Below are positions 1 to 62,807 of a stretch of DNA of 62,807 nucleotides, piece by piece. The stretch's first letter is position 1. Each line of letters starts with the position of its first letter. The notes under the pieces are model-generated. The model was not told where the DNA came from and searched no databases. It was given only the letters and a program-made list of their open reading frames with translations. The DNA is from a virus, in the IMG/VR virus record IMGVR_UViG_3300023184_000122, positions 1 through 62,807 of that record; one strand, written 5' to 3'. A program made the translations under genes and the position numbers.

Positions 1-515
1 CCTACCTAGCAGAACAAGAGAACGGCGGGCCTAAGTCCGCGAAACGGGCCCCTGCCTCTCAACCACATAGATGTCGGATCATTAAACAAGACGGCTTGAG
101 ATGTCTACTCTGGAGTAGCGGGCGTCCGAAAGATGACGGCTTGTGTCGGATCCACCTTCGTACCAATAGACGGCCTGGAGCAGATGTCGAACGGGCACGC
201 CAGAAGTTGTTGCAATCTGCACCTTACGCAGTTGATGTCCTTGAGGAACTAATGGAGTCTGCCCAATCAGAACCCGTCAGACTAAAAGCATCGACGGAGA
301 TCCTTGACCGAGCTGGAGTCCGAGGCGGCGTGGAGTTAGATGTCGGCGTGGATGTAACGGTCCGTAGTCCACATGAGGTTATTAAAGAACGGCTTGCCCG
401 ATTGGCCGCTGGTGCACAGCACATGATTGAACTAGAGATGGATAAAGACGGTGCCTATATAGCACCAGTTGAGAAAAAGGATGAAGCGGCAAGCCCAGAA
501 GAAACCTACTCATGA
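1..515 (+). CDS. Zinc-finger/helical DNA-binding-like protein, possible small terminase subunit (5' truncated)
   Basis: The reading frame (first full codon at base 3) is open to the left edge of the window, so the start lies upstream. A TTG at 96 would only be an internal start, because the conserved block lies upstream of it and crosses it. The visible protein has an Ala/Lys/Pro-rich linker, then a Cys/His cluster (CRIIKQDGLRC, then DGLCRIHL) that could bind zinc, then a helical part containing ASTEILDRAGVRGG. That motif recalls small-terminase-like proteins of actinophages. The tail is charged. The gene overlaps the next by 4 bases (ATGA), so the two are co-translated. Terminase identity is an inference; a zinc-binding regulator is the alternative. 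No large terminase gene follows. Confidence 0.6.
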   Translation, partial: YLAEQENGGPKSAKRAPASQPHRCRIIKQDGLRCLLWSSGRPKDDGLCRIHLRTNRRPGADVERARQKLLQSAPYAVDVLEELMESAQSEPVRLKASTEILDRAGVRGGVELDVGVDVTVRSPHEVIKERLARLAAGAQHMIELEMDKDGAYIAPVEKKDEAASPEETYS

Positions 516-694
516 GTATAAACAACTTAGAAGAACTAGCGGCTCGCCTGGCAAAGCGGCTTGAGGAGGACATAGTTCTGTGCTCAACTCGTGCTGAACA
601 CATACGGGTAACGGCTCGAGCTAACGAAGCTGTCGAACTTCTAAACAATATCAAGATGTTGACAAGCGGCTTGGCCATTGAGAGCAAAAAGTAA
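512..694 (+). CDS. Small helical hypothetical protein
   Basis: This 60-residue protein is mostly charged helix and I do not recognise it. Its start overlaps the upstream stop in an ATGA arrangement, indicating coupled translation with the gene before it. The last codons and the TAA stop are supplied by a copy of the dispersed repeat GCAAAAAGTAAAAA, giving the ending ESKK. The repeat also ends two genes near 18.2-18.4 kb. Confidence 0.6.
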   Translation: MSINNLEELAARLAKRLEEDIVLCSTRAEHIRVTARANEAVELLNNIKMLTSGLAIESKK

Positions 695-697
695 AAA
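684..697 (+). repeat. Dispersed 14-mer GCAAAAAGTAAAAA
   Basis: Exact copy providing the final codons and stop of the 512 gene. First copy from the left. Confidence 0.85.
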
Positions 698-724
698 GCG
701 GCATGGGGTATAGGAGGTGCCAAT

Positions 725-835
725 GTGGACATGGAACGGATAGTGACGGTGTGCTACTTCTGTAAGGAGTCGTACGAGAGTGCAGAGTTAGACGGTGCTC
801 ATAGATGTAAAACGCAAACGGAAGAGGATCTCTAA
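725..835 (+). CDS. Micro zinc-finger-like protein (36 aa)
   Basis: A near-perfect Shine-Dalgarno AGGAGGTG at 712-719 sits five bases before a GTG start; an in-frame ATG at 731 is the alternative. The product has CYFC near the N-terminus and HRC about 17 residues later, a C-x2-C...H-x-C layout that could bind one zinc ion. It is acidic after that and ends EEDL. No function can be assigned. It is one of about ten tiny Cys-cluster proteins in this window. The strong ribosome site in an otherwise gene-poor stretch is the main support. Confidence 0.6.
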   Translation: MDMERIVTVCYFCKESYESAELDGAHRCKTQTEEDL

Positions 836-1039
836 GCGTCAGGGATTCAACGGATTCGTACAGCCTTAATTCTAACTGTGTATAGATGCTACGGTCTGGA
901 GATCTGCGGCTGTAGAAACTAAAGTTGTTCGTAGTGTGCAAATGCGGGTTCTTCCTGGAGCTCCACGCTCAGAAAATTAAATAGAAGCCGCACATCAAGA
1001 AATTGTTCTCATCTTTCTAGCTCGGCGGAGCTCTGGATA

Positions 1040-1053
1040 GCAAAAAGTAAAAA
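1040..1053 (+). repeat. Dispersed 14-mer GCAAAAAGTAAAAA
   Basis: Exact copy in the gap before whiB, preceded by GGATA and followed by AAGCGGCCTGG. Confidence 0.85.
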
Positions 1054-1156
1054 AGCGGCCTGGTACAGCAGCTGTGAGGACAATCTACAGAAGTTGTTTA
1101 CATCTCTACCTGGTTAGCTCAACGGGCTCGACGGCTTGACAGTACTGGTAGGGTAG

Positions 1157-1178
1157 CTTTTGGCAGCACTGCCAAAAG
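1157..1178. repeat. Inverted repeat CTTTTGGCAG/CTGCCAAAAG
   Basis: Two perfect 10-base arms are separated by CA. No T-run follows, so it is not a standard terminator. The bases just after it (GCCAAAAGTTAAAAA) resemble a diverged copy of the dispersed 14-mer. It could be an operator or an RNA hairpin about 60 bases upstream of the whiB promoter. Confidence 0.6.
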
Positions 1179-1238
1179 TTAAAAACAGAAAATTGTTTAG
1201 ATGTTATTTAATCGGCAAGCGGCTTGGTACAGCGGTTG

Positions 1239-1268
1239 TTGACAAACGGCTTGAGCCATTGCTACCAT
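1239..1268 (+). promoter_or_regulatory. Promoter of whiB-like gene, leaderless
   Basis: TTGACA (1239-1244), an 18-base spacer and TACCAT (1263-1268). The ATG at 1275 lies seven bases after the -10, where transcription should begin, and has no Shine-Dalgarno. A leaderless message is likely. Confidence 0.6.
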
Positions 1269-1274
1269 AACGGC

Positions 1275-1697
1275 ATGCCTATGGAACCCGTCTTCAATCC
1301 GAACGATGCATTAGTGCCGTCTGCCCGTAACTGGTCCTGGCAAGATAAAGCGCTGTGCAAAAGTAACGGCGTGGACGCGACGGTGTTCTTTAATGATGAC
1401 ATGCTTCGCGGTGTTGAGAAGCAGGCACGGGAGAGTGCCGCTAAAAAAATATGTACGGCATGCCCTATCAAGACGGAGTGCTTAGAGCACGCATTAGCGG
1501 TGCCCGAGAACTTCGGTGTGTGGGGTGGCTTGACAGAAGACGAACGGATGGTTATTGTTAAGTTTAAGAGATCAATTGACAGAGCAGAGAAAGCGGGAAT
1601 GAAAGCGGATGCTACTTCTTGGGTACATAGCGTACAAAGTGAATCAGATACAGAAACAACTATTACTCCCGTCGGAGTCGGATCAGAGAACCGCTGA
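1275..1697 (+). CDS. whiB: WhiB-family transcriptional regulator
   Basis: WhiB proteins are actinobacterial 4Fe-4S regulators that act on the sigma factor. The four cluster ligands are visible: C28, then C60, C63 and C69 in ICTACPIKTEC. They are followed by the diagnostic GVWGG turn at 81-85 and a basic C-terminal segment (VKFKRS) expected to touch DNA. The length (140 residues) is usual for the family. I chose ATG 1275 because a consensus promoter ends seven bases before it and an upstream TTG at 1224 would precede that promoter. The C-terminus overlaps the next gene by about 89 bases. Phage WhiB copies are known in mycobacteriophages, where they can affect host cell division and superinfection; the role here is inference. 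Confidence 0.9.
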   Translation: MPMEPVFNPNDALVPSARNWSWQDKALCKSNGVDATVFFNDDMLRGVEKQARESAAKKICTACPIKTECLEHALAVPENFGVWGGLTEDERMVIVKFKRSIDRAEKAGMKADATSWVHSVQSESDTETTITPVGVGSENR

Positions 1698-1827
1698 CAC
1701 ATTAAATCGCTGGCTAAACAATCTTGTAGACAAAATAGATCCTGATAGATGTTGCACCCATGATGGTCATGAGAACTATTGTGTCTGCTGTATGAATGAA
1801 CACGAGAAATGCCGTATCCAAGATTAA
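1609..1827 (+). CDS. Small Cys-rich protein, possibly membrane-anchored
   Basis: The frame starts inside the WhiB gene. Its C-terminal half, beyond WhiB, encodes a dense cysteine cluster (RCC...YCVCC...KC), which looks like a genuine metal-binding or disulfide domain. With ATG 1609 the protein begins with a hydrophobic segment (LLLGYIAYKV). A GTG at 1639 would shorten the overlap from 89 to 59 bases and remove that segment. The start is uncertain and I do not recognise the family. Confidence 0.5.
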   Translation: MLLLGYIAYKVNQIQKQLLLPSESDQRTADTLNRWLNNLVDKIDPDRCCTHDGHENYCVCCMNEHEKCRIQD

Positions 1828-1828
1828 T

Positions 1829-1858
1829 TTGACAAACGCTTGATCATGTGATTATAAT
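1829..1858 (+). promoter_or_regulatory. Strong leaderless promoter
   Basis: TTGACA (1829-1834), 18 bases, perfect TATAAT (1853-1858). The ATG at 1865 lies at the expected transcription start and has no ribosome site, so the transcript should be leaderless. Confidence 0.75.
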
Positions 1859-1864
1859 ATTTCT

Positions 1865-2182
1865 ATGACAAACCAATATAAAGCAGTAAACTCGAAAACC
1901 CTGAAAAGGCTGATCGATACCGCAAAAATGCTCAACTTCAATCAGTATCCCGAGAAGTCGCACAACTTCAGTACTAATGGCATCCATGTTTTAGAAATGG
2001 TTGTCCAAGACCACAAAGGTCATACGAACAAAGACATCATTCATCACAGAGCGTCTGTGCTGGCTAGTGTTGGTGGAAGTTCTGAACCAATGGAATTCTT
2101 ACTTGACATTAGAGATGAAGACTGGAATAATCTAGTTGATGCCAAAGCAATGGCAGATAGCGCAAGGGAACTAAATGTCTAA
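1865..2182 (+). CDS. Hypothetical protein, leaderless operon leader
   Basis: A 105-residue soluble, mixed alpha/beta protein with no domain I recognise. The first half is basic and the second acidic (LLDIRDEDWNNLVDA). The start is set by the promoter whose -10 ends six bases before the ATG. It is the first gene of a run with the zinc-ribbon gene at 2175 (8-base overlap) and the subtilase at 2351, so the three are probably co-transcribed. Confidence 0.65.
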   Translation: MTNQYKAVNSKTLKRLIDTAKMLNFNQYPEKSHNFSTNGIHVLEMVVQDHKGHTNKDIIHHRASVLASVGGSSEPMEFLLDIRDEDWNNLVDAKAMADSARELNV

Positions 2183-2354
2183 GGAAGTAAGGGTGGCTAA
2201 TTTACCTAACTGCGATTTTTGCGGACAGGTTGCAAATTATGATGGACAGACAATACTTGGCTCAGCGTGGGCAAATATGTGTCAGTCTTGTTTTGAAAGT
2301 CTTGGCAAGGGGCTGGGATTAGGACTAGGACAAAGATTGGTATTAAGCAAATGA
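2175..2354 (+). CDS. Small zinc-ribbon protein
   Basis: A 59-residue protein with two CxxC knuckles (CDFC at about residue 13 and CQSC at about 37), the classic spacing for one structural zinc. It is followed by a Gly/Leu-rich tail. It overlaps the preceding gene by 8 bases and the subtilase start by an ATGA, so it is translationally coupled on both sides. Function unknown; small ribbons of this type often bind nucleic acid or protein partners. Confidence 0.65.
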   Translation: MSKEVRVANLPNCDFCGQVANYDGQTILGSAWANMCQSCFESLGKGLGLGLGQRLVLSK

Positions 2355-3274
2355 CAAAAAATAAAATTATACTTATAGTAGTTGCGATATCAGCAACTCT
2401 ACTTCCAACTCAAACTGCGAGTGCAGTTGGAGAAAAAACTTTAGTAATTATTGACTCAGGCATAAATACAGATTTGGCTTGGGCTAAAAGTGCGGTCATA
2501 GATGAGGCATGCTTCGTTGAGTTTAATAGATGTCCAAATGGCTTCTCACAAATGATTGGTGCTGGTGCATCAAAGATTACTCCTGCTATGACAACTGCTG
2601 GTTCATTTAGTCATGGAACTCAAATGGCTTCAGTTGCGGTTGCGGTTGATCCAAATGTAAAAATTGTTTCTATCCGAGTTGCTGGTATGACTGCTAAGGG
2701 CGTTCCTAATCCTTACACAGCCAAAGCAATTTCTTGGGCGTTAGATTATGTGGAAGCAAATAAGGCACGACTAAATGTTGGTGCGGTTTCTATTTCGCTA
2801 GGTAACTCTTACAAATCAACTGAGTGTCCGATAGTTGGAAACCTACAAACACAAATTACTAACTTAATGGCTTCAGGAATACCTGTTGCTATTGCGGTTG
2901 GTAATGGTGGCTCTACCAAGATTGACTACCCTGCTTGTATCCCACAAGCGATTGCGGTGGGCGCAACTGAGGATAGGTATGCCATGAAAGAGGTGTCAGG
3001 TTGGGTGTATCCAATTATGGCTATTTCTAACTACAACTCTGATGTTGATTATTTTGTAAATGGTAAATACACAACATCTGATCTTTCAGATAATAAAAAG
3101 GTTTCTTTTGGAACTTCTAACTCAACTGTGGCTTTTGCTACTTACCTAACTAAAAGATTATCTGCGGGTGAAAACCTAACTGCGGTTTTGGCTAGCGTTA
3201 ATGCTTCTCTAGTCAATGCTTACAAAACTACGACACTCTTTTATCCTAAGCAGTTTAACTTGACAAACAGTTAA
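2351..3274 (+). CDS. Secreted subtilisin-like serine protease (S8)
   Basis: This 307-residue protein has a signal peptide (basic start, hydrophobic IILIVVAISATLL, cleavage probably after TASA near residue 25). The subtilase catalytic set then follows in order: D35 in IIDSGI, H88 in SHGTQMA, oxyanion N185 in AVGNGG and S256 in GTSNST. There is no obvious propeptide, and the domain is close to the minimum S8 length. It is expected to be exported by the host Sec system and act outside the membrane on host surface or secreted proteins. It is the last gene of the leaderless operon at 1865. A complete secreted subtilase is unusual phage cargo; a bacterial origin by transfer is plausible but not shown. 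Confidence 0.88.
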   Translation: MTKNKIILIVVAISATLLPTQTASAVGEKTLVIIDSGINTDLAWAKSAVIDEACFVEFNRCPNGFSQMIGAGASKITPAMTTAGSFSHGTQMASVAVAVDPNVKIVSIRVAGMTAKGVPNPYTAKAISWALDYVEANKARLNVGAVSISLGNSYKSTECPIVGNLQTQITNLMASGIPVAIAVGNGGSTKIDYPACIPQAIAVGATEDRYAMKEVSGWVYPIMAISNYNSDVDYFVNGKYTTSDLSDNKKVSFGTSNSTVAFATYLTKRLSAGENLTAVLASVNASLVNAYKTTTLFYPKQFNLTNS

Positions 3275-3313
3275 AAACTGTTAAGATAAAGATAACTAGA
3301 AAGGGGTAGCCAA

Positions 3314-3490
3314 ATGGCTAAGTATCAAATGCTGATTTCTTTCGAGACAGATAAAGAACTTTCATCTGACGAGCAAGATAATTTAATAGGGCATGTAGCA
3401 CCACAAATTGAAGAACCTATTACAAGTGAGGGAGATGATGAGGAATACTCAACATCAAACTTACAAATCTCACTAGAGGAGATTAAGTAA
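3314..3490 (+). CDS. Small acidic hypothetical protein
   Basis: A 58-residue protein starting at ATG 3314 behind an AAAGGGG ribosome site. It is strongly acidic (EGDDEEYS) and beta-like at both ends. Its stop codon shares a base with the next start (TAATG), so the pair is coupled. Not recognised. Confidence 0.6.
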   Translation: MAKYQMLISFETDKELSSDEQDNLIGHVAPQIEEPITSEGDDEEYSTSNLQISLEEIK

Positions 3491-3621
3491 TGGGTCAAAC
3501 AGTAATTTGTGAATGCGGTTATCGATTATCTACAAAGGCTAGAACTTGCTTTAATTGTGATCAAATGTTTAATGAGGAGTTAGAAGCCTATATTGAAGCA
3601 ATTGAAATTAGAGGAGATTAA
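3490..3621 (+). CDS. Micro zinc-ribbon protein (43 aa)
   Basis: It begins on the last base of the upstream stop. It contains CECG and CFNC, separated by about ten residues, a short zinc ribbon similar to those in transcription and ribosomal proteins. An acidic helical tail follows. It sits in a tight four-gene run (3314-4171). Confidence 0.55.
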   Translation: MGQTVICECGYRLSTKARTCFNCDQMFNEELEAYIEAIEIRGD

Positions 3622-3624
3622 GTA

Positions 3625-3780
3625 ATGAGTCAAGCAATTTGGCAACATACCATTACACAAGACATGGTCGCTAAGTTAGATGACAATCAACTAAGCCTAT
3701 TTATAGATTCTTTAGAGAACTCTATAGATGAAATATATTCAAACTTTGATGTAGTTTCTACGACAGAAAAGGGGCAATAA
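3625..3780 (+). CDS. Small hypothetical protein
   Basis: A 51-residue acidic helical protein between the zinc ribbon and the 3785 gene, with intergenic gaps of only 3-4 bases. No motif is recognised. The ribosome site is GAGGAG, inside the preceding coding end. Confidence 0.55.
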   Translation: MSQAIWQHTITQDMVAKLDDNQLSLFIDSLENSIDEIYSNFDVVSTTEKGQ

Positions 3781-3784
3781 TAAA

Positions 3785-4171
3785 ATGGGTCAATATCATG
3801 TTCTAGTAAACCTAGACAAAAAAGAAGTTGTAACACCACACGGGCTCGGCATGGGATTAAAGCAATGGGAACATATCGGGGGAACTGCTTCACTAGCAGA
3901 TGCTCAGTATATTTTAACCATGACTTCTCCAAACCGAGGCGGGGGAGATTTACCCGAAACAGGCATCTCAGGTCGCTGGGCTGGCGACAGGGTTGTAGTG
4001 CTTGGTGATTACACAACGGATGCGGATCTACCTAATATCCCTAATGCTGGCTCGCTCTGGGGCGAAACGGATAAGTGGGTAGATATAACGGACTTTGTTG
4101 CTACCGCCTTTGAAGCGGTATTCAATATAAAAATAACTGGCGAGGGTTGGAAAACTAGAGCAACTGTGTAA
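3785..4171 (+). CDS. Conserved actinophage hypothetical protein
   Basis: A 128-residue protein opening MGQYHVLVNLDKKE and containing GRWAGDRVVVLGDYT. I associate this pattern with a hypothetical family in actinobacteriophages, but no function is known to me. The AAAGGGG site precedes it. It is the last gene of its operon and is followed by a terminator. The protein at 10019 has a loosely similar GRWSG stretch and could be a distant relative. Confidence 0.65.
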   Translation: MGQYHVLVNLDKKEVVTPHGLGMGLKQWEHIGGTASLADAQYILTMTSPNRGGGDLPETGISGRWAGDRVVVLGDYTTDADLPNIPNAGSLWGETDKWVDITDFVATAFEAVFNIKITGEGWKTRATV

Positions 4172-4187
4172 TACTCTCAACTTACTT

Positions 4188-4237
4188 AGGCGTGTCTTTT
4201 AAGCCCGTATAGAAATGCGGCAAAGGCACGCCTTTTG
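4188..4237 (+). terminator. Hairpin terminator
   Basis: AGGCGTG (4188-4194) pairs with CACGCCT (4227-4233), followed by TTTT. It closes the 3314-4171 operon. The arm sequence GGCGTGTCT recurs at about 18805 and 20590. Confidence 0.6.
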
Positions 4238-4337
4238 TATTTTCAAAAAGACCCCCCATTCTTCCTAGACAAAAAAAATGTAAAATGCATCTATAAAAGT
4301 TGTTCATACACTACTCCGCAAGTTGGAAGACTCCTTA

Positions 4338-4351
4338 GCAAAAAGTAAAAA
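4338..4351 (+). repeat. Dispersed 14-mer GCAAAAAGTAAAAA
   Basis: Exact copy, intergenic, preceded by CTTA. First of a pair with the copy at 4369. Confidence 0.85.
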
Positions 4352-4368
4352 ACAGGCTCAGCGGGCAA

Positions 4369-4382
4369 GCAAAAAGTAAAAA
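4369..4382 (+). repeat. Dispersed 14-mer GCAAAAAGTAAAAA
   Basis: Exact copy, intergenic, same orientation, followed by TTGCCGCTGC, a sequence that also follows the copies at 11485 and 16388 within about 30 bases. Confidence 0.85.
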
Positions 4383-4474
4383 ATTGCCGCTGCTAATTTA
4401 ACTGAGCAGATGCCGAAGTTATTGTGATGTGGTGCTATTCCAGCGTTTGTCATCTGAACGAGTGGCAAGGGTGT

Positions 4475-4503
4475 TTGACAAAAAGATGCGGTTCTTATAT
4501 GAT
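4475..4503 (+). promoter_or_regulatory. Consensus sigma70-like promoter
   Basis: TTGACA (4475-4480), exactly 17 bases, TATGAT (4498-4503). It drives the 4593-7528 gene run through an approximately 80-base leader containing TAGTCCG...CGGACTA. Confidence 0.8.
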
Positions 4504-4592
4504 GTCGTTTCGCACCGCTTATATGAGCGATTTGTGAGGGTGGGTTAGTCCGCTACTTGCGAACACGGACTACAAAATAATAAGGGGGAAAT

Positions 4593-4859
4593 ATGAAAGA
4601 CGATATACAAGAACGCTGGAACGAAGGATATTACTCTGCTCTAAATGGGGCAAAGATTATTCGTTTTCTTGGCACTGTTCCTGAAGAGTTTGGTGGAACT
4701 GGTTTTCCACAGTTTCTAGTAAAACTCTCAACAGGGGAAATTATAGAGATGGAAGTTTCTAAAGACCCTGAAGGTAATGATGGCGGATTTTTATTTGGAC
4801 TTCCTGATTTTACTTTACCTGAGTTTCGTGAAAATTTATTAGGGAGGAAAAATGCCTAA
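4593..4859 (+). CDS. Hypothetical protein
   Basis: An 88-residue protein with a beta-rich middle (FLVKLSTGEIIEMEV) and acidic ends. The strong AAGGGGGAAAT ribosome site gives a firm start. It is the first gene downstream of the 4475 promoter and overlaps the next gene by 8 bases. Not recognised. Confidence 0.65.
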   Translation: MKDDIQERWNEGYYSALNGAKIIRFLGTVPEEFGGTGFPQFLVKLSTGEIIEMEVSKDPEGNDGGFLFGLPDFTLPEFRENLLGRKNA

Positions 4860-5514
4860 CTGGGTATATAACTATTTAACAGTAGAAGGTTCTAAAGAAG
4901 ACATAGCAAAATTAAAAGCGCAGGTTGGCGCAACTGTCAAAACAAAATATAAAAGCGCAGATGAGATAAATGAAGAAGTAGATAGAGAACCTATCTTTTC
5001 TTTTATGAACATACTTCCACCACCAGAAGATAAGTTAGATGAGTATCACGCTGTTCATGGATACGCCAATGGAGAAAAAACAGGCGATACTGAATACAAC
5101 TGGTATAACTTTAATGTTCGTGAGTGGGGAACTAAGTGGGATGCTCGTGATGTAGAACTTACAGAAGAACATGAAACATGTCTTCGCTATAAGTTTGATA
5201 CTGCTTGGTCGCCACCAACTCCAGTAATAGAAAAACTGGCACAACAAAATCCTAATCTAAACATTAACTTGGAATATCGTGAAGAACAGGGTTGGGGTGG
5301 AGAGATTGTTTTTAATGGTTCTACTGCTGAAGTTATTAAAGAGTGGGACATACCAGAAACTCATGCCGAAGAAATAGAAGCCAATTATGGCGATTGCTGG
5401 AGATGTGAAAACTTTGATGGCGATTTTAGCGACCTTTATCAAGATTGTCCTGAAAATCTAAAGCCAATAGAAATCCACGCCAAACAAGAACTGGTATTGA
5501 CAAAAGAAAAATAA
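4852..5514 (+). CDS. Api92-like protein with ferredoxin-like fold (DUF1281/YubB type)
   Basis: The 220-residue protein opens MPNWVYNYLTVEGSKEDIAKL, which matches the typical start of the Api92/YubB (DUF1281) family: an MPNW start followed by a ferredoxin-like beta-alpha-beta. WYNFNVREWGTKWDA and FDTAWSPPTPVIEKL are further family hallmarks. These proteins occur on phages and plasmids and their function is unknown. A ferredoxin-like fold here does not imply an iron-sulfur centre. Near the C-terminus GDCWRCENFDGD supplies a lone CxxC. It is coupled to the preceding gene by an 8-base overlap. Confidence 0.75.
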   Translation: MPNWVYNYLTVEGSKEDIAKLKAQVGATVKTKYKSADEINEEVDREPIFSFMNILPPPEDKLDEYHAVHGYANGEKTGDTEYNWYNFNVREWGTKWDARDVELTEEHETCLRYKFDTAWSPPTPVIEKLAQQNPNLNINLEYREEQGWGGEIVFNGSTAEVIKEWDIPETHAEEIEANYGDCWRCENFDGDFSDLYQDCPENLKPIEIHAKQELVLTKEK

Positions 5515-5556
5515 TTTGATAAAGTTCTATCAAGCCTAAAGAAAAGGGGAAATAAA

Positions 5557-5958
5557 ATGGGTGACCGCATGGTAGTTGGGTTTCAGGCAAAATCTGCCGA
5601 CCCAATAATTTATATCTACTCCCAATGGGGTGGAGAAGCACAAAAAGAAATCCTAGTAAATGCTTTACAAAAATCAGAAAGTCGTTGGACAGATGCCGAC
5701 TACGCAACTCGTATTTGTATTTCACAAATTGTTGGTGATAGTTGGAACGATACTTTGGGACATGGCATCTCAGTAAATACTTTCTGCTCACCTGACTACG
5801 ACACAATTCAGGTAGTTGAGTGGCATAAAGGAAAAGTATCTATTCGGGAAACAAGTAATCCTGAAAATGTTCTAGGGGAAATAAACCTAGAAACTTTCTG
5901 CCAAGACGAAACGCTGGTAAAAGAGCAATTTGACAAAATAGTCAAAGGTATGCAATAA
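5557..5958 (+). CDS. Conserved actinophage hypothetical protein
   Basis: A 133-residue protein starting MGDRMVVGFQAKSADPIIYIYSQW behind AAAAGGGGAAA. Its middle (YATRICISQIVGD) and ending look like a globular alpha/beta domain. Related hypothetical proteins occur in actinophages to my recollection. It lies in the operon leading to the AAA+ ATPase, so a link to that system is possible but unproven. Confidence 0.6.
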   Translation: MGDRMVVGFQAKSADPIIYIYSQWGGEAQKEILVNALQKSESRWTDADYATRICISQIVGDSWNDTLGHGISVNTFCSPDYDTIQVVEWHKGKVSIRETSNPENVLGEINLETFCQDETLVKEQFDKIVKGMQ

Positions 5959-6001
5959 TAACTACACCTAGCAAGAAACCTTAACCTAGAAAGGAAAAGA
6001 A

Positions 6002-6457
6002 ATGCTGGATAAAGAAAAGAAAGTTCAGGGAGTTGCGGTGTATGCCGAGTTCCGAAAGCCGGGACAAGTCATGCAGATACTTGTAACACCTGACGCATAT
6101 AACACTTCGGGAAGCCTAGTTCCAATGTCTTTCCACCGCAGAATAGTTACACCTGCGACACCTAAGAAACAATGGAGAACTACTTCCATTAACTCTAAAG
6201 AAGTAAAAGATTTGATTGATAATAGTCAAGTCTTACCTGATAGTGCTAAAGATGATTTTACGGAAAATCGTATGCGCTATACAACTTCCTATTTTGACAA
6301 CCTTATTTCTCATGGTTGGACTATGGAGAAAACTCCTATCCTTACTGAAATCTCTCGTCATGACGCAGATGATATTGGTAAGAGCAAAACACCTAACAAG
6401 GTTATTTATCGTATTCATATTTCTAGGAAAGCACTCGCCTTTCCTGAATTGGTATAA
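6002..6457 (+). CDS. Hypothetical protein upstream of AAA+ ATPase
   Basis: A 151-residue, rather basic protein with AGAAAGGAAAAG as its ribosome site. It is beta-rich at the start and helical in the middle, with no recognised motif. It ends 18 bases before the MoxR-type ATPase start, so the two are in one operon; a substrate or adaptor role for that ATPase is speculation. Confidence 0.6.
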   Translation: MLDKEKKVQGVAVYAEFRKPGQVMQILVTPDAYNTSGSLVPMSFHRRIVTPATPKKQWRTTSINSKEVKDLIDNSQVLPDSAKDDFTENRMRYTTSYFDNLISHGWTMEKTPILTEISRHDADDIGKSKTPNKVIYRIHISRKALAFPELV

Positions 6458-6475
6458 GGGGAAAGGGGATAAACT

Positions 6476-7528
6476 ATGACTACTCTAAAAGAGAAATACA
6501 AAGAACTAAGTCCTAATCTTTCACCGACTTATTGGGAAATGATTATAGATGTAGCAACGCAAGGAGTAAATGAAAATGCGTCAAAGCAATTATCTACCAA
6601 TGTGCTTCCGCAAGGACGCTATGTTGAGAGAGCGATTGGCTCTGACAGAAAAGCACGCAAAACAAAGGCAGACGCTCTCGTGAGTGTTGAGGCTTTGGGT
6701 GGCGAAAGTATTTACTTGCGTCCTAATGGTTCTGCCTACCATGCTCGTATATGGGGTCAAAACAAAGATGTAGAAGTTTTACGCAAAGCAAGAGAAGCAA
6801 CAAAGCAATCAGTTCTAACTGGTGTTGGACAACCAATGTTCGCCATGCTTTATGGAGTTCCCGGAACAGGTAAAACTGCGCTGGTTGAGGCTTCTTTTGG
6901 CGAAGGTGTTCGCACACTACTTGGAAATGGTGATGTAGAAGTTGCCGACCTAATTGGTTCTTATGTCCAAACTCCAAGTGGAAACTTTGAGTGGGTTGAT
7001 GGCGACCTAGTTAAGTCAGCAGAAAATGGGGAAGTTTATTTCATAGATGAGATTGGTCTGATTGACCCTAAGGTTCTTTCAGTTATTTACAATCTTATGG
7101 ACGGAAAAAGAGAGATAACAATTACTGCTAATCCTGAAAGAGGAACAGTAAAATCTCACCCTGATTTTTATGTAGTTGCCGCAACTAATCCAAAGGCTCC
7201 GGGTGTAAGACTTAGCGAAGCATTACTATCTCGCTTTGTTGTCCAAGCAGAAATGACAACTGATTGGAACTTGGCTCGCAGTTTAGGAGTGCCAACACAA
7301 ATGGTAACTTGCGCACAAAACTTGTATCGCAAAGTTCTGAATAAAGAAAGAATAAGTTGGTCGCCACAAATGCGAGAACTTCTCGCCTTTCGTGATATAG
7401 CAACAACTTTCGGAACTGAGTTTGCTATTGCCAACATGATTGCGTCAGCCCCAACTGACGATAGGGCAGTAGTCGCAGATGTTCTAACCCGAGCGTATGG
7501 GGTAGAAGCAAAGCCTGCCAAAATCTAA
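6476..7528 (+). CDS. MoxR-type AAA+ ATPase
   Basis: A 350-residue protein with Walker A GVPGTGKT at 127-134, Walker B VYFIDE at 187-192, sensor 1 AATNP at 235-239 and a candidate arginine finger in LLSRF at 251-255. An additional roughly 110-residue N-terminal segment precedes the ATPase core. The organisation fits the MoxR/RavA/CbbQ branch, whose members remodel partner proteins together with a VWA-domain protein. The next gene encodes exactly such a partner, although it has its own promoter. Shine-Dalgarno AAAGGGG. The stop codon lies in a small inverted repeat (7522-7539). Confidence 0.9.
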   Translation: MTTLKEKYKELSPNLSPTYWEMIIDVATQGVNENASKQLSTNVLPQGRYVERAIGSDRKARKTKADALVSVEALGGESIYLRPNGSAYHARIWGQNKDVEVLRKAREATKQSVLTGVGQPMFAMLYGVPGTGKTALVEASFGEGVRTLLGNGDVEVADLIGSYVQTPSGNFEWVDGDLVKSAENGEVYFIDEIGLIDPKVLSVIYNLMDGKREITITANPERGTVKSHPDFYVVAATNPKAPGVRLSEALLSRFVVQAEMTTDWNLARSLGVPTQMVTCAQNLYRKVLNKERISWSPQMRELLAFRDIATTFGTEFAIANMIASAPTDDRAVVADVLTRAYGVEAKPAKI

Positions 7529-7553
7529 TTTATTAGATTGGCTGGGTAGGGTC

Positions 7554-7586
7554 GAGAGCGTGTTTCTCTAGGTGAAACTCGCTCTC
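7554..7586 (+). terminator. Strong hairpin after AAA+ gene
   Basis: GAGAGCGTGTTTC pairs with GAAACTCGCTCTC (one mismatch) around a 7-base loop. No T-run follows, so it may be a weak terminator or an RNA-processing or mRNA-end structure between the ATPase gene and the next promoter. Confidence 0.5.
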
Positions 7587-7596
7587 CCCTATTAAC

Positions 7597-7625
7597 TTGA
7601 CAATAAATACCTAGTATGCAATAAT
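7597..7625 (+). promoter_or_regulatory. Promoter, TATGNAATAAT family
   Basis: TTGACA (7597-7602), 12 bases, TATGCAATAAT (7615-7625); AATAAT is 17 bases from the -35. The same arrangement occurs at 9959 and 13177. Confidence 0.75.
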
Positions 7626-7650
7626 TAGATTAACAAAGGGGGTAGTAAAA

Positions 7651-9426
7651 ATGGCTCATATAAAAATGAGTGAAACTCGTGCCGAAGCCACACCTAAAGA
7701 GTGGTTAGGGATTGGTAGAGATGTTGGGCAGTTAGCAAACAAATGGTCGCTTCGTGAGGACTTGGTTGCTTATGTTGGTCCGGGTGCTGGTGGCTCTGCG
7801 CCTGCGTGTTACAACCCAATGACAGCAGAAGTAGAAGTAAATGTTGATGTCGCTTTCGGAAAAGGAGTTACTCCACTAGAGATTGGTGATATTTCTAATC
7901 GCTCTACTCAGTATGAGTTTCCTAAAGCAACTGGCGCAATTATTCATGAAGCCTTTCATGCTCGCTTCTCAGGTTGGTCTATGCCTAAAGCGTATGAGGA
8001 ATTAGAAAAAGATGAATACAAAGCCTTAATTTTATTAGAGGAAAGTCGTATTGAGTATCAGGGTGTTGTTGCTAATCCAAAGGCTCGTGCCTTCCTTCGC
8101 TCTTGCGCTATGGAAATTGTTATTGGTGATACAAAAGATATGGAAAATGAAACACAAACGCAATCGCTAACTAATCTTGTTGGACTTGTTCATGCTCGTA
8201 TTGACGCTGGTATCTTAGATGAACATGAAGTAAAAGATGTAACTACAATTATTGAGAAGCAACTTGGTCTTGATGTTATTTCTAAATTAAGAGAAGTAGT
8301 TCGTAAAGCACAACTTCATGATAACCACAGGGACGCAACAGAACTTTATCCACTAGCAAAAGAGTGGGCAAAGATTGTTCGTGATACTGCTAAAGAGCGT
8401 GGAGATGAAAACGCTGGTGAAGGTATGAAAATGCCTAAAGAACTTCTTAAAGCAATCATGGGCGCACTTGGAGAAGCAAGTGGTTCAGTAGAACTAAATA
8501 ACTTTGGCGAACTTGCCGAGCAAGAACAATCTGAGGATTGGAAAGAGGAAGTTAAGGCTAAGGCTTCTGACGCTAATGAGCAGAAAGAAAATGAAGTGGT
8601 GGCTCAGAAAGTATTCAGTAAGAGTTCAGGTCCGGGTCAATCAGATACTAACAGCACTTTAATTGAGAGTAGAGAACCTACCTTTGAGGAATTGCGTGCT
8701 TCTTTAATTATTGGTGAAGCGTTAGAAAAAGCCAAGTATCGTGAGAGAGATGAATTACAAGTTTCTAGTTCCGTTCCACCCGGACGACTTCGCTCTCGTG
8801 CTATTGTCCAAAATACTGCTTATCGTGCTAGAGGACAAATGGCACAAGCAAAACCTTTCCGTAGAACAGTTCGCAAACACACAGACGAACCAACTCTTAA
8901 TGTTGGTGTAATGGTTGATATTTCAGGTTCTATGGGAAGTGCTATGAACCCAATGGCTACAACTGCGTGGGTAATGAGTGAAGCAGTAAATCGTATTCAG
9001 GGAAACTGCGCTATGGTTTATTACGGAAATGATGTATTCCCAACTTTATCTGCTGGACAAAGATTAAGTAAAGTAAATGTTTATTCTGCTTCGGACGGAA
9101 CTGAAAAGTTTCAGAAAGCCTTCCAAGCACTAGACGGCTCACTAAACTTACTTCACGGAACTGGCGCAAGACTTCTAGTAATTGTTTCTGACGGCGAATA
9201 CACTCCTGAGGAAAACAAAAGAGCAAGAGAAGTTATGGAAAAATGTAAAGCGTCAGGCGTTGCGGTTTTATGGTTGCCCTTTGATGAAGGCAGAAGTGCG
9301 AAAGATATTGGTGGAGATTACGCCGAGATTGTTCTAAATATAAATCAACCTGCTGAAACTGCCGAAGTTATTGGCAGGTCAGCGCAAGCAGTTATGACAA
9401 GAATTGGTGAGCGTGAAAGTGCTTAA
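7651..9426 (+). CDS. HExxH metallopeptidase-like / VWA-domain protein (partner of MoxR ATPase)
   Basis: The 591-residue protein joins two parts. The N-terminal third contains HEAFH (99-103), an HExxH zinc motif, and about 27 residues later LLEESRIE (around 128-135), which could give the third ligand. This layout recalls DUF2201-type putative metallopeptidases. A charged middle linker follows. The C-terminal third is a von Willebrand factor A domain with the metal-ion site DISGS at 423-427 and VSDGEYT near 512-518. VWA proteins act as adaptors for MoxR AAA+ ATPases, and the ATPase is immediately upstream. The start has a strong AAAGGGGG site. It may be likened to CobT/ViaA-type proteins; the substrate is unknown. 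Confidence 0.85.
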   Translation: MAHIKMSETRAEATPKEWLGIGRDVGQLANKWSLREDLVAYVGPGAGGSAPACYNPMTAEVEVNVDVAFGKGVTPLEIGDISNRSTQYEFPKATGAIIHEAFHARFSGWSMPKAYEELEKDEYKALILLEESRIEYQGVVANPKARAFLRSCAMEIVIGDTKDMENETQTQSLTNLVGLVHARIDAGILDEHEVKDVTTIIEKQLGLDVISKLREVVRKAQLHDNHRDATELYPLAKEWAKIVRDTAKERGDENAGEGMKMPKELLKAIMGALGEASGSVELNNFGELAEQEQSEDWKEEVKAKASDANEQKENEVVAQKVFSKSSGPGQSDTNSTLIESREPTFEELRASLIIGEALEKAKYRERDELQVSSSVPPGRLRSRAIVQNTAYRARGQMAQAKPFRRTVRKHTDEPTLNVGVMVDISGSMGSAMNPMATTAWVMSEAVNRIQGNCAMVYYGNDVFPTLSAGQRLSKVNVYSASDGTEKFQKAFQALDGSLNLLHGTGARLLVIVSDGEYTPEENKRAREVMEKCKASGVAVLWLPFDEGRSAKDIGGDYAEIVLNINQPAETAEVIGRSAQAVMTRIGERESA

Positions 9427-9437
9427 CCAAAAAGAAC

Positions 9438-9473
9438 GAGTGGAACTCCTTCCACCCCTTTGGGGTTTCACTC
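9438..9473 (+). terminator. 12-bp hairpin, no T-run
   Basis: GAGTGGAACTCC pairs with GGGGTTTCACTC (two G-U pairs) around a 12-base loop. It follows the VWA gene and precedes the next start. It is probably the end of that transcript. Confidence 0.5.
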
Positions 9474-9500
9474 TGCTAGTTATTTGCGGCAGCGGCGAAA

Positions 9501-9514
9501 GCAAAAAGTAAAAA
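9501..9514 (+). repeat. Dispersed 14-mer GCAAAAAGTAAAAA
   Basis: Exact copy lying directly in front of the ATG at 9517, occupying the place where a ribosome site would be. Confidence 0.85.
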
Positions 9515-9516
9515 AT

Positions 9517-9969
9517 ATGGAAAGAGATGAAAGCAAGTTTGTTATTAAATACGCATCTCACATGTTGCCTTCGGCTGGACTTAAAACTTATGGCATCACA
9601 AGATTTGATGCTTGTTTCTATGCTGGTGAAGGTCATATAGCCACAGTTTTATATGAAGGCTTTGCCGTTGATATTTATTGCGACGGAGATACAAAAATAT
9701 ATAACCGAAGCACAGATCAGTATTACACGGGCGGTGCGGATTTAATATTAGGCGGCTTTGATACGGACACTAAGTTTCATAAAGCAACTGAGGACGAGAG
9801 CCTAGTTATGGATATGAACTCTTGGTTTGACCTTTACTGCTACGGAGAACACTTTGATATGCCAAGTCACATGTTGAACGAGGCTATTGATATGGCAAAA
9901 GAGTATGTCTATGCGGAGTATTTCAATGCGGAGACACTTCTTGGCATGCCTGACATGCTTGACAAATAA
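9517..9969 (+). CDS. Hypothetical protein
   Basis: A 150-residue acidic protein; not recognised. I start it at ATG 9517 because the only longer in-frame start (TTG 9460) would put the hairpin and the repeat inside the coding region. No Shine-Dalgarno is visible: the repeat copy abuts the ATG. The C-terminal part (EAIDMAKEYVYAEYFNAETLL) is helical. The next promoter's -35 overlaps its stop codon. Confidence 0.6.
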   Translation: MERDESKFVIKYASHMLPSAGLKTYGITRFDACFYAGEGHIATVLYEGFAVDIYCDGDTKIYNRSTDQYYTGGADLILGGFDTDTKFHKATEDESLVMDMNSWFDLYCYGEHFDMPSHMLNEAIDMAKEYVYAEYFNAETLLGMPDMLDK

Positions 9970-9987
9970 AGACTATTATGAAATAAT
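9959..9987 (+). promoter_or_regulatory. Promoter, TATGNAATAAT family
   Basis: TTGACA (9959-9964), 12 bases, TATGAAATAAT (9977-9987). The -35 overlaps the end of the upstream gene. Confidence 0.72.
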
Positions 9988-10018
9988 ATATTTAAAGCGA
10001 AAGGGGAAAAAGTAAAAA

Positions 10019-10552
10019 ATGCATACATGTCAGATTATGTTAGTAGAGGCTGATAGCGCAGAGGAGGCTCTGAGTTATGTAAGAGGCACGATTACCCATG
10101 CGGAAACTCCTTACCCTGCTTGGTCTGATTGGCACGGAGGTTTAGGTGAGGGTTTGGCTGGACGCTGGTCTGGATTGTTTCTAGGCTGGGAAGAGAACCG
10201 AGATGTTCTTTGCTACGCCGAGAATAAAGTTTTAGCAGATGACATTATTAAAGAGTTTGTTTCTTACCGAATAACTGAAGCCAAAAACCTTTGGGACGAA
10301 ATGAAAAAAGGAATTGGGTTTGATGTAGAGAAATCAATATCTGAATATAATCCTTACGAACAAAGATTTGACGATAGTGGTATGAATATGTGGCGACTAC
10401 AAAGAATTTCCAAGATACTAAATAATGATTGGTGTTCTGATACTGGCGTATATGACTTACAAGAGCATACGGCTAACTTGCAATACTTTAAGGATAGGCT
10501 TGACAAAAATCCTGAAAAGCAATATCTTGTTCCAGTAGACTTTCACTTTTAA
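10019..10552 (+). CDS. Hypothetical protein
   Basis: A 177-residue Trp-rich acidic protein (WSDWHGGLGEGLAGRWSGLFLGW). The ribosome site AAAGGGG is followed directly by AAAAAGTAAAAA, a partial copy of the dispersed repeat, and then ATG. The Gly/Trp-rich segment loosely recalls GRWAGD of the protein at 3785. Not recognised. Confidence 0.6.
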   Translation: MHTCQIMLVEADSAEEALSYVRGTITHAETPYPAWSDWHGGLGEGLAGRWSGLFLGWEENRDVLCYAENKVLADDIIKEFVSYRITEAKNLWDEMKKGIGFDVEKSISEYNPYEQRFDDSGMNMWRLQRISKILNNDWCSDTGVYDLQEHTANLQYFKDRLDKNPEKQYLVPVDFHF

Positions 10553-10563
10553 GATAAGGGGTA

Positions 10564-10788
10564 ATGATGACAAGTAATACAACAGTTTTAATGCGGACAC
10601 CAACATGTTTAATGTGTAGTGCTGGTGGGTTTGTAGAAGTTTTTTCTGAAGGATATATGAAATACAAAAGAGGTGCGGCAATACAAGAGGCTTTTCCTGA
10701 ACTAGACAAATCTTTAAGAGAACAAATTATTTCGGGAACTCACCCAAAGTGCTGGGAGAGTATGACAGCCGGATTGGAGAACGAGTAA
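10564..10788 (+). CDS. Small Cys-containing conserved phage protein
   Basis: A 74-residue protein with CLMC near residue 15, GAAIQEAFPELDKSLREQIISG and then THPKCWE. The CxxC...AIQ-AFP...GTHPxCW pattern recalls short hypothetical proteins in mycobacteriophages and relatives. A second ATG at 10567 is an equally good start. The stop overlaps the next start by a base (TAATG). Possibly zinc-binding through CxxC plus HPKC. Confidence 0.65.
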   Translation: MMTSNTTVLMRTPTCLMCSAGGFVEVFSEGYMKYKRGAAIQEAFPELDKSLREQIISGTHPKCWESMTAGLENE

Positions 10789-10925
10789 TGATAACTTGCC
10801 AAAGTTGCGGTTGGGAGATTACAACTGATTTTGATTTGTGGATAGACAGTATGGGCGGTGCGGTTTGCTTCTGGGACAAAGGAGTAGAAAAACCACACTA
10901 CCCACGAGTATTGGTTTCAGCGTAA
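10788..10925 (+). CDS. Micro zinc-ribbon-like protein (45 aa)
   Basis: It begins MITCQSCGW with a CxxC knuckle and has a further Cys and His downstream. It is coupled to the previous gene by TAATG. Just after the stop comes an exact copy of the dispersed repeat. Function unknown. Confidence 0.5.
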   Translation: MITCQSCGWEITTDFDLWIDSMGGAVCFWDKGVEKPHYPRVLVSA

Positions 10926-10927
10926 AA

Positions 10928-10941
10928 GCAAAAAGTAAAAA
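10928..10941 (+). repeat. Dispersed 14-mer GCAAAAAGTAAAAA
   Basis: Exact copy two bases after the stop of the 10788 gene and about 20 bases before the next promoter's -35. Confidence 0.85.
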
Positions 10942-10959
10942 TCAGGTGGTTGTTGCTGC

Positions 10960-10987
10960 TTGACTTTTTATTTTAAACTGATATTAT
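10960..10987 (+). promoter_or_regulatory. Promoter
   Basis: TTGACT (10960-10965), 16 bases, TATTAT (10982-10987), upstream of the DUF3846-like gene with a GAAAAGGGG ribosome site. Confidence 0.6.
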
Positions 10988-11014
10988 TAGATCAACAGTA
11001 AGAAAAGGGGAAAA

Positions 11015-11389
11015 ATGGAAAAGCAAAAAGCAGTAATCATTTCAACAGAAGGACACAAGTCCGTCGTTGAGTTTGAGTTTCAAAAGTCTTATCAACTACT
11101 TAGTGATGCCGTAGGTGGCATGATTGAGTGTGTTAGTTTAAAAGATGCGGACTTATGGTGCAATGAAAATGGCATCGCTGAAGGTCTGGAGTTAAACATG
11201 ATTGCTTCGGCTATCTACTCAGATGCTTTCAATGCGAGTAATCCAATTCTAGGTAATGTAATTATTACTGGAAGCGTTGATGCTGAGGGTGAGACTTTAG
11301 GTCTTACTGACGAGCAAGTCGCTTACTGGCTGGGCTATGACAAAAAAGTTATACCTACCGCCTATCTAATGAGTAGCATGTATAGATAA
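11015..11389 (+). CDS. DUF3846-like protein
   Basis: A 124-residue protein. YQLLSDAVGGMIECVSL, DLWCNENGIAEGLELN, ILGNVIITGSVDAEGETLGLTDEQV follow the order expected for DUF3846 (roughly: residue-rich VGG-IE, W-NE-G, GN-V-TG, G-T-LT). The family is common in phages and mobile elements of actinobacteria and other bacteria; its function is unknown to me. Single-gene transcription unit with its own promoter and a strong terminator. Confidence 0.75.
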   Translation: MEKQKAVIISTEGHKSVVEFEFQKSYQLLSDAVGGMIECVSLKDADLWCNENGIAEGLELNMIASAIYSDAFNASNPILGNVIITGSVDAEGETLGLTDEQVAYWLGYDKKVIPTAYLMSSMYR

Positions 11390-11403
11390 TAAACTTCCCA
11401 CAA

Positions 11404-11440
11404 AAGAAGATCTGGCTAACGCTGGATCTTCTTTTTTTTT
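11404..11440 (+). terminator. Rho-independent terminator
   Basis: AGAAGATC (11405-11412) pairs with GATCTTCT (11425-11432), continuing into a run of nine T. A textbook terminator for the 11015 gene. Confidence 0.85.
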
Positions 11441-11484
11441 GTAAAAGTTGTTTGGAAGTCTGCGGCCCTGGCGGCTCTAACATA

Positions 11485-11498
11485 GCAAAAAGTAAAAA
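11485..11498 (+). repeat. Dispersed 14-mer GCAAAAAGTAAAAA
   Basis: Exact copy in the intergenic gap, 41 bases after AAGTTGTTT (about 11444) and 12-20 bases before GCCGCTGCC, forming a composite module. Confidence 0.85.
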
Positions 11499-11559
11499 AA
11501 TCACTTGGCTGCCGCTGCCAGGTCCATAAAAATATTTTAGACTTTCCTGACTTTTAGAC

Positions 11560-11588
11560 TTGACTTTCCTAGAACAAGGGCGTATTGT
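11560..11588 (+). promoter_or_regulatory. Promoter with GTCAGGAARGT-type motif
   Basis: TTGACT (11560-11565), 17 bases, TATTGT (11583-11588). ACTTTCCTGAC (11541-11551) just upstream is the reverse complement of GTCAGGAAAGT, seen at four other sites; a half copy overlaps the -35. Confidence 0.6.
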
Positions 11589-11642
11589 GCGTTATGTAAG
11601 TGAGAAACTCTCTCTTACAAAAACGAAAGGAAAAAAGACACA

Positions 11643-12047
11643 ATGACTAATAAAGTCAAAGGTGTTGTAGATACAGTAGTAGCAATTCGCTCTACAACTA
11701 CAACTATCAAGAACGATACAAAAGTAATCGCTCTTGACGAAACTAATGCTAAAGAACTTCTAGCGAAGTTCGAGGCAAACAAGGCAGACAAGGCAACCTT
11801 AGAAGCCCAATACAAAGAACTACAATCCGAAATCTACTCACTTCTTGGATACAAGAAGGTAGGCGATAAATGGATAGGTGTCGCAGAGGAAGGCACTATT
11901 GACGGAGTTTCCGTTATCAAAGTAGGAACACAAACTCGCACGAACTTTGATAAAGAAAAGTTTTTACAGGAAAATCCTGAACTTCTACCACTTGTTGAGG
12001 CTTTCACTTCACAAAGCACCAACACAATTCTAAAAACAACTCGGTAA
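11643..12047 (+). CDS. Hypothetical protein, weakly like exonuclease C-terminal region
   Basis: A 134-residue protein with a coiled-coil-like middle (LLAKFEANKADKATLEAQYKEL in pieces) and then IDGVSVIKVGTQTRTNFDKEKFLQENPEL. The second half resembles the segment found after the nuclease domain of YqaJ/RecB-like phage exonucleases, where a Trp/Arg-Thr stretch precedes a Lys/His-rich helix. No nuclease residues are present, so it would be a free-standing accessory piece at most. Shine-Dalgarno GAAAGGAAAA. Terminator follows directly. Confidence 0.5.
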   Translation: MTNKVKGVVDTVVAIRSTTTTIKNDTKVIALDETNAKELLAKFEANKADKATLEAQYKELQSEIYSLLGYKKVGDKWIGVAEEGTIDGVSVIKVGTQTRTNFDKEKFLQENPELLPLVEAFTSQSTNTILKTTR

Positions 12048-12058
12048 TAATTAAAAAG

Positions 12059-12085
12059 AAGCCCCCGCTTAATTGCGGGGGTTTC
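12059..12085 (+). terminator. Rho-independent terminator
   Basis: CCCCCGC-TTAATT-GCGGGGG followed by TTT. It separates the 11643 gene from the 12104 gene; read-through must feed the latter, since no promoter is evident between them. Confidence 0.7.
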
Positions 12086-12103
12086 CCAACAACAAGGGGA
12101 AAA

Positions 12104-12568
12104 ATGACTACAAAGACAATAACAATAGGTGAAGCAGTAAAATCTTTTAACTTTCTTGCCACTAACTTTATGGAAACAAATGAGTTAGACAAAGAAGCGT
12201 TAGAAATATCTAGTAAAGCATTAAGTAAAAATTTACTACTTCGTGATTACTTTATGGGTATGCCGAAAGACTTTGGACTACCTTTTATGATTTCTCTATG
12301 TAAAAAAATGATAAGTGAAGTGGATAGTTCAGAACTTCTTGACCTATACGCAATTTATTCAGCGTTTTTATATGAGAACGAGGAAAGCGAACTTGCTTTA
12401 GATAACCTAAATAAAGCGTTAGAGATAGATGATAAACACCCACTAACAAAACTTTTAGTTCGTGTTTATGAAACCGCTTGGGAAGCAAGTGCTTTCTCCG
12501 AGATGAGAAGTGCTATCCACAGTAAAGTAATTGCCGACACAAAGAAACACGCAGAAAAAGAAATCTAA
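12104..12568 (+). CDS. TPR-like helical hypothetical protein
   Basis: A 154-residue all-helical protein. The segment DLYAIYSAFLYENEESELAL and DNLNKALEIDDKHPLTKLL has tetratricopeptide character (paired helices, A at turns, NKALEID). It may be a protein-interaction scaffold. Shine-Dalgarno AAGGGG. Terminators lie on both sides. Confidence 0.6.
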   Translation: MTTKTITIGEAVKSFNFLATNFMETNELDKEALEISSKALSKNLLLRDYFMGMPKDFGLPFMISLCKKMISEVDSSELLDLYAIYSAFLYENEESELALDNLNKALEIDDKHPLTKLLVRVYETAWEASAFSEMRSAIHSKVIADTKKHAEKEI

Positions 12569-12579
12569 AATAAAAGGAG

Positions 12580-12605
12580 AAGCCCCGCTTGAGTGCGGGG
12601 TTTTT
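12580..12605 (+). terminator. Rho-independent terminator
   Basis: CCCCGC-TTGAGT-GCGGGG followed by TTTTT. It is nearly the same hairpin as the one at 12059, suggesting duplication of the terminator. Confidence 0.8.
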
Positions 12606-12620
12606 CTTTATGCGGTAATA

Positions 12621-12634
12621 GCAAAAAGTAAAAA
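12621..12634 (+). repeat. Dispersed 14-mer GCAAAAAGTAAAAA
   Basis: Exact copy preceded by AATA, between the terminator and the leaderless promoter at 12673. Confidence 0.85.
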
Positions 12635-12672
12635 TTTACCAAGATGCCCAGTGCGACACGACTAAGAACAAC

Positions 12673-12701
12673 TTGCCAAAGTAGGACATGTCTGTTAGTA
12701 T
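12673..12701 (+). promoter_or_regulatory. Leaderless promoter, TTGCCA/TAGTATCTG family
   Basis: TTGCCA (12673-12678), 17 bases, TAGTAT (12696-12701). ACTTGCCAA, ACATG and TAGTATCTG recur in the promoter at 15799. The ATG at 12709 falls at the expected transcription start. Confidence 0.65.
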
Positions 12702-12708
12702 CTGCTTT

Positions 12709-13164
12709 ATGAAAATAAATAAAACACCAAGATTGATGTCGAGAGGCATAGCCGACCCGGTTAAAGCGTTTGGTCAATGCTTGTGGCAATCAAAACTTTA
12801 TGCAAAAAAACATAATCAAGGTTTAATTAGAATTACTGGTGCAAATTATGGAAAAAGAGAGCATTGGGCTATCTACACCGATATAGGTCAAGAGGGTAAT
12901 GAAAGATTTTTATACAGTTATGGATTAAGCGGAGTGATAATTGATTTAACCGCTAGACAATTTGATGAAACTCTTCCCGCAAGATACGAAGATGAAGCCT
13001 CTGAATGGATGGATAAGGCTTGTTTATGGTTGGGCGATAACTTAAATTATGAGTTGTATTTAACATTTGATTCTCAAGCAGAGCCAATTAGTTGGGGCTG
13101 TTGGGAATTAGACAACGACGGAATTGAATTATCTAGAAAAATGATGGGTCAATGGAATATATAG
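12709..13164 (+). CDS. Hypothetical protein, leaderless
   Basis: A 151-residue protein when started at ATG 12709. An in-frame ATG at 12688 would place the start inside the promoter, before its -10 box, so it is rejected. There is no Shine-Dalgarno, consistent with leaderless translation. The sequence is aromatic-rich and acidic (DEASEWMDKACLWLGDNLNYELYL); no family recognised. It is flanked by its own promoter and the next one. Confidence 0.6.
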   Translation: MKINKTPRLMSRGIADPVKAFGQCLWQSKLYAKKHNQGLIRITGANYGKREHWAIYTDIGQEGNERFLYSYGLSGVIIDLTARQFDETLPARYEDEASEWMDKACLWLGDNLNYELYLTFDSQAEPISWGCWELDNDGIELSRKMMGQWNI

Positions 13165-13176
13165 TTATTAGGTAGT

Positions 13177-13205
13177 TTGACTTATTGACTAAAGTATGTA
13201 ATAAT
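13177..13205 (+). promoter_or_regulatory. Promoter, TATGNAATAAT family
   Basis: TTGACT (13177-13182), 12 bases, TATGTAATAAT (13195-13205). A second TTGACT at 13185 lies inside the spacer. It drives the 13232-14670 operon. Confidence 0.72.
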
Positions 13206-13231
13206 ACGGATATCAGGGAAAGGGGAAACAA

Positions 13232-13483
13232 ATGAACTCTGAGGTATTAGAACTAAAGTTAAACGAAGAGGAAGCGGGCTTCGTAAATATGGGTTTGGCA
13301 TTGCTATTAGAAATGCTTGGCTCTGATATAGATGGCTGGAAAAATAAAAAGGATACTTCTATGGATAAATTATTCTTTCTAATGGATACCAAAATTGGAG
13401 TTGCTAACCTTTGGCGCAAGGTGCTTATCACCGCTGGGGCTGACCCCGAAACAATTGCTGAACATTTAAGAGAGCAGGAGTAA
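13232..13483 (+). CDS. Hypothetical helical protein
   Basis: An 83-residue helical protein (LKLNEEEAGFVNMGLALLLEML). Shine-Dalgarno AAAGGGG. It is the first gene of a six-gene operon with 2- to 8-base overlaps or gaps. Not recognised. Confidence 0.6.
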   Translation: MNSEVLELKLNEEEAGFVNMGLALLLEMLGSDIDGWKNKKDTSMDKLFFLMDTKIGVANLWRKVLITAGADPETIAEHLREQE

Positions 13484-13485
13484 TC

Positions 13486-13698
13486 ATGGCTGGGCACATT
13501 ACAGTTAGAGAGTTGATTGACAACTTGATGAAGGTAGAGAATTTAGACTCGCCTGTTATCTATCAGTATTATATTGGCGAACACTTTGAGGTTTCGGATA
13601 AAGTATTTGCTGAAGTTGCTAACGAGTATGAGTCTGTAATTCCATGTCTAACAAATTCTTACGACATGATTTATCAGACAGTTAAGGAAAGGGTGTAA
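13486..13698 (+). CDS. Hypothetical protein
   Basis: A 70-residue acidic protein opening MAGHITVRELIDNLMKV, a pattern common in small phage proteins of unknown role (TV-eLi--L). The ribosome site AGGAG lies in the end of the previous gene, 2 bases away. Confidence 0.6.
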   Translation: MAGHITVRELIDNLMKVENLDSPVIYQYYIGEHFEVSDKVFAEVANEYESVIPCLTNSYDMIYQTVKERV

Positions 13699-13703
13699 TA
13701 ACT

Positions 13704-13871
13704 ATGATTAAAGAAGTAGAGTTGGAATACACAGTAGATACTCTTGCTAAGTTGGTAAGAGATAACTACGGAAAGAACGCTGTTGAGTATCTAGTTGGTA
13801 GATTAACTAGTGTGATAACTGAGAAACAACTCAAGGCTTTGATTGACTATGAAAAGGGAATAGATGGATAA
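13704..13871 (+). CDS. Small hypothetical protein (55 aa)
   Basis: ATG 13704 to TAA 13871, Shine-Dalgarno AAGGAAAGGG in the previous gene's end. It is helical with alternating charge (EVELEYTVDTLAKLV). It overlaps the next gene by 8 bases. Not recognised. Confidence 0.55.
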   Translation: MIKEVELEYTVDTLAKLVRDNYGKNAVEYLVGRLTSVITEKQLKALIDYEKGIDG

Positions 13872-14085
13872 CATACTTCCAAGCCGAACAGTAATGTTTG
13901 TTGGTGATTTTTTTACGCTAATGACTACTGTAGTCTTAGATGAGAAACTAAGAAATGAGGGCGAAGTAGATAATGACTTTGCGGTTCGTGTTGCGTCTGT
14001 ATTCATGAACGAATACTACGGCTTTGATGTAGCGTCAGTTGCTAATAGTATTGGGGTTGTAGATGAAGAAGGGGTAGAAGTATGA
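13864..14085 (+). CDS. Hypothetical protein
   Basis: A 73-residue acidic protein (MDNILPSRTVMFVGDFF). The start overlaps the previous gene by 8 bases behind GAAAAGGG, and the stop overlaps the next start as ATGA. Not recognised. Confidence 0.58.
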   Translation: MDNILPSRTVMFVGDFFTLMTTVVLDEKLRNEGEVDNDFAVRVASVFMNEYYGFDVASVANSIGVVDEEGVEV

Positions 14086-14330
14086 GCGAAACAAAACAAA
14101 GCATATCAATAAGGTCGCAAACAAAGGCACAATTAACAAGACCTGCTAAAGACGAATACGACAGATTTGGAAAACTTTCTAAGAAAGAAAGGATACTTGA
14201 AATGATTAAGTATCACACAGAATTTTTGATTGCGGACAACTTTGACAAGAAGAGAAGCAGGTATCACATAATAAAATTAGAAATCTTAAAAGTGATGTTA
14301 GAAGAGGAGATGAAAATAAAAGATGATTAA
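14082..14330 (+). CDS. Small basic hypothetical protein
   Basis: An 82-residue Lys/Arg-rich protein (SQTKAQLTR, KKERILEMIKYH, KKRSRYHIIKL). The positive charge suggests nucleic-acid contact, but no domain is recognised. Coupled on both sides by 4- and 8-base overlaps. Confidence 0.58.
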   Translation: MSETKQSISIRSQTKAQLTRPAKDEYDRFGKLSKKERILEMIKYHTEFLIADNFDKKRSRYHIIKLEILKVMLEEEMKIKDD

Positions 14331-14670
14331 GACTTCCATAGACTTGTTTGATGAAACCTGTAATGCCGTTTCTAGAGGAGAACTAGACAAACAACTAGTT
14401 CCCCTTAAAAAACTTATAGAGGAGCGATTAAGTATCGTGAGGGCAGATGCGGATATAAAGGATTTTGTAGTTGGAGATAGGATTGTTCTAAATAGTAGTT
14501 GCGGAACTAAGTCTTTGATAGGAGATGAGGGAACTGTGGTTGCTATTAGGAGAAGTAAAATCACTATTACTTTTGATAAACCTAAAGGTAGGTTCGCTAG
14601 AACAAACTCGAAGGGGGAGATTTACTCTGCCAATGCCGTAGTCCCTATATCCATAGTTGATAAGATTTAA
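14323..14670 (+). CDS. Hypothetical protein with KOW/SH3-like C-terminus
   Basis: A 115-residue protein. A helical first half is followed by FVVGDRIVLNSSCG, GDEGTVVAIRRSKITITFD, which has the pattern of a small SH3/KOW beta barrel (VGD-V, G-EGTV, ItV-fd). Such barrels bind RNA or protein. Last gene of the 13232 operon; a partial repeat copy and a terminator follow. Confidence 0.58.
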   Translation: MIKTSIDLFDETCNAVSRGELDKQLVPLKKLIEERLSIVRADADIKDFVVGDRIVLNSSCGTKSLIGDEGTVVAIRRSKITITFDKPKGRFARTNSKGEIYSANAVVPISIVDKI

Positions 14671-14766
14671 GAGCACCTGAGCAAATAAAAAGTAAAAAAT
14701 CAGGCTAAACTAATTCTCACCTTGGGTAGCGGTTAATCCCCTTTTCCGTCCCGAGTTGAGAGCAGA

Positions 14767-14820
14767 AAACACCCCTTCTTGCTCCGCCGACCCCCCACCG
14801 ATCTGGGGGGTTTGGTGTTT
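14767..14820 (+). terminator. Nested Rho-independent terminator
   Basis: Inner stem CCCCCC-ACCGATCT-GGGGGG (14791-14810) followed by TTTGG, enclosed by AAACACC (14767-14773) with GGTGTTT (14814-14820). It ends the 13232 operon. A partial repeat copy (AAAAAGTAAAAAA, about 14687-14699) lies upstream. Confidence 0.75.
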
Positions 14821-14864
14821 AATCCAACAAAATCACCCTTTCGAGAGTAGGGTATTTTTTAACC

Positions 14865-15110
14865 ATGGAGATTGTAGATAAGTATTACCACTCAAATGGT
14901 TCTGCCGTTCCCTTTATTGCCGCCCTTGTTGATGATCCCGCTGATGGAGATACAAAAATTGTTATCATGTTTGACGAGAGGGACTTTACTGCTGTTCTTT
15001 CGCTAGACTCTCTACTTAGAGATGAAGATATTTCTGCAAGAAACAATGGATATCACGGAGATAAGTATGAAAAACTTAGAGAAGACTTGTGGGACGGGTT
15101 TTTAGACTAA
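14865..15110 (+). CDS. Hypothetical protein
   Basis: An 81-residue acidic protein (MEIVDKYYHSNGSAVPFIAALVDDPADG). No clear Shine-Dalgarno: TATTTT ends six bases before the ATG, so leaderless translation is possible, but I see no good -35. An exact dispersed-repeat copy begins right after the stop. Not recognised. Confidence 0.58.
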   Translation: MEIVDKYYHSNGSAVPFIAALVDDPADGDTKIVIMFDERDFTAVLSLDSLLRDEDISARNNGYHGDKYEKLREDLWDGFLD

Positions 15111-15124
15111 GCAAAAAGTAAAAA
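15111..15124 (+). repeat. Dispersed 14-mer GCAAAAAGTAAAAA
   Basis: Exact copy directly after the TAA stop of the 14865 gene and 19 bases before the proteasome-like gene. Confidence 0.85.
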
Positions 15125-15142
15125 ACAATTGGGGAAAAGACT

Positions 15143-15715
15143 ATGACAACTATTGCAGCGATACAGGGAGAGAACTGGGCTGCCATAGGGTATGACGCAA
15201 GACTGACTGAAGACAATAGCAAGATCTATACGCTGCCTAAAGACAATGGAAAAGTAAATAGAAACGGTCCATACTTAATTGGCGCGGCTGGAGATATGCG
15301 TGCCATTAACATACTTACACATGTTTTTAAGCCACCTGCCATAAATCCAAACCTTTACGGGGCAAAGTTAGACAAGTTTATCTCCTCAGTCTTTATCCAA
15401 GATATGAAACACTGCTTCGAGGAAAACTCTTACAGCAAAGATGGAGAGCATGACTCTCAAGTAATGGTTGCGGTTAATGGAACTATCTACGAAATTGGTG
15501 ATGACTATTCTTGGGCACATGATGAAACAGGCGTATATGCCATAGGTTCTGGTGGTGGATACGCAATGGGAGCAATGCTGGCAAGCCTAGACAGCAAAAA
15601 GAAAACCTTAGGCACAGCCAAGAATGTTATTAGACAAGCAATAACTATCGCTGCCAAGTTAGATCCAAGCACAGGGCTGCCGATCAATATTGCGGTACAG
15701 CACTTCGGATCTTAA
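15143..15715 (+). CDS. Proteasome/HslV-like Ntn hydrolase
   Basis: A 190-residue protein starting MTTIAAIQGENW. Removal of Met would expose Thr as the N-terminal nucleophile, as in HslV and proteasome beta subunits. D18 in GYDARL corresponds to the conserved Asp17 of the mature enzyme, and K33 or K37 could be the catalytic lysine. GAAGDMR at 48-54 and GVYAIGSGGGYAMGAML (about 129-145) match the conserved G-G turn and the YALGSG--YA-GA helix of the family. The length is typical. No cognate ATPase is adjacent; the AAA+ at 6476 is a distant possibility. It is expected to form rings and cut unfolded proteins; being a single subunit type it would be HslV-like. The ribosome site is the weak TTGGGGAAAA. 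Confidence 0.85.
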   Translation: MTTIAAIQGENWAAIGYDARLTEDNSKIYTLPKDNGKVNRNGPYLIGAAGDMRAINILTHVFKPPAINPNLYGAKLDKFISSVFIQDMKHCFEENSYSKDGEHDSQVMVAVNGTIYEIGDDYSWAHDETGVYAIGSGGGYAMGAMLASLDSKKKTLGTAKNVIRQAITIAAKLDPSTGLPINIAVQHFGS

Positions 15716-15758
15716 AAAGTTGTTTCGATCTGACTCAACTGACACCTGAAGATATATT

Positions 15759-15772
15759 TTTTTACTTTTTGC
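15759..15772 (-). repeat. Dispersed 14-mer, minus-strand copy
   Basis: TTTTTACTTTTTGC is the exact reverse complement of GCAAAAAGTAAAAA and the only inverted exact copy I found. It follows AAGTTGTTT (about 15717). Confidence 0.82.
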
Positions 15773-15798
15773 TAGGAAGAAACACCAGAGCAACATAC

Positions 15799-15827
15799 TT
15801 GCCAACAACTTATTAACATGATAGTAT
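15799..15827 (+). promoter_or_regulatory. Promoter, TTGCCA/TAGTATCTG family
   Basis: TTGCCA (15799-15804), 17 bases, TAGTAT (15822-15827) then CTG, matching the promoter at 12673. Here a GAGGGGG ribosome site follows, so the message has a short leader. Confidence 0.65.
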
Positions 15828-15852
15828 CTGTATTGAAAGAGGGGGAAATAAA

Positions 15853-16161
15853 ATGGCGAACTTCGACCTAGTAAAAGAAAGAGTTGGCGATGCTAAGGCT
15901 ATCGCTTGGGATAGTTGCCACAAGATTTACTTGCTAATGGACGATGAGCAGGTAGAAACAATGCGTGGCTACGAGTATGACCCACTAATTAGAAGCACAT
16001 ATTGCACACCTGAAGAAATGCTAACAACCTTGCAAAACTGGTATTCAAATTCTTGCGGGCTTAGATTTATTCAAGCGGTTACTACTAACCACATAGATCC
16101 AAACGCTGGCTTCGAAATCCTAATAGGACAGGGTGAACATGAAGAATACGAGGGGAACTAA
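15853..16161 (+). CDS. Hypothetical protein
   Basis: A 102-residue acidic alpha/beta protein (VGDAKAIAWDSCHKIYLLMDDEQ, ending EHEEYEGN). Proteins of this look, with an IAWD...CHKIY...MDD start, recur in actinophage accessory regions as I recall. Shine-Dalgarno GAGGGGG. The stop overlaps the next ATG by one base. Confidence 0.6.
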   Translation: MANFDLVKERVGDAKAIAWDSCHKIYLLMDDEQVETMRGYEYDPLIRSTYCTPEEMLTTLQNWYSNSCGLRFIQAVTTNHIDPNAGFEILIGQGEHEEYEGN

Positions 16162-16253
16162 TGATAAATCTACTAACAATAAAGTGCGTAGAGTGCTCAC
16201 AAACAATGACTCGTGAGGAATACGCCTACGGACACGACTGCGAATCTGCCTAA
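16161..16253 (+). CDS. Micro Cys-cluster protein (30 aa)
   Basis: MINLLTIKCVECSQTM, then GHDC: CxxC plus HDC could bind one zinc. Coupled to the preceding gene through TAATG and followed by a terminator. Very short, so coding status rests on the coupling and the Cys pattern. Confidence 0.45.
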   Translation: MINLLTIKCVECSQTMTREEYAYGHDCESA

Positions 16254-16267
16254 CATAAAATCAAACT

Positions 16268-16299
16268 AACTCCTTGCCTTACGGCAGGGAGTTTTTTTA
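16268..16299 (+). terminator. Rho-independent terminator
   Basis: AACTCCTTGCC-TTAC-GGCAGGGAGTT (one G-U pair) followed by TTTTTT. Ends the 15853 operon. Confidence 0.85.
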
Positions 16300-16387
16300 T
16301 TGTAAAAACCTTTACATTTTTTTCGTCTAGGCGGTATGCAGATCCAAAAGTTGTTTGTAAATCTGGACTGACAACAGCATGGTCATA

Positions 16388-16401
16388 GCAAAAAGTAAAA
16401 A
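16388..16401 (+). repeat. Dispersed 14-mer GCAAAAAGTAAAAA
   Basis: Exact copy preceded by TCATA and flanked on both sides by AAGTTGTTTGTA-ATY motifs (about 16349 and 16433). The clearest example of the composite module. Confidence 0.87.
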
Positions 16402-16521
16402 AATACAGCAGCCTGGCTATTTGCCGCTGCGTAAGTTGTTTGTAGATTTCAAAGCGGGCTCAAAGTGAGCGTAGGAAGTCAGCGCTTTTTCTGAAGGTCA
16501 ACTATGGAAATTGTTGCCTTC

Positions 16522-16550
16522 TTGACAAAAAGTCAGGAAGGTGCTAATCT
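16522..16550 (+). promoter_or_regulatory. Promoter with GTCAGGAAGGT in the spacer
   Basis: TTGACA (16522-16527), 17 bases, TAATCT (16545-16550). GTCAGGAAGGT occupies 16532-16542, between the two boxes. Confidence 0.72.
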
Positions 16551-16581
16551 TACGAAACAAGGTAGGAGAAAGGGGGACTCA

Positions 16582-16758
16582 ATGAGAGGCTTACCTGATA
16601 GTGCGATAGTAGGAACTTATGGTCGTATTAAACACATGAGGCACAAAAGACGCCGTAGTGCTAAGGAGTATCAAGCAACTGCTGATTTCTTAAACAATAT
16701 AATAAACAAGGCAATACAAAAACAATTAGATAAAAAAAGTAATTTGACAAAAGTCTAA
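16582..16758 (+). CDS. Small basic hypothetical protein
   Basis: A 58-residue, strongly basic protein (KHMRHKRRRSAKEY, KQLDKKSNLTK). The start at ATG 16582 has an AGAAAGGGGG ribosome site and sits after the promoter; the open frame back to 16504 precedes it. Nucleic-acid binding is plausible from charge alone. The next promoter's -35 lies at its 3' end. Confidence 0.58.
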   Translation: MRGLPDSAIVGTYGRIKHMRHKRRRSAKEYQATADFLNNIINKAIQKQLDKKSNLTKV

Positions 16759-16772
16759 TTATTTACTAAAAT
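16744..16772 (+). promoter_or_regulatory. Promoter of the phosphatase gene
   Basis: TTGACA (16744-16749), 17 bases, TAAAAT (16767-16772). The -35 overlaps the end of the upstream coding region. Confidence 0.68.
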
Positions 16773-16795
16773 ACAAAAAGAAAGGGGGGAACTAA

Positions 16796-17326
16796 ATGTT
16801 TTCTTTACAAGATGAAGCAATAGAACTATTAGAAACAAAAATAGCACCACGCTCTTATACGATTGACTATCCAAAAGAGTTATGGTCAGAGGTTCTTCCC
16901 GGCTTATGGCAGGGTGGAACTGATGATGATGACATACACGACCAACTAGCAACTCCAGCAATTACTAAGAAGGATTTTGATTTGGTAATTACGGCATACG
17001 CTTGGGCTAATCCTGTTGATTGGTTTGTCAAAGAAATCCGTTTCGGATTTTATGACAGCGACATGGCAGACTTTGACCCAAATGACCTACAAGGAATTGT
17101 TCGCATGGCACATGAGGATTGGAAGCGTGGTCAGCGTGTCTTAATTCGTTGCCAAGCAGGTATGAACCGCTCAGGTTTAATCATGGCTCTAGTTCTTATT
17201 CGTGAAGGTTATACGGCAGATGAAGCCATTAACTTGATTAGAACCAAGAGAAGCAAGCACGCCCTATTTAATGGTCGCTTTGAGAAGTGGCTTAAAGAGG
17301 CAAGCGTTGAGGCTTGGAGAAACTAA
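16796..17326 (+). CDS. Dual-specificity/tyrosine phosphatase-like protein
   Basis: A 176-residue protein with the cysteine-phosphatase P-loop RCQAGMNRSG at 118-127: C119 and R125 give C-x5-R, and S126 follows. GLWQGGTDDD (37-45) matches the early G-W-GG turn of the dual-specificity family and YDSDMAD (86-92) could provide the general acid. The residue before the catalytic Cys is Arg rather than the usual His. It is predicted to dephosphorylate a host or phage protein, possibly the target of the kinase-like domain at 31.4 kb, but that link is inference. Shine-Dalgarno AAAGGGGGG. Confidence 0.82.
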   Translation: MFSLQDEAIELLETKIAPRSYTIDYPKELWSEVLPGLWQGGTDDDDIHDQLATPAITKKDFDLVITAYAWANPVDWFVKEIRFGFYDSDMADFDPNDLQGIVRMAHEDWKRGQRVLIRCQAGMNRSGLIMALVLIREGYTADEAINLIRTKRSKHALFNGRFEKWLKEASVEAWRN

Positions 17327-17353
17327 TAGGCGACACGCCGAAAGTCAGGAAGG

Positions 17354-17381
17354 TTGATTTTGTCAGGAAAGTCTGTATAAT
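17354..17381 (+). promoter_or_regulatory. Promoter with two GTCAGGAARGT motifs
   Basis: TTGATT (17354-17359), 16 bases, TATAAT (17376-17381). GTCAGGAAAGT (17362-17372) fills the spacer and GTCAGGAAGGT (17344-17354) abuts the -35, a tandem pair 18 bases apart. Confidence 0.7.
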
Positions 17382-17422
17382 TATCTTATTGGCAAATTGT
17401 CAATAGGACTAAGGGGACCTAA

Positions 17423-17578
17423 ATGAAAACGAAGGCAAAGTATATTAGACGCAGAGTGGTAGTAGCACTTGTGGTAGTTGGTCTTATTGTTTGGGCTAAC
17501 AACGCAACTACACCTGATATGTGTAAAGTGCCGACAGAGCAGATGAACCAATTCTGCCTAGATTTGCTCTATCCGTGA
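17423..17578 (+). CDS. Small single-span membrane protein (51 aa)
   Basis: Basic start (MKTKAKYIRRR), one hydrophobic segment (VVVALVVVGLIVWA) and a short outer tail with two cysteines (MCKVP, QFCLDLL). Shine-Dalgarno AAGGGG. The stop overlaps the GTG start of the next gene. It could belong to a lysis or envelope group with 18076, 18225 and 18585. Confidence 0.6.
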   Translation: MKTKAKYIRRRVVVALVVVGLIVWANNATTPDMCKVPTEQMNQFCLDLLYP

Positions 17579-17787
17579 ATATAGAGCCAAAGAAATTTCA
17601 ACCGGGTGTAGCGGCACAAAGTTTTGCAAGGGTAGAACTAATCAAGCGCCACCGTGCTGAATATGATGAAATATACCGAGCAAAAATGATTGAGTTAGGT
17701 GGCACTCCAAAGCCGACTACTCAAGAAAAGATAGAACTGTTAAAACAAGAAATAGAAAAATTGCAGTCAGAAATGAAGGCAAACTAA
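17575..17787 (+). CDS. Small coiled-coil protein
   Basis: A 70-residue charged protein starting at GTG 17575 within the previous stop (GTGA). The C-terminal half (TQEKIELLKQEIEKLQSEM) is a clear coiled coil. It shares one base with the next gene (TAATG). Not recognised. Confidence 0.58.
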   Translation: MNIEPKKFQPGVAAQSFARVELIKRHRAEYDEIYRAKMIELGGTPKPTTQEKIELLKQEIEKLQSEMKAN

Positions 17788-18074
17788 TGTCTGATACGCA
17801 TAATCACCTTGAAAAACTAACTGAGAAATGGAACGAAGTTCCTAACTGGACAGTTCTTGAGTCTTGGAAAGGGAAAGGGAAAGAAAGTAATAAGTTCTAT
17901 TTTAAGATTTATGAAGATAGAACAGGAGAGCATGCACCGTTCTATTGCTTAGAGGAAAACAAAGAAAGTAGGACTTTTATCTACTGCGCCACGAGGAAAA
18001 AAGACAGAGAAGGGTATATCTTTCACCTAGAGGAAATAGATATAGCCCCACAACTAGTAGGAAGTGAGAAATAA
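17787..18074 (+). CDS. Hypothetical protein
   Basis: A 95-residue charged, beta-rich protein (NWTVLESWKGKGKESNKFYFKIYEDR). Coupled to the gene before by TAATG, and two bases from the next. Not recognised. Confidence 0.58.
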   Translation: MSDTHNHLEKLTEKWNEVPNWTVLESWKGKGKESNKFYFKIYEDRTGEHAPFYCLEENKESRTFIYCATRKKDREGYIFHLEEIDIAPQLVGSEK

Positions 18075-18075
18075 T

Positions 18076-18222
18076 ATGATACTTGACACGGGAACAATGG
18101 TCGCTATTATTATTGCGCTTGCTTGTTCATGCTTTGTAATGGTGCTCTCTATCGTAAAGTATGGTGCTTTATTTAGAGAGAACCAAGAACTAACCGAGAA
18201 ACTACAGAAGGGTAAAAAGTAA
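18076..18222 (+). CDS. Small membrane protein (48 aa)
   Basis: One transmembrane segment (MVAIIIALACSCFVMVLSIV) then a charged coiled tail (RENQELTEKLQKGKK). The last codons and TAA are a variant of the dispersed repeat (GTAAAAAGTAAAAA). The ribosome site is AAGTGAGAAA. A holin-like role is possible given the transglycosylase downstream, but nothing proves it. Confidence 0.55.
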   Translation: MILDTGTMVAIIIALACSCFVMVLSIVKYGALFRENQELTEKLQKGKK

Positions 18223-18224
18223 AA

Positions 18225-18401
18225 ATGGAACAATTTCCAGAGTGCAACACCTTCAGATGTCAGTTCGAGTGGATTGATTTATCTAGCAACTTCTTTGATA
18301 TCTCTGTTTATACTCCCGCGGCACTTGTAGTGTTGTTTGGAGTCCTGATTTACAGAGCAGTTAAGAGAAAACAGGGATCTGGTTTTAATGGCAAAAAGTA
18401 A
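18225..18401 (+). CDS. Small membrane protein (58 aa)
   Basis: Two cysteines in the N-terminal part (PECNTFRCQF), then one hydrophobic segment (AALVVLFGVLIY) and a basic tail. It starts right after the repeat variant and ends within an exact repeat copy (AAA AAG TAA). Its last 14 bases overlap the next gene in another frame. Confidence 0.55.
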   Translation: MEQFPECNTFRCQFEWIDLSSNFFDISVYTPAALVVLFGVLIYRAVKRKQGSGFNGKK

Positions 18402-18588
18402 AAAACTAGAAAGTCAGGCTGCAGAACTGTATACATCTGGTCTGGCTATCGATAGTGTTGCGGCTGAACTAGGAGTTTGTTATAGAACTGCTAGGAAGGC
18501 TATCCGTAATGGTGGAGTGCAATTAAGAGATCCTTCTTCTCGTTTGAGAGGTCGGACTAAACCTAACAAAACGAAGGGCAAGAAATGA
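18388..18588 (+). CDS. HTH DNA-binding protein
   Basis: A 66-residue basic protein. AAELYTSGLAIDSVAAELGV followed by CYRTARKAIRNGG is a textbook helix-turn-helix of the resolvase/Sigma-70 region 4 kind, with a basic tail (RLRGRTKPNKTKGKK). The first six residues (MAKSKK) are encoded by an exact copy of the dispersed 14-mer, so the gene could carry an operator over its own start. It is a candidate to bind the dispersed repeats or the GTCAGGAARGT motif; this is inference. Confidence 0.7.
   Translation: MAKSKKLESQAAELYTSGLAIDSVAAELGVCYRTARKAIRNGGVQLRDPSSRLRGRTKPNKTKGKK
18391..18404 (+). repeat. Dispersed 14-mer GCAAAAAGTAAAAA (coding)
   Basis: Exact copy used in two frames: as KK-stop of the 18225 gene and as AKSKK of the HTH gene at 18388. 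Confidence 0.87.
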
Positions 18589-18737
18589 ATAACTTAAACA
18601 TAGTATGGACTGCCGTAGGAACAATAGTCTTAGGACTTGCGACCCTACTGTCAGCATGGCAGGGTGATATGACTTATGTAGTGGCATTTGGTCTTTTATC
18701 AATTGCTTCTGCTACTTTGGCTAGTCGAGAGAAGTAA
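18585..18737 (+). CDS. Two-span small membrane protein (50 aa)
   Basis: Two hydrophobic segments (WTAVGTIVLGLATLLSAW and YVVAFGLLSIASATLA) joined by a short turn (QGDM). This size and topology are typical of small phage holins, and a cell-wall hydrolase gene lies about 0.4 kb downstream, although behind a terminator and another promoter. It overlaps the HTH gene by 4 bases (ATGA). Confidence 0.6.
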   Translation: MNNLNIVWTAVGTIVLGLATLLSAWQGDMTYVVAFGLLSIASATLASREK

Positions 18738-18762
18738 GCCAAAAAGATAGGTTTAACAAGAG

Positions 18763-18796
18763 CCCCCTAGAAATGGTTGCTACTAGGGGGTTTTTT
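18763..18796 (+). terminator. Rho-independent terminator
   Basis: CCCCCTAG (18763-18770) pairs with CTAGGGGG (18783-18790), followed by TTTTTT. It ends the 17423-18737 operon. Confidence 0.85.
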
Positions 18797-18813
18797 GCTG
18801 TATCGGCGTGTCT

Positions 18814-18842
18814 TTGACTATTTGTCAGGAAGGTGATACTAT
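18814..18842 (+). promoter_or_regulatory. Promoter with GTCAGGAAGGT in the spacer
   Basis: TTGACT (18814-18819), 17 bases, TACTAT (18837-18842); GTCAGGAAGGT at 18824-18834 lies between the boxes, as at 16522. Confidence 0.72.
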
Positions 18843-18865
18843 TTGACCTAAAGGGGGATATTTAG

Positions 18866-18976
18866 ATGAAAACGATCAAAAAGCAAATCATTTACATTTC
18901 TTGCTGGAAATGTGGCAAATCTATGGCTGTAGCGGAGATTGACTACCGAAATGGGCTCATTTGCGAGAGTTGCTGA
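18866..18976 (+). CDS. Micro zinc-ribbon protein (36 aa)
   Basis: CWKC (residues 13-16) and CESC (33-36, the very C-terminus) form a compact zinc ribbon. A ribosome site TAAAGGGGG and a dedicated promoter upstream support it being a real gene. Function unknown. Confidence 0.6.
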   Translation: MKTIKKQIIYISCWKCGKSMAVAEIDYRNGLICESC

Positions 18977-18984
18977 CCCAAAAC

Positions 18985-19014
18985 CTGACTTTCCTGCACT
19001 ATTTATGGTAATCT
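18985..19014 (+). promoter_or_regulatory. Candidate promoter for cell-wall hydrolase operon
   Basis: CTGACT (18985-18990), 18 bases, TAATCT (19009-19014). ACTTTCCTGC (18989-18998) is a one-mismatch reverse copy of the GTCAGGAARGT motif. Confidence 0.5.
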
Positions 19015-19020
19015 AATACC

Positions 19021-19144
19021 TATAAAGACCGAACGACTTACGGACGCATTAGAAAGGTAGTTGTAATACCTGTCTCCCCAAAGCGGGTGGCACGGGTTGG
19101 CTAGTTAAGCAACCTTGTCTCTGTCCCCTAACAAAGGAAAATCA
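19021..19144 (+). promoter_or_regulatory. Structured 5' leader upstream of transglycosylase
   Basis: The roughly 120-base leader can form several hairpins: CCGAACGACTTACGG, AGGTA-GTTGTAA-TACCT and GGTTG-CTAGTTAAG-type CAACC, with runs of C and G (CCCC, CGGG, GGGG-complement CCCC) between. Actinobacterial peptidoglycan hydrolase genes often carry a c-di-AMP riboswitch (ydaO/yuaA type), which makes a riboswitch plausible, but I cannot match its core motifs by eye. Confidence 0.4.
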
Positions 19145-19747
19145 ATGCACAAACCCAGTAATAGAGTTGTCGAACAAATAGCAAGCATACTAATTGCGGT
19201 GATGTTTGTTTCGATCTTCTCTACTTATATTCAGTCATCTGTTGCACAGCAAGCAATACAAACAAAAGATGCAGTAAAAATCCAGATTGACAAAGAAATA
19301 GAAGAGCATAAAGTAAAAATTAAGACTCTAGAGTTAAAGAAGTTCTCTCAACAGAAGGGTTCTTTCTCTGACGAAGAGTTAGTCAAGATGTTAAGCGCAG
19401 TTGGGTTCGAAGGTAAGGCACTCAAAGTAGCGTGGGCAGTTGTGAAGAAAGAATCAAATGGACGCCCCCTAGCCTTTAATGGCAATGTTAAAACAGGAGA
19501 TAACTCATACGGCATATTCCAAATCAACATGATTGGTGGATTAGGCGTAGCACGGCGTGATAAGTTTGGTCTTGACTCTAATAAAGACTTATTCGACCCA
19601 GTTGTTAATGCCCAGATTGCTTACTACATGAGCAACGAAGGAAGCGATTGGTCATCATGGGGGGTAGGTAAGTTCCCTTATAATGGTGATACCGACCAAG
19701 CCATGTATAACTTATGGATTACCAAGTTCCCAGAAGGAGCAATCTAG
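19145..19747 (+). CDS. Lysozyme-like/SLT transglycosylase, membrane-anchored or secreted
   Basis: A 200-residue protein. A hydrophobic segment near residues 11-30 acts as signal or anchor, followed by a charged coiled stretch and then a lysozyme-like domain: candidate catalytic E103 in KKESNG and the GDNSYGIFQIN turn at 118-128 typical of SLT/goose-lysozyme-like muramidases. The C-terminal part (NAQIAYYMSNEGSDWSSWG) also fits. I start it at ATG 19145 behind AAAGGAAAA; a longer frame from 19115 runs into the leader. It would cleave peptidoglycan glycan strands, for lysis or entry. The stop shares a base with the GTG of the next gene. Confidence 0.83.
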   Translation: MHKPSNRVVEQIASILIAVMFVSIFSTYIQSSVAQQAIQTKDAVKIQIDKEIEEHKVKIKTLELKKFSQQKGSFSDEELVKMLSAVGFEGKALKVAWAVVKKESNGRPLAFNGNVKTGDNSYGIFQINMIGGLGVARRDKFGLDSNKDLFDPVVNAQIAYYMSNEGSDWSSWGVGKFPYNGDTDQAMYNLWITKFPEGAI

Positions 19748-20235
19748 TGAGCGATGAATTAAATCAAGAAGCCCCACTCAGTTGGGAAGCACCTGCCGAG
19801 GCTGAAGCCCCTGCGGTTGTTGAAGTTGTTTATACTCCACCAGAGCCAGAGCCAGAGCCAGAGCCAGTTGTAGTTCCAGAGCCAGAGCCAGTTGTTGAAG
19901 TTGTTGCTACTCCAGAGCCTGCGGCTGAAGTTGAAACACCTGCGGCTGAAGAAGCAAAAAGTAAAAAATTTACAACAGCAGCCAGTTATCAAGATGGAGA
20001 AGTTGTTGTCTTGTCTAAGTTAATTCTTAGCAACAAAGAAAGAAACTCTAGGTCAGTTGCTTTAGTTCAAGAGCAATTGATATCAAAAGGATATGCCGAT
20101 GCCGATATAGATAAACGAGGTTGGTATAAGGAAAATACCCATAAGGCATTATTAGAGTTCTGCGGTAGTGAAGGTATTAACCAAGCCACATTAAAGAAGT
20201 TGTTTGCTAATACAAAGGTAGCAATAGCCTACTAG
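19747..20235 (+). CDS. Pro/Glu-linker peptidoglycan-binding protein
   Basis: A 162-residue protein starting at GTG 19747 on the last base of the upstream stop. The first 75 residues are a Pro-Glu-Pro-Val repeat linker (PEPEPEPEPVVVPEPEPVVE). An exact dispersed-repeat copy is translated in frame as AKSKK at the linker end. The C-terminal part (SVALVQEQLISKGYADADIDKRG and WYKENTHKALLEF) looks like a PG_binding_1 domain. No signal peptide. It is probably the wall-binding partner of the transglycosylase, with which it is co-translated. Confidence 0.75.
   Translation: MSDELNQEAPLSWEAPAEAEAPAVVEVVYTPPEPEPEPEPVVVPEPEPVVEVVATPEPAAEVETPAAEEAKSKKFTTAASYQDGEVVVLSKLILSNKERNSRSVALVQEQLISKGYADADIDKRGWYKENTHKALLEFCGSEGINQATLKKLFANTKVAIAY
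19954..19967 (+). repeat. Dispersed 14-mer GCAAAAAGTAAAAA (coding)
   Basis: Exact copy inside the 19747 gene, read in frame as AKSKK. Shows the motif can lie within a reading frame. Confidence 0.85.
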
Positions 20236-20241
20236 AATTAA

Positions 20242-20268
20242 AAAAGCCCCCCTATGCGGGGGGCTTTT
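20242..20268. terminator. Bidirectional terminator
   Basis: AAAAGCCCCCC-TATGC-GGGGGGCTTTT is symmetrical, with A-run before and T-run after. It serves the rightward operon ending at 20235 and the leftward gene ending at 20280. Confidence 0.85.
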
Positions 20269-20279
20269 ATCAAGCCTTT

Positions 20280-20501
20280 TTAGGCTAGAGATAAGGCTGT
20301 TTTTGGGTGATTGAGAACAATAGCCAAGATTTCCTCAGCGTTTAGCATACGGGCTTCCTTGCCGTAGCCTTCCTCCATAACAATAACCTCAGAGATGGGT
20401 GCGGTGGTGTCAAGTAGTAATTCTCTAACCTGTGCGGTGGTATCTACTACAAAGTTGTAGTGGTGTCCTTCTGTTGTGATACTCACTCCATGTTGTGTCA
20501 T
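20280..20501 (-). CDS. Minus-strand hypothetical protein
   Basis: The only convincing minus-strand gene in the window. With the ATG complementary to 20499-20501 it encodes 73 residues behind GAAAGGGAAA; a longer frame to 20528 has no ribosome site. The sequence (QVRELLLDTTAPISEVIVMEEGYG) is alpha/beta and acidic, without a recognised domain. It has its own minus-strand promoter, so it is expressed independently of its convergent neighbours. Confidence 0.7.
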   Translation of the reverse strand: MTQHGVSITTEGHHYNFVVDTTAQVRELLLDTTAPISEVIVMEEGYGKEARMLNAEEILAIVLNHPKTALSLA

Positions 20502-20548
20502 TTGTTTCCCTTTCGTATTCCTAAGCACCCCTTGTGCTTATAAGCATA

Positions 20549-20577
20549 AAGATATTACACATATTTTTAGTTGTCAA
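20549..20577 (-). promoter_or_regulatory. Minus-strand promoter
   Basis: On the minus strand: TTGACA (complement of 20572-20577), 17 bases, TATCTT (complement of 20549-20554), pointing at the gene that starts at 20501. Confidence 0.7.
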
Positions 20578-20759
20578 GTATCTAATATAGGCGTGTCTTA
20601 ATCAGGCAAATATTCTAAGAATATCTAGAGTAAAGGTTGATAGTTAGACTTAAAGGCAAGAGCAGTCAAACCATAAACATTGGCTTTGGTGCATTCAACA
20701 TTAGAACAATTTTTTTAGTTGTGAAACATCTAAGCCCTGATATATCTAGGCTAACCAAA

Positions 20760-20792
20760 CTTGATCCACCTTGACTCAACCTTGACTACAAG
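20760..20792 (+). repeat. Three tandem 11-base repeats
   Basis: CTTGATCCAC-, CTTGACTCAAC and CTTGACTACAA follow in register. Each holds a TTGAYT, so alternative -35 boxes or an operator array are both possible; TATACC at 20795 could be the matching -10. Confidence 0.45.
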
Positions 20793-21044
20793 CCTATACC
20801 TATAGAACAATACTAAACATAGATATAAAAAATAAAAGTATTTCTTGCCTTAAAACCTAAAAAAGTAAAAAAGCCTAGTGTCATTAAAAAACTTTCCGGA
20901 AACGATTTAGAAAATGTCGAAATGCATGCAGAGCCTTCTCACAGGCCAAAAGCAAATAATGGAAACCTTCATATTTTTGTCTTTTCGTCCAATAAGCAAT
21001 GCCCTCTTCCTGTACGACATTTAAAAACAATGTAAAATAAAGGA

Positions 21045-21545
21045 GTGAAAAACAAACCAAAACTACCTAAAGAAGAGATTAAGTTTTTACTCTCTCTTTC
21101 CCAAGATGCCTTTACTGCTCGCCTTCGCTCCCTCTGGGAAGCAGGCTGGTCACTTGGGATTATCGCTGAGTCTTTTACTCCGCCTAGACCAAAATCAACT
21201 GTTCATTTCTGGGTTAAAAATGCTACTCAGCAGGAACAAATAAAACCTATCCCAGAAACTCCATCCAAGTCTTTAACGGTTCTTTCCCCTATTGCTGATA
21301 CGCCTAGACTTCGTTCTATATCTCTTGGTGTACCTCCTGAGATTAGAGCACGTTTAAAACACCTTTCTAGCCTTTCTAGACGCTATAGATCAAAGAGCGC
21401 AGCAAATAGTGAACCAGCCTTAGCAAATGTTGCTTTAACTGAACTTGCAAGGAGTCTGCATAATCAAGGAGTTTCAACCGCCGCTATCGCTGAATCCGCT
21501 GGCGTTACATATCGAGCCATGGCTAGAAGAATAAGCAATGGCTAA
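21045..21545 (+). CDS. Double-HTH DNA-binding protein, possible small terminase or late regulator
   Basis: A 166-residue basic protein. Two helix-turn-helix units are visible: AGWSLGIIAESFTPPRPKST near residues 33-52 and QGVSTAAIAESAGVTYRAMA near 144-163. They are joined by a basic linker. The GTG start at 21045 sits directly against AAAGGA, with TAAAAT seven bases before it, so it could be leaderless. It is the first gene of the head module, where small terminase subunits often lie, but the double-HTH form equally suits a regulator. It overlaps the next gene by 8 bases. Confidence 0.65.
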   Translation: MKNKPKLPKEEIKFLLSLSQDAFTARLRSLWEAGWSLGIIAESFTPPRPKSTVHFWVKNATQQEQIKPIPETPSKSLTVLSPIADTPRLRSISLGVPPEIRARLKHLSSLSRRYRSKSAANSEPALANVALTELARSLHNQGVSTAAIAESAGVTYRAMARRISNG

Positions 21546-21885
21546 AACATATAAGAACTCTTCTGGAACATACTTAGATAAAGACCTAGTTGTTGCCATA
21601 TGGCTAAACCCAGAGAAGCAAGGTGCTAGACCAAACGCTAGACGTCTAGAAACAATTACTTCCAAGGAATCTCCTAATCCAATTGCTTTTCCATTAAATC
21701 TTCTTAAGAAAAATAAAGTCTGGGCTCTATGCCCCGTTGTAGTTAAAGTAGAGGACATAGATGTATGGTTAACTCCTAAAGGTGCTTCCAGAGAAAAACC
21801 TCTTCTAGTACCTCTAACAATCGCTAAATCATATTTCGGCTGGGAAGATTTTCACATACCTTCCGAGTATAAGGAGGTTGTGTGA
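21538..21885 (+). CDS. Hypothetical protein
   Basis: A 115-residue basic protein (YKNSSGTYLDKDLVVAIWLNPEK, then WALCPVVVKVEDIDVWL). No recognised domain. Coupled to the HTH gene and, by 4 bases, to the next (GTGA). Confidence 0.6.
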   Translation: MAKTYKNSSGTYLDKDLVVAIWLNPEKQGARPNARRLETITSKESPNPIAFPLNLLKKNKVWALCPVVVKVEDIDVWLTPKGASREKPLLVPLTIAKSYFGWEDFHIPSEYKEVV

Positions 21886-22241
21886 ACGTGGTAGCTGATG
21901 TATTTCCAGCGATGGTCGCCTTAGCCTTACCAGGATCTTTAGAGGATATAAATGAACTTCTACCTAAGGGCGCATCTCCTGCAGGCACTAGGCATGTAGA
22001 TAGATGTAGAGCAATCTTGCTGAATAATAAACTCTTAATTGCTGTAGATACCCCTACAGGAGCCAATGTAGTCTTCAATGAAACTTATGTTTCTCATAGC
22101 AAAATAGATAGAGTCCATAGGGTTACCACCGAGTCTGGAAAACTTATTGCATTTACTAAAGACGATAACTGCGGATGTGGCTCTAGGCTTAGGTCTTGGA
22201 ACCCATACGGGTCAATAATTACTGTTGGAGGGGAAGAGTAA
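21882..22241 (+). CDS. Hypothetical protein
   Basis: A 119-residue protein starting at GTG 21882 behind AAGGAGG. It has DDNCGCGSRLRSW near the C-terminus, a CGC motif that could bind metal. The preceding part is beta-rich (LLIAVDTPTGANVVFN). It is immediately adjacent to the DUF1360-like gene. Not recognised. Confidence 0.6.
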   Translation: MNVVADVFPAMVALALPGSLEDINELLPKGASPAGTRHVDRCRAILLNNKLLIAVDTPTGANVVFNETYVSHSKIDRVHRVTTESGKLIAFTKDDNCGCGSRLRSWNPYGSIITVGGEE

Positions 22242-22532
22242 ATGGATAACTTATTTGAGTTATCAGTGGCTGGTCTTGCGACCTATAGAATAGCAAGGCT
22301 TATTGTTAAAGACGAGATATTCTCTAAATTAAGAAATGCAATTTGGAAAAAGTTTCCTCCAGAGAGATCTAAGTTTGGTTATCTATTTACCTGTATGTGG
22401 TGTACTGCAATTTGGGTCGCATCACTACTTGAAATATCACGTATCATTATCCCTAATGTAGTACATCCAGTAGAGGTTGTTCTAGCAATCTCTGCTATTG
22501 CTGGTTTGTTGGCTGCGTATGAAGAAAAGTGA
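22242..22532 (+). CDS. DUF1360-like membrane protein
   Basis: A 96-residue protein with LATYRIARLIVKDEIF, followed by a hydrophobic segment with FTCMWCTAIWVASLL and a second hydrophobic stretch (VVLAISAIAGLLAAY). This follows the DUF1360 order: ATYR-TRL--EDEIF, then L-C-WC-G-W. The family occurs in actinobacteria and their phages; function unknown. Its end overlaps the portal start by 14 bases. Confidence 0.75.
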   Translation: MDNLFELSVAGLATYRIARLIVKDEIFSKLRNAIWKKFPPERSKFGYLFTCMWCTAIWVASLLEISRIIIPNVVHPVEVVLAISAIAGLLAAYEEK

Positions 22533-24300
22533 TAGTTCTTCTACTCCGCCACAGAGACGAGGAGTTTCAAGGGTGAGTGTTTTTAAACACCAAGAGCCGA
22601 TAGAGCCTACCCCTATTGTTGCGTCTGAAATTGCTCCAAAGAAAATTAGAAAAAGAAAAAAGTCTACTACTCGTTCAACTCAGATAGTTAGAAACATTAA
22701 ACCAAAACTTACAGGCGCTGCTGGAATATTTATTTCCTCTAATGCTCAATCAGTTTCCTACTCAACACCTAGAACTTTAACTGCTGCTGCAGTACAAATT
22801 AAAATTAATGATAAAGGCGAGTTTGAACAATTCAAACAACGTCGCTCTGCTGGATCTAGCGCATGGCAATCCGAAGCGTGGGAATATTATGATGCCATCG
22901 GAGAAATCAAATACGCATTTAACTTAGTTGCCTCCGTTGTTTCTCGTATTCGTATTTACGCTGCTGCTGTTGACAACGCTGCAGAAGCACCAGCACCAGT
23001 TGCGCTATCTAGTGTTATTGATCCACGTTTAGCAGCGGCAGCCGAGCGAGCACTTGCTCGTTTAGATTCCGCGTACGGTGGACAAGCAGGACTTCTTCGC
23101 GATGCTGCATTAAACATTTCAGTTGCTGGTGAATGTTACTTAGTTCAAATGCCAGAACGTGCTGGTTCAGGAATTCCAGAGTCTTGGGATATTAAATCCG
23201 TAGATGAGATTATGACTGACACTCGTGGTGGATTTAATGTTGTTGGTCGTAGAGAACAAAGTATTGGTGGAAATATGACAGCCAATAATAAACTTTCTAA
23301 GAGTGCATTTGTAGGACGCATTTGGCGTTCACATCCTCGTTACTCAGATGAAGCAGATTCATCTCTTCGTGGCTTACTAGATCTTTGCGCAGAACTTTTA
23401 CTTCTTAATAGAACATTCCGTGCTACAGCACGTTCACGTCTAAACGCTGGTGCACTTTATTTACCAGACGGCTTGTCAGTTGCAGCAGGTGGCGACCCAG
23501 ATTATCCATATGACACAGATAGCGAAGCAAACCCAGGATTTACTGCAGAAGAAGCAGAGGATGAGTTTGAAGAACAATTAATTGACGCTATGACAACTCC
23601 TATTCGTGATGAGGAGTCTGCTAGCGCAGTAGTTCCACTTATTATTCGCGGTCCTGCCGAACTTGGCGACAAGATTAAACAATTTAAGTTTGAGCGTTCA
23701 TTTGATCCAGCACTTGCTTCTCGCGCCGACAGAGTGTTAGAGCGAATCCTTCAAGGACTAGATGTTCCTAAGGATGTTGTTACTGGTCTAGCAAACGTTA
23801 AGTATTCAAATGCACTTCAAATCGATGAGTCACTATATAAGGCACATATCGAACCATTAATGCTATTAATTGCTGATGCTTTAACAGTTGTTTACTTACG
23901 TCCATACCTTAAGGCACAAGGATTTACTGAATCAGAGGTAGATCGAATTGTTGTTTGGTATGACCCTTCAGCAGTTGCTACTAGAAATGATAAAGCAGCC
24001 GATGCTGACTCAGGATTTGATCGTGGTGCTATTTCTTACGACTCATGGAGACGTGCTCATGGATTCTCATCTATGGATGCGCCAACACCGAATGAACTTG
24101 CTATCCGTATGCTTTCCGAGAAGGGCTCAATTGGTCCAGAGTTAACAGAAGCAATGTTGAACACTGTTGCTCCAGAAATGATGAATGCAGTTAGAGATAC
24201 ACAGCAAGAAAATTCTGTTGCTCCTCTGCCACCAGAGGTAGAACAAGTTTTACAACAAGCAACACAACCCCCCACTGAGCAACAAGGAGTTACACAATGA
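22519..24300 (+). CDS. Portal protein
   Basis: A 593-residue protein when started at ATG 22519 (a TTG at 22498 would add seven residues). A basic low-complexity N-terminal arm precedes SAWQSEAWEYYDAIGEIKYAFNLVASVVSRI in parts, the usual opening of HK97/SPP1-type portals in actinophages. NISVAGECYLVQ, then DVPKDVVTGLANVKYSNALQIDESLYKAHIEP, in which the wing and clip helices are recognisable, follow. The C-terminal tail is Gln/Pro-rich. It forms the dodecameric DNA gate at one capsid vertex. It overlaps the Dps gene by 4 bases (ATGA). Confidence 0.85.
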   Translation: MKKSDSSSTPPQRRGVSRVSVFKHQEPIEPTPIVASEIAPKKIRKRKKSTTRSTQIVRNIKPKLTGAAGIFISSNAQSVSYSTPRTLTAAAVQIKINDKGEFEQFKQRRSAGSSAWQSEAWEYYDAIGEIKYAFNLVASVVSRIRIYAAAVDNAAEAPAPVALSSVIDPRLAAAAERALARLDSAYGGQAGLLRDAALNISVAGECYLVQMPERAGSGIPESWDIKSVDEIMTDTRGGFNVVGRREQSIGGNMTANNKLSKSAFVGRIWRSHPRYSDEADSSLRGLLDLCAELLLLNRTFRATARSRLNAGALYLPDGLSVAAGGDPDYPYDTDSEANPGFTAEEAEDEFEEQLIDAMTTPIRDEESASAVVPLIIRGPAELGDKIKQFKFERSFDPALASRADRVLERILQGLDVPKDVVTGLANVKYSNALQIDESLYKAHIEPLMLLIADALTVVYLRPYLKAQGFTESEVDRIVVWYDPSAVATRNDKAADADSGFDRGAISYDSWRRAHGFSSMDAPTPNELAIRMLSEKGSIGPELTEAMLNTVAPEMMNAVRDTQQENSVAPLPPEVEQVLQQATQPPTEQQGVTQ

Positions 24301-24752
24301 ACGTAGAAAAACCAGAACTAGTTAATGCTCTAGCAGTTGGTCTTAGTGATGCTGTAGTACTTTCTCATAAAGTGCAAGGAGCGCACTGGAATGTTATGGG
24401 ATCTGACTTCCCAGAGTTTCATGAGTTCTTTGGTGAAATATATGAAGACATTGATGGATCTATAGATCCTTTTGCTGAAAACATAAGAAAACTTGGAGCC
24501 ATATCTCCATATCGATTAGTTGAGTTTGCTCGTATGTCAAACATTGAAGACACAGATGTAGGTTATATGTGTTTAGATCTTGCTAGAGACATTCTTATCT
24601 ATAATGCTGTAATGCTTAACGATTTAAGAAAAGCATTTGATATAGCAAACCAAGCAAATGAGCAAGGTATTGCAAACTTTATTGCAGAGCGTATTGATAT
24701 GCATGCCAAATGGGATTGGCAATTAAAAGCAACCACTAATCAAGGAATGTAA
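24297..24752 (+). CDS. dps: Dps-like mini-ferritin
   Basis: A 151-residue all-helical protein. KVQGAHWNVMGSDFPEFHEFF matches the Dps signature. The ferroxidase ligands line up by spacing with E. coli Dps (H51, H63, D78, E82): here H30, H42, D57 and E61, with intervals 12, 15 and 4 exactly preserved. A Trp (W31) follows the first His as usual. Dps oxidises and stores iron as a 12-mer and may bind DNA; no basic N-terminal tail is present, so DNA binding is not expected. It sits inside the head operon between the portal and the head-protein genes, coupled by ATGA, so it is made late. Confidence 0.92.
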   Translation: MNVEKPELVNALAVGLSDAVVLSHKVQGAHWNVMGSDFPEFHEFFGEIYEDIDGSIDPFAENIRKLGAISPYRLVEFARMSNIEDTDVGYMCLDLARDILIYNAVMLNDLRKAFDIANQANEQGIANFIAERIDMHAKWDWQLKATTNQGM

Positions 24753-24755
24753 TAA

Positions 24756-25919
24756 ATGTCAAAGCAGATTAATCCATTAGATTGGGTAAAAGATGAAAAT
24801 AGGGACTACATCCCTTTTTCAGGTATTTCTGCTGCTGGTAAAGGTCCATGTTGGGATGGTTATAAGCAGGTTGGAATGAAAAAAGGTAAGAATGGAAATA
24901 TGGTACCCAACTGCGTTCCTATCGATGCTTCAGATGATTCAGAGTTTGCAGCAAAAAATAAAAGAACAATTTCTCAGACTCCTGCTCCTAAGAAAGATCA
25001 AGTTAAGGGTTCTAGTAAAAATAAAAAAGGATCTGCATCAGGTTCTCGTAAAGTTGTTTTTTCTAAAGCAGTAGAGAACTCTCTTAAAGAGAAAGTCTCT
25101 AATCATAACGAGAAAAGTCCTAAAGGAAGAAGAGCAACTTTAGGTATGTTAAAAGCAGTTTATCGTCGTGGCGCTGGAGCATTTTCTGTTTCTCATCGTC
25201 CTGGTATGAACCGTAATCAGTGGGCAATGGGAAGAGTAAATGCTTTTCTAAAACTACTTAAGTCTGGCAGACCAACAAATGCTGCTTATAAGTCAGACAA
25301 TGATTTGCTACCATCTTCTCATCCTCGTAGCACTAAAAAATCAAACTCTATTACTGCAGCAGGTTTAGTTCCTGAAGAACAAGATTTAGCAAATGCATTG
25401 ATTGAGATCTCGCAGAAGTATGGAAAATTTAATGAAGACGAAGAAGGTATTTGGGCAGGCTACACGCCGCCAGCGGAAAATGAAGTTGCTTCTATTGGTG
25501 TTACTTGCGCCAATTGCGTTCTATATGCTGGGGGTTCGAATTGTAAAATCATTGCTCTCCCAGTTGAGCCAACAGGAAAATGTAGATTTGCCGTAATACC
25601 TGACGGAGTTGTTAATGTAGAAGGCAGTAAAAATCTAACTGAAGTAAAAGATGAATTAGATGAGTACGTAATAGATCAAGAGTTAAATGTTCTACTAAAG
25701 AACAAAGAAGATTATGAAACTGTAGAAGATGCAATTTTTGCTATGACTGAGTATCTAGGTTATGGATATGAAGCAGAGCCTGCAATTAGAGCAAGTTGGT
25801 TAAGAGCAGTTAAAAATGGAGAAGATCCATTCTTAAGAGCATCACTTCTTGCTTCACTAGGAAAAGGTAGTTTAGATGCAGATTTGCTTCCAGTACTAGA
25901 AGAGGAGGATCAATCATGA
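24756..25919 (+). CDS. Head-module protein with Cys4 cluster
   Basis: A 387-residue protein in several parts: a Lys-rich middle, a segment LGMLKAVYRRGAGAFSVSHR and NQWAMGRVNAFLKLLKSGRP, a linker DLLPSSHPRSTKKSNSITAAG, and then a four-cysteine group C251-x2-C254-x8-C263-x12-C276 reminiscent of small iron-sulfur (HiPIP-like) domains. The segment with GAGAFS-S-RPG-NR-QWAM-RVNAFL is familiar from phage head proteins of unknown function. The linker recurs in the giant protein downstream. Possibly an internal virion protein; roles inferred from position. Confidence 0.65.
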   Translation: MSKQINPLDWVKDENRDYIPFSGISAAGKGPCWDGYKQVGMKKGKNGNMVPNCVPIDASDDSEFAAKNKRTISQTPAPKKDQVKGSSKNKKGSASGSRKVVFSKAVENSLKEKVSNHNEKSPKGRRATLGMLKAVYRRGAGAFSVSHRPGMNRNQWAMGRVNAFLKLLKSGRPTNAAYKSDNDLLPSSHPRSTKKSNSITAAGLVPEEQDLANALIEISQKYGKFNEDEEGIWAGYTPPAENEVASIGVTCANCVLYAGGSNCKIIALPVEPTGKCRFAVIPDGVVNVEGSKNLTEVKDELDEYVIDQELNVLLKNKEDYETVEDAIFAMTEYLGYGYEAEPAIRASWLRAVKNGEDPFLRASLLASLGKGSLDADLLPVLEEEDQS

Positions 25920-28900
25920 GTAGAATAAGAAGAATTAGTTATGCCATCACTCCTGAAGGTCGTCGTGCTGTTGCTATTAAGCAAGCAGTAGATTTAAGAG
26001 ATAAAGTTTTGTCAGTTGTAGATAATGCTAACTTTTCAACATCTACTGCAAGAAAGATTACTAAAAAAGCTGCTTTTTCTGTAGTTATGCGCTCTCTAGA
26101 AGAGAGCAAAGGATTGCCACTATCTCTCCGCGAGCACTTAGCAATGAAAGAACTTAATAAGTACATATCACTTGCTAAACATAATAAAAGTGATTTTTTC
26201 TACGCAACTAATACAGATTTATTACCAATCTCTCACCCACGCTCAACTCGCGAGCATTCAATGACTGCTAGTGCATTAAGAATTGCACGCTCTCGTTGGT
26301 TTGCTGCTGATCCAAGGATTACAGATGAAAGAGCAAAAGCAGTTCTTGCTTCAGCATTTGAATCTATACCAGGGTCTGTGGAGCATCTTTACTACACTTC
26401 AATACTACTTTCACTTCCTCAAGGAATGATTCCAGGCGAGGCTTTAATTGCAGCATCTGATGGAAACTCTTTTGAGTCACGTAGTGCTCGTGCTAGACGT
26501 CAACGTCGTGATCGTAAAGGAAGATTTGCTTATGAAGGTGGAGGCATTCGTGCTCTCATTCGACGCCTTGACGGAAATGTATTTAGTCTTAGTGGAAGAG
26601 TAGTTGCCAACGCTAAAAATAGTAAAGATGTAGAAGTAGAGTTTCCAGATGGAAAAATCGCTGAAATAAATCCTGCTAAAGGTGAATATATAAAAGCAGT
26701 TCTACCTACTCCAGATGGCTACTCTCCTGAACCTATAATTCCAAGCGTAACTGATGAAGTTATAAATGAAAAAGATTTAGTATTTCTTGATGCCCCTAAC
26801 GGCTGGGAAAAAGATGAAAAATATAAAGAGTTTGGCGATAAAGTAGAGAGATATGTAGATTCTAACAAAGAATTTGTAGTTTTTGTGTCTAAACAAGATG
26901 ACGGTACAAAAGATTATCAAATACTAAACGCTAAGTCCGCTGAGCAAATTGGTGTAGTAAAGACTTGGGCAGATGTTCAAGATAAATTAGAAGGAAATGA
27001 AGATAAACTATTAAATCCAAAAGCAAATCTTCCATTTAGACAAGGCTTAATTCCTGCTGAAGATAGACCAGGGCCAAATGCATATGAAAAACTTATGGCT
27101 GAGAAAAAGGATAAAGAAAACGCTCTTGCAAATCGTAAAGCAGAGTTAAAGAAGAATGCTGATGACAGAGTAGATGCTTTAGATCGCACTGTTCCTGAAG
27201 GCTGGGATATTGAAGAGAAGAACAATGCTCTTATGTTACGCAGAGCAACAGAGCCAGCAGATTTAGAGAACGTATACAAGCAAGATAACTTTGTAGCAAG
27301 AGTTGTAGAGCAAGGCGAGATTTCAGTTAAAGATGTAAACAATCTTTTAGAAGATAAGGTTTATCAGAACTGGGCTTATGTAGATAAAGATAAAGATGCT
27401 AGAGCTACAGAGTATGCTCAAAAGGCTCGTGAAGAGATTAAAAACTTTGCTCCTGCTTATGGGTATAAAGAAGAAGATCTAAACAAGATTGATGCAATGT
27501 CTGCTGATGAGATTGCTAGTTTCTTTTTAGATGAAAAACTTCAACCAGAAGGATTTGCTAGTGCATTAGATGACTACATGAACTCAGCTATGGTAGATGC
27601 TCCATCTAAGCAACAAGAAGAAAAGTGGAAGAGTTTTGGTCAAAAATTAAAAATTATAAATGATGCTGGAGATTTCCCTGGCAATAATAAAAAGAAGGCA
27701 GATCTTCCTAAACAACCAGATGCTCCAGTTGAAACTAAAGGTGGTTTTGAATTTAACTACCCACCTGGGGCATATAAAATTAAGCAAGGTTCTGCATATG
27801 ATCCTCAAGGGCGCGTAGATGAAGATAGTCCAGACTTTACAGATGACCCTATTGAACTTGCTCAAAAGCAAGATGAAAGAGACATACTTGTTGCATTAGA
27901 GCAAGCAGTTTCTCCAGGAGAAAACGGGGAGAATGCTTTAGGAGTAGGCGCTCTTCCTTTTGCTAAAGGCGATGAGTTTGTTCCTGCTGAAGCACTTTTC
28001 TTTGCTTTAGAAGAAGCAGGAATTGATGCTCCTATGGAGTTAGCAAAGATTTATGATAAAAAACTTGGTGCTGATAACAATGAAAAAGCATTAAATGATT
28101 TTAGAAAGAAAGCAGAAATTATTTCTGGCAATACTCCAGAACTTGCCGAGTCATTTAAAAAAGTTACAGAACAAAATCCTGATTTAGAGCCTCCTACTCA
28201 AGAACCAAAGTTTGATGCTAAAGAGATGGATTTGATTCCACTTCCTCCGCTTCTAGAAGGTCTTAGCCAAAAAGAGTTAGATCAATTTAATGAAACAAAA
28301 GATCACATTCCATACTTGCCTAAAAATGAAGAGATTCAGATGCCAGAAGGCTATAACCCTCTTAGCCCAGAGCCATTTGCAGCATGGAAAGATGTAACTG
28401 CAGAAAATCCTGATGCAATTCTTCCTGAAGGATTCTCAGATAATCCTGTTTTCTTAGCGCAAGAAATTTCTACAAATGATTTATTAAAAGAGTTACGTCG
28501 ATCTGTAGAACCAGGTAACGAGGTTCCAGGTGCTGCTGTAATAGCCCTTCCTACAGATGATGGAGAAGATTTTGTTGCAAACGTGCCAGGAGAAGCAGTT
28601 AGAGATGCTCTTCAACTTAAAGGCATAGACACTAACGCTGAGTTAAGAAAAATTGCTGAAGAAGGATTAGTTGGTCAAGTAGAGGATGTAGCCGATGTAA
28701 ATATCCCTGCTGATGATGCTATACGTCTTATTGTTGATGGAGATGTTCCACTAGAGACTCAAATTAAAGATGCAATTGCTGCTAAACAAAAAATTGCATT
28801 CCTTTATAACGGCACTGAGCGTTTAGTTCTTCCTGTAGAAGTATTCGAGAACCCTAGAAATTCAAATGTAAATGTAAGAGCAATTGACGCAAACGGAGAC

Positions 28901-31900
28901 AGAAGAACATTTACTCTCAGCAAGATTGAGAATAGTAAAGAAGGTTCACCAGTCGCAGTTGAAATCACTGATAAAGAGATTTTTGACCGACGTATGGCTG
29001 GAGAGTCATTACAAGACATTGCAGATGCTACAGGTATCCCTCGTGAAGAGATTCGCGCAAGAGAGGCTAAGTATGCTCGAGAGAATCCAGAAGCAAAGCC
29101 AGAAGCAGTTGTTGGAGACTACAAACCTACTGCTGATCAAATAGATAAACTTCAAAAAGGTGTTGCAGAGATGGACTGGTTAGATAACGGAATTATGTTC
29201 CTAAAGCCTGATGATGGCGGTCCTCGTGCAGAAGCACCTATCGAAATCTATGACGATAATGGTTTACCAGAAGATGGTCCATTCGCAAAGATTGATTCAG
29301 ATGGAAACTTTGAATGGAAAGATCAAGCAGCATATGATAAATATGCTGATCGCTTAAAAGAAATTATTGATGCTGATTTAGTAGGTATTGGTGATAATCA
29401 AGATAATCAACAACCACAAGAAATTAATAATGTCCCTGTTGAGCAGGCAAAACTTGACGACAATCAAGAGCCAAAAGATAAAACTTATGTAGAAGAAAAC
29501 CCTGAAGTAATTAAAGTAAATGCTTTTGTTGAAGCAAATGCTGGACGTCTTGCTCCTACTAAAGCAAGAGATGTAAAAATTGGTGACTTCTTGTGGAATA
29601 ACTTTAATAAAGTTTATGAAGAAATTCTTGATATTCAACCAGCACCTTTTGGTCGAGTCAGATTCTTAATTAAAGATCCAAGAAATCAAAAAGAGTATTT
29701 CCGTTTCTTTGATCGTCGCTCTCCTATTCGCAACATGCGTCGTCTTGGTACTGGAGAAGTACCTGAAGATTTTAGAGTTCCGTCAGAAGAAAATAAAGGA
29801 GACGGACCAAAGCGTGGTCGCGCCCTAAGACAGCCACTAGAACAAAGAGTTGAAGTAGTTGCTGGTCGCGATGTAGGAGGATTTGCATACAGAGAAGGCT
29901 TCTATAAAGATAAAAATGGAATTGTTTTAAAACCTGGTGACAGAGTTCGTCATGGAAACGCAAAAAAGAATGAGATGTACGGCGAGGGTGTAGTTGTTGT
30001 TCGCGCTGGAGACCAAATTGATGAAGCCAAAAAGGTTGGTGGAATTGGTCGTAACGGAAAAGTTTACAAAGACTATGTTTGGGTACAAGTCCCTGGTGAA
30101 GACGGTCCACGTTTGTGGAAGTCAAGAATGATTGTTAAGCAAGCAGACGGCGCAGGTCCTGCTCGCGTTGCACCTGAGGCTAGAGATGTTGCACCAGATG
30201 CTCCTAAGGTAGAGGTTCCTAAAGCAGAGCCAATAGCAGAAAAAATTCCTGACGCTGCTGATATGAATGAAGAACTTGTTCAAAAAGAACTTAAGAGAGT
30301 TAGAGTTAAGTATTTCCCTAAAGCAAGAGATTATGCAGCAAACGATGAAGTCCGTAATGCTGGTAAAAAACTAGATGAACTAGTTAATAGACTAAATGCT
30401 GGAGAAAAAATAGAAGATCTTTCCACATCTCCTTTAGATTCAGCAATTCGTAAACTACGCAGAGTGAGAGATTTAGAAAATAACCCTAATGCATTAGTTC
30501 TTGCTGACTATGTAGAAAACTTTAAGAAGGAAATAGAAAAATACAAGAATGAAAAAGATAAAGCAAGACGTGCTGAATTTGAAAAAATATTAAATGAGCC
30601 AATACCAGATGACTTAATTCCAGCAGATGTAAACGGTCTCGATGAAGAAAAAATTAAAGAGGCTATAAAAGTAATCTCTATCAAACTTCCTAAGTGGAAT
30701 GAAAGAGGCGCTAATCGAAAAGCAAGTGAGGCTGCTTATTATCTAGATAGTTTTGCTAGAGAGATAGATCAAGGTCAAGTTATTGAAGGAATTGATCCCT
30801 CTGATTTACTTCGAGTATCTACATACTTAAAAAATTCAGGCGATGCTAGGTATGAGGCTTTGGGCGATAAGATAGATCAACTTAATGAACTTATTAAACA
30901 AAAACAAGCAGCAAACCAGAAGCCTTTTGCTAAAGCAAACATGGAGTTTATTGATCCTGTTGCTGAAGCAGAAAAAAGAGTTAATAATAAAGATAATGAA
31001 TTCAACGCCTCTAACAAACTACGCTCTGCCTTTGCCTCAGATGAAATTTATCAACAGAACTCTTATCTAGATCCTCACAAAGAGCAACTAAAAGAATTCT
31101 TTGCTCTAGAAGGCGGTGCTTCTTTAGCAAAACTAGATCAAAAGGCTCGTCAGGCTTTGGCTCAGTATGCAAGTCAGGAGATTAGAAATCCTGAAGGTAT
31201 GCAGGGCGCAGATGAGGCTGAGACAGAAAAGAATATAAATGAAATTGCTACTTTAGTAAAAGCACTGCACGATGAAAAAATGGTTTATAGTCCAAACAGA
31301 TCTAATATTGGACCAGCAGATGCTTTATTAAACGTAGATCCTACTAAAATTTTAAATTTTGGAAAAGCTCTTAATTCAGGAGTTCGTAAAAAGTTAGTTA
31401 TAGATGGAAATGACACTGGCTTTGATATTCAAAGAGTTTCTCAAGGTATAAATAGCGGTAGCAACTTTAGACTTATACATAGACAGAGTGGTCAAGTTGT
31501 TTACTTTAAGAGAGAAAAAACAGAGGGAACAGCTAATGCAGAGTATATTTCTTCAAAGATAGCTCAATCTTTGGGTATTGCAGGTGCAGCATATGTTCAA
31601 AAGCACCCAAATGATTCTAGAACAGTTATAATCACAAATGCTGGCGACGGAATAGATTTTAAGAATAAGCCAGTGTTATTTGATGAATTCCCTGGTAAAT
31701 CTTCAACCGAGACTATTGCTAAAAGAGCCTCTCTTGCAGATGTAGTTGGTTTAGCAGTCCTTGATGCTGTTATTTACAATACTGATAGACATGTACAAAA
31801 TTTCTTAGCAGGAGTCGTTGACAATAAAGGCGTAGATAAAAATGGTTATGAAGAAATTCAACTTTTACCAATTGATCACGGATACGCTCAACTTCTAAAT

Positions 31901-32179
31901 GGTGGTGGTAGTAGAAGTGTTACAGATCCATTTACCCACATGAAGGGCAGGGATGCTAGATCAGGTGGAGAGATTAATAGGGCAGTAGCTAAACAAATTG
32001 GAGCAACTGCATATAAAGAATTAATAGACATGACTGCTCAACAAGCGATCCAAGCACTAAAAAGAATGTATGGTTCTGATATTAGTAAAGAAACTTTAGA
32101 CGAGGTTATTAGTCGTTTAGAAGCACTAAGAGGTATAAGTAAAGAAAAATGGCGTACTGGTTTAGCGGGAAGGAATTAG
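25916..32179 (+). CDS. Giant head-associated protein (2087 aa) with C-terminal HipA/PI3K-like kinase domain
   Basis: The longest gene in the window, starting behind GAGGAGGATC and coupled by ATGA. The N-terminal ~200 residues contain DLLPISHPRSTREHSMTAS and RDRKGRFAYEGG. A long acidic/Lys-rich middle includes two copies of an ~80-residue unit (about 640-715 and 838-915). The C-terminal ~250 residues look like a protein/lipid kinase of the HipA/PI3K/actin-fragmin type: a strand ending FKRE with K1865 as possible ATP-binding lysine, TANAEYISSKIAQSLGI, the catalytic loop NTDRHVQNFL (D1957, N1962) and the metal site PIDHG (D1987). Position between portal and protease suggests a virion protein ejected with DNA. 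MuF-type effector fusions offer a precedent, but the kinase activity is inference. Confidence 0.72.
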   Translation: MSRIRRISYAITPEGRRAVAIKQAVDLRDKVLSVVDNANFSTSTARKITKKAAFSVVMRSLEESKGLPLSLREHLAMKELNKYISLAKHNKSDFFYATNTDLLPISHPRSTREHSMTASALRIARSRWFAADPRITDERAKAVLASAFESIPGSVEHLYYTSILLSLPQGMIPGEALIAASDGNSFESRSARARRQRRDRKGRFAYEGGGIRALIRRLDGNVFSLSGRVVANAKNSKDVEVEFPDGKIAEINPAKGEYIKAVLPTPDGYSPEPIIPSVTDEVINEKDLVFLDAPNGWEKDEKYKEFGDKVERYVDSNKEFVVFVSKQDDGTKDYQILNAKSAEQIGVVKTWADVQDKLEGNEDKLLNPKANLPFRQGLIPAEDRPGPNAYEKLMAEKKDKENALANRKAELKKNADDRVDALDRTVPEGWDIEEKNNALMLRRATEPADLENVYKQDNFVARVVEQGEISVKDVNNLLEDKVYQNWAYVDKDKDARATEYAQKAREEIKNFAPAYGYKEEDLNKIDAMSADEIASFFLDEKLQPEGFASALDDYMNSAMVDAPSKQQEEKWKSFGQKLKIINDAGDFPGNNKKKADLPKQPDAPVETKGGFEFNYPPGAYKIKQGSAYDPQGRVDEDSPDFTDDPIELAQKQDERDILVALEQAVSPGENGENALGVGALPFAKGDEFVPAEALFFALEEAGIDAPMELAKIYDKKLGADNNEKALNDFRKKAEIISGNTPELAESFKKVTEQNPDLEPPTQEPKFDAKEMDLIPLPPLLEGLSQKELDQFNETKDHIPYLPKNEEIQMPEGYNPLSPEPFAAWKDVTAENPDAILPEGFSDNPVFLAQEISTNDLLKELRRSVEPGNEVPGAAVIALPTDDGEDFVANVPGEAVRDALQLKGIDTNAELRKIAEEGLVGQVEDVADVNIPADDAIRLIVDGDVPLETQIKDAIAAKQKIAFLYNGTERLVLPVEVFENPRNSNVNVRAIDANGDRRTFTLSKIENSKEGSPVAVEITDKEIFDRRMAGESLQDIADATGIPREEIRAREAKYARENPEAKPEAVVGDYKPTADQIDKLQKGVAEMDWLDNGIMFLKPDDGGPRAEAPIEIYDDNGLPEDGPFAKIDSDGNFEWKDQAAYDKYADRLKEIIDADLVGIGDNQDNQQPQEINNVPVEQAKLDDNQEPKDKTYVEENPEVIKVNAFVEANAGRLAPTKARDVKIGDFLWNNFNKVYEEILDIQPAPFGRVRFLIKDPRNQKEYFRFFDRRSPIRNMRRLGTGEVPEDFRVPSEENKGDGPKRGRALRQPLEQRVEVVAGRDVGGFAYREGFYKDKNGIVLKPGDRVRHGNAKKNEMYGEGVVVVRAGDQIDEAKKVGGIGRNGKVYKDYVWVQVPGEDGPRLWKSRMIVKQADGAGPARVAPEARDVAPDAPKVEVPKAEPIAEKIPDAADMNEELVQKELKRVRVKYFPKARDYAANDEVRNAGKKLDELVNRLNAGEKIEDLSTSPLDSAIRKLRRVRDLENNPNALVLADYVENFKKEIEKYKNEKDKARRAEFEKILNEPIPDDLIPADVNGLDEEKIKEAIKVISIKLPKWNERGANRKASEAAYYLDSFAREIDQGQVIEGIDPSDLLRVSTYLKNSGDARYEALGDKIDQLNELIKQKQAANQKPFAKANMEFIDPVAEAEKRVNNKDNEFNASNKLRSAFASDEIYQQNSYLDPHKEQLKEFFALEGGASLAKLDQKARQALAQYASQEIRNPEGMQGADEAETEKNINEIATLVKALHDEKMVYSPNRSNIGPADALLNVDPTKILNFGKALNSGVRKKLVIDGNDTGFDIQRVSQGINSGSNFRLIHRQSGQVVYFKREKTEGTANAEYISSKIAQSLGIAGAAYVQKHPNDSRTVIITNAGDGIDFKNKPVLFDEFPGKSSTETIAKRASLADVVGLAVLDAVIYNTDRHVQNFLAGVVDNKGVDKNGYEEIQLLPIDHGYAQLLNGGGSRSVTDPFTHMKGRDARSGGEINRAVAKQIGATAYKELIDMTAQQAIQALKRMYGSDISKETLDEVISRLEALRGISKEKWRTGLAGRN

Positions 32180-32188
32180 GAGATAAAA

Positions 32189-32971
32189 ATGGCTATAGAA
32201 ATATTTAGAGCATACATAAACTCTGACCTGCCTATTCAAGACGGAGATCATATATTCTCCATTGTTGCTTCTAATACTGATGTTGCTTTTGCTGCACCGC
32301 AAGAAGTTGTGGACTTATATGGCCTTACTCAAGAAAGAATTGATATGGCAAAAGATTTATACACTGCTTCTAATTTAGAATTACCTACAACTCCAACAGA
32401 CTGGGCAGTACTTGCTTCAGAAAATATGAGTCGAGTCTCTGTTATGCCTTTTGATGTATCAGAGCCTTATGACACAATTGAGCAGGCAGTTATTGACGAG
32501 ACTAGTGATACTCAAGATTCATTAGAAATAAGAAATGAAAATCAATCAGTAGAACCCGTAACTGCTGCTGCTGCTGCAACAGATGCTTGTCCTCCTGCAA
32601 CACAAGATATCTCCATCAATCTTGCCAACCGCGAGAAGGCAATTAAAGATGCTGCTTATGGTCCACTAAATCCAGCAGAACCAAATGAAGAGTTTTGGCA
32701 AGAAAAATCAACACGCTGGTCTATAACAATAGATGAAGCAAAAAAGTCACGTTGCGGAAACTGCGTAATGTTTATTACAACTACTAAAATGAAAGACTGC
32801 ATTGCTCAAGGCATTGAGCAAGGTGGATCAAGTAAAGATAACGCTTGGGACGCTGTAGATGCTGCTGAACTTGGTTACTGCGAAGCATTTGATTTTAAAT
32901 GCGCCGCTTCCAGGACTTGTAACGCTTGGGTTGCAGGTGGTCCAATTGATGACTCTAAGGCAAAGGAGTAG
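32189..32971 (+). CDS. Head-module protein with C-terminal Cys cluster
   Basis: A 260-residue acidic protein. EPVTAAAAATDACPP separates the N-terminal half from a C-terminal domain with six or more cysteines: RCGNCVMF at 188-195, KDC at 202-204, and GYCEAFDFKCAASRTCNAWVAGGP in two pieces near the end. This arrangement (CGNC...YC--fdFkC-asRTCd-W--GGP) is familiar from phage proteins of unknown role and suggests an iron-sulfur or zinc site. Co-transcribed with Dps and the other Cys-cluster protein. Confidence 0.65.
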   Translation: MAIEIFRAYINSDLPIQDGDHIFSIVASNTDVAFAAPQEVVDLYGLTQERIDMAKDLYTASNLELPTTPTDWAVLASENMSRVSVMPFDVSEPYDTIEQAVIDETSDTQDSLEIRNENQSVEPVTAAAAATDACPPATQDISINLANREKAIKDAAYGPLNPAEPNEEFWQEKSTRWSITIDEAKKSRCGNCVMFITTTKMKDCIAQGIEQGGSSKDNAWDAVDAAELGYCEAFDFKCAASRTCNAWVAGGPIDDSKAKE

Positions 32972-32973
32972 TT

Positions 32974-33258
32974 ATGGCTTTCACACCAGATAAACCAAAA
33001 AACATTTCAGATTTGTATGCACTGATTGATACAGAATTTGATGAGGTAGTAGTAGTAATTTACGAGTCAGATGAAGGCACTTTCTACAGACAGAATGGTG
33101 ACTGGATTGAGCTATCTGACGAGGATGACCACTTTGATTTTGATGGTTTAATGGTCATATATGTTGACCCCGCCTTTATAGCCGTATACGACGAAGCCGA
33201 AGGTTCCAGTGAGGCTATTGGAATAAACGAACTAAAAGAGTACGAGTCAGCGAAGTAA
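32974..33258 (+). CDS. Small acidic hypothetical protein
   Basis: A 94-residue, strongly acidic protein (DTEFDEVVVVIYESDEG, SDEDDHFDFDG). Shine-Dalgarno AAAGGAG. It lies between the Cys-cluster gene and the maturation-protease gene. Acidic small proteins in this location may help assembly, but no function is known. Confidence 0.6.
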   Translation: MAFTPDKPKNISDLYALIDTEFDEVVVVIYESDEGTFYRQNGDWIELSDEDDHFDFDGLMVIYVDPAFIAVYDEAEGSSEAIGINELKEYESAK

Positions 33259-33275
33259 AAGAGACGGAGTTTAAG

Positions 33276-36200
33276 TTGCAATTTATAGGTCGTAGTGGGA
33301 ATAACGCTTTATTTGTGCTTGAAAACAAGGCTGTAGTAATTGACGAGAAAAGAAATTTAGTTTCTTCTATTGACTATGCAGATGCGCTTATTGCCTCCTT
33401 TACTCTTGATGATAGCCAAGAGAATCCATCCTCTGTTACTTACGAGTTAGCAACCGCTGCAATATCAGATTTAGATATAAAAATTTTTTCAAATAATGAT
33501 CGTTTATACACAATTCCAAAATCAGTTCAATCAGAGGCAAAACGTGCCTTAGAGTGGCGTAAAAAGCATGATCGTGGTGGTACACCTGTAGGTTTAAATA
33601 CTGCTAGAACTCTTGCTCGTGGTGGTCAAATTGGTATTAGAAAAGTTCGTCACATTGCTAAATACTTTCCACGTCATCAAGTAGATAAAAAAGGAAAAGG
33701 CTACGAGCCTTCAGAACCTGGCTATCCTTCAAATGGACGTATCGCTTGGGCGCTCTGGGGTGGAGATGCAGGAGAGCGTTGGGCTAGTGCAATAGTTGCT
33801 CGTGAAAATAAGAAGGCTCAGGCAAACTCAATTACTGCTTCGTATAAATTTGTTATGACCGACTATGAGTCTCCAGAAAAGGTAGAACTTAACTCTTTTA
33901 TAGAGTCAGAGATGTTGCCAGAAGATATGGCTCCTCAGTTCTTTATTCGTATTCGTTTAGATGGTAGTGGTATTGATCGATTATACAAAGTAAATACAGA
34001 TGGATCAGTCTTTGTTTGGGACGATGCAATGTGGGAAGATCTTGGAAATATTAACTATGATTTTCACACTTACGATAAAAGCCTCGATGATCCCTATGAC
34101 ATGGTTGAGAAAATACATGTTCCTGTAGACACAGAAACTGCAATTATTGTTTCAGGAAACTTAGACTCTAATCCTATGAAATCAATTTCTATATCTCAAA
34201 TTAATCAAGAAGAGTCTGACATATTTGTAGATGAGATGGATAAAATTGATTGGGATTTAATTAATGAGATTTCTTATGATGAAAATATGTATAGCGAGTA
34301 TGAGGAGTTTTCAGACTCTTCTTTAACTGCTGCCACTGCTCCGACAGCAGGAACTCCTGTAACTAATCAAGATGGAAATTACACTCCAGAAGAGCGCTCT
34401 CAGAAAGCACGTTCTCAGGTAAGAGATGCTATAGGTAAGTTTGCCAAGTCTGGTGGACGAGTTGTTATTGGTAAAAAGCCAGAGTATTCAGGAACTATTG
34501 AATCTATTAACCCTGCTACTCAAAGCGTTAAGGTTAAGTTAGATAATGGAAAGTATGTTGATGTTCCTGCTAATACTACAGAGCCTGCAGATACTTTTAA
34601 ACCACTTCCACAAGAAAAAACTTTAACATCTACTAAGCAACTTACTAAAGGAATTTTAGGAGAGCCTAGAGTTCCTATTGATTCCCCTAATGCCACTCTT
34701 CCTGGAAAACTTCCTCAATTAAACACTGCTCAAGTTCAAACAATATTAAATGATCTTCCAGCGTGGAGCACTGATCAAAGATTAAAAGCATCTTCTCCTA
34801 TCGCTCCTACGGCTGTTAGCACAGAAACAAAAACTCCTAATGCTTATAACGATCCAAGTTTAAGAAAGTTTTTAGAGAAAAAAGTTGTAGTAAATGGAGA
34901 AACTACTTATCCTAATTCAATTTGGTATCAACCAAAAGTAGATCCTTCTTCAATAGAAGGCTACAAGCCAACTAAAGACTTAACTCCTTCCCCTGGATTA
35001 AAAGTTCCACCTGCTTTTCGACAACCTGCTAAAGGTCTTACCTCTGCTGCATCTGTAGCATTAACGCCAGATACTTCAGATGTTCCACCAATTTATATGG
35101 CAATTGTTTCACCTGATGACCCTCAAGCGGTAATGGAATTAGTTTCATTAATACCTACTAGTAAAGACTCTGTTGTAACTTCTACATGGAAGCGTAAGCC
35201 AGGAGTATGGGAAAAAGATGACTCAATTCTTTCTGATTTAAAGAGTCCTACACCTCCACCAGTTGTTGTCTTAGATGATGACACCTTAAAAATAGTTTTG
35301 GATCAAATAGATTCAGCTGCTAAAACTGCATCTGCATATATTACAGATTCAATAATTTCTTCCTTAATTGCTGCTGGAGGAATTGACCGTAACAAAGGAA
35401 ATGCTGAAAAACTTCGTCGTTATTGGTTATATGGAAAAGGTGCAGCAAAAATTCGTTGGAATACCGCAGGTGATTGGACCCGCTGCGTTCGCCAACTTTC
35501 AAAATACATGGGTCCTCGAGCAAAAGGCTACTGTGCATTGCGTCATAAAGAAGCAACTGGCATGTGGACTGGAGATAAGGAGCATCGTCAACTTTATGGC
35601 AAAAAAGGAGTTAGAGCGGACGCGTTTAGCACAGATTTTATACTTCCTTCTGAAGCCATACTCGAAGCAACCTCTCTTAAAGCAAGAGCAGCGGATGCCA
35701 GAAACAGAGTTGTCTTAGCAGGAGCAGAGATAGAAGATTTTAAAGGAGCAGAGTTTGTTATTCCTTTAGTTATCCCAGAAGACATAGAGTCTGGAGATGG
35801 TCGTAAGTTTGAAAAAGGCGCTATTACTATGCGTGAACTTCCTCTTCCATTTTTATGGCAAATTAAGACTGGCGAGGGTCATTCTGGATCAGTTGTAATT
35901 GGAACAATTCTTCAGATGGAAAGAGTAGAACAAGGTATTGGAAATGCCAGAGGATATTTTGATACTGGAGAATACGGAAAAGAAGCGGAAAGATTAGTTC
36001 GTGGAGGCTTCATCCGTGGAGTTTCTGCTGATATGGACATGTTTGAAGCAGATGAAGAAAAAGAAAATGCTGAAAATGACTCTAACAAAAAAGTTGGAGC
36101 AGGTAAAATGAACATAACTAAGGCAAGGGTTATGGCTGTAACTCTTGTCCCCAAGCCCGCTTTTCAGGAATGTCGAGTAGAACTCGCAGACCAAAGCGGA

Positions 36201-38468
36201 GAAATGCAGGAGGAAGAAGTGATATCTGATGGAGTGTATGTCGAAGGATTAAATCCTTTAGACGCATCAGCGTTAGTAGCGTGTGGAATTGTGGCTGGGT
36301 CAATACCAGTTACTCCGCCGAAAGATTGGTTTGCTAACCCAAAATTAAAAAAACCAACCGCACTAACAGTAACTGATGAAGGTCAAGTGTATGGTCACAT
36401 TGCTGCATGGCATGTAGATCATATTGGAATGTCTTATGGAACTCGTCCTCCTCGGAGTAAGAGCAGTTATGCATACTTCCACACTGGTGCTGTACGTGCT
36501 GACGATGGAACAGATGTTCCAGTTGGACAATTAACTTTAGCTGGAGGACATGCTTCTCTTGAAGCAAGTGCTTCAGAAGCAGTTCGTCATTATGACGACA
36601 CAGCATCTGCAGTAGCAGATGTACATGCTGGAGAAGATGCTTATGGTATCTGGGTATCAGGAGCACTTCGCCCTGGCACAACTCCAGAACAAATTCGTGC
36701 TTTACGTGCCTCTGCTCCGTCAGGAGATTGGAGACCAATTAAAGGTGCTTTAGAGCTTGTAGCAATTTGTCAGGTAAATGTTCCTGGCTTCCCAATTGCT
36801 CGTGCTCGTGTTGCATCAGGTCAAGTTATGGCACTTGTTGCTGCTGGTGCAAGCGTTCTTGCTCAACTAAAGAACGATCCTTTAGCAGAGTTACATACTC
36901 GAATTGATAAACTAGAAGCACCATTAATTGCGGCTAGTAATAGTGCTAAAGATAGAATGAGAACAATTACTGCTGCTATTAAAGCATCTGAATTATCTAA
37001 TAGAGTAAATAAGATGAAAGAAGAATCTTCTTCTTATATGCTTCAAAGTATTGATAACTCAGATTCAGAGTTAGCAGTCATTACTCGCAAACAACGTATG
37101 GAATTAGCAAAAGATAAAAAAGCACTTCCAGATGGGTCATTCCCAATTAGAAATGTTTCTGATCTAAAAAATGCTGTTCATGCATATGGACGTGCTAAGC
37201 CAGGAAATCGTGGTTTGGTTCGCCGTCATATTGTAAAGATGGCTCGTCAGTTAGATCGAAAAGATCTAATTCCAGAGAACTGGAAAGAAGCATCCGTAAA
37301 CGATACAGATAGTATTGCTGCTAGTTTAAGAGCAAGAATCTCTATTGTTGAATCAGTTGTTGCCGCTGGCGGTTTGGATCGTAACCGGGGAAACGCTGAA
37401 ACGCTTCGTCGCTACTGGACAAGAGGCGAAGGAGCTGCAAAAATCCGTTGGGGAGCACCTGGTGACTGGAGTAGATGCGTAAAGCATTTAGCAAAGTATC
37501 TAGGTCCTCGTGCTAAGGGTTACTGTCAACTACGTCATAAAGATGCTTTAGGTATTTACACTGCAACACATGCTAAGCGTGATAGAGCTAAGAATAATTC
37601 TGTAGAAGAATTTTCTAGTGATTACATGCCAGAGACAATGGAGCAGATGGAGATTCCACAGGATCAACTACAAATGCCTATAAGCAAAATTATTCAACAA
37701 CCAGATGATCTATATGACGCTCAATGGGAGCCAGAAGATATGATTGTTGTCATTTTAAATGAAATGGGAGAGGCTTCAGAAGCAGATTTTTTAGCCAATT
37801 CTGAAACATTTGCTGAAAAAGATCCTTATGTAGTAGATCAAAGTGAGCCTGTTGGTACACCTGATTTAACAAAAGAAGATCTAAAAGGTCTTACAGATGA
37901 AGAAACAGATATACTAAAAAAAGAAGTTAAGAGTAAGCAAGACGCAGAAAAGTCCAGAGCTAAATACACACCTAAAACCCAACCCCGTGATGCCACAGGG
38001 AAGTTTCGACAAGTGCTTGCTCGGTTGAAACTGGACCTAGGTGATGCTGGATCAGATGCTGCATTAAAGAAGATTGAAGAGGTTGATAATCTAGATAATG
38101 CTGGTAACTACGCTGAAGCAGCCAAGGCTGCTGGCGATTTGCTAGATATTGTAGATAGATTAGATACAGGAGCACTTAACGCTGAGGCTATAGGCAATGT
38201 TAGAAACAGTGCTGGAGAGTTAGGCAAGGTTATTGCTAACCTACCTTTTGCCTTTGGAGAAGATGCTCAGAAGATCAGATTTAGTGATGTACCACCTGCC
38301 CTACAGGATCTAATGGAAAAAATGATCACTAGGGTTGAGAATAAAATTGGTCAAAAAGACGCAGATATCGCTACTAAAGGTATGAAGGACTTCATGTCAG
38401 GTCAAGAGGTATACAGCCAGAGTGAGATATCTAGTCAAATGTCTAAGCTACTTAGACTACTTACCTGA
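33276..38468 (+). CDS. Capsid maturation protease polyprotein (1730 aa)
   Basis: It starts at TTG 33276 behind ACGGAG. N-terminal domain with ALEWRKKHDRGGTPVGLNTART; linkers NSITAS and SLTAAT; an RDAIGKFAKSGGR segment with SH3-like strand pairs; then two copies of a Cys/Trp domain (about 699-778 and 1363-1438). Between them is the protease (about 789-1200), with GGFIRGVSADMDMF, KARVMAVTLVPKPAF and the long GHIAAWHVDHIGM...GQLTLAGGHAS...VSGALRPG region typical of actinophage capsid-maturation proteases (His and Ser available for a His-Ser-His site). After that come GNRGLVRRHIVKMARQL and a C-terminal RDATGKF...LSKLLRLLT segment seen in related proteases. It should cleave the capsid scaffold and perhaps itself. 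Confidence 0.8.
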   Translation: MQFIGRSGNNALFVLENKAVVIDEKRNLVSSIDYADALIASFTLDDSQENPSSVTYELATAAISDLDIKIFSNNDRLYTIPKSVQSEAKRALEWRKKHDRGGTPVGLNTARTLARGGQIGIRKVRHIAKYFPRHQVDKKGKGYEPSEPGYPSNGRIAWALWGGDAGERWASAIVARENKKAQANSITASYKFVMTDYESPEKVELNSFIESEMLPEDMAPQFFIRIRLDGSGIDRLYKVNTDGSVFVWDDAMWEDLGNINYDFHTYDKSLDDPYDMVEKIHVPVDTETAIIVSGNLDSNPMKSISISQINQEESDIFVDEMDKIDWDLINEISYDENMYSEYEEFSDSSLTAATAPTAGTPVTNQDGNYTPEERSQKARSQVRDAIGKFAKSGGRVVIGKKPEYSGTIESINPATQSVKVKLDNGKYVDVPANTTEPADTFKPLPQEKTLTSTKQLTKGILGEPRVPIDSPNATLPGKLPQLNTAQVQTILNDLPAWSTDQRLKASSPIAPTAVSTETKTPNAYNDPSLRKFLEKKVVVNGETTYPNSIWYQPKVDPSSIEGYKPTKDLTPSPGLKVPPAFRQPAKGLTSAASVALTPDTSDVPPIYMAIVSPDDPQAVMELVSLIPTSKDSVVTSTWKRKPGVWEKDDSILSDLKSPTPPPVVVLDDDTLKIVLDQIDSAAKTASAYITDSIISSLIAAGGIDRNKGNAEKLRRYWLYGKGAAKIRWNTAGDWTRCVRQLSKYMGPRAKGYCALRHKEATGMWTGDKEHRQLYGKKGVRADAFSTDFILPSEAILEATSLKARAADARNRVVLAGAEIEDFKGAEFVIPLVIPEDIESGDGRKFEKGAITMRELPLPFLWQIKTGEGHSGSVVIGTILQMERVEQGIGNARGYFDTGEYGKEAERLVRGGFIRGVSADMDMFEADEEKENAENDSNKKVGAGKMNITKARVMAVTLVPKPAFQECRVELADQSGEMQEEEVISDGVYVEGLNPLDASALVACGIVAGSIPVTPPKDWFANPKLKKPTALTVTDEGQVYGHIAAWHVDHIGMSYGTRPPRSKSSYAYFHTGAVRADDGTDVPVGQLTLAGGHASLEASASEAVRHYDDTASAVADVHAGEDAYGIWVSGALRPGTTPEQIRALRASAPSGDWRPIKGALELVAICQVNVPGFPIARARVASGQVMALVAAGASVLAQLKNDPLAELHTRIDKLEAPLIAASNSAKDRMRTITAAIKASELSNRVNKMKEESSSYMLQSIDNSDSELAVITRKQRMELAKDKKALPDGSFPIRNVSDLKNAVHAYGRAKPGNRGLVRRHIVKMARQLDRKDLIPENWKEASVNDTDSIAASLRARISIVESVVAAGGLDRNRGNAETLRRYWTRGEGAAKIRWGAPGDWSRCVKHLAKYLGPRAKGYCQLRHKDALGIYTATHAKRDRAKNNSVEEFSSDYMPETMEQMEIPQDQLQMPISKIIQQPDDLYDAQWEPEDMIVVILNEMGEASEADFLANSETFAEKDPYVVDQSEPVGTPDLTKEDLKGLTDEETDILKKEVKSKQDAEKSRAKYTPKTQPRDATGKFRQVLARLKLDLGDAGSDAALKKIEEVDNLDNAGNYAEAAKAAGDLLDIVDRLDTGALNAEAIGNVRNSAGELGKVIANLPFAFGEDAQKIRFSDVPPALQDLMEKMITRVENKIGQKDADIATKGMKDFMSGQEVYSQSEISSQMSKLLRLLT

Positions 38469-38532
38469 TCGGTAAAAACAGTACAAAAAAAGAAAATCAC
38501 ACTATAAGAACTAATGTAGTATTCAGTATTAG

Positions 38533-38547
38533 GTGGAGTGCCTCCAC
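38533..38547 (+). other. Leader hairpin before major capsid gene
   Basis: GTGGAG-TGC-CTCCAC in the 169-base gap before the capsid gene, without a T-run. It may be an mRNA-stabilising or processing structure. No promoter there is convincing. Confidence 0.4.
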
Positions 38548-38637
38548 GCATCTATTGCGTCCGCGAGTCCCTCAGCCTCGACTGATCAGCGAGATGGGGA
38601 AAAGCCCTATCCTAACTGACCCTAAGGAGGGACAGTA

Positions 38638-40773
38638 GTGGACCAAATCAAACAAATGATGGATCAGTTGTCTGACATCACTGACGAACAAGTTAGTGAA
38701 CTTCAGGCATCTATCCTCAGCGAATTTGAATCGGTCGAGAAGGAGGATCCTACTCCGCAGACAGTTGACGCTATGACGTCACTTGCCGACATGCTCGATG
38801 GAGTTAGAAACGAAATCAAGCGTCGTGAGGTAGCAACTGTAGAACTTGCTCAAAAAGCAGCAGAAGCAACTAATCGCGTATACGGAAAAGAAGACGAAAA
38901 TAAAGACATGGAAACTACTGAAGTTAAAGATGCTGCAATGCATGAAGAGGCTCCTGCCGCTCCTGCTGAAGAAGCACCTGTAACTGAAGAAGCACCTGTT
39001 TCTGAAACTCCTGCCCCAACCATGGAAGAGGAGAAAAAAATGGAAGAAGCAGCAGCAATGCCTGCAACTCCAGAAGTTACTCCAGAAGTAGAAGATGAAA
39101 AATCTCCTGCAGACATGGAAGAAGACAAAAAGGAAGAAAAGGAAATGGAAAAAACTATGACTGAAGCGTCAACCGAAGCAGATAAGAAATCTGAATTTTC
39201 GACTGAAGTTAAAGAAAAAACTGAAGCAGCAGTAGCTGTGGAAGAAACAGTTGTTGCAGCTGCTGAAGAAGCACCAGCAACAACAACAGCAGAAGTACCA
39301 GTAGTAGCAGAAGCAGCAGTTGTAGAAGAGGTAGCAGTATCGCAAGATGCTCCTGCAGCTGAAGCAGCAGTTGTTGTTACTGAAGGTGCTGAAGCAGCAA
39401 TCATTGAAACACCAACACAAACAGAAACTGTGCAAACAGCACAAGAAACTATGGAGGCACCCGTGACCGCCGCTGCAGATAACGCAGATAACCTCAACAT
39501 TGAGGTACCGGCTGACCGCCGCCCAACATCTCGGACAACAGAAGCAACAGTGGCAATCACTGCGGGCGCTGACATTCCTGGATATACAGCAGGCAGCTCA
39601 ATTTCAAGCATGGCAGAAGTTGCAGAAGCAATGGCCAAGCGTCTACATGGCCTACGCCGTGTAAATGGTGGAGATGGAGAACAACACATTGTTGCTTCTA
39701 TTTCTACACAATTTCCAGAGGCTCGCACCCTTAATCAGGATGCACAAGCTAACTGGGACAAGGTACAAGCTGTAGTCGGACCTGAGGCACTTGTTGCTTC
39801 TGGTGGACATCAAGCACCTTTCGAGGTTAAGTACGACATCTTCGGTCTTGGCTCAGCAGTGCGCCCAGTCCGCGATTCACTACCTCGTTTCCAAGCAGAC
39901 CGTGGCGGTATTCGCTACATCACTCCACCAGTACTTAGCTCATATGCTAGCGCTGTTGGTGTATGGACTGCTGCTAACGATTCAGCAGAAACACCAAGCC
40001 CAGCTTCAAAGTTGAGCTTAACTGTAGCCGCAGCTGCTGAGACAACTGTCTCAACTGATGCTGTTACTTTGCAACTACAATTCGGTAACCTTCTAAGCCG
40101 TGCATATCCTGAATTAATTGCTCGTCACAACGAGCTTGGTTTAATTCAACATGCTCGCGAGGCTGAAGGAAATCTTATGGCAAAAATCGGTTCAGCATCA
40201 ACAGCCGTTACTTCAACTTCCGTAATTGGAATGGGTCGTGACTTCCTAGTTCAACTAGGTCGTGCTTCTGCTGCTTACCGTGCACGTCACCGTCTAGATG
40301 CAGATGCTCCACTTCGCGCAATTATCCCAGCATGGGTTAAAGACGCAATGGCAGCAGATCTAACTCTTTCAATGCCTGGAGATTCAACTCTCAATGCATA
40401 TGCAGAGATTGATGCTTATATCGCATCTCGCGGAATCATCGCTACATTTGCTCTAGACACCGCAGCAGGAGCTTCTCCTTTCGGTGCACAGGGTTCTGGC
40501 GCAATGGTTGAATTCCCAGACACATTTGTTTGGTACATCTTTGCTGAAGGATCATTCTTGTTCCTTGATGGCGGCACTTTGGATCTCGGAGTTATCCGTG
40601 ACTCAACACTTGTCGGCACCAACGACTACAAGATGTTCGTTGAAACCTTCGAGAACGTTGCCCTTGTTGGCGTCGAGTCTCTACAGGTAACATCAACCAT
40701 CAATGTAAACGGAGTAGCAGCTGCTCTTCGCGATACACTTGGTGGATTGACTGCAGCAACAATCGAGTACTAA
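38638..40773 (+). CDS. Major capsid protein with scaffold-like N-terminal domain
   Basis: A 711-residue protein starting at GTG behind AAGGAGGG. About 280 N-terminal residues are an Ala/Glu/Val/Thr-rich, Lys-containing coil, as expected for a delta-domain scaffold. After APVTAAADNA comes the HK97-fold body: PVRDSLPRFQADRGGIRY, ITPPVLSSYASAVGVW, LDADAPLRAIIPAWVKDA, SLNA-type SMPGDSTLNAY and NDYKMFVETFENVALVGVESL, typical of the MCP. The protease upstream probably removes the N-terminal part. The high-copy role fits the strong ribosome site. Confidence 0.83.
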   Translation: MDQIKQMMDQLSDITDEQVSELQASILSEFESVEKEDPTPQTVDAMTSLADMLDGVRNEIKRREVATVELAQKAAEATNRVYGKEDENKDMETTEVKDAAMHEEAPAAPAEEAPVTEEAPVSETPAPTMEEEKKMEEAAAMPATPEVTPEVEDEKSPADMEEDKKEEKEMEKTMTEASTEADKKSEFSTEVKEKTEAAVAVEETVVAAAEEAPATTTAEVPVVAEAAVVEEVAVSQDAPAAEAAVVVTEGAEAAIIETPTQTETVQTAQETMEAPVTAAADNADNLNIEVPADRRPTSRTTEATVAITAGADIPGYTAGSSISSMAEVAEAMAKRLHGLRRVNGGDGEQHIVASISTQFPEARTLNQDAQANWDKVQAVVGPEALVASGGHQAPFEVKYDIFGLGSAVRPVRDSLPRFQADRGGIRYITPPVLSSYASAVGVWTAANDSAETPSPASKLSLTVAAAAETTVSTDAVTLQLQFGNLLSRAYPELIARHNELGLIQHAREAEGNLMAKIGSASTAVTSTSVIGMGRDFLVQLGRASAAYRARHRLDADAPLRAIIPAWVKDAMAADLTLSMPGDSTLNAYAEIDAYIASRGIIATFALDTAAGASPFGAQGSGAMVEFPDTFVWYIFAEGSFLFLDGGTLDLGVIRDSTLVGTNDYKMFVETFENVALVGVESLQVTSTINVNGVAAALRDTLGGLTAATIEY

Positions 40774-40793
40774 GCCGTAACCCATTTGTTGAA

Positions 40794-40818
40794 GGGGGGC
40801 CTAGAAATAGGCTCCCCC
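40794..40818 (+). terminator. GC-rich hairpin after capsid gene
   Basis: GGGGGGCCTA-GAAA-TAGGCTCCCCC (one bulge) without a clear T-run. Probably a partial terminator or mRNA end that reduces expression of the following gene. Confidence 0.5.
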
Positions 40819-40861
40819 GATACAATAAACAAAAACTAGATTTAAGTTAGGAATAGAGAAC

Positions 40862-41728
40862 ATGGCTTTTACCGGAATATTTGAAGCTCCAAAGATCACA
40901 CCTTCAGAGTTCGGTCTATTCACCGTAGCAAAGCCTGATACTAAAATAAAAGAAGATCAATGGATCAGAGGATTCTCACAAGAATGGGACACAACTCTCC
41001 GTGGTCTTGTTAACTATGACGATACTGATACAACGTCAAGTGCGTTAGTATCTAATGCTACCCCTAAGCGTTACACAGAAATTAAACCATTTTTTATTGA
41101 AGCTGAAGATTATCGCTCAACATTAGGTTTTACTGGATTTGACTACGTTGCAAGAGTTAAGCGTCAACTCGAAGGTGGAACACAGAAAGCAATGGAGCGT
41201 GAGTTATGGGATGGCGCGATTAGAAAAGGCGAATCCCACGAAAATAAAGCACTTAGTGCCGCAAGTGCAACACTTGTTAATGGAACTACAGCACTTTCTG
41301 TTCAACGTGCACTTGCATTACTTGACTATGAATTGTCTGATACCTCCCCTTGTGGAGAAAACGGTGTCATTCACATGACAAAGGATATGGCTGGTCTTCT
41401 ATCTGCTAACTATATGATTTTTGATAATAAAGAAAAAGGCCACCTTCAGACAGTTAGTGGAACTAAAATTATTGTTGGCTCTGGTTACACCGGAAATGGT
41501 CCAGATTCACAGACAGGCGCAACAGCGTCAGCGACAAACAAATGGATGTACGGCACTGGCACAATCAAGACACTTATTGGTGATGTTGATGTCGTAGCTG
41601 ACAATCTGGCTCAAAGCTATGATGTAGCGGGAAATCAAAATGATATGCGTATTAAAGCAATTCGCCCAGCGGCGGTTTACTTTGATACATCTATACATTT
41701 AGCAATCAGAGTTGATTTAACAGCGTAA
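40862..41728 (+). CDS. Second structural protein of the head module
   Basis: A 288-residue protein (MAFTGIFEAPKITPSEFGLF) with a central helix and beta segments (KRQLEGGTQKAMERELWDGA, then GVIHMTKDMAGLL). I recall similar proteins after the capsid gene in other actinophages. LDYELSD-type and GVIHMT features suggest an HK97-like fold: a minor capsid or encapsulin-like subunit is possible. Decoration protein is another option. The ribosome site is weak (AGGAATAGAG). Confidence 0.5.
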   Translation: MAFTGIFEAPKITPSEFGLFTVAKPDTKIKEDQWIRGFSQEWDTTLRGLVNYDDTDTTSSALVSNATPKRYTEIKPFFIEAEDYRSTLGFTGFDYVARVKRQLEGGTQKAMERELWDGAIRKGESHENKALSAASATLVNGTTALSVQRALALLDYELSDTSPCGENGVIHMTKDMAGLLSANYMIFDNKEKGHLQTVSGTKIIVGSGYTGNGPDSQTGATASATNKWMYGTGTIKTLIGDVDVVADNLAQSYDVAGNQNDMRIKAIRPAAVYFDTSIHLAIRVDLTA

Positions 41729-41767
41729 AATAAGAACAAGTAAAAACCAACTAAAGGAGAAATCAGT

Positions 41768-42817
41768 ATGGCCACTCAGGACTACGCGGCAAGCGTCCAA
41801 GGTGTGGCGATCCGTGTCACTAGACTGGACGCCTCAGGTAACCTACTCACCCAACCAGGTGATAGTTATACAACCTCGGCGTTCCTTCGCGCTTCATTTA
41901 CACCAGAGTACGAAGAGGGCGATGAAATCGTAGAGAAGTCAGCAAACGGTACAGTTTGCGTTTCCTACAAAGCCCCAGACACTCTTAAAAGAATTACTAT
42001 GGAACTGGCAATTTGTGAGCCAGATACAGAACTTACTGCTTTGTTAGCAGGAGGTTTACTGCTTCGTAAGAATCTAGGAACTTATGCTGCACCAGATCGC
42101 ACATCAATTGGTTGGGCCGCACCAGCCGTTGGAGATGACCCTGCTGGAAACGGCGTTGCTCTTGAAGTTTGGTCATTTGCTGTGAAGGATGGAAAGCGTG
42201 CAACAACTCGTCCATACTTCCACTGGGTTTTCCCATATGTTAAATTGCGTCAATCAGGTGATCGTGTAATTGAAAACGGATTACTTGCAAACACTTTTGA
42301 AGGCTACGGTCTTGGAAATGAGTTCTTTGATGCAGGTCCAGACGGCCGCTGGGAGTTCCCAGTTGCAGCAGAGCGTCCATACTCATACGCTCGCGATTCA
42401 TGGGCACCAACTGGTCTAAAGGGCTTCTACGAGTGGCATCCTGAAATTACTAAGACTATTAGTAACTCACAACGCACTGGAACTACTGCAACTATTACAA
42501 CATCTACTGCTCACGGATTCCGTGTAGGAGATACTGTAACTATTGCTGGTACCAACGGAAACTCTGCACTTCACGGTACTAAAACAATTACTGCAGTTCC
42601 AACAACAACAACATTTACATACACCACTACAACAAGCGGAACTATCACCTCTGCTGCTGATACTGGAACTGCATTTGTTGATTATGGATACTGGGCAGTT
42701 ACAGACTTCACCTCTCAAGGATCTACTACTGCGTACAACGTACCTGGTAGCAGTACATATAATGCTGACAACGCTGTTGACTTCATTATTGCTTCATCAG
42801 AGGATCCAACCTCTTAA
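41768..42817 (+). CDS. Major tail tube protein with inserted repeat domain
   Basis: A 349-residue protein. The N-terminal two thirds look like an actinophage tail tube subunit (FTPEYEEGDEIVEKSANGT; KRITMELAICEPD; WVFPYVKLRQSGDRVIENG). Near residues 229-302 a ~73-residue beta repeat (GFRVGDTVTIAGTNGNSALH) is inserted, the same kind that occurs three times in 48611 and five times in 50777. The remainder returns to tail sequence. Displayed repeats on tail tubes can act in surface adhesion. Ribosome site AAAGGAG; a hairpin follows the stop. Confidence 0.78.
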   Translation: MATQDYAASVQGVAIRVTRLDASGNLLTQPGDSYTTSAFLRASFTPEYEEGDEIVEKSANGTVCVSYKAPDTLKRITMELAICEPDTELTALLAGGLLLRKNLGTYAAPDRTSIGWAAPAVGDDPAGNGVALEVWSFAVKDGKRATTRPYFHWVFPYVKLRQSGDRVIENGLLANTFEGYGLGNEFFDAGPDGRWEFPVAAERPYSYARDSWAPTGLKGFYEWHPEITKTISNSQRTGTTATITTSTAHGFRVGDTVTIAGTNGNSALHGTKTITAVPTTTTFTYTTTTSGTITSAADTGTAFVDYGYWAVTDFTSQGSTTAYNVPGSSTYNADNAVDFIIASSEDPTS

Positions 42818-42829
42818 TATAAGTAAAAG

Positions 42830-42885
42830 AAGGGCGGACGACGTGCTGGTCGTATCATTGATACCACTAACCGTTGTTCGCCCTT
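42830..42885 (+). terminator. Long-loop hairpin after major tail gene
   Basis: AAGGGCGGACGAC pairs with GTTGTTCGCCCTT (two G-U pairs) around a ~30-base loop, followed by ACTCTTTA. Probably a partial terminator separating the abundant tail tube from the connectors. Confidence 0.6.
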
Positions 42886-42908
42886 ACTCTTTAGGATTGG
42901 TATAAATA

Positions 42909-44051
42909 ATGAGCAGTCTTTGGGTAGATGTTAACGAACTTGGATCTACTTATGCAGAGTCTCAGTACGCATATGATGCTGTAAAAACAGCTTCCTACCT
43001 ACTTTGGGGTATGTCTGGAAGAAAATACTCTGGAGTAACAACTGTTACTGAGCGATATGTATCTTCTTATGATCCTTACATCCGCACAGGCGCCTCTATG
43101 CTTACATACTCTCCTACTTTAGTTAGAGGAAATGTTGAAAATATTAGATTAAATGGTTCAGGACCATATCAACAAGATGATTTCTCAGGGGATGGAACAT
43201 CTGCAAGCACTCGTGTACGTCTTCGTGGTCGTAAAGTAATAAGAGTTCATACTCTAAGGGATAGAGATGGTAACGTAATAGATCCAAGAGATTATTATTT
43301 AGTAGAGCACTCTACAATTCTTGCTACGCCAGGGGCTAGTTGGACATCTTCTAATATTGAAGTTACTTATTCATATGGAACACCACCACCATTAGCAGGA
43401 AAAGCTGCTGCTCGCTTACTTGCCATTGAACTTGTTAAGTTATATGAAAATGATGATACTTGCGCCTTACCTCAACGTGTAACCTCTGTTGCTCGTCAAG
43501 GTGTTTCATACACAATTCTTGATAATCAAGATTTTATTGATGAACTTAGAACTGGTTTATATGCTGTAGATCTTTTCCTAAAAACAACTAACCCAGACAG
43601 AGCAAGAGCAAAAGCAAAAGTATTTAGTCCAGATACTCCTAGAGCACGTCGTCCTATTCCTAAGCCATATCAATTGACAGAGACTCCTTATGATTTAAAG
43701 GTACTTACATCTGGTTCAGCACTAGTTCTTTATTTAAGTGAAATAAATGGAAGTTTCTTAGAAGATGATCCAGCATGGGATGTATCTTTAACAGTTTCTG
43801 ATCACTCTTATACAAAGTCAGAGAACTTAGAAAATTCTATTAGCCTAAGTCGTGTTAATGGAACAATAACTATCTCTCCAACTTATAGTCAAATATTAGA
43901 TATTATTGGTCCAAGAGAGCCTGGTGTTTATGACATCTATTGCACTAGACCTAGTTTGGCAAACCCTGCTGTTGATGAAGTAATTAACCTACTTACAGCA
44001 AACGTATCATTTGAACTTTACACAAGAGTAGAGCCAATTTACACACTGTAG
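42909..44051 (+). CDS. Head-to-tail connector/adaptor protein
   Basis: A 380-residue protein. PPPLAGKAAARLLAIELVKL, CALPQRVTSVARQGVSYTIL and DELRTGLYAVDLFLKTTNPDR form a recognised pattern of actinophage head-tail connector (adaptor) proteins, ending with RARRPIPKP. A ~120-residue C-terminal beta domain (VTLSVSD-type) is an extension that may be Ig-like and exposed. Ribosome site AGGATTGG. Confidence 0.75.
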   Translation: MSSLWVDVNELGSTYAESQYAYDAVKTASYLLWGMSGRKYSGVTTVTERYVSSYDPYIRTGASMLTYSPTLVRGNVENIRLNGSGPYQQDDFSGDGTSASTRVRLRGRKVIRVHTLRDRDGNVIDPRDYYLVEHSTILATPGASWTSSNIEVTYSYGTPPPLAGKAAARLLAIELVKLYENDDTCALPQRVTSVARQGVSYTILDNQDFIDELRTGLYAVDLFLKTTNPDRARAKAKVFSPDTPRARRPIPKPYQLTETPYDLKVLTSGSALVLYLSEINGSFLEDDPAWDVSLTVSDHSYTKSENLENSISLSRVNGTITISPTYSQILDIIGPREPGVYDIYCTRPSLANPAVDEVINLLTANVSFELYTRVEPIYTL

Positions 44052-44078
44052 GATATAGACAACAAGTAGGAGAGACAA

Positions 44079-44585
44079 ATGTCGACAACGATAAATAAGG
44101 CAACTGTTAGTAGTGACGCCAAAAATCTTGCTGTATTTTTAGATGCAGTACTTGCTCAAGTTGTTACTTCTTACGCTTCTTACAGTATGCCGCTCCCTCT
44201 GCGTAGATACTACACATTAGGACAGCCTGTAGTTGATTGCGAACAAGTAGTTGTTTCTTTTGTACAAATGTATGTTGGTGCCCCTGGGGATGAAGCAACT
44301 CAGCCTCGTAGATGTAGTGATCCAAGGAGTGCAACAATTAATGTTTCCGTATCAAGAGCGGTGCCAGTAGTTGGTCAGAACGGTAGACCACCTTCTGCTG
44401 AAACAATAGAGAGTGCTTCAGAAATTGCTGCGTATGATGCATGGATTTTATTAGATAGCGCTTCTCAATTAGATACTTGGGAGTCTTCTGGTTTTGGTCT
44501 CGGAGTTATTGCAACTGTTGAAGTTCAAGCCCCTGAGGGTGGCTTTCAAACTGTAACTCTTACCCTGACTGCAGCCGTTCCATAA
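44079..44585 (+). CDS. Neck / head-tail connector protein
   Basis: A 168-residue protein with SMPLPLRRYYTLGQPVVDCEQ, VSFVQMYVGAPGDEA and SVSRAVPVVGQNGRPPS. Actinophage connector proteins at this place carry similar YTLG-PVVDC...QMYVG-PG signatures. Position, between the adaptor and the tail-completion gene, supports a neck component. Ribosome site AGGAGAG. Confidence 0.68.
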   Translation: MSTTINKATVSSDAKNLAVFLDAVLAQVVTSYASYSMPLPLRRYYTLGQPVVDCEQVVVSFVQMYVGAPGDEATQPRRCSDPRSATINVSVSRAVPVVGQNGRPPSAETIESASEIAAYDAWILLDSASQLDTWESSGFGLGVIATVEVQAPEGGFQTVTLTLTAAVP

Positions 44586-44586
44586 A

Positions 44587-44970
44587 ATGGCAACAGTAGT
44601 ATTTCGCAGGGCAGAGTTAGATTTTTTACTTAACTCTCCTGAAGGTGATGTAGGAAAATACTTAGCAAAAAAAGGTCGTCTAATAACCGCTGCTGCTAAG
44701 GCTCAAGTTGGCGTAAGAACAGGAGCACTTCGTTCTTCAATCCACATGAGACATTTACGAGACTCTCGGGGTCAGTATGTAAAAATTGGATCAAATCTGG
44801 ACTACGCTTTGCTACACCATCAAGGAACTAAGCCTCATGTTATTCGACCAGATAGGGCAAAAGTGCTGAGATTTGTTAGAGGTTCAAGGATTATTTACAC
44901 GACTTCGGTTATGCATCCTGGAACTAAAGCAAATCGCTATCTATCAGATAACTTAAAGTTGGTAAAATAG
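44587..44970 (+). CDS. Tail completion / neck protein (HK97 gp10-like)
   Basis: A 127-residue basic protein with AKAQVGVRTGALRSSI, then YALLHHQGTKPH. The R-TG-L--SI and Y---h--GT-PH pattern is the hallmark of HK97-gp10/neck proteins that close the head-tail joint. It starts 1 base after the preceding stop. Confidence 0.78.
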   Translation: MATVVFRRAELDFLLNSPEGDVGKYLAKKGRLITAAAKAQVGVRTGALRSSIHMRHLRDSRGQYVKIGSNLDYALLHHQGTKPHVIRPDRAKVLRFVRGSRIIYTTSVMHPGTKANRYLSDNLKLVK

Positions 44971-45030
44971 TAACAATATTTACTATAAAAATAGTAAATA
45001 AAAGACAAATGAGAAAAGAGGAATATCAAC

Positions 45031-45384
45031 ATGACAACAGGTAGGTTTAAGGATTTTGGTAGCGGTGGTGATGTAAACACGCAACCTTTATCTTTCAAAC
45101 TTTACGGAGAAGATTTCCAATGTAAGACGGCTCTTCAAGGTAAAGTTCTTTTAGACATGGTTGCAGACGCTGGTTCTGACTCAAACGGAATGGCAGCTGC
45201 TCTTATTGACAAGTTCTTTGCAAAGGTTTTATTGCCAGAAAGTTTAGATCGTTTTCTAAAACTGGTAGATGATCCTAGCAAAATTGTAACTGTTGAAAAA
45301 TTAGGTGAAATAACTTCTTGGTTGGTCGAGCAGTACTCAAGCCGTCCTATACCGGGGCTAGAGGACTCGCAGAGTGGGCAGTAG
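45031..45384 (+). CDS. Tail assembly chaperone, upstream part (frame 0)
   Basis: A 117-residue protein beginning after GAGGAAT. It lies directly before the tape measure gene and overlaps a second frame by 67 bases, as is standard for tail assembly chaperones, which are made as a short and a longer -1 frameshifted form. Acidic helices (KVLLPESLDRFLKLVDDPSK) fit. The likely slip is on G GGG at 45354-45357. It binds the tape measure during tail assembly. Confidence 0.8.
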   Translation: MTTGRFKDFGSGGDVNTQPLSFKLYGEDFQCKTALQGKVLLDMVADAGSDSNGMAAALIDKFFAKVLLPESLDRFLKLVDDPSKIVTVEKLGEITSWLVEQYSSRPIPGLEDSQSGQ

Positions 45385-45764
45385 ATCTCTGGCCTTATGT
45401 TAACGGGAAAGCACTGATGAACGGCCTACAACTATCTTCTATGGAACTAGCAGAAATGCTAGATGTTATCCATGTAATTTTTGAAGATGACATGACCTCC
45501 GTCGCTAGTGCAGAACAAGTTGACGTCAAAGACAAAGTAAGAGAAATTATTTATAGGGATTTCTATGAAACTACTTATAAATATAAGACAACTAAAAAAA
45601 GTCAAAACGCAGGTTTTGACAACTCTGTTGGAGATTTTGACTACAGCGACATCACTCCGTTTGACCCAAGCAGTCAATCAGTGAAGCCGTTTGTTCCGCC
45701 AACAGATTTTAATCCAGACATGCAAAAGCCGTTTGGATCAGTACTAGATGCCCCTTTGGGCTAA
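45357..45764 (+). CDS. Tail assembly chaperone, frameshift extension (-1)
   Basis: The -1 frame is open from 45318 and has no ribosome site of its own, only a TTG. If ribosomes reading GGG at 45355-45357 slip back one base, the next codon is GCT (45357) and the fusion (about 244 residues) continues ARGLAEWAVDLWPYVNG. The extension is acidic and Pro/Gln-rich toward the end (PFDPSSQSVKPFVPPTDF). Coordinates here are of the extension only. The slip site is an inference from frame geometry. Confidence 0.72.
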   Translation, partial: ARGLAEWAVDLWPYVNGKALMNGLQLSSMELAEMLDVIHVIFEDDMTSVASAEQVDVKDKVREIIYRDFYETTYKYKTTKKSQNAGFDNSVGDFDYSDITPFDPSSQSVKPFVPPTDFNPDMQKPFGSVLDAPLG

Positions 45765-45785
45765 GAGATTAGGAGGTGATGGCGC

Positions 45786-48611
45786 ATGGCAATTGTTGGT
45801 GATGCATATGTAGTAGTTCGCGCCATCACTACTAGTGTTGAAAGAGATATTCAAAAATCTTTCAAAGGTGTGGACGCAGTAGGTGAAAAAGCTGGAGTAG
45901 ATATATCTAATGGAATACAAAGAGGTTTTAGTAGATCTAATAGAAGAGGGATATTTCCTTCAACATTTATAACAGAATCAATAGCTGCTAAAGAACAATT
46001 TTCATCTTTAACAAGAGCGGGATATGCGTTAGCGCCAGCACTTACAGCATTAGGTGGAATTATCGGTCTTCTTGGTACAGGACTTATCTCTTTAACTTCA
46101 ATAATTGGAGCCGCTGCTACTCCAGCATTAATTACTTTAGCTGGAGCATTTACAGCCGCTGGTCAAGCCGCACTGACATTAAAATTAGCATTTTCTGGGG
46201 TGGCTAAAGCAGTACAAGCAGGAACTAAAAACTCCAAAAAAAGTGCTTCTGCTGCAAAATCAGAAATAGATGCTCAAAGAAATTTAGCAAAAGCATATGA
46301 AGATCTGGCAGATGCTCAAAAAGGAGTAAATGATGCTAGAGAAACTGCAATTGAGCAGATACAACAATTAGGTTTTGATTCTGAAGATGCTGCAATTAAT
46401 GAACAAAAAGCCGCACTAGAACTTGAAAAAGCTCGCGAGACCCTTGCTCGTGTTTCAGATCTTCCACCTAACTCTCGTGCTCGTAAAGAGGCTCAACTTG
46501 CGTTTGCTGAGGCAGATTTAAATCTTAGAAGAGCGGTTGATCGTAACAATGATTTAAAGAAGGCAGAAGCAGAAAATGCAAAAGCAGGTCCTGATTTAGC
46601 CTCTCAAGTTGAAGCAAGTAAAGTAGTTGTCAACGCTAAAAAAGCAGAATTAGATGCTGAAAGAAACTTAATAAAAGCAACAGAAGCAAGAGATGCTGCT
46701 TTACAAGGATCTGGAGCAGATGCTTACGCCGATGCCCTCTCTAACTTGTCAAAAGAAGCCCAAAGTTTTGTTCGATATTTAGTTTCTATACAGGGAGAGT
46801 TTAAAAAACTAAAGGCAGCTGCTGGACAAGAACTTTTCCCTCAACTAGAAAAAGCAATAGATAACCTAGTAAAAAATTTATTTCCTGCTTTAAGACCTCT
46901 TCTTACCGAAACTGGAGATGTTTTAGGTAAAGTAGCAATAAGAATATCTGAAGTAATAACAAAATCAGAAAACATAAAAAGACTAGAGTCCATATGGAAG
47001 ACAAATAATAAATTTATAGACAATTTTGGTAGTGCAATAGCCAATCTTTATGAAGGATTTTTAATTCTTTTAAACGCTGCTAAACCTTTAATTGATGCTT
47101 TTGGTGAATGGCTAAAGAATGTTACTGGCTCATGGAAAGAAACTTTAAAACTTGATGAAGCAACTGGAAAACTTGGAGAGCGTTTTAAAATTGCTAAAGG
47201 AATATTAAAAGATTTAGGCACTATTCTTGGAAACGTTTTTGGTGGATTTAAGAATCTTGTAAAAGCAAATGTAGGCCCTGGCAGCGGTGGTCAAATATTT
47301 CTTGATTATTTTAAGAAAATATCTTTAGCATTTAAAAATTTACAAACAATAGATGGACGCCCTCTAAAAGACTTTTTTGCAGATGCAGCAGTAAACGGCA
47401 CAAAACTTCTAGGACTTCTAGGAGATATTATTGGTGGCTTTATCAAATTAGCCGACAATAAAGGTCTAGGAATTTTCTTAGATCAACTTAAAGTAGTAAA
47501 TGGTATCTTCGGCGATATAGGTGAAAGTTTAGACTCTTCTTTACCTTCTTTTGGTAATTTTTTAATAGAGTTTTCAACCCTTGTAAAAACAGTTACAGAT
47601 TCTGGGTCTATAACAATATTTTTTGACACTTTATCTGGAGCTCTTAAAAAATTAAATGATTTTTTAAATAGTGAATTTGGTCAATCATTGCTTAGAATAT
47701 CTGCTCAAATACTTCCTTTATTAGCAGCCTTTGGATTAATATCTAAAGTGGTAGTATTTTTTGGAAAAGTACTTTTAGGACCTTTATTTTCGATTATTAA
47801 GTTTGTTAAGGAAGTTCAATTTTTAGCCCCGGCGCTACGAGCACTTGCAGCGCAGTTTGCTGCACCAATTGCAATTGCCGCAGCTGTTGTAGCTGTGTTT
47901 GTTCTTCTTTATCAAAATAGCGAGATATTTAGAGAATCTATTGGAAAGCTAGTTTCTGCTGTTGGTGGTGCGTTAACAGGTGCATTTACAACAATAAAAA
48001 CTGCTATAGATGGTTTTGATCTTTCTGGAATTATGAATGTATTTAAAATGCTTGGTGATTTTTTAGGAAAATTTATAGTTCCAATAATTAGTGTAGTTTT
48101 AGTTACTGCTATAAAAACTGTTGCTGGTGTAATTTCCTCACTGATAAATGTAGTAGGTCTTTTAACAAATGCATTTAGCGGAATTGCAGGTGCTGTAAGC
48201 AAGGCTTTTAGTATCGTAATTTCAGTAGTTAAAGGTGCAATAAATGCATTAATATCAGTTTGGAATAATAGTCTTGGTAATTTAAAGATTACGCTACCTA
48301 AAATTGGGCCATTCGGCGGCGGAACCATTGGATTCCCAAAAATTACTCCTCTTGCAAAAGGTGGAGTTGTAATGCCAAGCGCTGAAGGAACTCTTGCCAC
48401 AATCGGTGAAGCAGGTCGACCAGAGCGTATTGAACCACTTGACCCCGATGGTCTGTCAAAGCGTGATAAAGCAATGATTCAAATGCTGTCTGGCGGAGCA
48501 GGTTCTGGGATAAACATAACAATTAATCCTTCTGCTGGCATGGATGAAAGAGAACTTGCTTCTATTGTCTCTCGTCAGATTGCCTTCCAACTTCGTAAGG
48601 GAGCCGCCTAA
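45786..48611 (+). CDS. Tape measure protein
   Basis: A 941-residue protein with a perfect AGGAGGTGA ribosome site. An N-terminal coil precedes hydrophobic segments (ALTALGGIIGLLGTGLISLTS), then ~300 residues of coiled coil (KSEIDAQRNLAKAYEDLADAQ), more helices and late hydrophobic stretches (FIVPIISVVLVTAIKTVAGV), ending with PLAKGGVVMPSAEG-type sequence typical for TMPs. Its length sets the tail; by the usual ~1.5 A per residue, a tail near 140 nm. Confidence 0.9.
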   Translation: MAIVGDAYVVVRAITTSVERDIQKSFKGVDAVGEKAGVDISNGIQRGFSRSNRRGIFPSTFITESIAAKEQFSSLTRAGYALAPALTALGGIIGLLGTGLISLTSIIGAAATPALITLAGAFTAAGQAALTLKLAFSGVAKAVQAGTKNSKKSASAAKSEIDAQRNLAKAYEDLADAQKGVNDARETAIEQIQQLGFDSEDAAINEQKAALELEKARETLARVSDLPPNSRARKEAQLAFAEADLNLRRAVDRNNDLKKAEAENAKAGPDLASQVEASKVVVNAKKAELDAERNLIKATEARDAALQGSGADAYADALSNLSKEAQSFVRYLVSIQGEFKKLKAAAGQELFPQLEKAIDNLVKNLFPALRPLLTETGDVLGKVAIRISEVITKSENIKRLESIWKTNNKFIDNFGSAIANLYEGFLILLNAAKPLIDAFGEWLKNVTGSWKETLKLDEATGKLGERFKIAKGILKDLGTILGNVFGGFKNLVKANVGPGSGGQIFLDYFKKISLAFKNLQTIDGRPLKDFFADAAVNGTKLLGLLGDIIGGFIKLADNKGLGIFLDQLKVVNGIFGDIGESLDSSLPSFGNFLIEFSTLVKTVTDSGSITIFFDTLSGALKKLNDFLNSEFGQSLLRISAQILPLLAAFGLISKVVVFFGKVLLGPLFSIIKFVKEVQFLAPALRALAAQFAAPIAIAAAVVAVFVLLYQNSEIFRESIGKLVSAVGGALTGAFTTIKTAIDGFDLSGIMNVFKMLGDFLGKFIVPIISVVLVTAIKTVAGVISSLINVVGLLTNAFSGIAGAVSKAFSIVISVVKGAINALISVWNNSLGNLKITLPKIGPFGGGTIGFPKITPLAKGGVVMPSAEGTLATIGEAGRPERIEPLDPDGLSKRDKAMIQMLSGGAGSGINITINPSAGMDERELASIVSRQIAFQLRKGAA

Positions 48612-50752
48612 TGAGTCGCTCAAATTTATTTACAAACCCTACCTATCAAACTAACACTACTGGCTGGTCTGCTGCTCAAAATATAAATAAAAGAATTACT
48701 AACTCTCAAAGAAGTTCTACTACTGCAACCATAACTACAAGCACTGCTCACGGCTTTTTAGTTGGCGATACTGTAACTATTTCTGGAACTAATGGGAACT
48801 CTGCTTTACACGGTACTTATACAATAACAGCAGTACCAACTTCAACAACATTTAGATACACAACTTCAACCTCTGGAACCATAACTTCAGCAGCCGATAC
48901 AGGAACTGCCACTGTTTTTGGGCTAGCACCTTCTGCAAATACAAAAACTATTAGCAACTCTCAAAGGAGTACTACAACAGCATTAATTACTACTTCAGCC
49001 TCTCACGGCTTTGTAGTAGGAGATGTTGTAACCATTGCTGGAACTAATGGCAACACCCCATTACACGGTACTTACACAATTACAGGAGTTCCTAGCGATA
49101 CTACCTTTACCTACACAACCTCTACCTCTGGAACTATTACATCCGCTGCCGACACTGGAACCGCAGTAATTGCCACTACATCTTTAGCAAGAGTCACCTC
49201 TGATTATTTTGTAGGCTCTTCTTCTTTAGAAATAACCAAGTCTGCTCAGGCTAACTCTGGAGTAATTACTACCGACAGAATTGCTACTACAGCGTTATCT
49301 AGTTATGCAGTTTCTGGGTATGTAAAAGTTCCTACCAGCGCAGAAGAAGGCTCTTTTAGTATTAAAGCTATTTGGTATAACGCATCTACTGCTGGAAGCA
49401 TAGTTTCAATAAGTAGTAATACTGCAAGAGATTTAACTAGTTCCTCAGGTTGGCAAAGAATCACGGCAGTATTCACCGCACCAGCCACTTCAACTCATGC
49501 AAACTTTGCTTTTATTCAAAGCACCGCTGGTACTAAAGCCGAAACATTTTTACTTGATGCTGTTTTATTAGAGCAGTCTGACTCAGTAGAGGGCTTTTTT
49601 GTTAACTCTAATCAAGCCAATGAAACTTCAAAGGTAAACCTTGCTTTAGCCCCACTTCCACAGCCTCATTTGACGGGAATGAAGTTACAGGCAGATATAT
49701 CGCTGAATGACTTTACTTTTAATACAATTGATGAATACGGAGTTATTTGGGTAGTCACTGATATTGGTGGCTGGTGGCAACATCCCTCTCCTGAAATCCC
49801 TGAGGTCTCTAGAGGATGGGGCGATGGTTCATACGATGTTAAAGGTAAATACAACGCAAGAGATATAACTTTTGAAGGTGTCATTTTGACCCCAGATCCT
49901 TCTCTACTTGCTGCTGCTAGAGATAGATTTGTTGCGGCTACAAATTTAGTTTATACAGGTGGATGGCTTAAGACAAATGAAGGCTCTTACATTAAAGCAT
50001 CTTATGTAAGATTAAGCGGAGACCCAGAAATACAAACAGTAAATGCTCGCGGGCGTACTGAGTTTTCTATCGGACTTAGAGCAGCAGATCCTATAAAGTA
50101 CAAGTGGAATACAGAAGACCCAATCTACGGCTATGAAAACGTATTAATACCGTGTGAAGCAACATCTACAGCCGCGGATGGAACCGAGATTATAGAAAAT
50201 GAAGGTAACTACCCTGTTAGCGTATATTTAACTATTACTGGTCCGCTAGTTGGTCCAGCGGTAATATCTAATGACACTTCCGAGGAACAAATTAATATAA
50301 CAGGTGCTCTAAGAGCTGCTACTACTAAAACAATTAATAACAGAGGCTTAACTGATAATTTAGTAACCCTCTCAACTACTACCACTCACGGATTAGTTGT
50401 TGGTGATGTTGTTACTGTTTCTGGTCTTGGTTCACCGTATGACGGGGATTTTGTAGTACTTAGTGTTCCTACAACTAGCACATTTACATATGCAGCAACT
50501 GGTTCTAACGTCGCTTATGGAGCTGGTAGTGGGAGCCTTGCCTATGGTCCAGATACTTTAGAAATCAACACATATGATAGATCTGTATTTTTAAATGGAG
50601 AGTATTTAGGAGCAAGAGCAAAATTAGAAGTGTATAACGAATGGATTAATTTATACCCAGGCAATAACACAATTAGTTTTTATGACATAGGCGATGCTGC
50701 CAATTCAACGGCTACTTTATCTGTAGACTATCGTTCTGGATGGCTTGCTTAA
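48611..50752 (+). CDS. Distal tail-like protein with repeats and carbohydrate-binding-like domain
   Basis: A 713-residue protein. It opens NLFTNPTYQTNTTGWSA, the pattern that starts many CBM-like tail domains (N-f-npsFE--t-GW). Two near-identical ~75-residue beta repeats follow (about residues 27-187), then a CBM_4_9-like jelly roll ending FFLLDAVLLEQS-like (TFLLDAVLLEQSDSVEG), then the distal-tail (Dit) body with GDGSYDVKGKYNARDITFEG, and a third, more diverged repeat (about 573-645) inserted before the end. It is predicted to form the tail tip hub and bind host glycans. It overlaps the tape measure stop by one base. Confidence 0.72.
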   Translation: MSRSNLFTNPTYQTNTTGWSAAQNINKRITNSQRSSTTATITTSTAHGFLVGDTVTISGTNGNSALHGTYTITAVPTSTTFRYTTSTSGTITSAADTGTATVFGLAPSANTKTISNSQRSTTTALITTSASHGFVVGDVVTIAGTNGNTPLHGTYTITGVPSDTTFTYTTSTSGTITSAADTGTAVIATTSLARVTSDYFVGSSSLEITKSAQANSGVITTDRIATTALSSYAVSGYVKVPTSAEEGSFSIKAIWYNASTAGSIVSISSNTARDLTSSSGWQRITAVFTAPATSTHANFAFIQSTAGTKAETFLLDAVLLEQSDSVEGFFVNSNQANETSKVNLALAPLPQPHLTGMKLQADISLNDFTFNTIDEYGVIWVVTDIGGWWQHPSPEIPEVSRGWGDGSYDVKGKYNARDITFEGVILTPDPSLLAAARDRFVAATNLVYTGGWLKTNEGSYIKASYVRLSGDPEIQTVNARGRTEFSIGLRAADPIKYKWNTEDPIYGYENVLIPCEATSTAADGTEIIENEGNYPVSVYLTITGPLVGPAVISNDTSEEQINITGALRAATTKTINNRGLTDNLVTLSTTTTHGLVVGDVVTVSGLGSPYDGDFVVLSVPTTSTFTYAATGSNVAYGAGSGSLAYGPDTLEINTYDRSVFLNGEYLGARAKLEVYNEWINLYPGNNTISFYDIGDAANSTATLSVDYRSGWLA

Positions 50753-50776
50753 ACTTAAAAAACTTAAGGAACTAAA

Positions 50777-53431
50777 ATGACAACTAATGAAATTAACCCA
50801 GCTGATTACAGATACTACGCTGTAGATTTACTTACAAACACCTTGTTGGTAGAAATTCCGTTTGTAGATGTTACTTATGGAAGGGCTCTAAGTAAAGCAG
50901 GCTCTTTTTCTGGGTCAATTCCTATAGTTGAAGCAAATGCTCATTTAAATTTATATGAAAACACTATGCCAGGAAAAACAGCAATATATATTCTTAGAAA
51001 CGGTGTCTGCGTCTGGGGCGGAATTATATGGAGCAGAAGTTACTCTCCCATTAATAAAGAGTTAACTGTAGATGGTGCAGAGTTTATAAGTTATTTGTAT
51101 CATAGAATGGTATGGCAAACTCTTTATTATGGAAGTGAGCCTTACTACTGTAGCAAATACCAAGCAGCATCTGGTACAGCAACTATTTATACTAGTACAG
51201 AGCATGAATTTGAAGTAGGAGATGTTGTAAAGGTTTATGCATTAAATAATGCTTTAAATGGTACTCATGTAATAACAGCAATCCCATCTGCTTCAAGTTT
51301 TTCTTTTGCCTCCGCTGCGACGCTCTCTTTAAGCCCTTCTGATATAGGTCAGGCTCGTTCTGTTGTTGATTCATATGATGTTGCTAGAGATATTTTAGGC
51401 TGGTTAAATGAGGATTTTGTTACAAATGATTTTTTAAATGATGAGGCTTATGGCGATAGACGTATAAATTTCCCAGCCACGGACGAAGAGTACACAGTTA
51501 CCAATAAACTTTGTGTTTCAAACAGTGTTACTCTAACTTTAAATAGGCCGCATGATTTAATAGTAGGTCAACTAGTTGAAATTGCAGCTGTAGATGATCT
51601 ACTAGACGGCTACCAAACTATTACAGCCGTCCCAACCAGCACAACTATTAAATACAACGTTACTGGTTCTGTAAATATTTCAACTGCTGCTGTAACCCCG
51701 TATACAAGTTATGATGTAACTTCAAAAAGCATATCTACTACTACTCTACCTATAACATTTAAGGCAGTTTCATCTAATATTGCAACAATAACTACAGGTT
51801 CTGCTCATGGGCTTGCAGTAGGAGATTATGTGAGCATAGCAAAATTAGATAACAGCGTTTCTTACAGTAAGACAGCCTCTGCATCTAGTGCCTCTACTAC
51901 CCTTACGGTTACAAGTGCTACTAACTTAGTAGCAGGAATGTTAGTTTCTATAGCTGGGAAACTTAGCGCTAATACTATTGTTGAAAAAATAGTTGGAACT
52001 ACTGTTACTTTAAACAAACCTACTTTATCTGCTATAACTTCTGAAACTGTAAGTTTTACAAATCAATCTGTACTAAATGGAACTACTAACGTTATTTCAA
52101 TACCAACTAGCACAACTTTTACAATACCAGTAGACAGTGCTGATATTGGTACTACCGCTGTCGCTGCAAATACAGGTGAGGCTTCTTATAAAACTGTTAC
52201 CTTAACTACATCCACTAATCACGGAATAGTTGCGGGCACTAGTATTATTGTTGAGAATATAGGAAGTGATTATGATGGTAATTATGTAGTAGCATCGGTG
52301 CCAGATGTTAAAACTATAAAATACACAGTTTTTTCTACTTTAAATTATGTTACCACAGGAGTTTCTGGCGGCACTGTTTCTTGGGGAGGCAGATTAGTTG
52401 CTGGTACTTATGGTTCATACTCTTCTAACTCTGATATAGGAATAGACTCTACCCAAGAATTAAGTGCAAAATATTTAGGGTCAAGTAGTAAAGTATTTAG
52501 AGGCTCTGATTTAAGATCTTTTGGAGATATATTAGAAGATTTTTCTAAAGAACTTGAAGGTTTTGAGTACAGAATAGATTGTGATTTTGAAAATGATGCT
52601 TTTACTAGAACATTTACTTTTGTTCCCTTTATTGATCCACCTGTAAGAATACCTGTAACATTTAAACAACTAACATCTAATATTGCAACAATAACTACAA
52701 GCACTGCCCATGGGTTAGTTGCAGGGGATGAAATTGTTATTACAGAGGTTGGCTCATCATTTGATGGAACAGTCACTGTTGTTAGCGCTCCTACCGCAAC
52801 TACCTTTACTTTTTACTCTTACAACAACAATGTCCCCTCTACTGCATCTACAGGATATATAGGAGTGGTTCATCCGTTAAGTGTTTTAGGCGCTGATCAA
52901 TATGTTTTTGAGTATCCAGGCAATATTTTTCAATTTACTTTAAATGAAAATGCAGAAGACTCTGCCACTAGAATGTGGGTAGGCGGATCTGCTGATGGAT
53001 TAGACGGCACTGCTAGCCAGCCTTACGCAGCAGCTGCTTCAAAAGATTTATTAAATCAAGGCTGGCCACTATTAGATGAAATTGAAGAAAAAAATGATGT
53101 AGACACTGTTGCTGCTGGTAAAGAGGCTTTGTATAACTATGCTTTAGACTTTTTAGGAGAATCTAGACCCCCAGAGGCAACTTTTAACATAGAGGTTAAT
53201 GGATCTTTAGATCCTGTTGTTGGGTCTTACTACCCAGGGGACTGGTGCTCAATAATTCTTGATGATGAGTTTGTTAGAATGCGTTTAGCAACTGATTTAG
53301 AGCCTAGAGGTGATGTAATTGTTCGTAAAATTATTGCGTACACAGTTAGTGTTCCAGAAACTCCATCTTTTCCAGAAAAAGTAACATTAACTCTTCAAAC
53401 TGAATGGAAGGAGGATAGAAAAAATGTCTAG
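50777..53431 (+). CDS. Tail-tip protein (ReqiPepy6 gp37-like) with five repeats
   Basis: An 884-residue protein. YRYYAVDLLTNTLLVEIPF, GRALSKAGSFSGSIP and GKTAIYILRNGVCVWGGIIW are typical of the actinophage gp37-like tail hub/baseplate protein. Five ~65-residue repeats of the T---H-l-vGd-V-i type lie between residues ~130 and ~700, one (about 327-450) interrupted by a second domain. The C-terminal part continues the hub fold. It is expected at the tail tip, controlling contact and DNA ejection. Ribosome site AAGGAAC. Confidence 0.75.
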   Translation: MTTNEINPADYRYYAVDLLTNTLLVEIPFVDVTYGRALSKAGSFSGSIPIVEANAHLNLYENTMPGKTAIYILRNGVCVWGGIIWSRSYSPINKELTVDGAEFISYLYHRMVWQTLYYGSEPYYCSKYQAASGTATIYTSTEHEFEVGDVVKVYALNNALNGTHVITAIPSASSFSFASAATLSLSPSDIGQARSVVDSYDVARDILGWLNEDFVTNDFLNDEAYGDRRINFPATDEEYTVTNKLCVSNSVTLTLNRPHDLIVGQLVEIAAVDDLLDGYQTITAVPTSTTIKYNVTGSVNISTAAVTPYTSYDVTSKSISTTTLPITFKAVSSNIATITTGSAHGLAVGDYVSIAKLDNSVSYSKTASASSASTTLTVTSATNLVAGMLVSIAGKLSANTIVEKIVGTTVTLNKPTLSAITSETVSFTNQSVLNGTTNVISIPTSTTFTIPVDSADIGTTAVAANTGEASYKTVTLTTSTNHGIVAGTSIIVENIGSDYDGNYVVASVPDVKTIKYTVFSTLNYVTTGVSGGTVSWGGRLVAGTYGSYSSNSDIGIDSTQELSAKYLGSSSKVFRGSDLRSFGDILEDFSKELEGFEYRIDCDFENDAFTRTFTFVPFIDPPVRIPVTFKQLTSNIATITTSTAHGLVAGDEIVITEVGSSFDGTVTVVSAPTATTFTFYSYNNNVPSTASTGYIGVVHPLSVLGADQYVFEYPGNIFQFTLNENAEDSATRMWVGGSADGLDGTASQPYAAAASKDLLNQGWPLLDEIEEKNDVDTVAAGKEALYNYALDFLGESRPPEATFNIEVNGSLDPVVGSYYPGDWCSIILDDEFVRMRLATDLEPRGDVIVRKIIAYTVSVPETPSFPEKVTLTLQTEWKEDRKNV

Positions 53432-54413
53432 TAGAAGACGTAACAGTAAGAAAAATTTAGGAACTAATCTATCTGACATACAAAGACGTCTGCGACGTAT
53501 GGAAAGAAAGCCTATAAGAACTAGGCTTCAAAATAGAGTTATTAAGGGTGCTGCTATAGCCCCTAGCAGTATTACGGCGGATGAGGTTGGGTTTGGTACT
53601 GCAGTAGTTAGCAGTGATCCTGAAAATGACGTACTCAATCCAAAAGATGGATTATTAGTTATAAATCCAGATGATAATGCTGCTTCTATTTACTCGGAAG
53701 AAGAAGGAGATTATTTAGAGATAAAAGATGTCAATGCGCAAGCATCTGCAGATGGAAAAAATACTATTTATCGTCAGACAACACAGCCTACAGGTGGTAC
53801 ATATGTTACTGGCGATGTTTGGTTTGACACTGATGACGATAATAAAATATATCGTTACAGTTCGGCAACTTCAACTTGGGTAGGATTTACTTTAGGAAAT
53901 AATGCCCTTGCAAGTATCTCTGCAAATAAAATTACCGCTGGAACAATTGATGCTTCTGTTATTACAGTTTCAAATCTTGATGCAGGAAACATAACAACTG
54001 GAACTTTGACTGGAAGAACCATCAGCGGAGGAACCATAACAGGAGCCACTATTCAACTTGCTGCTGGAGCTTTAGGCGGTCAGTTTACACTTACAAATAC
54101 CTTGCTGTATAACAGTCCAAGTTTAACCTGGGGTCCAACAGCCTCTCCATATTTTGAGATTTATCAGTTTGCTGGAGGTAGTGGAACTATTATTAACGCC
54201 GACGGCCCGTCAAACGATGGATATTTATTTATTAATGCAGCGGTGAAAATTGAATTTCAGGCTCCTGAAATGGTATCTTTTTACAACATAACCATGCCTT
54301 CTGCAGCTTCAGGTACAGTTGCTGGAGGGGCTGGCATAAGAAACATATACGCTTATGCAAGTCTTCCAAGCGCAGCGAGTTTTGATGACGGCGACATAGT
54401 TATAGTGTATTAA
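53424..54413 (+). CDS. Minor tail/fibre protein
   Basis: A 329-residue protein with a basic N-terminus (SSRRRNSKKNLG) and a long repetitive beta region (ASISANKITAGTIDASVITV, SNLDAGNITTGTLTGRTISG). The IsaNkItaGTIdAs-I-v pattern is a frequent triple-beta fibre stalk in actinophage minor tail proteins. A globular end follows. Coupled to the gene before by an 8-base overlap behind AAGGAGG. Confidence 0.72.
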   Translation: MSSRRRNSKKNLGTNLSDIQRRLRRMERKPIRTRLQNRVIKGAAIAPSSITADEVGFGTAVVSSDPENDVLNPKDGLLVINPDDNAASIYSEEEGDYLEIKDVNAQASADGKNTIYRQTTQPTGGTYVTGDVWFDTDDDNKIYRYSSATSTWVGFTLGNNALASISANKITAGTIDASVITVSNLDAGNITTGTLTGRTISGGTITGATIQLAAGALGGQFTLTNTLLYNSPSLTWGPTASPYFEIYQFAGGSGTIINADGPSNDGYLFINAAVKIEFQAPEMVSFYNITMPSAASGTVAGGAGIRNIYAYASLPSAASFDDGDIVIVY

Positions 54414-54414
54414 T

Positions 54415-56415
54415 ATGGATTTTAGAGTAAAGATTGCAAGTAGTTGGAGTAATTCAATAAGCGCAATTGCTATGAAAATAGGCTCTTCTTGGCAAAGCAT
54501 GCAAAGTGCGTATATAAATATATCTGGGGCTTGGAACTTGTTTTTTTCAGCTGTATCAGTGCCACCACAAACCTCTGCTCCTTCCATTCCTGGTGGAACT
54601 GGAAAAGCTTTTACATCAATTACTAGAGGCACGGCTGGGTCCTATACAAGTTTTTCCTCAAAAACACACTCGCTAGTTAAAGCCTTAGCAACAGATACAG
54701 TGTCAGATGCTTCAACAACAGATACCGTTAGTACAGTTTTAACTTCAACATATACAGTTACCCAACTAGATGCTAGTACACCAAGTTATGTTTTTTATAC
54801 AAGGGATGCGGTAGTCGGGTTAAACGGAACAACATACTATTTTTACAGTACTCCATTGTCAGCGTACATTGGCGACATAACAGATAATTTTAATAGAACA
54901 ACTTCAGGTGGTTTAGGAACTTCAAGTAGTGGATATATTTATAGTTCTTACAGCAACTCAACGGGCTCTTGGTCAACAAACGGGGCTCGTGCAGTGAACT
55001 CAACTGCAGTCTCTTCTGGTGCTGTGGCAAGTAGCCATCCACTTCAAACAATTGAAACAGGTGGTCCGAACAAAAACTATTCAATCGACTTACCAGATGG
55101 AAAGGGAGGGCAAGGAGTTGCTTTTTGGACTACATCTGCAAACTCTTGGTATGCCGTTACATCCTATTATGATTATGACTCAACTACCACAACCCAAGTA
55201 TCATGTACTGGTACAGAGACTTGCACTGGTTTAAATTGTTGTAGTGGCGTTACTTTTGGAAGTCTAACAGGACAAAGATGCAGTTCTTGTCCAGCAGCAA
55301 CAATAACTTATCCATGCGGACAAAATGGAGTTACATATACCTGCAGTGGCTTTAATTGTTGTACAAATAATTTAGGATCACTGGCTGGAGATTATTGCAA
55401 TTGCACTAATTCCAATACTTCTTCAACAACACAACTTTTAACATGTTCAGGATCGTCTTCTGGCTCATCCTGTCCAAGTACAGGATCAACCGTAGGCGCC
55501 AGATGCGGAAGTTGTACCTCTACTACAACATGTACTGGTTCAGGTTCTAACTCAGGTAGAACTTGCCCAGATACTGGACCAAATGTCGGAGATAGATGCG
55601 GAGCTTGTACGGAAACTTCCTCGACAGTTAACACTTTAACTGGATATACATATTCTATTAGGCAAAGTTCTTCTAGCACAGTGGATACTTTTGGATTATG
55701 CAGAAACTTTGATCCAGTGGCACCATCCTGTCCAGGAGGAACTCTTTCAATTGTATCTACTGGTTGCTCAGGTAGTGCTACAAGATGGAGGTGTCGAACA
55801 ACAACTGTATCTAATACTTGTACTGGATCGGCAACAACAGTGGGTTGCCCAGATACTGGACCTAATAGTGGAGATCGATGCGGTGCATGTAATCCAAATT
55901 ATAGTAGCGTAACAACTTATACACAGAGCTATTCTATTAGGCAACAAGCATATACTTACCCTGTTTACGCATATGAAGATGTAACAACATATACTTCAAA
56001 TTACCAAGTTAGAGGCACACAATACAGTTACACTTACAATATCAATGAACTTGCGACAGTTAGTGCATATTCTTACAACAGCAAAATAAAATTGTTTTCA
56101 GCAATTTCTGGAACAGTAGCAGTTCAGTCTTGGGACGCACCTTATTCATCAGGACAGGTGGCCTCTAATTTAGTAGCAGGCTCATTTGATAATACTCGAT
56201 GGACAGGTATTTACAACATAACAGCTTCTACAAGTGGAAACACTGTAACGGCTACAGCATATGATTCTGGAGGAGGTGTTATTGGACAAACAGTAGGAAA
56301 AACAGTATCTAGCCCTACTAAACAAAATGCTAATGGAGAGACATCTGCTGGAATAATAAAAACATATAGTCCAAATAACGTAGGAACCTCATACGATAAT
56401 TTGAGCATATACTAG
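54415..56415 (+). CDS. Cys-rich tail fibre protein
   Basis: A 666-residue, Ser/Thr/Gly-rich protein that follows the minor tail gene by 1 base. Residues ~263-495 hold cysteine-rich units, of which CPDTGPNVGDRCGACTE and CPDTGPNSGDRCGACNP are nearly the same; CSGSSSGSSCPSTGSTVGARC is a variant. About 30 cysteines is unusual for a fibre made in the cytoplasm. The ends are Tyr-rich (YSYTYNINEL) with a jelly-roll-like last ~120 residues. It is probably the receptor-contacting tip. Confidence 0.65.
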   Translation: MDFRVKIASSWSNSISAIAMKIGSSWQSMQSAYINISGAWNLFFSAVSVPPQTSAPSIPGGTGKAFTSITRGTAGSYTSFSSKTHSLVKALATDTVSDASTTDTVSTVLTSTYTVTQLDASTPSYVFYTRDAVVGLNGTTYYFYSTPLSAYIGDITDNFNRTTSGGLGTSSSGYIYSSYSNSTGSWSTNGARAVNSTAVSSGAVASSHPLQTIETGGPNKNYSIDLPDGKGGQGVAFWTTSANSWYAVTSYYDYDSTTTTQVSCTGTETCTGLNCCSGVTFGSLTGQRCSSCPAATITYPCGQNGVTYTCSGFNCCTNNLGSLAGDYCNCTNSNTSSTTQLLTCSGSSSGSSCPSTGSTVGARCGSCTSTTTCTGSGSNSGRTCPDTGPNVGDRCGACTETSSTVNTLTGYTYSIRQSSSSTVDTFGLCRNFDPVAPSCPGGTLSIVSTGCSGSATRWRCRTTTVSNTCTGSATTVGCPDTGPNSGDRCGACNPNYSSVTTYTQSYSIRQQAYTYPVYAYEDVTTYTSNYQVRGTQYSYTYNINELATVSAYSYNSKIKLFSAISGTVAVQSWDAPYSSGQVASNLVAGSFDNTRWTGIYNITASTSGNTVTATAYDSGGGVIGQTVGKTVSSPTKQNANGETSAGIIKTYSPNNVGTSYDNLSIY

Positions 56416-56441
56416 ACAAAATGATAACAATTATGTATAAT
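56413..56441 (+). promoter_or_regulatory. Promoter of region 4
   Basis: TAGACA (56413-56418), 17 bases, TATAAT (56436-56441), just after the tail fibre stop. AAGGAGG (56447-56453) lies at the expected start, so the leader is about 10 bases. Confidence 0.72.
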
Positions 56442-56457
56442 ACAAGAAGGAGGAATA

Positions 56458-56703
56458 ATGTCAGAAGAAATACAACAACCAGCTCTACCACCAATTAAAT
56501 TAGCTTTTATTTTAGATGGTGAAGTAGTAGATATATTACATACTGATGAAAGATTGTCATCAATTTTTCTTAGTAACCCATTAATAGTAAATGTTACCAA
56601 TAATTTATTAGGCGAGGGTGGAATAGTAAGTGTAGGAAGTAAATACGATTATGATAAACAAGAATTTATTTCTGAAACTACAGAAAATACACAAGAGGCA
56701 TAA
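56458..56703 (+). CDS. Small acidic hypothetical protein
   Basis: An 81-residue protein (LPPIKLAFILDGEVVDILHTDERLSS) with AAGGAGG five bases before ATG. The I-FILDGEVVD-L-TDERL-ailLS pattern recalls a small phage protein widespread in marine and freshwater phages, function unknown. First gene after its own promoter. Confidence 0.65.
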   Translation: MSEEIQQPALPPIKLAFILDGEVVDILHTDERLSSIFLSNPLIVNVTNNLLGEGGIVSVGSKYDYDKQEFISETTENTQEA

Positions 56704-56708
56704 CCTAT

Positions 56709-57011
56709 ATGTCTAAAACACCTTGGCAACTTTGGAAAGAAAAACAAGCAGGTGATTCAGTAAGACCTTGGGATTTATTAAATCCTAAAATAGGTCGTGT
56801 TAGCGATGACATATTTAAATATAGATATGAAGAAAATTGTTTAAAATGTCCATCATTAATACAATTAAGCAAAACATGTAAAAAGTGTGGTTGTTTTATG
56901 ACTGAAAAAGCTAAGCTTCCTCATGCAAGCTGTCCATTAGGAAAATGGGGAGCGGTCCAACAAGTTGAGGATATTATAGACGATAAAGGAAAACCTATAC
57001 CTGGAAGATAA
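56709..57011 (+). CDS. Zinc-binding DUF6171-like protein
   Basis: A 100-residue protein. CLKCPSLIQLSKTCKKCGCFM and KLPHASCPLGKW supply five or six cysteines in the C--C--l-----C-kCGCfm--K--l-----CP-GkW pattern, which I associate with DUF6171 proteins of phages. One or two zinc ions are likely. Function unknown. It follows the 56458 gene by 5 bases. Confidence 0.72.
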   Translation: MSKTPWQLWKEKQAGDSVRPWDLLNPKIGRVSDDIFKYRYEENCLKCPSLIQLSKTCKKCGCFMTEKAKLPHASCPLGKWGAVQQVEDIIDDKGKPIPGR

Positions 57012-57012
57012 T

Positions 57013-57231
57013 ATGGAACTAACAAATACCGAAAAAAAAGTAATTCTATCTCAACACATTAAAGGAATTAATACATCTATTTATAATATTAATGTATCTT
57101 TAATATCTGCAAATGCAGTAGATGAGCCAGATCAACAGTTAATTGATAATTTAAATATTCAATTATTAAAAGAAGAAGAAAAAAAGAATGCCTTAATGAA
57201 TGAATATTCATTATTAAATAGTCAGGAGTAA
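57013..57231 (+). CDS. Small helical protein
   Basis: A 72-residue Asn/Ile-rich protein (EKKVILSQHIKGINTSIYNIN), ending in a charged helix. It starts 1 base after the preceding stop (AGATAATATGG), with no strong ribosome site. Not recognised. Confidence 0.58.
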   Translation: MELTNTEKKVILSQHIKGINTSIYNINVSLISANAVDEPDQQLIDNLNIQLLKEEEKKNALMNEYSLLNSQE

Positions 57232-57232
57232 C

Positions 57233-57406
57233 ATGGCAGACAAAGCTGAATTAGTTATAACAGCCCTACAACAACGTATAGGAGAGATTGTATCAAATTA
57301 TGAAACTCAAATTGCAATTTTACGGGCAGAAATTACTCAACTTATGGATGAAAAAAAAGAGCATGAAAAAGCTATTCAAGAATACTCAGACAACCTTAAT
57401 AAATAA
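57233..57406 (+). CDS. Small coiled-coil protein (57 aa)
   Basis: AGGAG precedes ATG 57233. The protein is one long amphipathic helix (IVSNYETQIAILRAEITQLM) ending in charged residues. The next gene starts inside it in another frame (44-base overlap). Not recognised. Confidence 0.58.
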   Translation: MADKAELVITALQQRIGEIVSNYETQIAILRAEITQLMDEKKEHEKAIQEYSDNLNK

Positions 57407-57761
57407 ACCAACAATAATTCCATCGGGTCTTGCGGCAAAGACAGAAAATGGTACATATTGGATTAAAGATAATAAAAGGTTTAAGTTAATATCTGATCGT
57501 GCTGCAAAATCTTGGTCTTTTACAACAGTACTGGCCACAGAACAAGCAATAGCCTCTATGAAAATAGCAGGTAAATTAGGATTTAGAGATGGAACCTTGA
57601 TAAAGAACATATCAGATGGTAAAATGTATTTAGTATCACAAAATAAGCGTAGGCATATTGTAGATCCAGATTCATTTTTAAAGTACGGCCTTGATAGATC
57701 AAAGGTAATAGAGGTAAGTGAGTCTGAAGTTAATATGCATGATTTAGGAGATAATTTATAA
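57363..57761 (+). CDS. Hypothetical protein, possibly structural
   Basis: A 132-residue basic protein when started at ATG 57363 (MKKLFKNTQTTL). The frame is open further upstream, but that part overlaps the coiled-coil gene. The repetitive F-LISDRAAKSWSF and GTLIKNISDGKMYLVSQNKRRHI motifs follow a strand-turn pattern seen in S-layer-like or fibre repeats (DG-lyfv---kkRhI). The stop shares a base with the next start. Confidence 0.58.
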   Translation: MKKLFKNTQTTLINKPTIIPSGLAAKTENGTYWIKDNKRFKLISDRAAKSWSFTTVLATEQAIASMKIAGKLGFRDGTLIKNISDGKMYLVSQNKRRHIVDPDSFLKYGLDRSKVIEVSESEVNMHDLGDNL

Positions 57762-58162
57762 TGGCATACTCATCAGTAGTATTTAATGAAGGCGAACCAT
57801 TAGATCCAAATAAACTTAATCAATTACAATTAAATTTATCAGATGTATATAAGACATCTAGTTCTTTATATAATGCCACTTTAAATGATCAAGGTACTCC
57901 TACAATACCAGTAATAACATCTGGACAATTTAACATGACTACAAGTTTGGGAGTATCCGAAGCAGTATTATTACCAATAAGTCCATCATTTAAAAATATT
58001 CCAAGATTTTTCTGTACTATAGGCGGTGGAAGCCTTGGTGGAGCACAAATAACTTTAGCAATAAAAAATGCAACATCTGCTCCAGCACTTTATGCAATCT
58101 CAACAAAAGCTGGCCTAACCATAACAATAAATTGGTTAGCCATTGAAAATAAAGAACTATAA
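57761..58162 (+). CDS. Putative small tail/fibre protein
   Basis: A 133-residue protein. It opens SSVVFNEGEPLDPNKLNQLQ and then LSDVYKTSSSLYN, a pattern found at the start of some phage fibre or short tail proteins (N-g-pLdpnkLN-Lq-nl---y). A beta-rich second half follows. Last gene before the promoter-terminator pair. Confidence 0.58.
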   Translation: MAYSSVVFNEGEPLDPNKLNQLQLNLSDVYKTSSSLYNATLNDQGTPTIPVITSGQFNMTTSLGVSEAVLLPISPSFKNIPRFFCTIGGGSLGGAQITLAIKNATSAPALYAISTKAGLTITINWLAIENKEL

Positions 58163-58167
58163 GATAG

Positions 58168-58195
58168 TTGACAGAATAATGCAATATGCTACAAT
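58168..58195 (+). promoter_or_regulatory. Promoter directly followed by a terminator
   Basis: TTGACA (58168-58173), 16 bases, TACAAT (58190-58195). Transcription should start near 58202, only a few bases before a strong hairpin, so an attenuated leader or very short RNA is expected. Confidence 0.62.
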
Positions 58196-58209
58196 TTCGT
58201 TGTAGCCCC

Positions 58210-58235
58210 AAAAGTCACGACCTCGTGACTTTTTT
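58210..58235 (+). terminator. Rho-independent terminator
   Basis: AAAAGTCACGA-CC-TCGTGACTTTTTT, a tight hairpin with T-run, 15 bases after the -10 at 58190. The first part of the arms is palindromic (GTCACGA/TCGTGAC). Confidence 0.85.
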
Positions 58236-58253
58236 AGTATAAGGGATTAATGA

Positions 58254-59060
58254 ATGTCAAATGATTTAAAGTGGATGTTGTCGTCAGATCAACAGTTTCC
58301 ATATCAAGATGATAAGGCAATCAAACTCTGGTTTGATGTAATGAAGTGGTTTAAGCCAGATGTTGTAGATATTTTAGGCGACACAGATGACCAAGCTTGT
58401 TATAGTAAATATACGGAAGGTCGTTCCGCTGAATTTTTAAAAATGCATAAGGATAAACAAGGCAATGCTATCGTGCCATTAATGGAACATGAAGCTAAAG
58501 GGGCTAGAGAATTTTATGCTCAAAATAGAAAAGTTGCTGGTAAAGATGCAGAGTTATTTACTGCCTTAGGAAATCATGACGTAAGAATTTTTAATTATGT
58601 AGATTCTAAACTTCCAGACTTTATTAAAATTGTTACACCAGAAATGTTGTGGAGCCTAGATTCATTAGGCTATGATTATATTTATTATAATGAATTACCC
58701 AAAAAACGTTATGGAGATATACATGTTCATCATGGTTTATCTGTAGCAGATACTGGTGCAGTTAGAAAAGATATAAATGATTTACAGGTATCTTTGATTA
58801 GAGGTCATTCCCATAGAATAGCCTCTCATTTTCAAACATATGAATTAAGAAATAAAGGCAAGGGAGAAACAATTCGTGGATATGAGATTGGTCATATGTG
58901 CGATGAAAAAAGTGATGGTATGAAATATACGCAGCATCATGATTGGCAAAAAGGTTTTGCGGTTGCCCATATTGAAAATGGCAAGTGGCCTCATGTTCAA
59001 ATTGTTGAAATATCTCCAGACTATACATGTGTTGTTGATGGAAAGTTGTTTAAGGCATAA
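58254..59060 (+). CDS. Calcineurin-like metallophosphoesterase
   Basis: A 268-residue protein. The metal-site motifs are in order: D12 in SDQQ, GDTDD 42-46, GNHD 106-109, HVHHG (157-161) and GHSH 184-187. The first motif is normally DxH; here the His is replaced by Gln (D12-Q-Q14), so metal use or rate may differ. Phages often have such enzymes next to replication genes; substrates could be nucleic acids or nucleotides. Shine-Dalgarno AAGGGATTA. Confidence 0.82.
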   Translation: MSNDLKWMLSSDQQFPYQDDKAIKLWFDVMKWFKPDVVDILGDTDDQACYSKYTEGRSAEFLKMHKDKQGNAIVPLMEHEAKGAREFYAQNRKVAGKDAELFTALGNHDVRIFNYVDSKLPDFIKIVTPEMLWSLDSLGYDYIYYNELPKKRYGDIHVHHGLSVADTGAVRKDINDLQVSLIRGHSHRIASHFQTYELRNKGKGETIRGYEIGHMCDEKSDGMKYTQHHDWQKGFAVAHIENGKWPHVQIVEISPDYTCVVDGKLFKA

Positions 59061-59061
59061 T

Positions 59062-59247
59062 ATGTGGTGTCAAAAATGTTCTGGTAGAGTATTCATAGAT
59101 AGAGTATTTTCTCAAAAATTACATATGGAGCTATTCTGTATAATGTGTGGAAAAAGATGGATGATTGATAAAGAAACGAGCAAGCTAGGTAAATGGTTAA
59201 AAGTAAAAGAACGGGAACACGAAAAAAACTTCTCTATTTCTTCTTAA
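59062..59247 (+). CDS. Small zinc-ribbon protein (61 aa)
   Basis: MWCQKC at the very start and CIMCGKRW at about residue 26 form a two-knuckle zinc ribbon; a basic helix (KLGKWLKVKEREHEKN) follows. ATG 59062 is one base after the metallophosphoesterase stop. The last ~55 bases overlap the next gene in another frame. Confidence 0.62.
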   Translation: MWCQKCSGRVFIDRVFSQKLHMELFCIMCGKRWMIDKETSKLGKWLKVKEREHEKNFSISS

Positions 59248-59672
59248 ACAATAAAATACATAAAGTTATTAAGTTGTCTAGGGCTAAAGATGAACTAGTT
59301 GCTTGGTGCTACCCAGATAAAAAAAGAGTTCTTTATTCATATTCTCAAGTCCAGAAATATAAAGAAAATGCTTATTCTATTAAAGAGGCTGGATTATTAT
59401 TAAACAAACACAAAGTAACTATTGAGGAATATATCCTTAATGGAAAAATAAAAATACCTCAAAGGGTTTATCCCATTAGCAATCCAGAGAGCTCTTGGTT
59501 TAAATTTATGCTTAGCGAATCGGACATATTGGACATACATCAATATATTGTAGACGTTGGGTACAGCAAGGATGTTCCATCTAAGGCGGAATTAACAGCC
59601 CTTTTCAAACACAACATTATATTGTATACTAAGACCGATTCAGGATTTGTACCAGTATGGAAGGCGGAATGA
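59193..59672 (+). CDS. HTH (excisionase/MerR-like) DNA-binding protein
   Basis: A 159-residue basic protein. YSIKEAGLLLNKHKVTIEEY followed by ILNGKIKIPQRVYPI matches the excise/MerR-type winged HTH (s-kEAg-lL-v---ti-yyi--GkIk-p). The N-terminal half has a basic arm (MVKSKRTGTRKKLLYF). The end overlaps the next start by 4 bases (ATGA). Could act in transcription or DNA replication control. Confidence 0.65.
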   Translation: MVKSKRTGTRKKLLYFFLNNKIHKVIKLSRAKDELVAWCYPDKKRVLYSYSQVQKYKENAYSIKEAGLLLNKHKVTIEEYILNGKIKIPQRVYPISNPESSWFKFMLSESDILDIHQYIVDVGYSKDVPSKAELTALFKHNIILYTKTDSGFVPVWKAE

Positions 59673-59779
59673 TGTCAAATCGAATTGTTAAATGTTCGAT
59701 ATGCAATAAAGAAATAGAAGTTCGCTGGGGCATATTTGCTAACGAGACTTTAAGTAGACATATGAAGGAGCATAAGTAA
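59669..59779 (+). CDS. Micro C2H2-like zinc finger (36 aa)
   Basis: CSICNKEIEV and then RHMKEHK give C-x2-C plus H-x3-H, a C2H2-type finger, rare in bacteria and phages. Two ATG codons (59669 and 59672) are possible. Stop TAATGG overlaps the next start. Confidence 0.58.
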   Translation: MMSNRIVKCSICNKEIEVRWGIFANETLSRHMKEHK

Positions 59780-59988
59780 TGGCGGAAACAAGGGTTAAGG
59801 TTGACCTATCTTTTACAAGAAATTTAGGCAACTATGAAAGCATTAGAATTGGCGTAGGAGTTGAAGACGATGTTCGTCAAGGAGAGACTGCAGCTTCCGC
59901 TACTGAAAGAGTATATAAGTTTGTAGAAGACAAGCTTATTGAAAAAACTCGTGAGGTTGAAAAAGAATTAAGTGACCGTGGCAAATAA
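59779..59988 (+). CDS. Small hypothetical protein
   Basis: A 69-residue protein (VKVDLSFTRNLGNYESIRIGVGVEDDVR) that is beta in the first part and helical later. Small proteins of this pattern (V---yt-NlgnyEs--i-ig-ed-vr-gEt) are common in phages and may be associated with replication. Coupled on both sides. Confidence 0.62.
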   Translation: MAETRVKVDLSFTRNLGNYESIRIGVGVEDDVRQGETAASATERVYKFVEDKLIEKTREVEKELSDRGK

Positions 59989-60298
59989 TAAAGAACCATA
60001 TATATTAATTACACATTACCAAAGTCTGTATAAGACTAAGTATGGTAAGGTTCCTGCTATTAATAAGTTTAGAGAAAAGTGGGGAATGCAAGATGTAATT
60101 GATAGTGTTGGATTTGTAAGGGCAAAGGAGTTACTTGAATATTATTTCTCAACAGGTAAGACTGGGCACCCCCTACAATTCTTTTTCTATAATTTTGATA
60201 AGATAGATCAATTAAATAAAGAAATACAAAAAGATAAAACAAATAGAAGGCTATTAAGAGAAGCAACAAAAAAACTAGTTGAAGAAGGAGAAGAATGA
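59972..60298 (+). CDS. Possible helicase-associated protein
   Basis: A 108-residue basic protein starting at GTG 59972 within the previous gene. KYGKVPAINKFREKWGMQDVID-like helical pairs suggest a DNA-related role, and it is directly upstream (ATGA, 4-base overlap) of the DnaB-type helicase. A helicase loader or accessory is conceivable, inferred from position only. Confidence 0.5.
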   Translation: MTVANNKEPYILITHYQSLYKTKYGKVPAINKFREKWGMQDVIDSVGFVRAKELLEYYFSTGKTGHPLQFFFYNFDKIDQLNKEIQKDKTNRRLLREATKKLVEEGEE

Positions 60299-61551
60299 AT
60301 ACAGAAGCAACACTAATATCTGCTGTATGTAAAAATAAAGATATCAGCACCCTTCTTGCAGACAACGTAGATGATTTATTTACCTCACATAGAGATATAT
60401 GGGAAGGCCTAAAATCTTATTACTATAAATTTAAGGCAGTTCCAGAAGTAGGAATTTTACAAGAAAAGTTTAAAGACTTTGAGCCAGATACAAATGTAAA
60501 AGCTGAAACTGGATATTATTTAGATACATTAAAAAATGAGTTTTTATCTAGTAAGCTAAAATCAATTATTATTAGAAGTGGCTCTAGTTTAAAAGAAGAT
60601 GCCGCATCAAGAGTATTAGCTCAAATGCAGAGCGAACTTGCCACATTAAGTAGATATACAAATAATGTAAGAGACTTAGATATTACAGATGCAGAATCTG
60701 CAGCAAGACATTTTGAGGCAGTTAAAAATAGATCTGCAGCAATGGGCGGAGCACCAGGAATTATTACAGGCTTTGATGCTATTGATAAAGCATATCCTAC
60801 TGGAATGGCGCCAGGACATTTAATTGTTGCTATTGGCTGGCCAGGAAAAGGTAAGACTTGGTTCACGTCATACTTAGCATGTAAGGCTTGGGAGCAAGGC
60901 TTTAGGCCGATGATAGTATCTCTTGAAATGTCTCCAGAAAATATGCGTGATCGTATATATACAATGCTTGGCTCTGGAATATTTCGTGCTAGCGATTTAT
61001 CTAAAGGAGATATTAATATTGATGACTTTAGATCATGGAGTAAGAAAAAGTTTGATCAAAAAAATAGCTTTATATTAGTTTCTAATGAAGGAAATACTGA
61101 AGTTACTCCAGCAACTATTCAGGGTAAAATTGATCAACATAAGCCAGATTTAGTTATCTTAGATTATCATCAATTATTTAATGATAATAAAAGAAGTAAT
61201 TCAGAAGTAGAAAGAAATAGAAACATATCTCGTGAATTTAAACTACTTGCTGTTTCAAACAATATTCCAATTATTGATATTACTGCTGCAACAGCAGATG
61301 ATATATCAGATCAAGATAATCCACCAATGATGAGTCAGGTAGCTTGGTCTAAAGCAATTGAATATGATGCTGATATGGCTATGGCTATTCATAGATATCC
61401 AGGAACAAATATGATTGAAGTGGTTTCAAGAAAGAATCGTCACGGACATGAATTTGATTTCTATTTAGACTGGGATATTAATAGAGGTATTGTAAAAGAA
61501 ATATACGAGAATCTACCAGAGTTAAACAGTGACGCACAAAAGAATAAGTAG
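60295..61551 (+). CDS. dnaB: DnaB-type replicative helicase
   Basis: A 418-residue protein. The RecA-like core has Walker A GWPGKGKT (181-188), Walker B LVILDYHQ (about residues 282-289) and the DnaB family motif TGFDAID (158-164) before it. An N-terminal region (1-120) takes the place of the DnaB N-domain. It is expected to unwind DNA at the phage fork with the primase encoded 200 bases downstream. Ribosome site GGAGAAG. Confidence 0.9.
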   Translation: MNTEATLISAVCKNKDISTLLADNVDDLFTSHRDIWEGLKSYYYKFKAVPEVGILQEKFKDFEPDTNVKAETGYYLDTLKNEFLSSKLKSIIIRSGSSLKEDAASRVLAQMQSELATLSRYTNNVRDLDITDAESAARHFEAVKNRSAAMGGAPGIITGFDAIDKAYPTGMAPGHLIVAIGWPGKGKTWFTSYLACKAWEQGFRPMIVSLEMSPENMRDRIYTMLGSGIFRASDLSKGDINIDDFRSWSKKKFDQKNSFILVSNEGNTEVTPATIQGKIDQHKPDLVILDYHQLFNDNKRSNSEVERNRNISREFKLLAVSNNIPIIDITAATADDISDQDNPPMMSQVAWSKAIEYDADMAMAIHRYPGTNMIEVVSRKNRHGHEFDFYLDWDINRGIVKEIYENLPELNSDAQKNK

Positions 61552-61828
61552 GTTTCAAATATCGGTAGAGTTTAAAGACGATTCAGATATGATTAGAATA
61601 AAAAATCAATATGAAAATCTTTTAACTCACGATATGCGATCAAAAGGATATGCCAGAGTCCTTGACATAGATACCGCATTTTCGGTAGAATTTACTGGTG
61701 AGACATGGAAGTTTTTAATGACTTTACATGGAGTATATGTGGGAAGGAGGAAGGCGTGGCTATCAGAGGGCATAACTCAAGGAAAATTGATACAACGAAA
61801 TATACCCCAGAACACATTAAGTCAATAA
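61529..61828 (+). CDS. Hypothetical protein between helicase and primase
   Basis: A 99-residue basic protein starting at GTG 61529, overlapping the helicase end by 23 bases and the primase start by 73. HKRISRFQISVEFKDDSDM and GYARVLDIDTAFSVEF look like an alpha/beta fold. Not recognised; its location suggests a replication role. Confidence 0.58.
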   Translation: MTHKRISRFQISVEFKDDSDMIRIKNQYENLLTHDMRSKGYARVLDIDTAFSVEFTGETWKFLMTLHGVYVGRRKAWLSEGITQGKLIQRNIPQNTLSQ

Positions 61829-62751
61829 TAAAAAGCTTGGGCTTAGAAATAACTGGAGAAACCTCAAATGACTTTTTATGCTATTGCCCATTTCATTCTA
61901 ATAGACATACCGCAAGCTTTAGCGTAAGTAGAGAAATTGGTGCTTTTATATGTTTTAATCCAGCCTGTGGAGAATCTGGCACCCTTAATGAACTTGTAAA
62001 AAAGATATTAAATAAAAATGAATATGAAGCTATTAGATTTATTGCTGCTAAAGAAACTGAGTCTTTAAATAATTTTGATGAGGTTATGGCAAGTATGTTT
62101 GAAGACAAGCCAGAGTTTGTTGAGTTTCCTCAAAATGTATTAGACAATATGTACAATGAACTGGGTTCAAATGAGAAGGCAAAGGATTATTTTAAATCAA
62201 GAAATATAAATGAAGAATCTATGCACCACTTTAAATTAGGATATTCTTCAAAACAAAATATGGTTATTGTTCCAGTACATAGTCCAGATGGAATTCCAGT
62301 TGGTTTAGTTGGTAGATCTATATCTGAAAAAGTATTTAAGAATAGCACTAACCTTCCAAGAAGTAAAACTATGTTTAATATTCATAGGGCAAAAAGAATT
62401 GGCGATCATGTAATAATTGTAGAATCGAGCTTTGATGCAATCCGTGTACATCAGGCTGGGTTTCCAAATGTAGTTGCTACTTTGGGTGGGCATATCTCCC
62501 CAGACAATATTAATCTTCTTAATAGACATTTTAATAAAATTACTATTATGACAGACGCTGATGAGGCTGGAAGAGTATTAGGTAGAAACATATCTAATAA
62601 ATTAAAAAATAAAGACATCTTGTGGGCATCTTATGAATATGGTAAGATATATCCACATAATGCAAAAGATGCAGGTGACATGACTGAGGATGAAATCCGA
62701 TCTTGTATAAAGAATGCGGTTTCTGATATAGAATACAGATCCTGGAATTAA
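61756..62751 (+). CDS. dnaG: DnaG-type primase
   Basis: A 331-residue protein. The strong GGAAGGAGG five bases before GTG 61756 marks the start; an ATG at 61705 lacks a ribosome site. The CHC2 zinc finger ligands are C44 and H47 (CPFH), then C66 and C71 (CFNPAC). The Toprim part follows: GLVGRS, VIIVESSFDAI with its Glu, and MTDADEAGR with DxD. No helicase domain is attached, so it pairs with the separate DnaB-type protein. Confidence 0.9.
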   Translation: MAIRGHNSRKIDTTKYTPEHIKSIIKSLGLEITGETSNDFLCYCPFHSNRHTASFSVSREIGAFICFNPACGESGTLNELVKKILNKNEYEAIRFIAAKETESLNNFDEVMASMFEDKPEFVEFPQNVLDNMYNELGSNEKAKDYFKSRNINEESMHHFKLGYSSKQNMVIVPVHSPDGIPVGLVGRSISEKVFKNSTNLPRSKTMFNIHRAKRIGDHVIIVESSFDAIRVHQAGFPNVVATLGGHISPDNINLLNRHFNKITIMTDADEAGRVLGRNISNKLKNKDILWASYEYGKIYPHNAKDAGDMTEDEIRSCIKNAVSDIEYRSWN

Positions 62752-62802
62752 TGATATAATGACCAATACAGATGGATATATACCATCACCTAAGGAGAAC
62801 AA

Positions 62803-62807
62803 ATGAG
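62803..62807 (+). CDS. Start of a gene cut by the window end
   Basis: AAGGAG (62792-62797) precedes an ATG five bases later, at 62803. Only the start codon and the next two bases are visible, so nothing can be said about the product. TATAAT at 62755-62760 may be its promoter's -10 box. Confidence 0.5.

Follow-up and report, generated by a model that had tools for sequence, protein, structure and literature searches.

Pairs made up of a MoxR-group AAA+ ATPase and a VWA protein include NorQ/NorD and CbbQ/CbbO, which serve metal insertion or Rubisco activation; to our knowledge, neither has an HExxH domain. In NorQD, the ATPase ring holds the VWA domain, a finger reaches into the pore, and the VWA domain is twisted against the N-terminal domain as ATP is hydrolysed (PMC13036017). 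Viral pairs have been interpreted in two ways. In jumbo phages of group 2.2, Iyer et al. (2021; PMC7824862) described a chaperone pair whose vWA protein carries a fused metallopeptidase at its N terminus, and proposed a role in assembly by analogy with p618/p892, a viral MoxR/VWA chaperone pair of Acidianus two-tailed virus. Pairs from archaeal tailed viruses (haloarchaeal) and cyanophages have been classed as CobST, with the cobT 'mistakenly annotated as a peptidase' (PMC8651126). MoxR/VWA pairs are found repeatedly in tailed phages, and no substrate was found for any that has the peptidase motif; nor did the literature yield a bench-tested pair with such a motif, or the papers searched any activity data for a phage member.

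The pair considered here is encoded in IMG/VR virus record IMGVR_UViG_3300023184_000122, the whole 62,807 nt of which we call the window (Table 1). Both proteins are also encoded, as identical copies, by a 103-kb IMG/VR contig, and an isolate from lake water, Actinomycetia phage DSL-LC01, is related. The related contigs, this isolate and a WhiB gene in the window (1224-1697) together point to a tailed phage whose hosts would be freshwater Actinobacteria. The pair is very probably a protein remodeller or protease driven by ATP, as predicted from its motifs, and it is of a kind already described: since the same architecture (N-terminal peptidase motif and C-terminal VWA, with the MoxR gene adjacent) was published for jumbo phages in 2021, it is a further example and not a new kind. 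The likeness to the jumbo-phage example (ASV44728/9, ASV44728.2) is by the published description of the architecture, and the window family differs from it in its actinophage-type hosts, its 151-aa third gene and its separate promoter and hairpin. In Agrobacterium phage Atu_ph07, AAA_5 matches had no HExxH/MIDAS partner within the short stretches around them.

Table 1. Coordinates of the MoxR/VWA locus, its motifs and the HslV-like gene in the window
Feature	Position	Strand	Basis or conservation
151-aa protein, no known family	6002..6457	+	third conserved component
MoxR-group (CbbQ/NorQ-like, AAA_5) AAA+ ATPase, 350 aa	6476..7528	+	Pfam, PHROG, Foldseek
Walker A, G127-T134 incl. K133 (...GVPGTGKT)	6854..6877	+	invariant in 23 relatives except V128, T131
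Walker B, D191-E192	7046..7051	+	invariant in 23 relatives
ATPase C-terminal tail PAKI-COOH	7514..7525	+	AKI-COOH in 23/23 relatives
GC-rich hairpin, without U-tract	7545..7593	+	-27.1 kcal/mol; z -3.2
Putative sigma-70-like promoter, TTGACA-N17-AATAAT	7597..7625	+	11/12 consensus matches
HExxH-VWA partner protein, 591 aa	7651..9426	+	ORF, alignment, AlphaFold2
HEAFH, residues 99-103, predicted helix 91-106	7945..7959	+	H99, E100, H103 invariant in 39 phage proteins
LEESRIE, residues 129-135, predicted helix 120-141	8035..8055	+	R133, E135 invariant in 39
MIDAS DxSxS, residues 423-427	8917..8931	+	D423, S425, S427 invariant in 39
MIDAS Asp, D514	9190..9192	+	invariant in 39
HslV-family N-terminal-Thr peptidase	15143..15715		PHROG 1040, E=3e-25

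A preliminary description of this DNA had read the two larger genes of the locus as a MoxR/VWA pair, with which the ORFs, the AAA_5 match and a complete MIDAS all agree. The MoxR-type identity of the ATPase is well borne out by matches to Pfam AAA_5 (E=4e-19) and PHROG 16448 (1e-51), by fold relatives in Foldseek (CbbQ/NorQ, E 5e-15) and by an AAA_5 domain in which Walker A and B, sensor 1 and the Arg finger are all intact; the best solved relatives by sequence are Midasin, CbbQ and NorQ. Sensor-1 N238 and R253 are invariant in the same 23 relatives as the Walker residues. The ATPase homologues of Microbacterium and Gordonia phages end in Ile or Val, mostly as (A/I)(K/R)I, and because all the closer relatives end in AKI-COOH and most of these distant ones end similarly, the C terminus probably serves as a contact site. 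In NorQD it is the C-terminal opening of the ring that holds the VWA domain (PMC13036017).

The motif residues of the VWA protein are all invariant in a first set of 24 relatives, in which T484, belonging to the complete MIDAS (DxSxS, T, D), is nearly so. A broader alignment of 39 homologues, comprising these relatives, proteins of Gordonia, Microbacterium and Brevibacterium phages and gene 150 of cyanophage P-SSM2, reaches down to about 15% identity and leaves just nine invariant columns: H99, E100, H103, R133, E135, D423, S425, S427 and D514. As an alignment result, the coincidence of these nine with the peptidase-type motif and the MIDAS alone is beyond chance. The N-terminal HEAFH pointed out in the preliminary description is accordingly HExxH in 39/39 proteins, and in LLEESRIE, where it saw a possible third ligand, the downstream Glu is kept (E130 in 38/39 proteins, E131 in 36/39) on a predicted helix. 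The third zinc ligand is likely to be E130 or E131, the choice among these and E135 being ambiguous. An AlphaFold2 model of the single chain (pLDDT 84.5) places HEAFH and LEESRIE on two separate confident helices, followed by a long helix (263-322) and a C-terminal VWA fold. The VWA half matches the MIDAS domains of NorD and Rea1 in fold searches, and the whole chain matches phage VWFA/CobT-like proteins; among the whole-chain matches listed there were only VWA domains and no zincin. Profile comparison of the N-terminal region with solved zincins and Pfam peptidases gave no match, searches of solved-structure profiles with the full protein and with that region gave nothing meaningful, and DUF2201, suggested earlier as the family to look for, was not matched in a Pfam HMM search. 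Versions without the peptidase motif exist, since the VWA protein of P74-26 has the MIDAS but no HExxH. Both genes are under strong purifying selection, with dN/dS values of 0.05-0.20 for the ATPase and 0.16-0.23 for its partner.

These matches bear on the idea that the pair is a chaperone for metal insertion or remodelling, in which HExxH would bind a metal without proteolysis, much as NorQD or CobST act without it. NorQ and CbbQ are the best structural matches of the ATPase, NorD is among those of the VWA half, and cellular CobT has the same (V/M/L)ExxRxE motif; but all 39 proteins keep the catalytic Glu, E100, and the metal-inserting CobT has lost HExxH, so we consider this idea unlikely.

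The relationship to CobT deserves closer attention, as it touches the dispute in the literature. The viral pairs termed CobST (PMC8651126) resemble ours in combining an AAA+ protein with an HExxH...ExxRIE...MIDAS protein, and both motifs occur in P-SSM2 gene 150 ('peptidase'), although identity to it is only about 15% and three small ORFs stand between the two genes in P-SSM2. For the cellular side we used four bacterial CobT proteins from plasmids (a CobT fragment served only as bait). All four keep ExxRxE, like CobS/CobT pairs generally resembling the phage pair as an AAA+/VWA couple, but none has HExxH, showing HDEKMH, HDDAIS, SDAALH or HDPRLH instead. The shared motif, and a profile comparison in which the VWA halves align with an hhalign E of 4e-7, suggest kinship between the phage family and CobT, at any rate in the VWA half. 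HDxxxH-like remnants stand in cellular CobT at the place of the phage HExxH, and the simplest reading of them is that CobT carries a decayed peptidase site, the direction of change being our supposition.

It has been proposed that such genes form a viral CobST that joins the host CobN and raises cobalamin output (PMC8651126), and annotations of DSL-LC01 and in SEA-PHAGES, as well as the kinship of the VWA halves, would agree with this. Against it, Pfam CobT gave no match to the phage proteins, although a control genome was detected, Pfam CobN was found in none of 13 phage records (phage genomes only), and HExxH is absent from the four real CobTs but kept in 39/39 phage proteins. A cobalamin role was thus already disfavoured and is very improbable, and 'cobalamin biosynthesis' labels are unsupported because CobT lacks HExxH and no CobN was found in those 13 records. 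Because the phages keep HExxH strictly where the four CobTs have lost it, we favour the peptidase side of the dispute (PMC7824862) over the CobST side (PMC8651126). In Microbacterium phages the VWA protein is labelled 'AAA-ATPase' and in DSL-LC01 'cobalamin biosynthesis protein'; both labels lack support.

The ATPase and VWA genes are adjacent in all 27 IMG/VR contigs that extend far enough, and also in DSL-LC01. Among isolate-phage records, all 21 that have a match to the VWA protein have one to the ATPase as well, even though one or two genes separate the two in Gordonia phages and about 30 kb or more lies between them in Microbacterium phages. This retention of both genes even after physical separation argues for a functional partnership. 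In isolate genomes the pair is found among replication, nucleotide-metabolism, WhiB, MazG, rIIA/rIIB and lysis-adjacent genes, and in none of those read does it fall within the structural module.

That location weighs on two views of what the pair does. It could be a virion-assembly chaperone with a built-in peptidase, folding and trimming structural proteins, which would be compatible with our main reading and would fix the role. The same architecture and proposal were put forward by analogy with p618/p892 (PMC7824862), and ATV ORF892 was met in the fold search with the VWA protein (2e-4); p618/p892, however, come from an archaeal virus and are without a peptidase domain (PMC7824862), and the position of the genes outside the structural module in every isolate genome read speaks against assembly, which we regard as a tentative possibility. 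The preliminary description had suggested that it may be an anti-defence or host-remodelling machine. A protease for anti-defence or host takeover would suit genes lying outside the structural set and a family apparently restricted to phages (two scans of bacterial genomes found no relatives), but PADLOC gave no match, no such neighbours accompany the pair, and its strong purifying selection and near-universal retention in the group differ from what is typical of accessory anti-defence genes. The earlier proposal was therefore not upheld, and we rate this role as decidedly improbable.

A third gene belongs to the locus. In 27/27 IMG/VR contigs an ORF for a 151-aa protein, without matches in Pfam or PHROG, is directly upstream of the ATPase gene, from which it is separated in the window by 18 bases, and the two are probably on one transcript. 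Homologues occupy the same place in DSL-LC01 (E 7e-39) and in four Microbacterium phages (E 2e-12 to 4e-6). The preliminary description had assigned all the genes from 4593 to 6457 to an operon with the ATPase; the 151-aa gene is indeed a consistent neighbour, but the others are less constant. In the four Microbacterium phages the 151-aa homologue and the ATPase gene are followed directly by rIIA-like (HATPase) and rIIB-like genes, with the VWA gene about 30 kb or more away, so the 151-aa gene stays beside the ATPase gene even where the VWA gene has moved. Comparisons gave no support for identifying the 151-aa protein with the part fused onto the long Gordonia ATPases, or with a gene lying between the Gordonia ATPase and VWA genes.

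The hairpin that had been noticed between the ATPase and VWA genes is a real and positionally conserved feature as judged from the sequences: none of 200 shuffles was equally stable, and 11 divergent relatives have hairpins of unrelated sequence at the same position, most (not all) of them more stable than shuffles. The second promoter placed beside it in the preliminary description is less secure. The near-consensus match is there, and most relatives have a TTGACA box at the same place after the hairpin, but sigma-70-like sites across the region are in total at chance level, no commoner than expected. Separate control of the VWA gene from this predicted promoter is plausible.

Homologues of the proteasome have been reported from phages before (PMC8665760), and the window encodes an HslV-family peptidase, with the catalytic N-terminal Thr and the catalytic Asp and Lys conserved, to which the pair might be supposed to feed substrates as the unfoldase arm of a proteasome-like protease. 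The gene is present in 24/28 contigs, in DSL-LC01 and in Pumpernickel, but it was not found in four contigs or in any of the Gordonia and most of the Microbacterium phages that keep the pair; conversely, one record (L103) has HslV with no pair within 10 kb. With so many phages having the pair but no such gene found, a fixed partnership is unlikely, and HslV is probably separate. The distribution rules it out as an obligate partner, and the C-terminal tail of the ATPase as an HslV dock was likewise rejected, the tail persisting in contigs where HslV was not found; the unfoldase-arm idea is, in our view, hardly credible. Three contigs (G007, G009 and G010) have second, more divergent HslV-like copies. 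Elsewhere in the window, ORF 2351-3274 is of the subtilase family (Peptidase_S8) with a signal-peptide-like start, and ORF 4852-5514 carries a DUF1281_C domain, the ferredoxin-like domain found at the C terminus of Api92-like proteins (Pfam 1e-11). The neighbouring ORFs 24756-25919 and 25916-32179, which lie downstream of the portal gene, have a peptide in common, DLLPxSHPRSTxxxSxTAxxL; it stands near residue 180 in the one and near residue 100 in the other and is possibly a processing or targeting tag.

The reading to which we give slightly better than even credence is that of a two-protein (probably three-protein) ATP-driven machine, in which the VWA partner has a gluzincin-type site that cuts or strains a captured protein. 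Its direct support is the intact and strictly conserved ATPase, HExxH and MIDAS motifs, the constant pairing and the third conserved gene; from the named families, we infer ring formation, docking and motion. The ATPase would assemble as a ring on which the VWA domain of the partner would dock, as NorD does on NorQ, with the MIDAS gripping the ring or the target protein. ATP hydrolysis would shift the VWA domain with respect to the N-terminal domain, whose predicted zinc site (HExxH plus the downstream Glu) would cut, or strain and trim, the captured protein; if the N-terminal domain is a zinc peptidase, the motor would either power cleavage or act as its gate. The substrate would most likely be a complex of phage or host proteins on which the machine acts in the course of infection. 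Strict conservation supplies targets for point mutants (H99, E100 and D423 in the VWA protein, K133 in the ATPase), for which DSL-LC01 and the Gordonia and Microbacterium phages are suitable isolates.

A bolder form of this proposal, put forward with a good deal of reserve, is that the 151-aa protein as adaptor, the MoxR ring and the VWA-zincin make up a phage protease or remodelase with three genes of its own. It would be common across tailed phages, where it would long have been mistaken for CobST or for solitary ATPases; the VWA domain, rotating at the expense of ATP, would gate a zinc peptidase on the same chain, and cellular CobT would carry that peptidase domain in decayed form. If this were true, its protease logic would be unlike that of FtsH, Lon or Clp.
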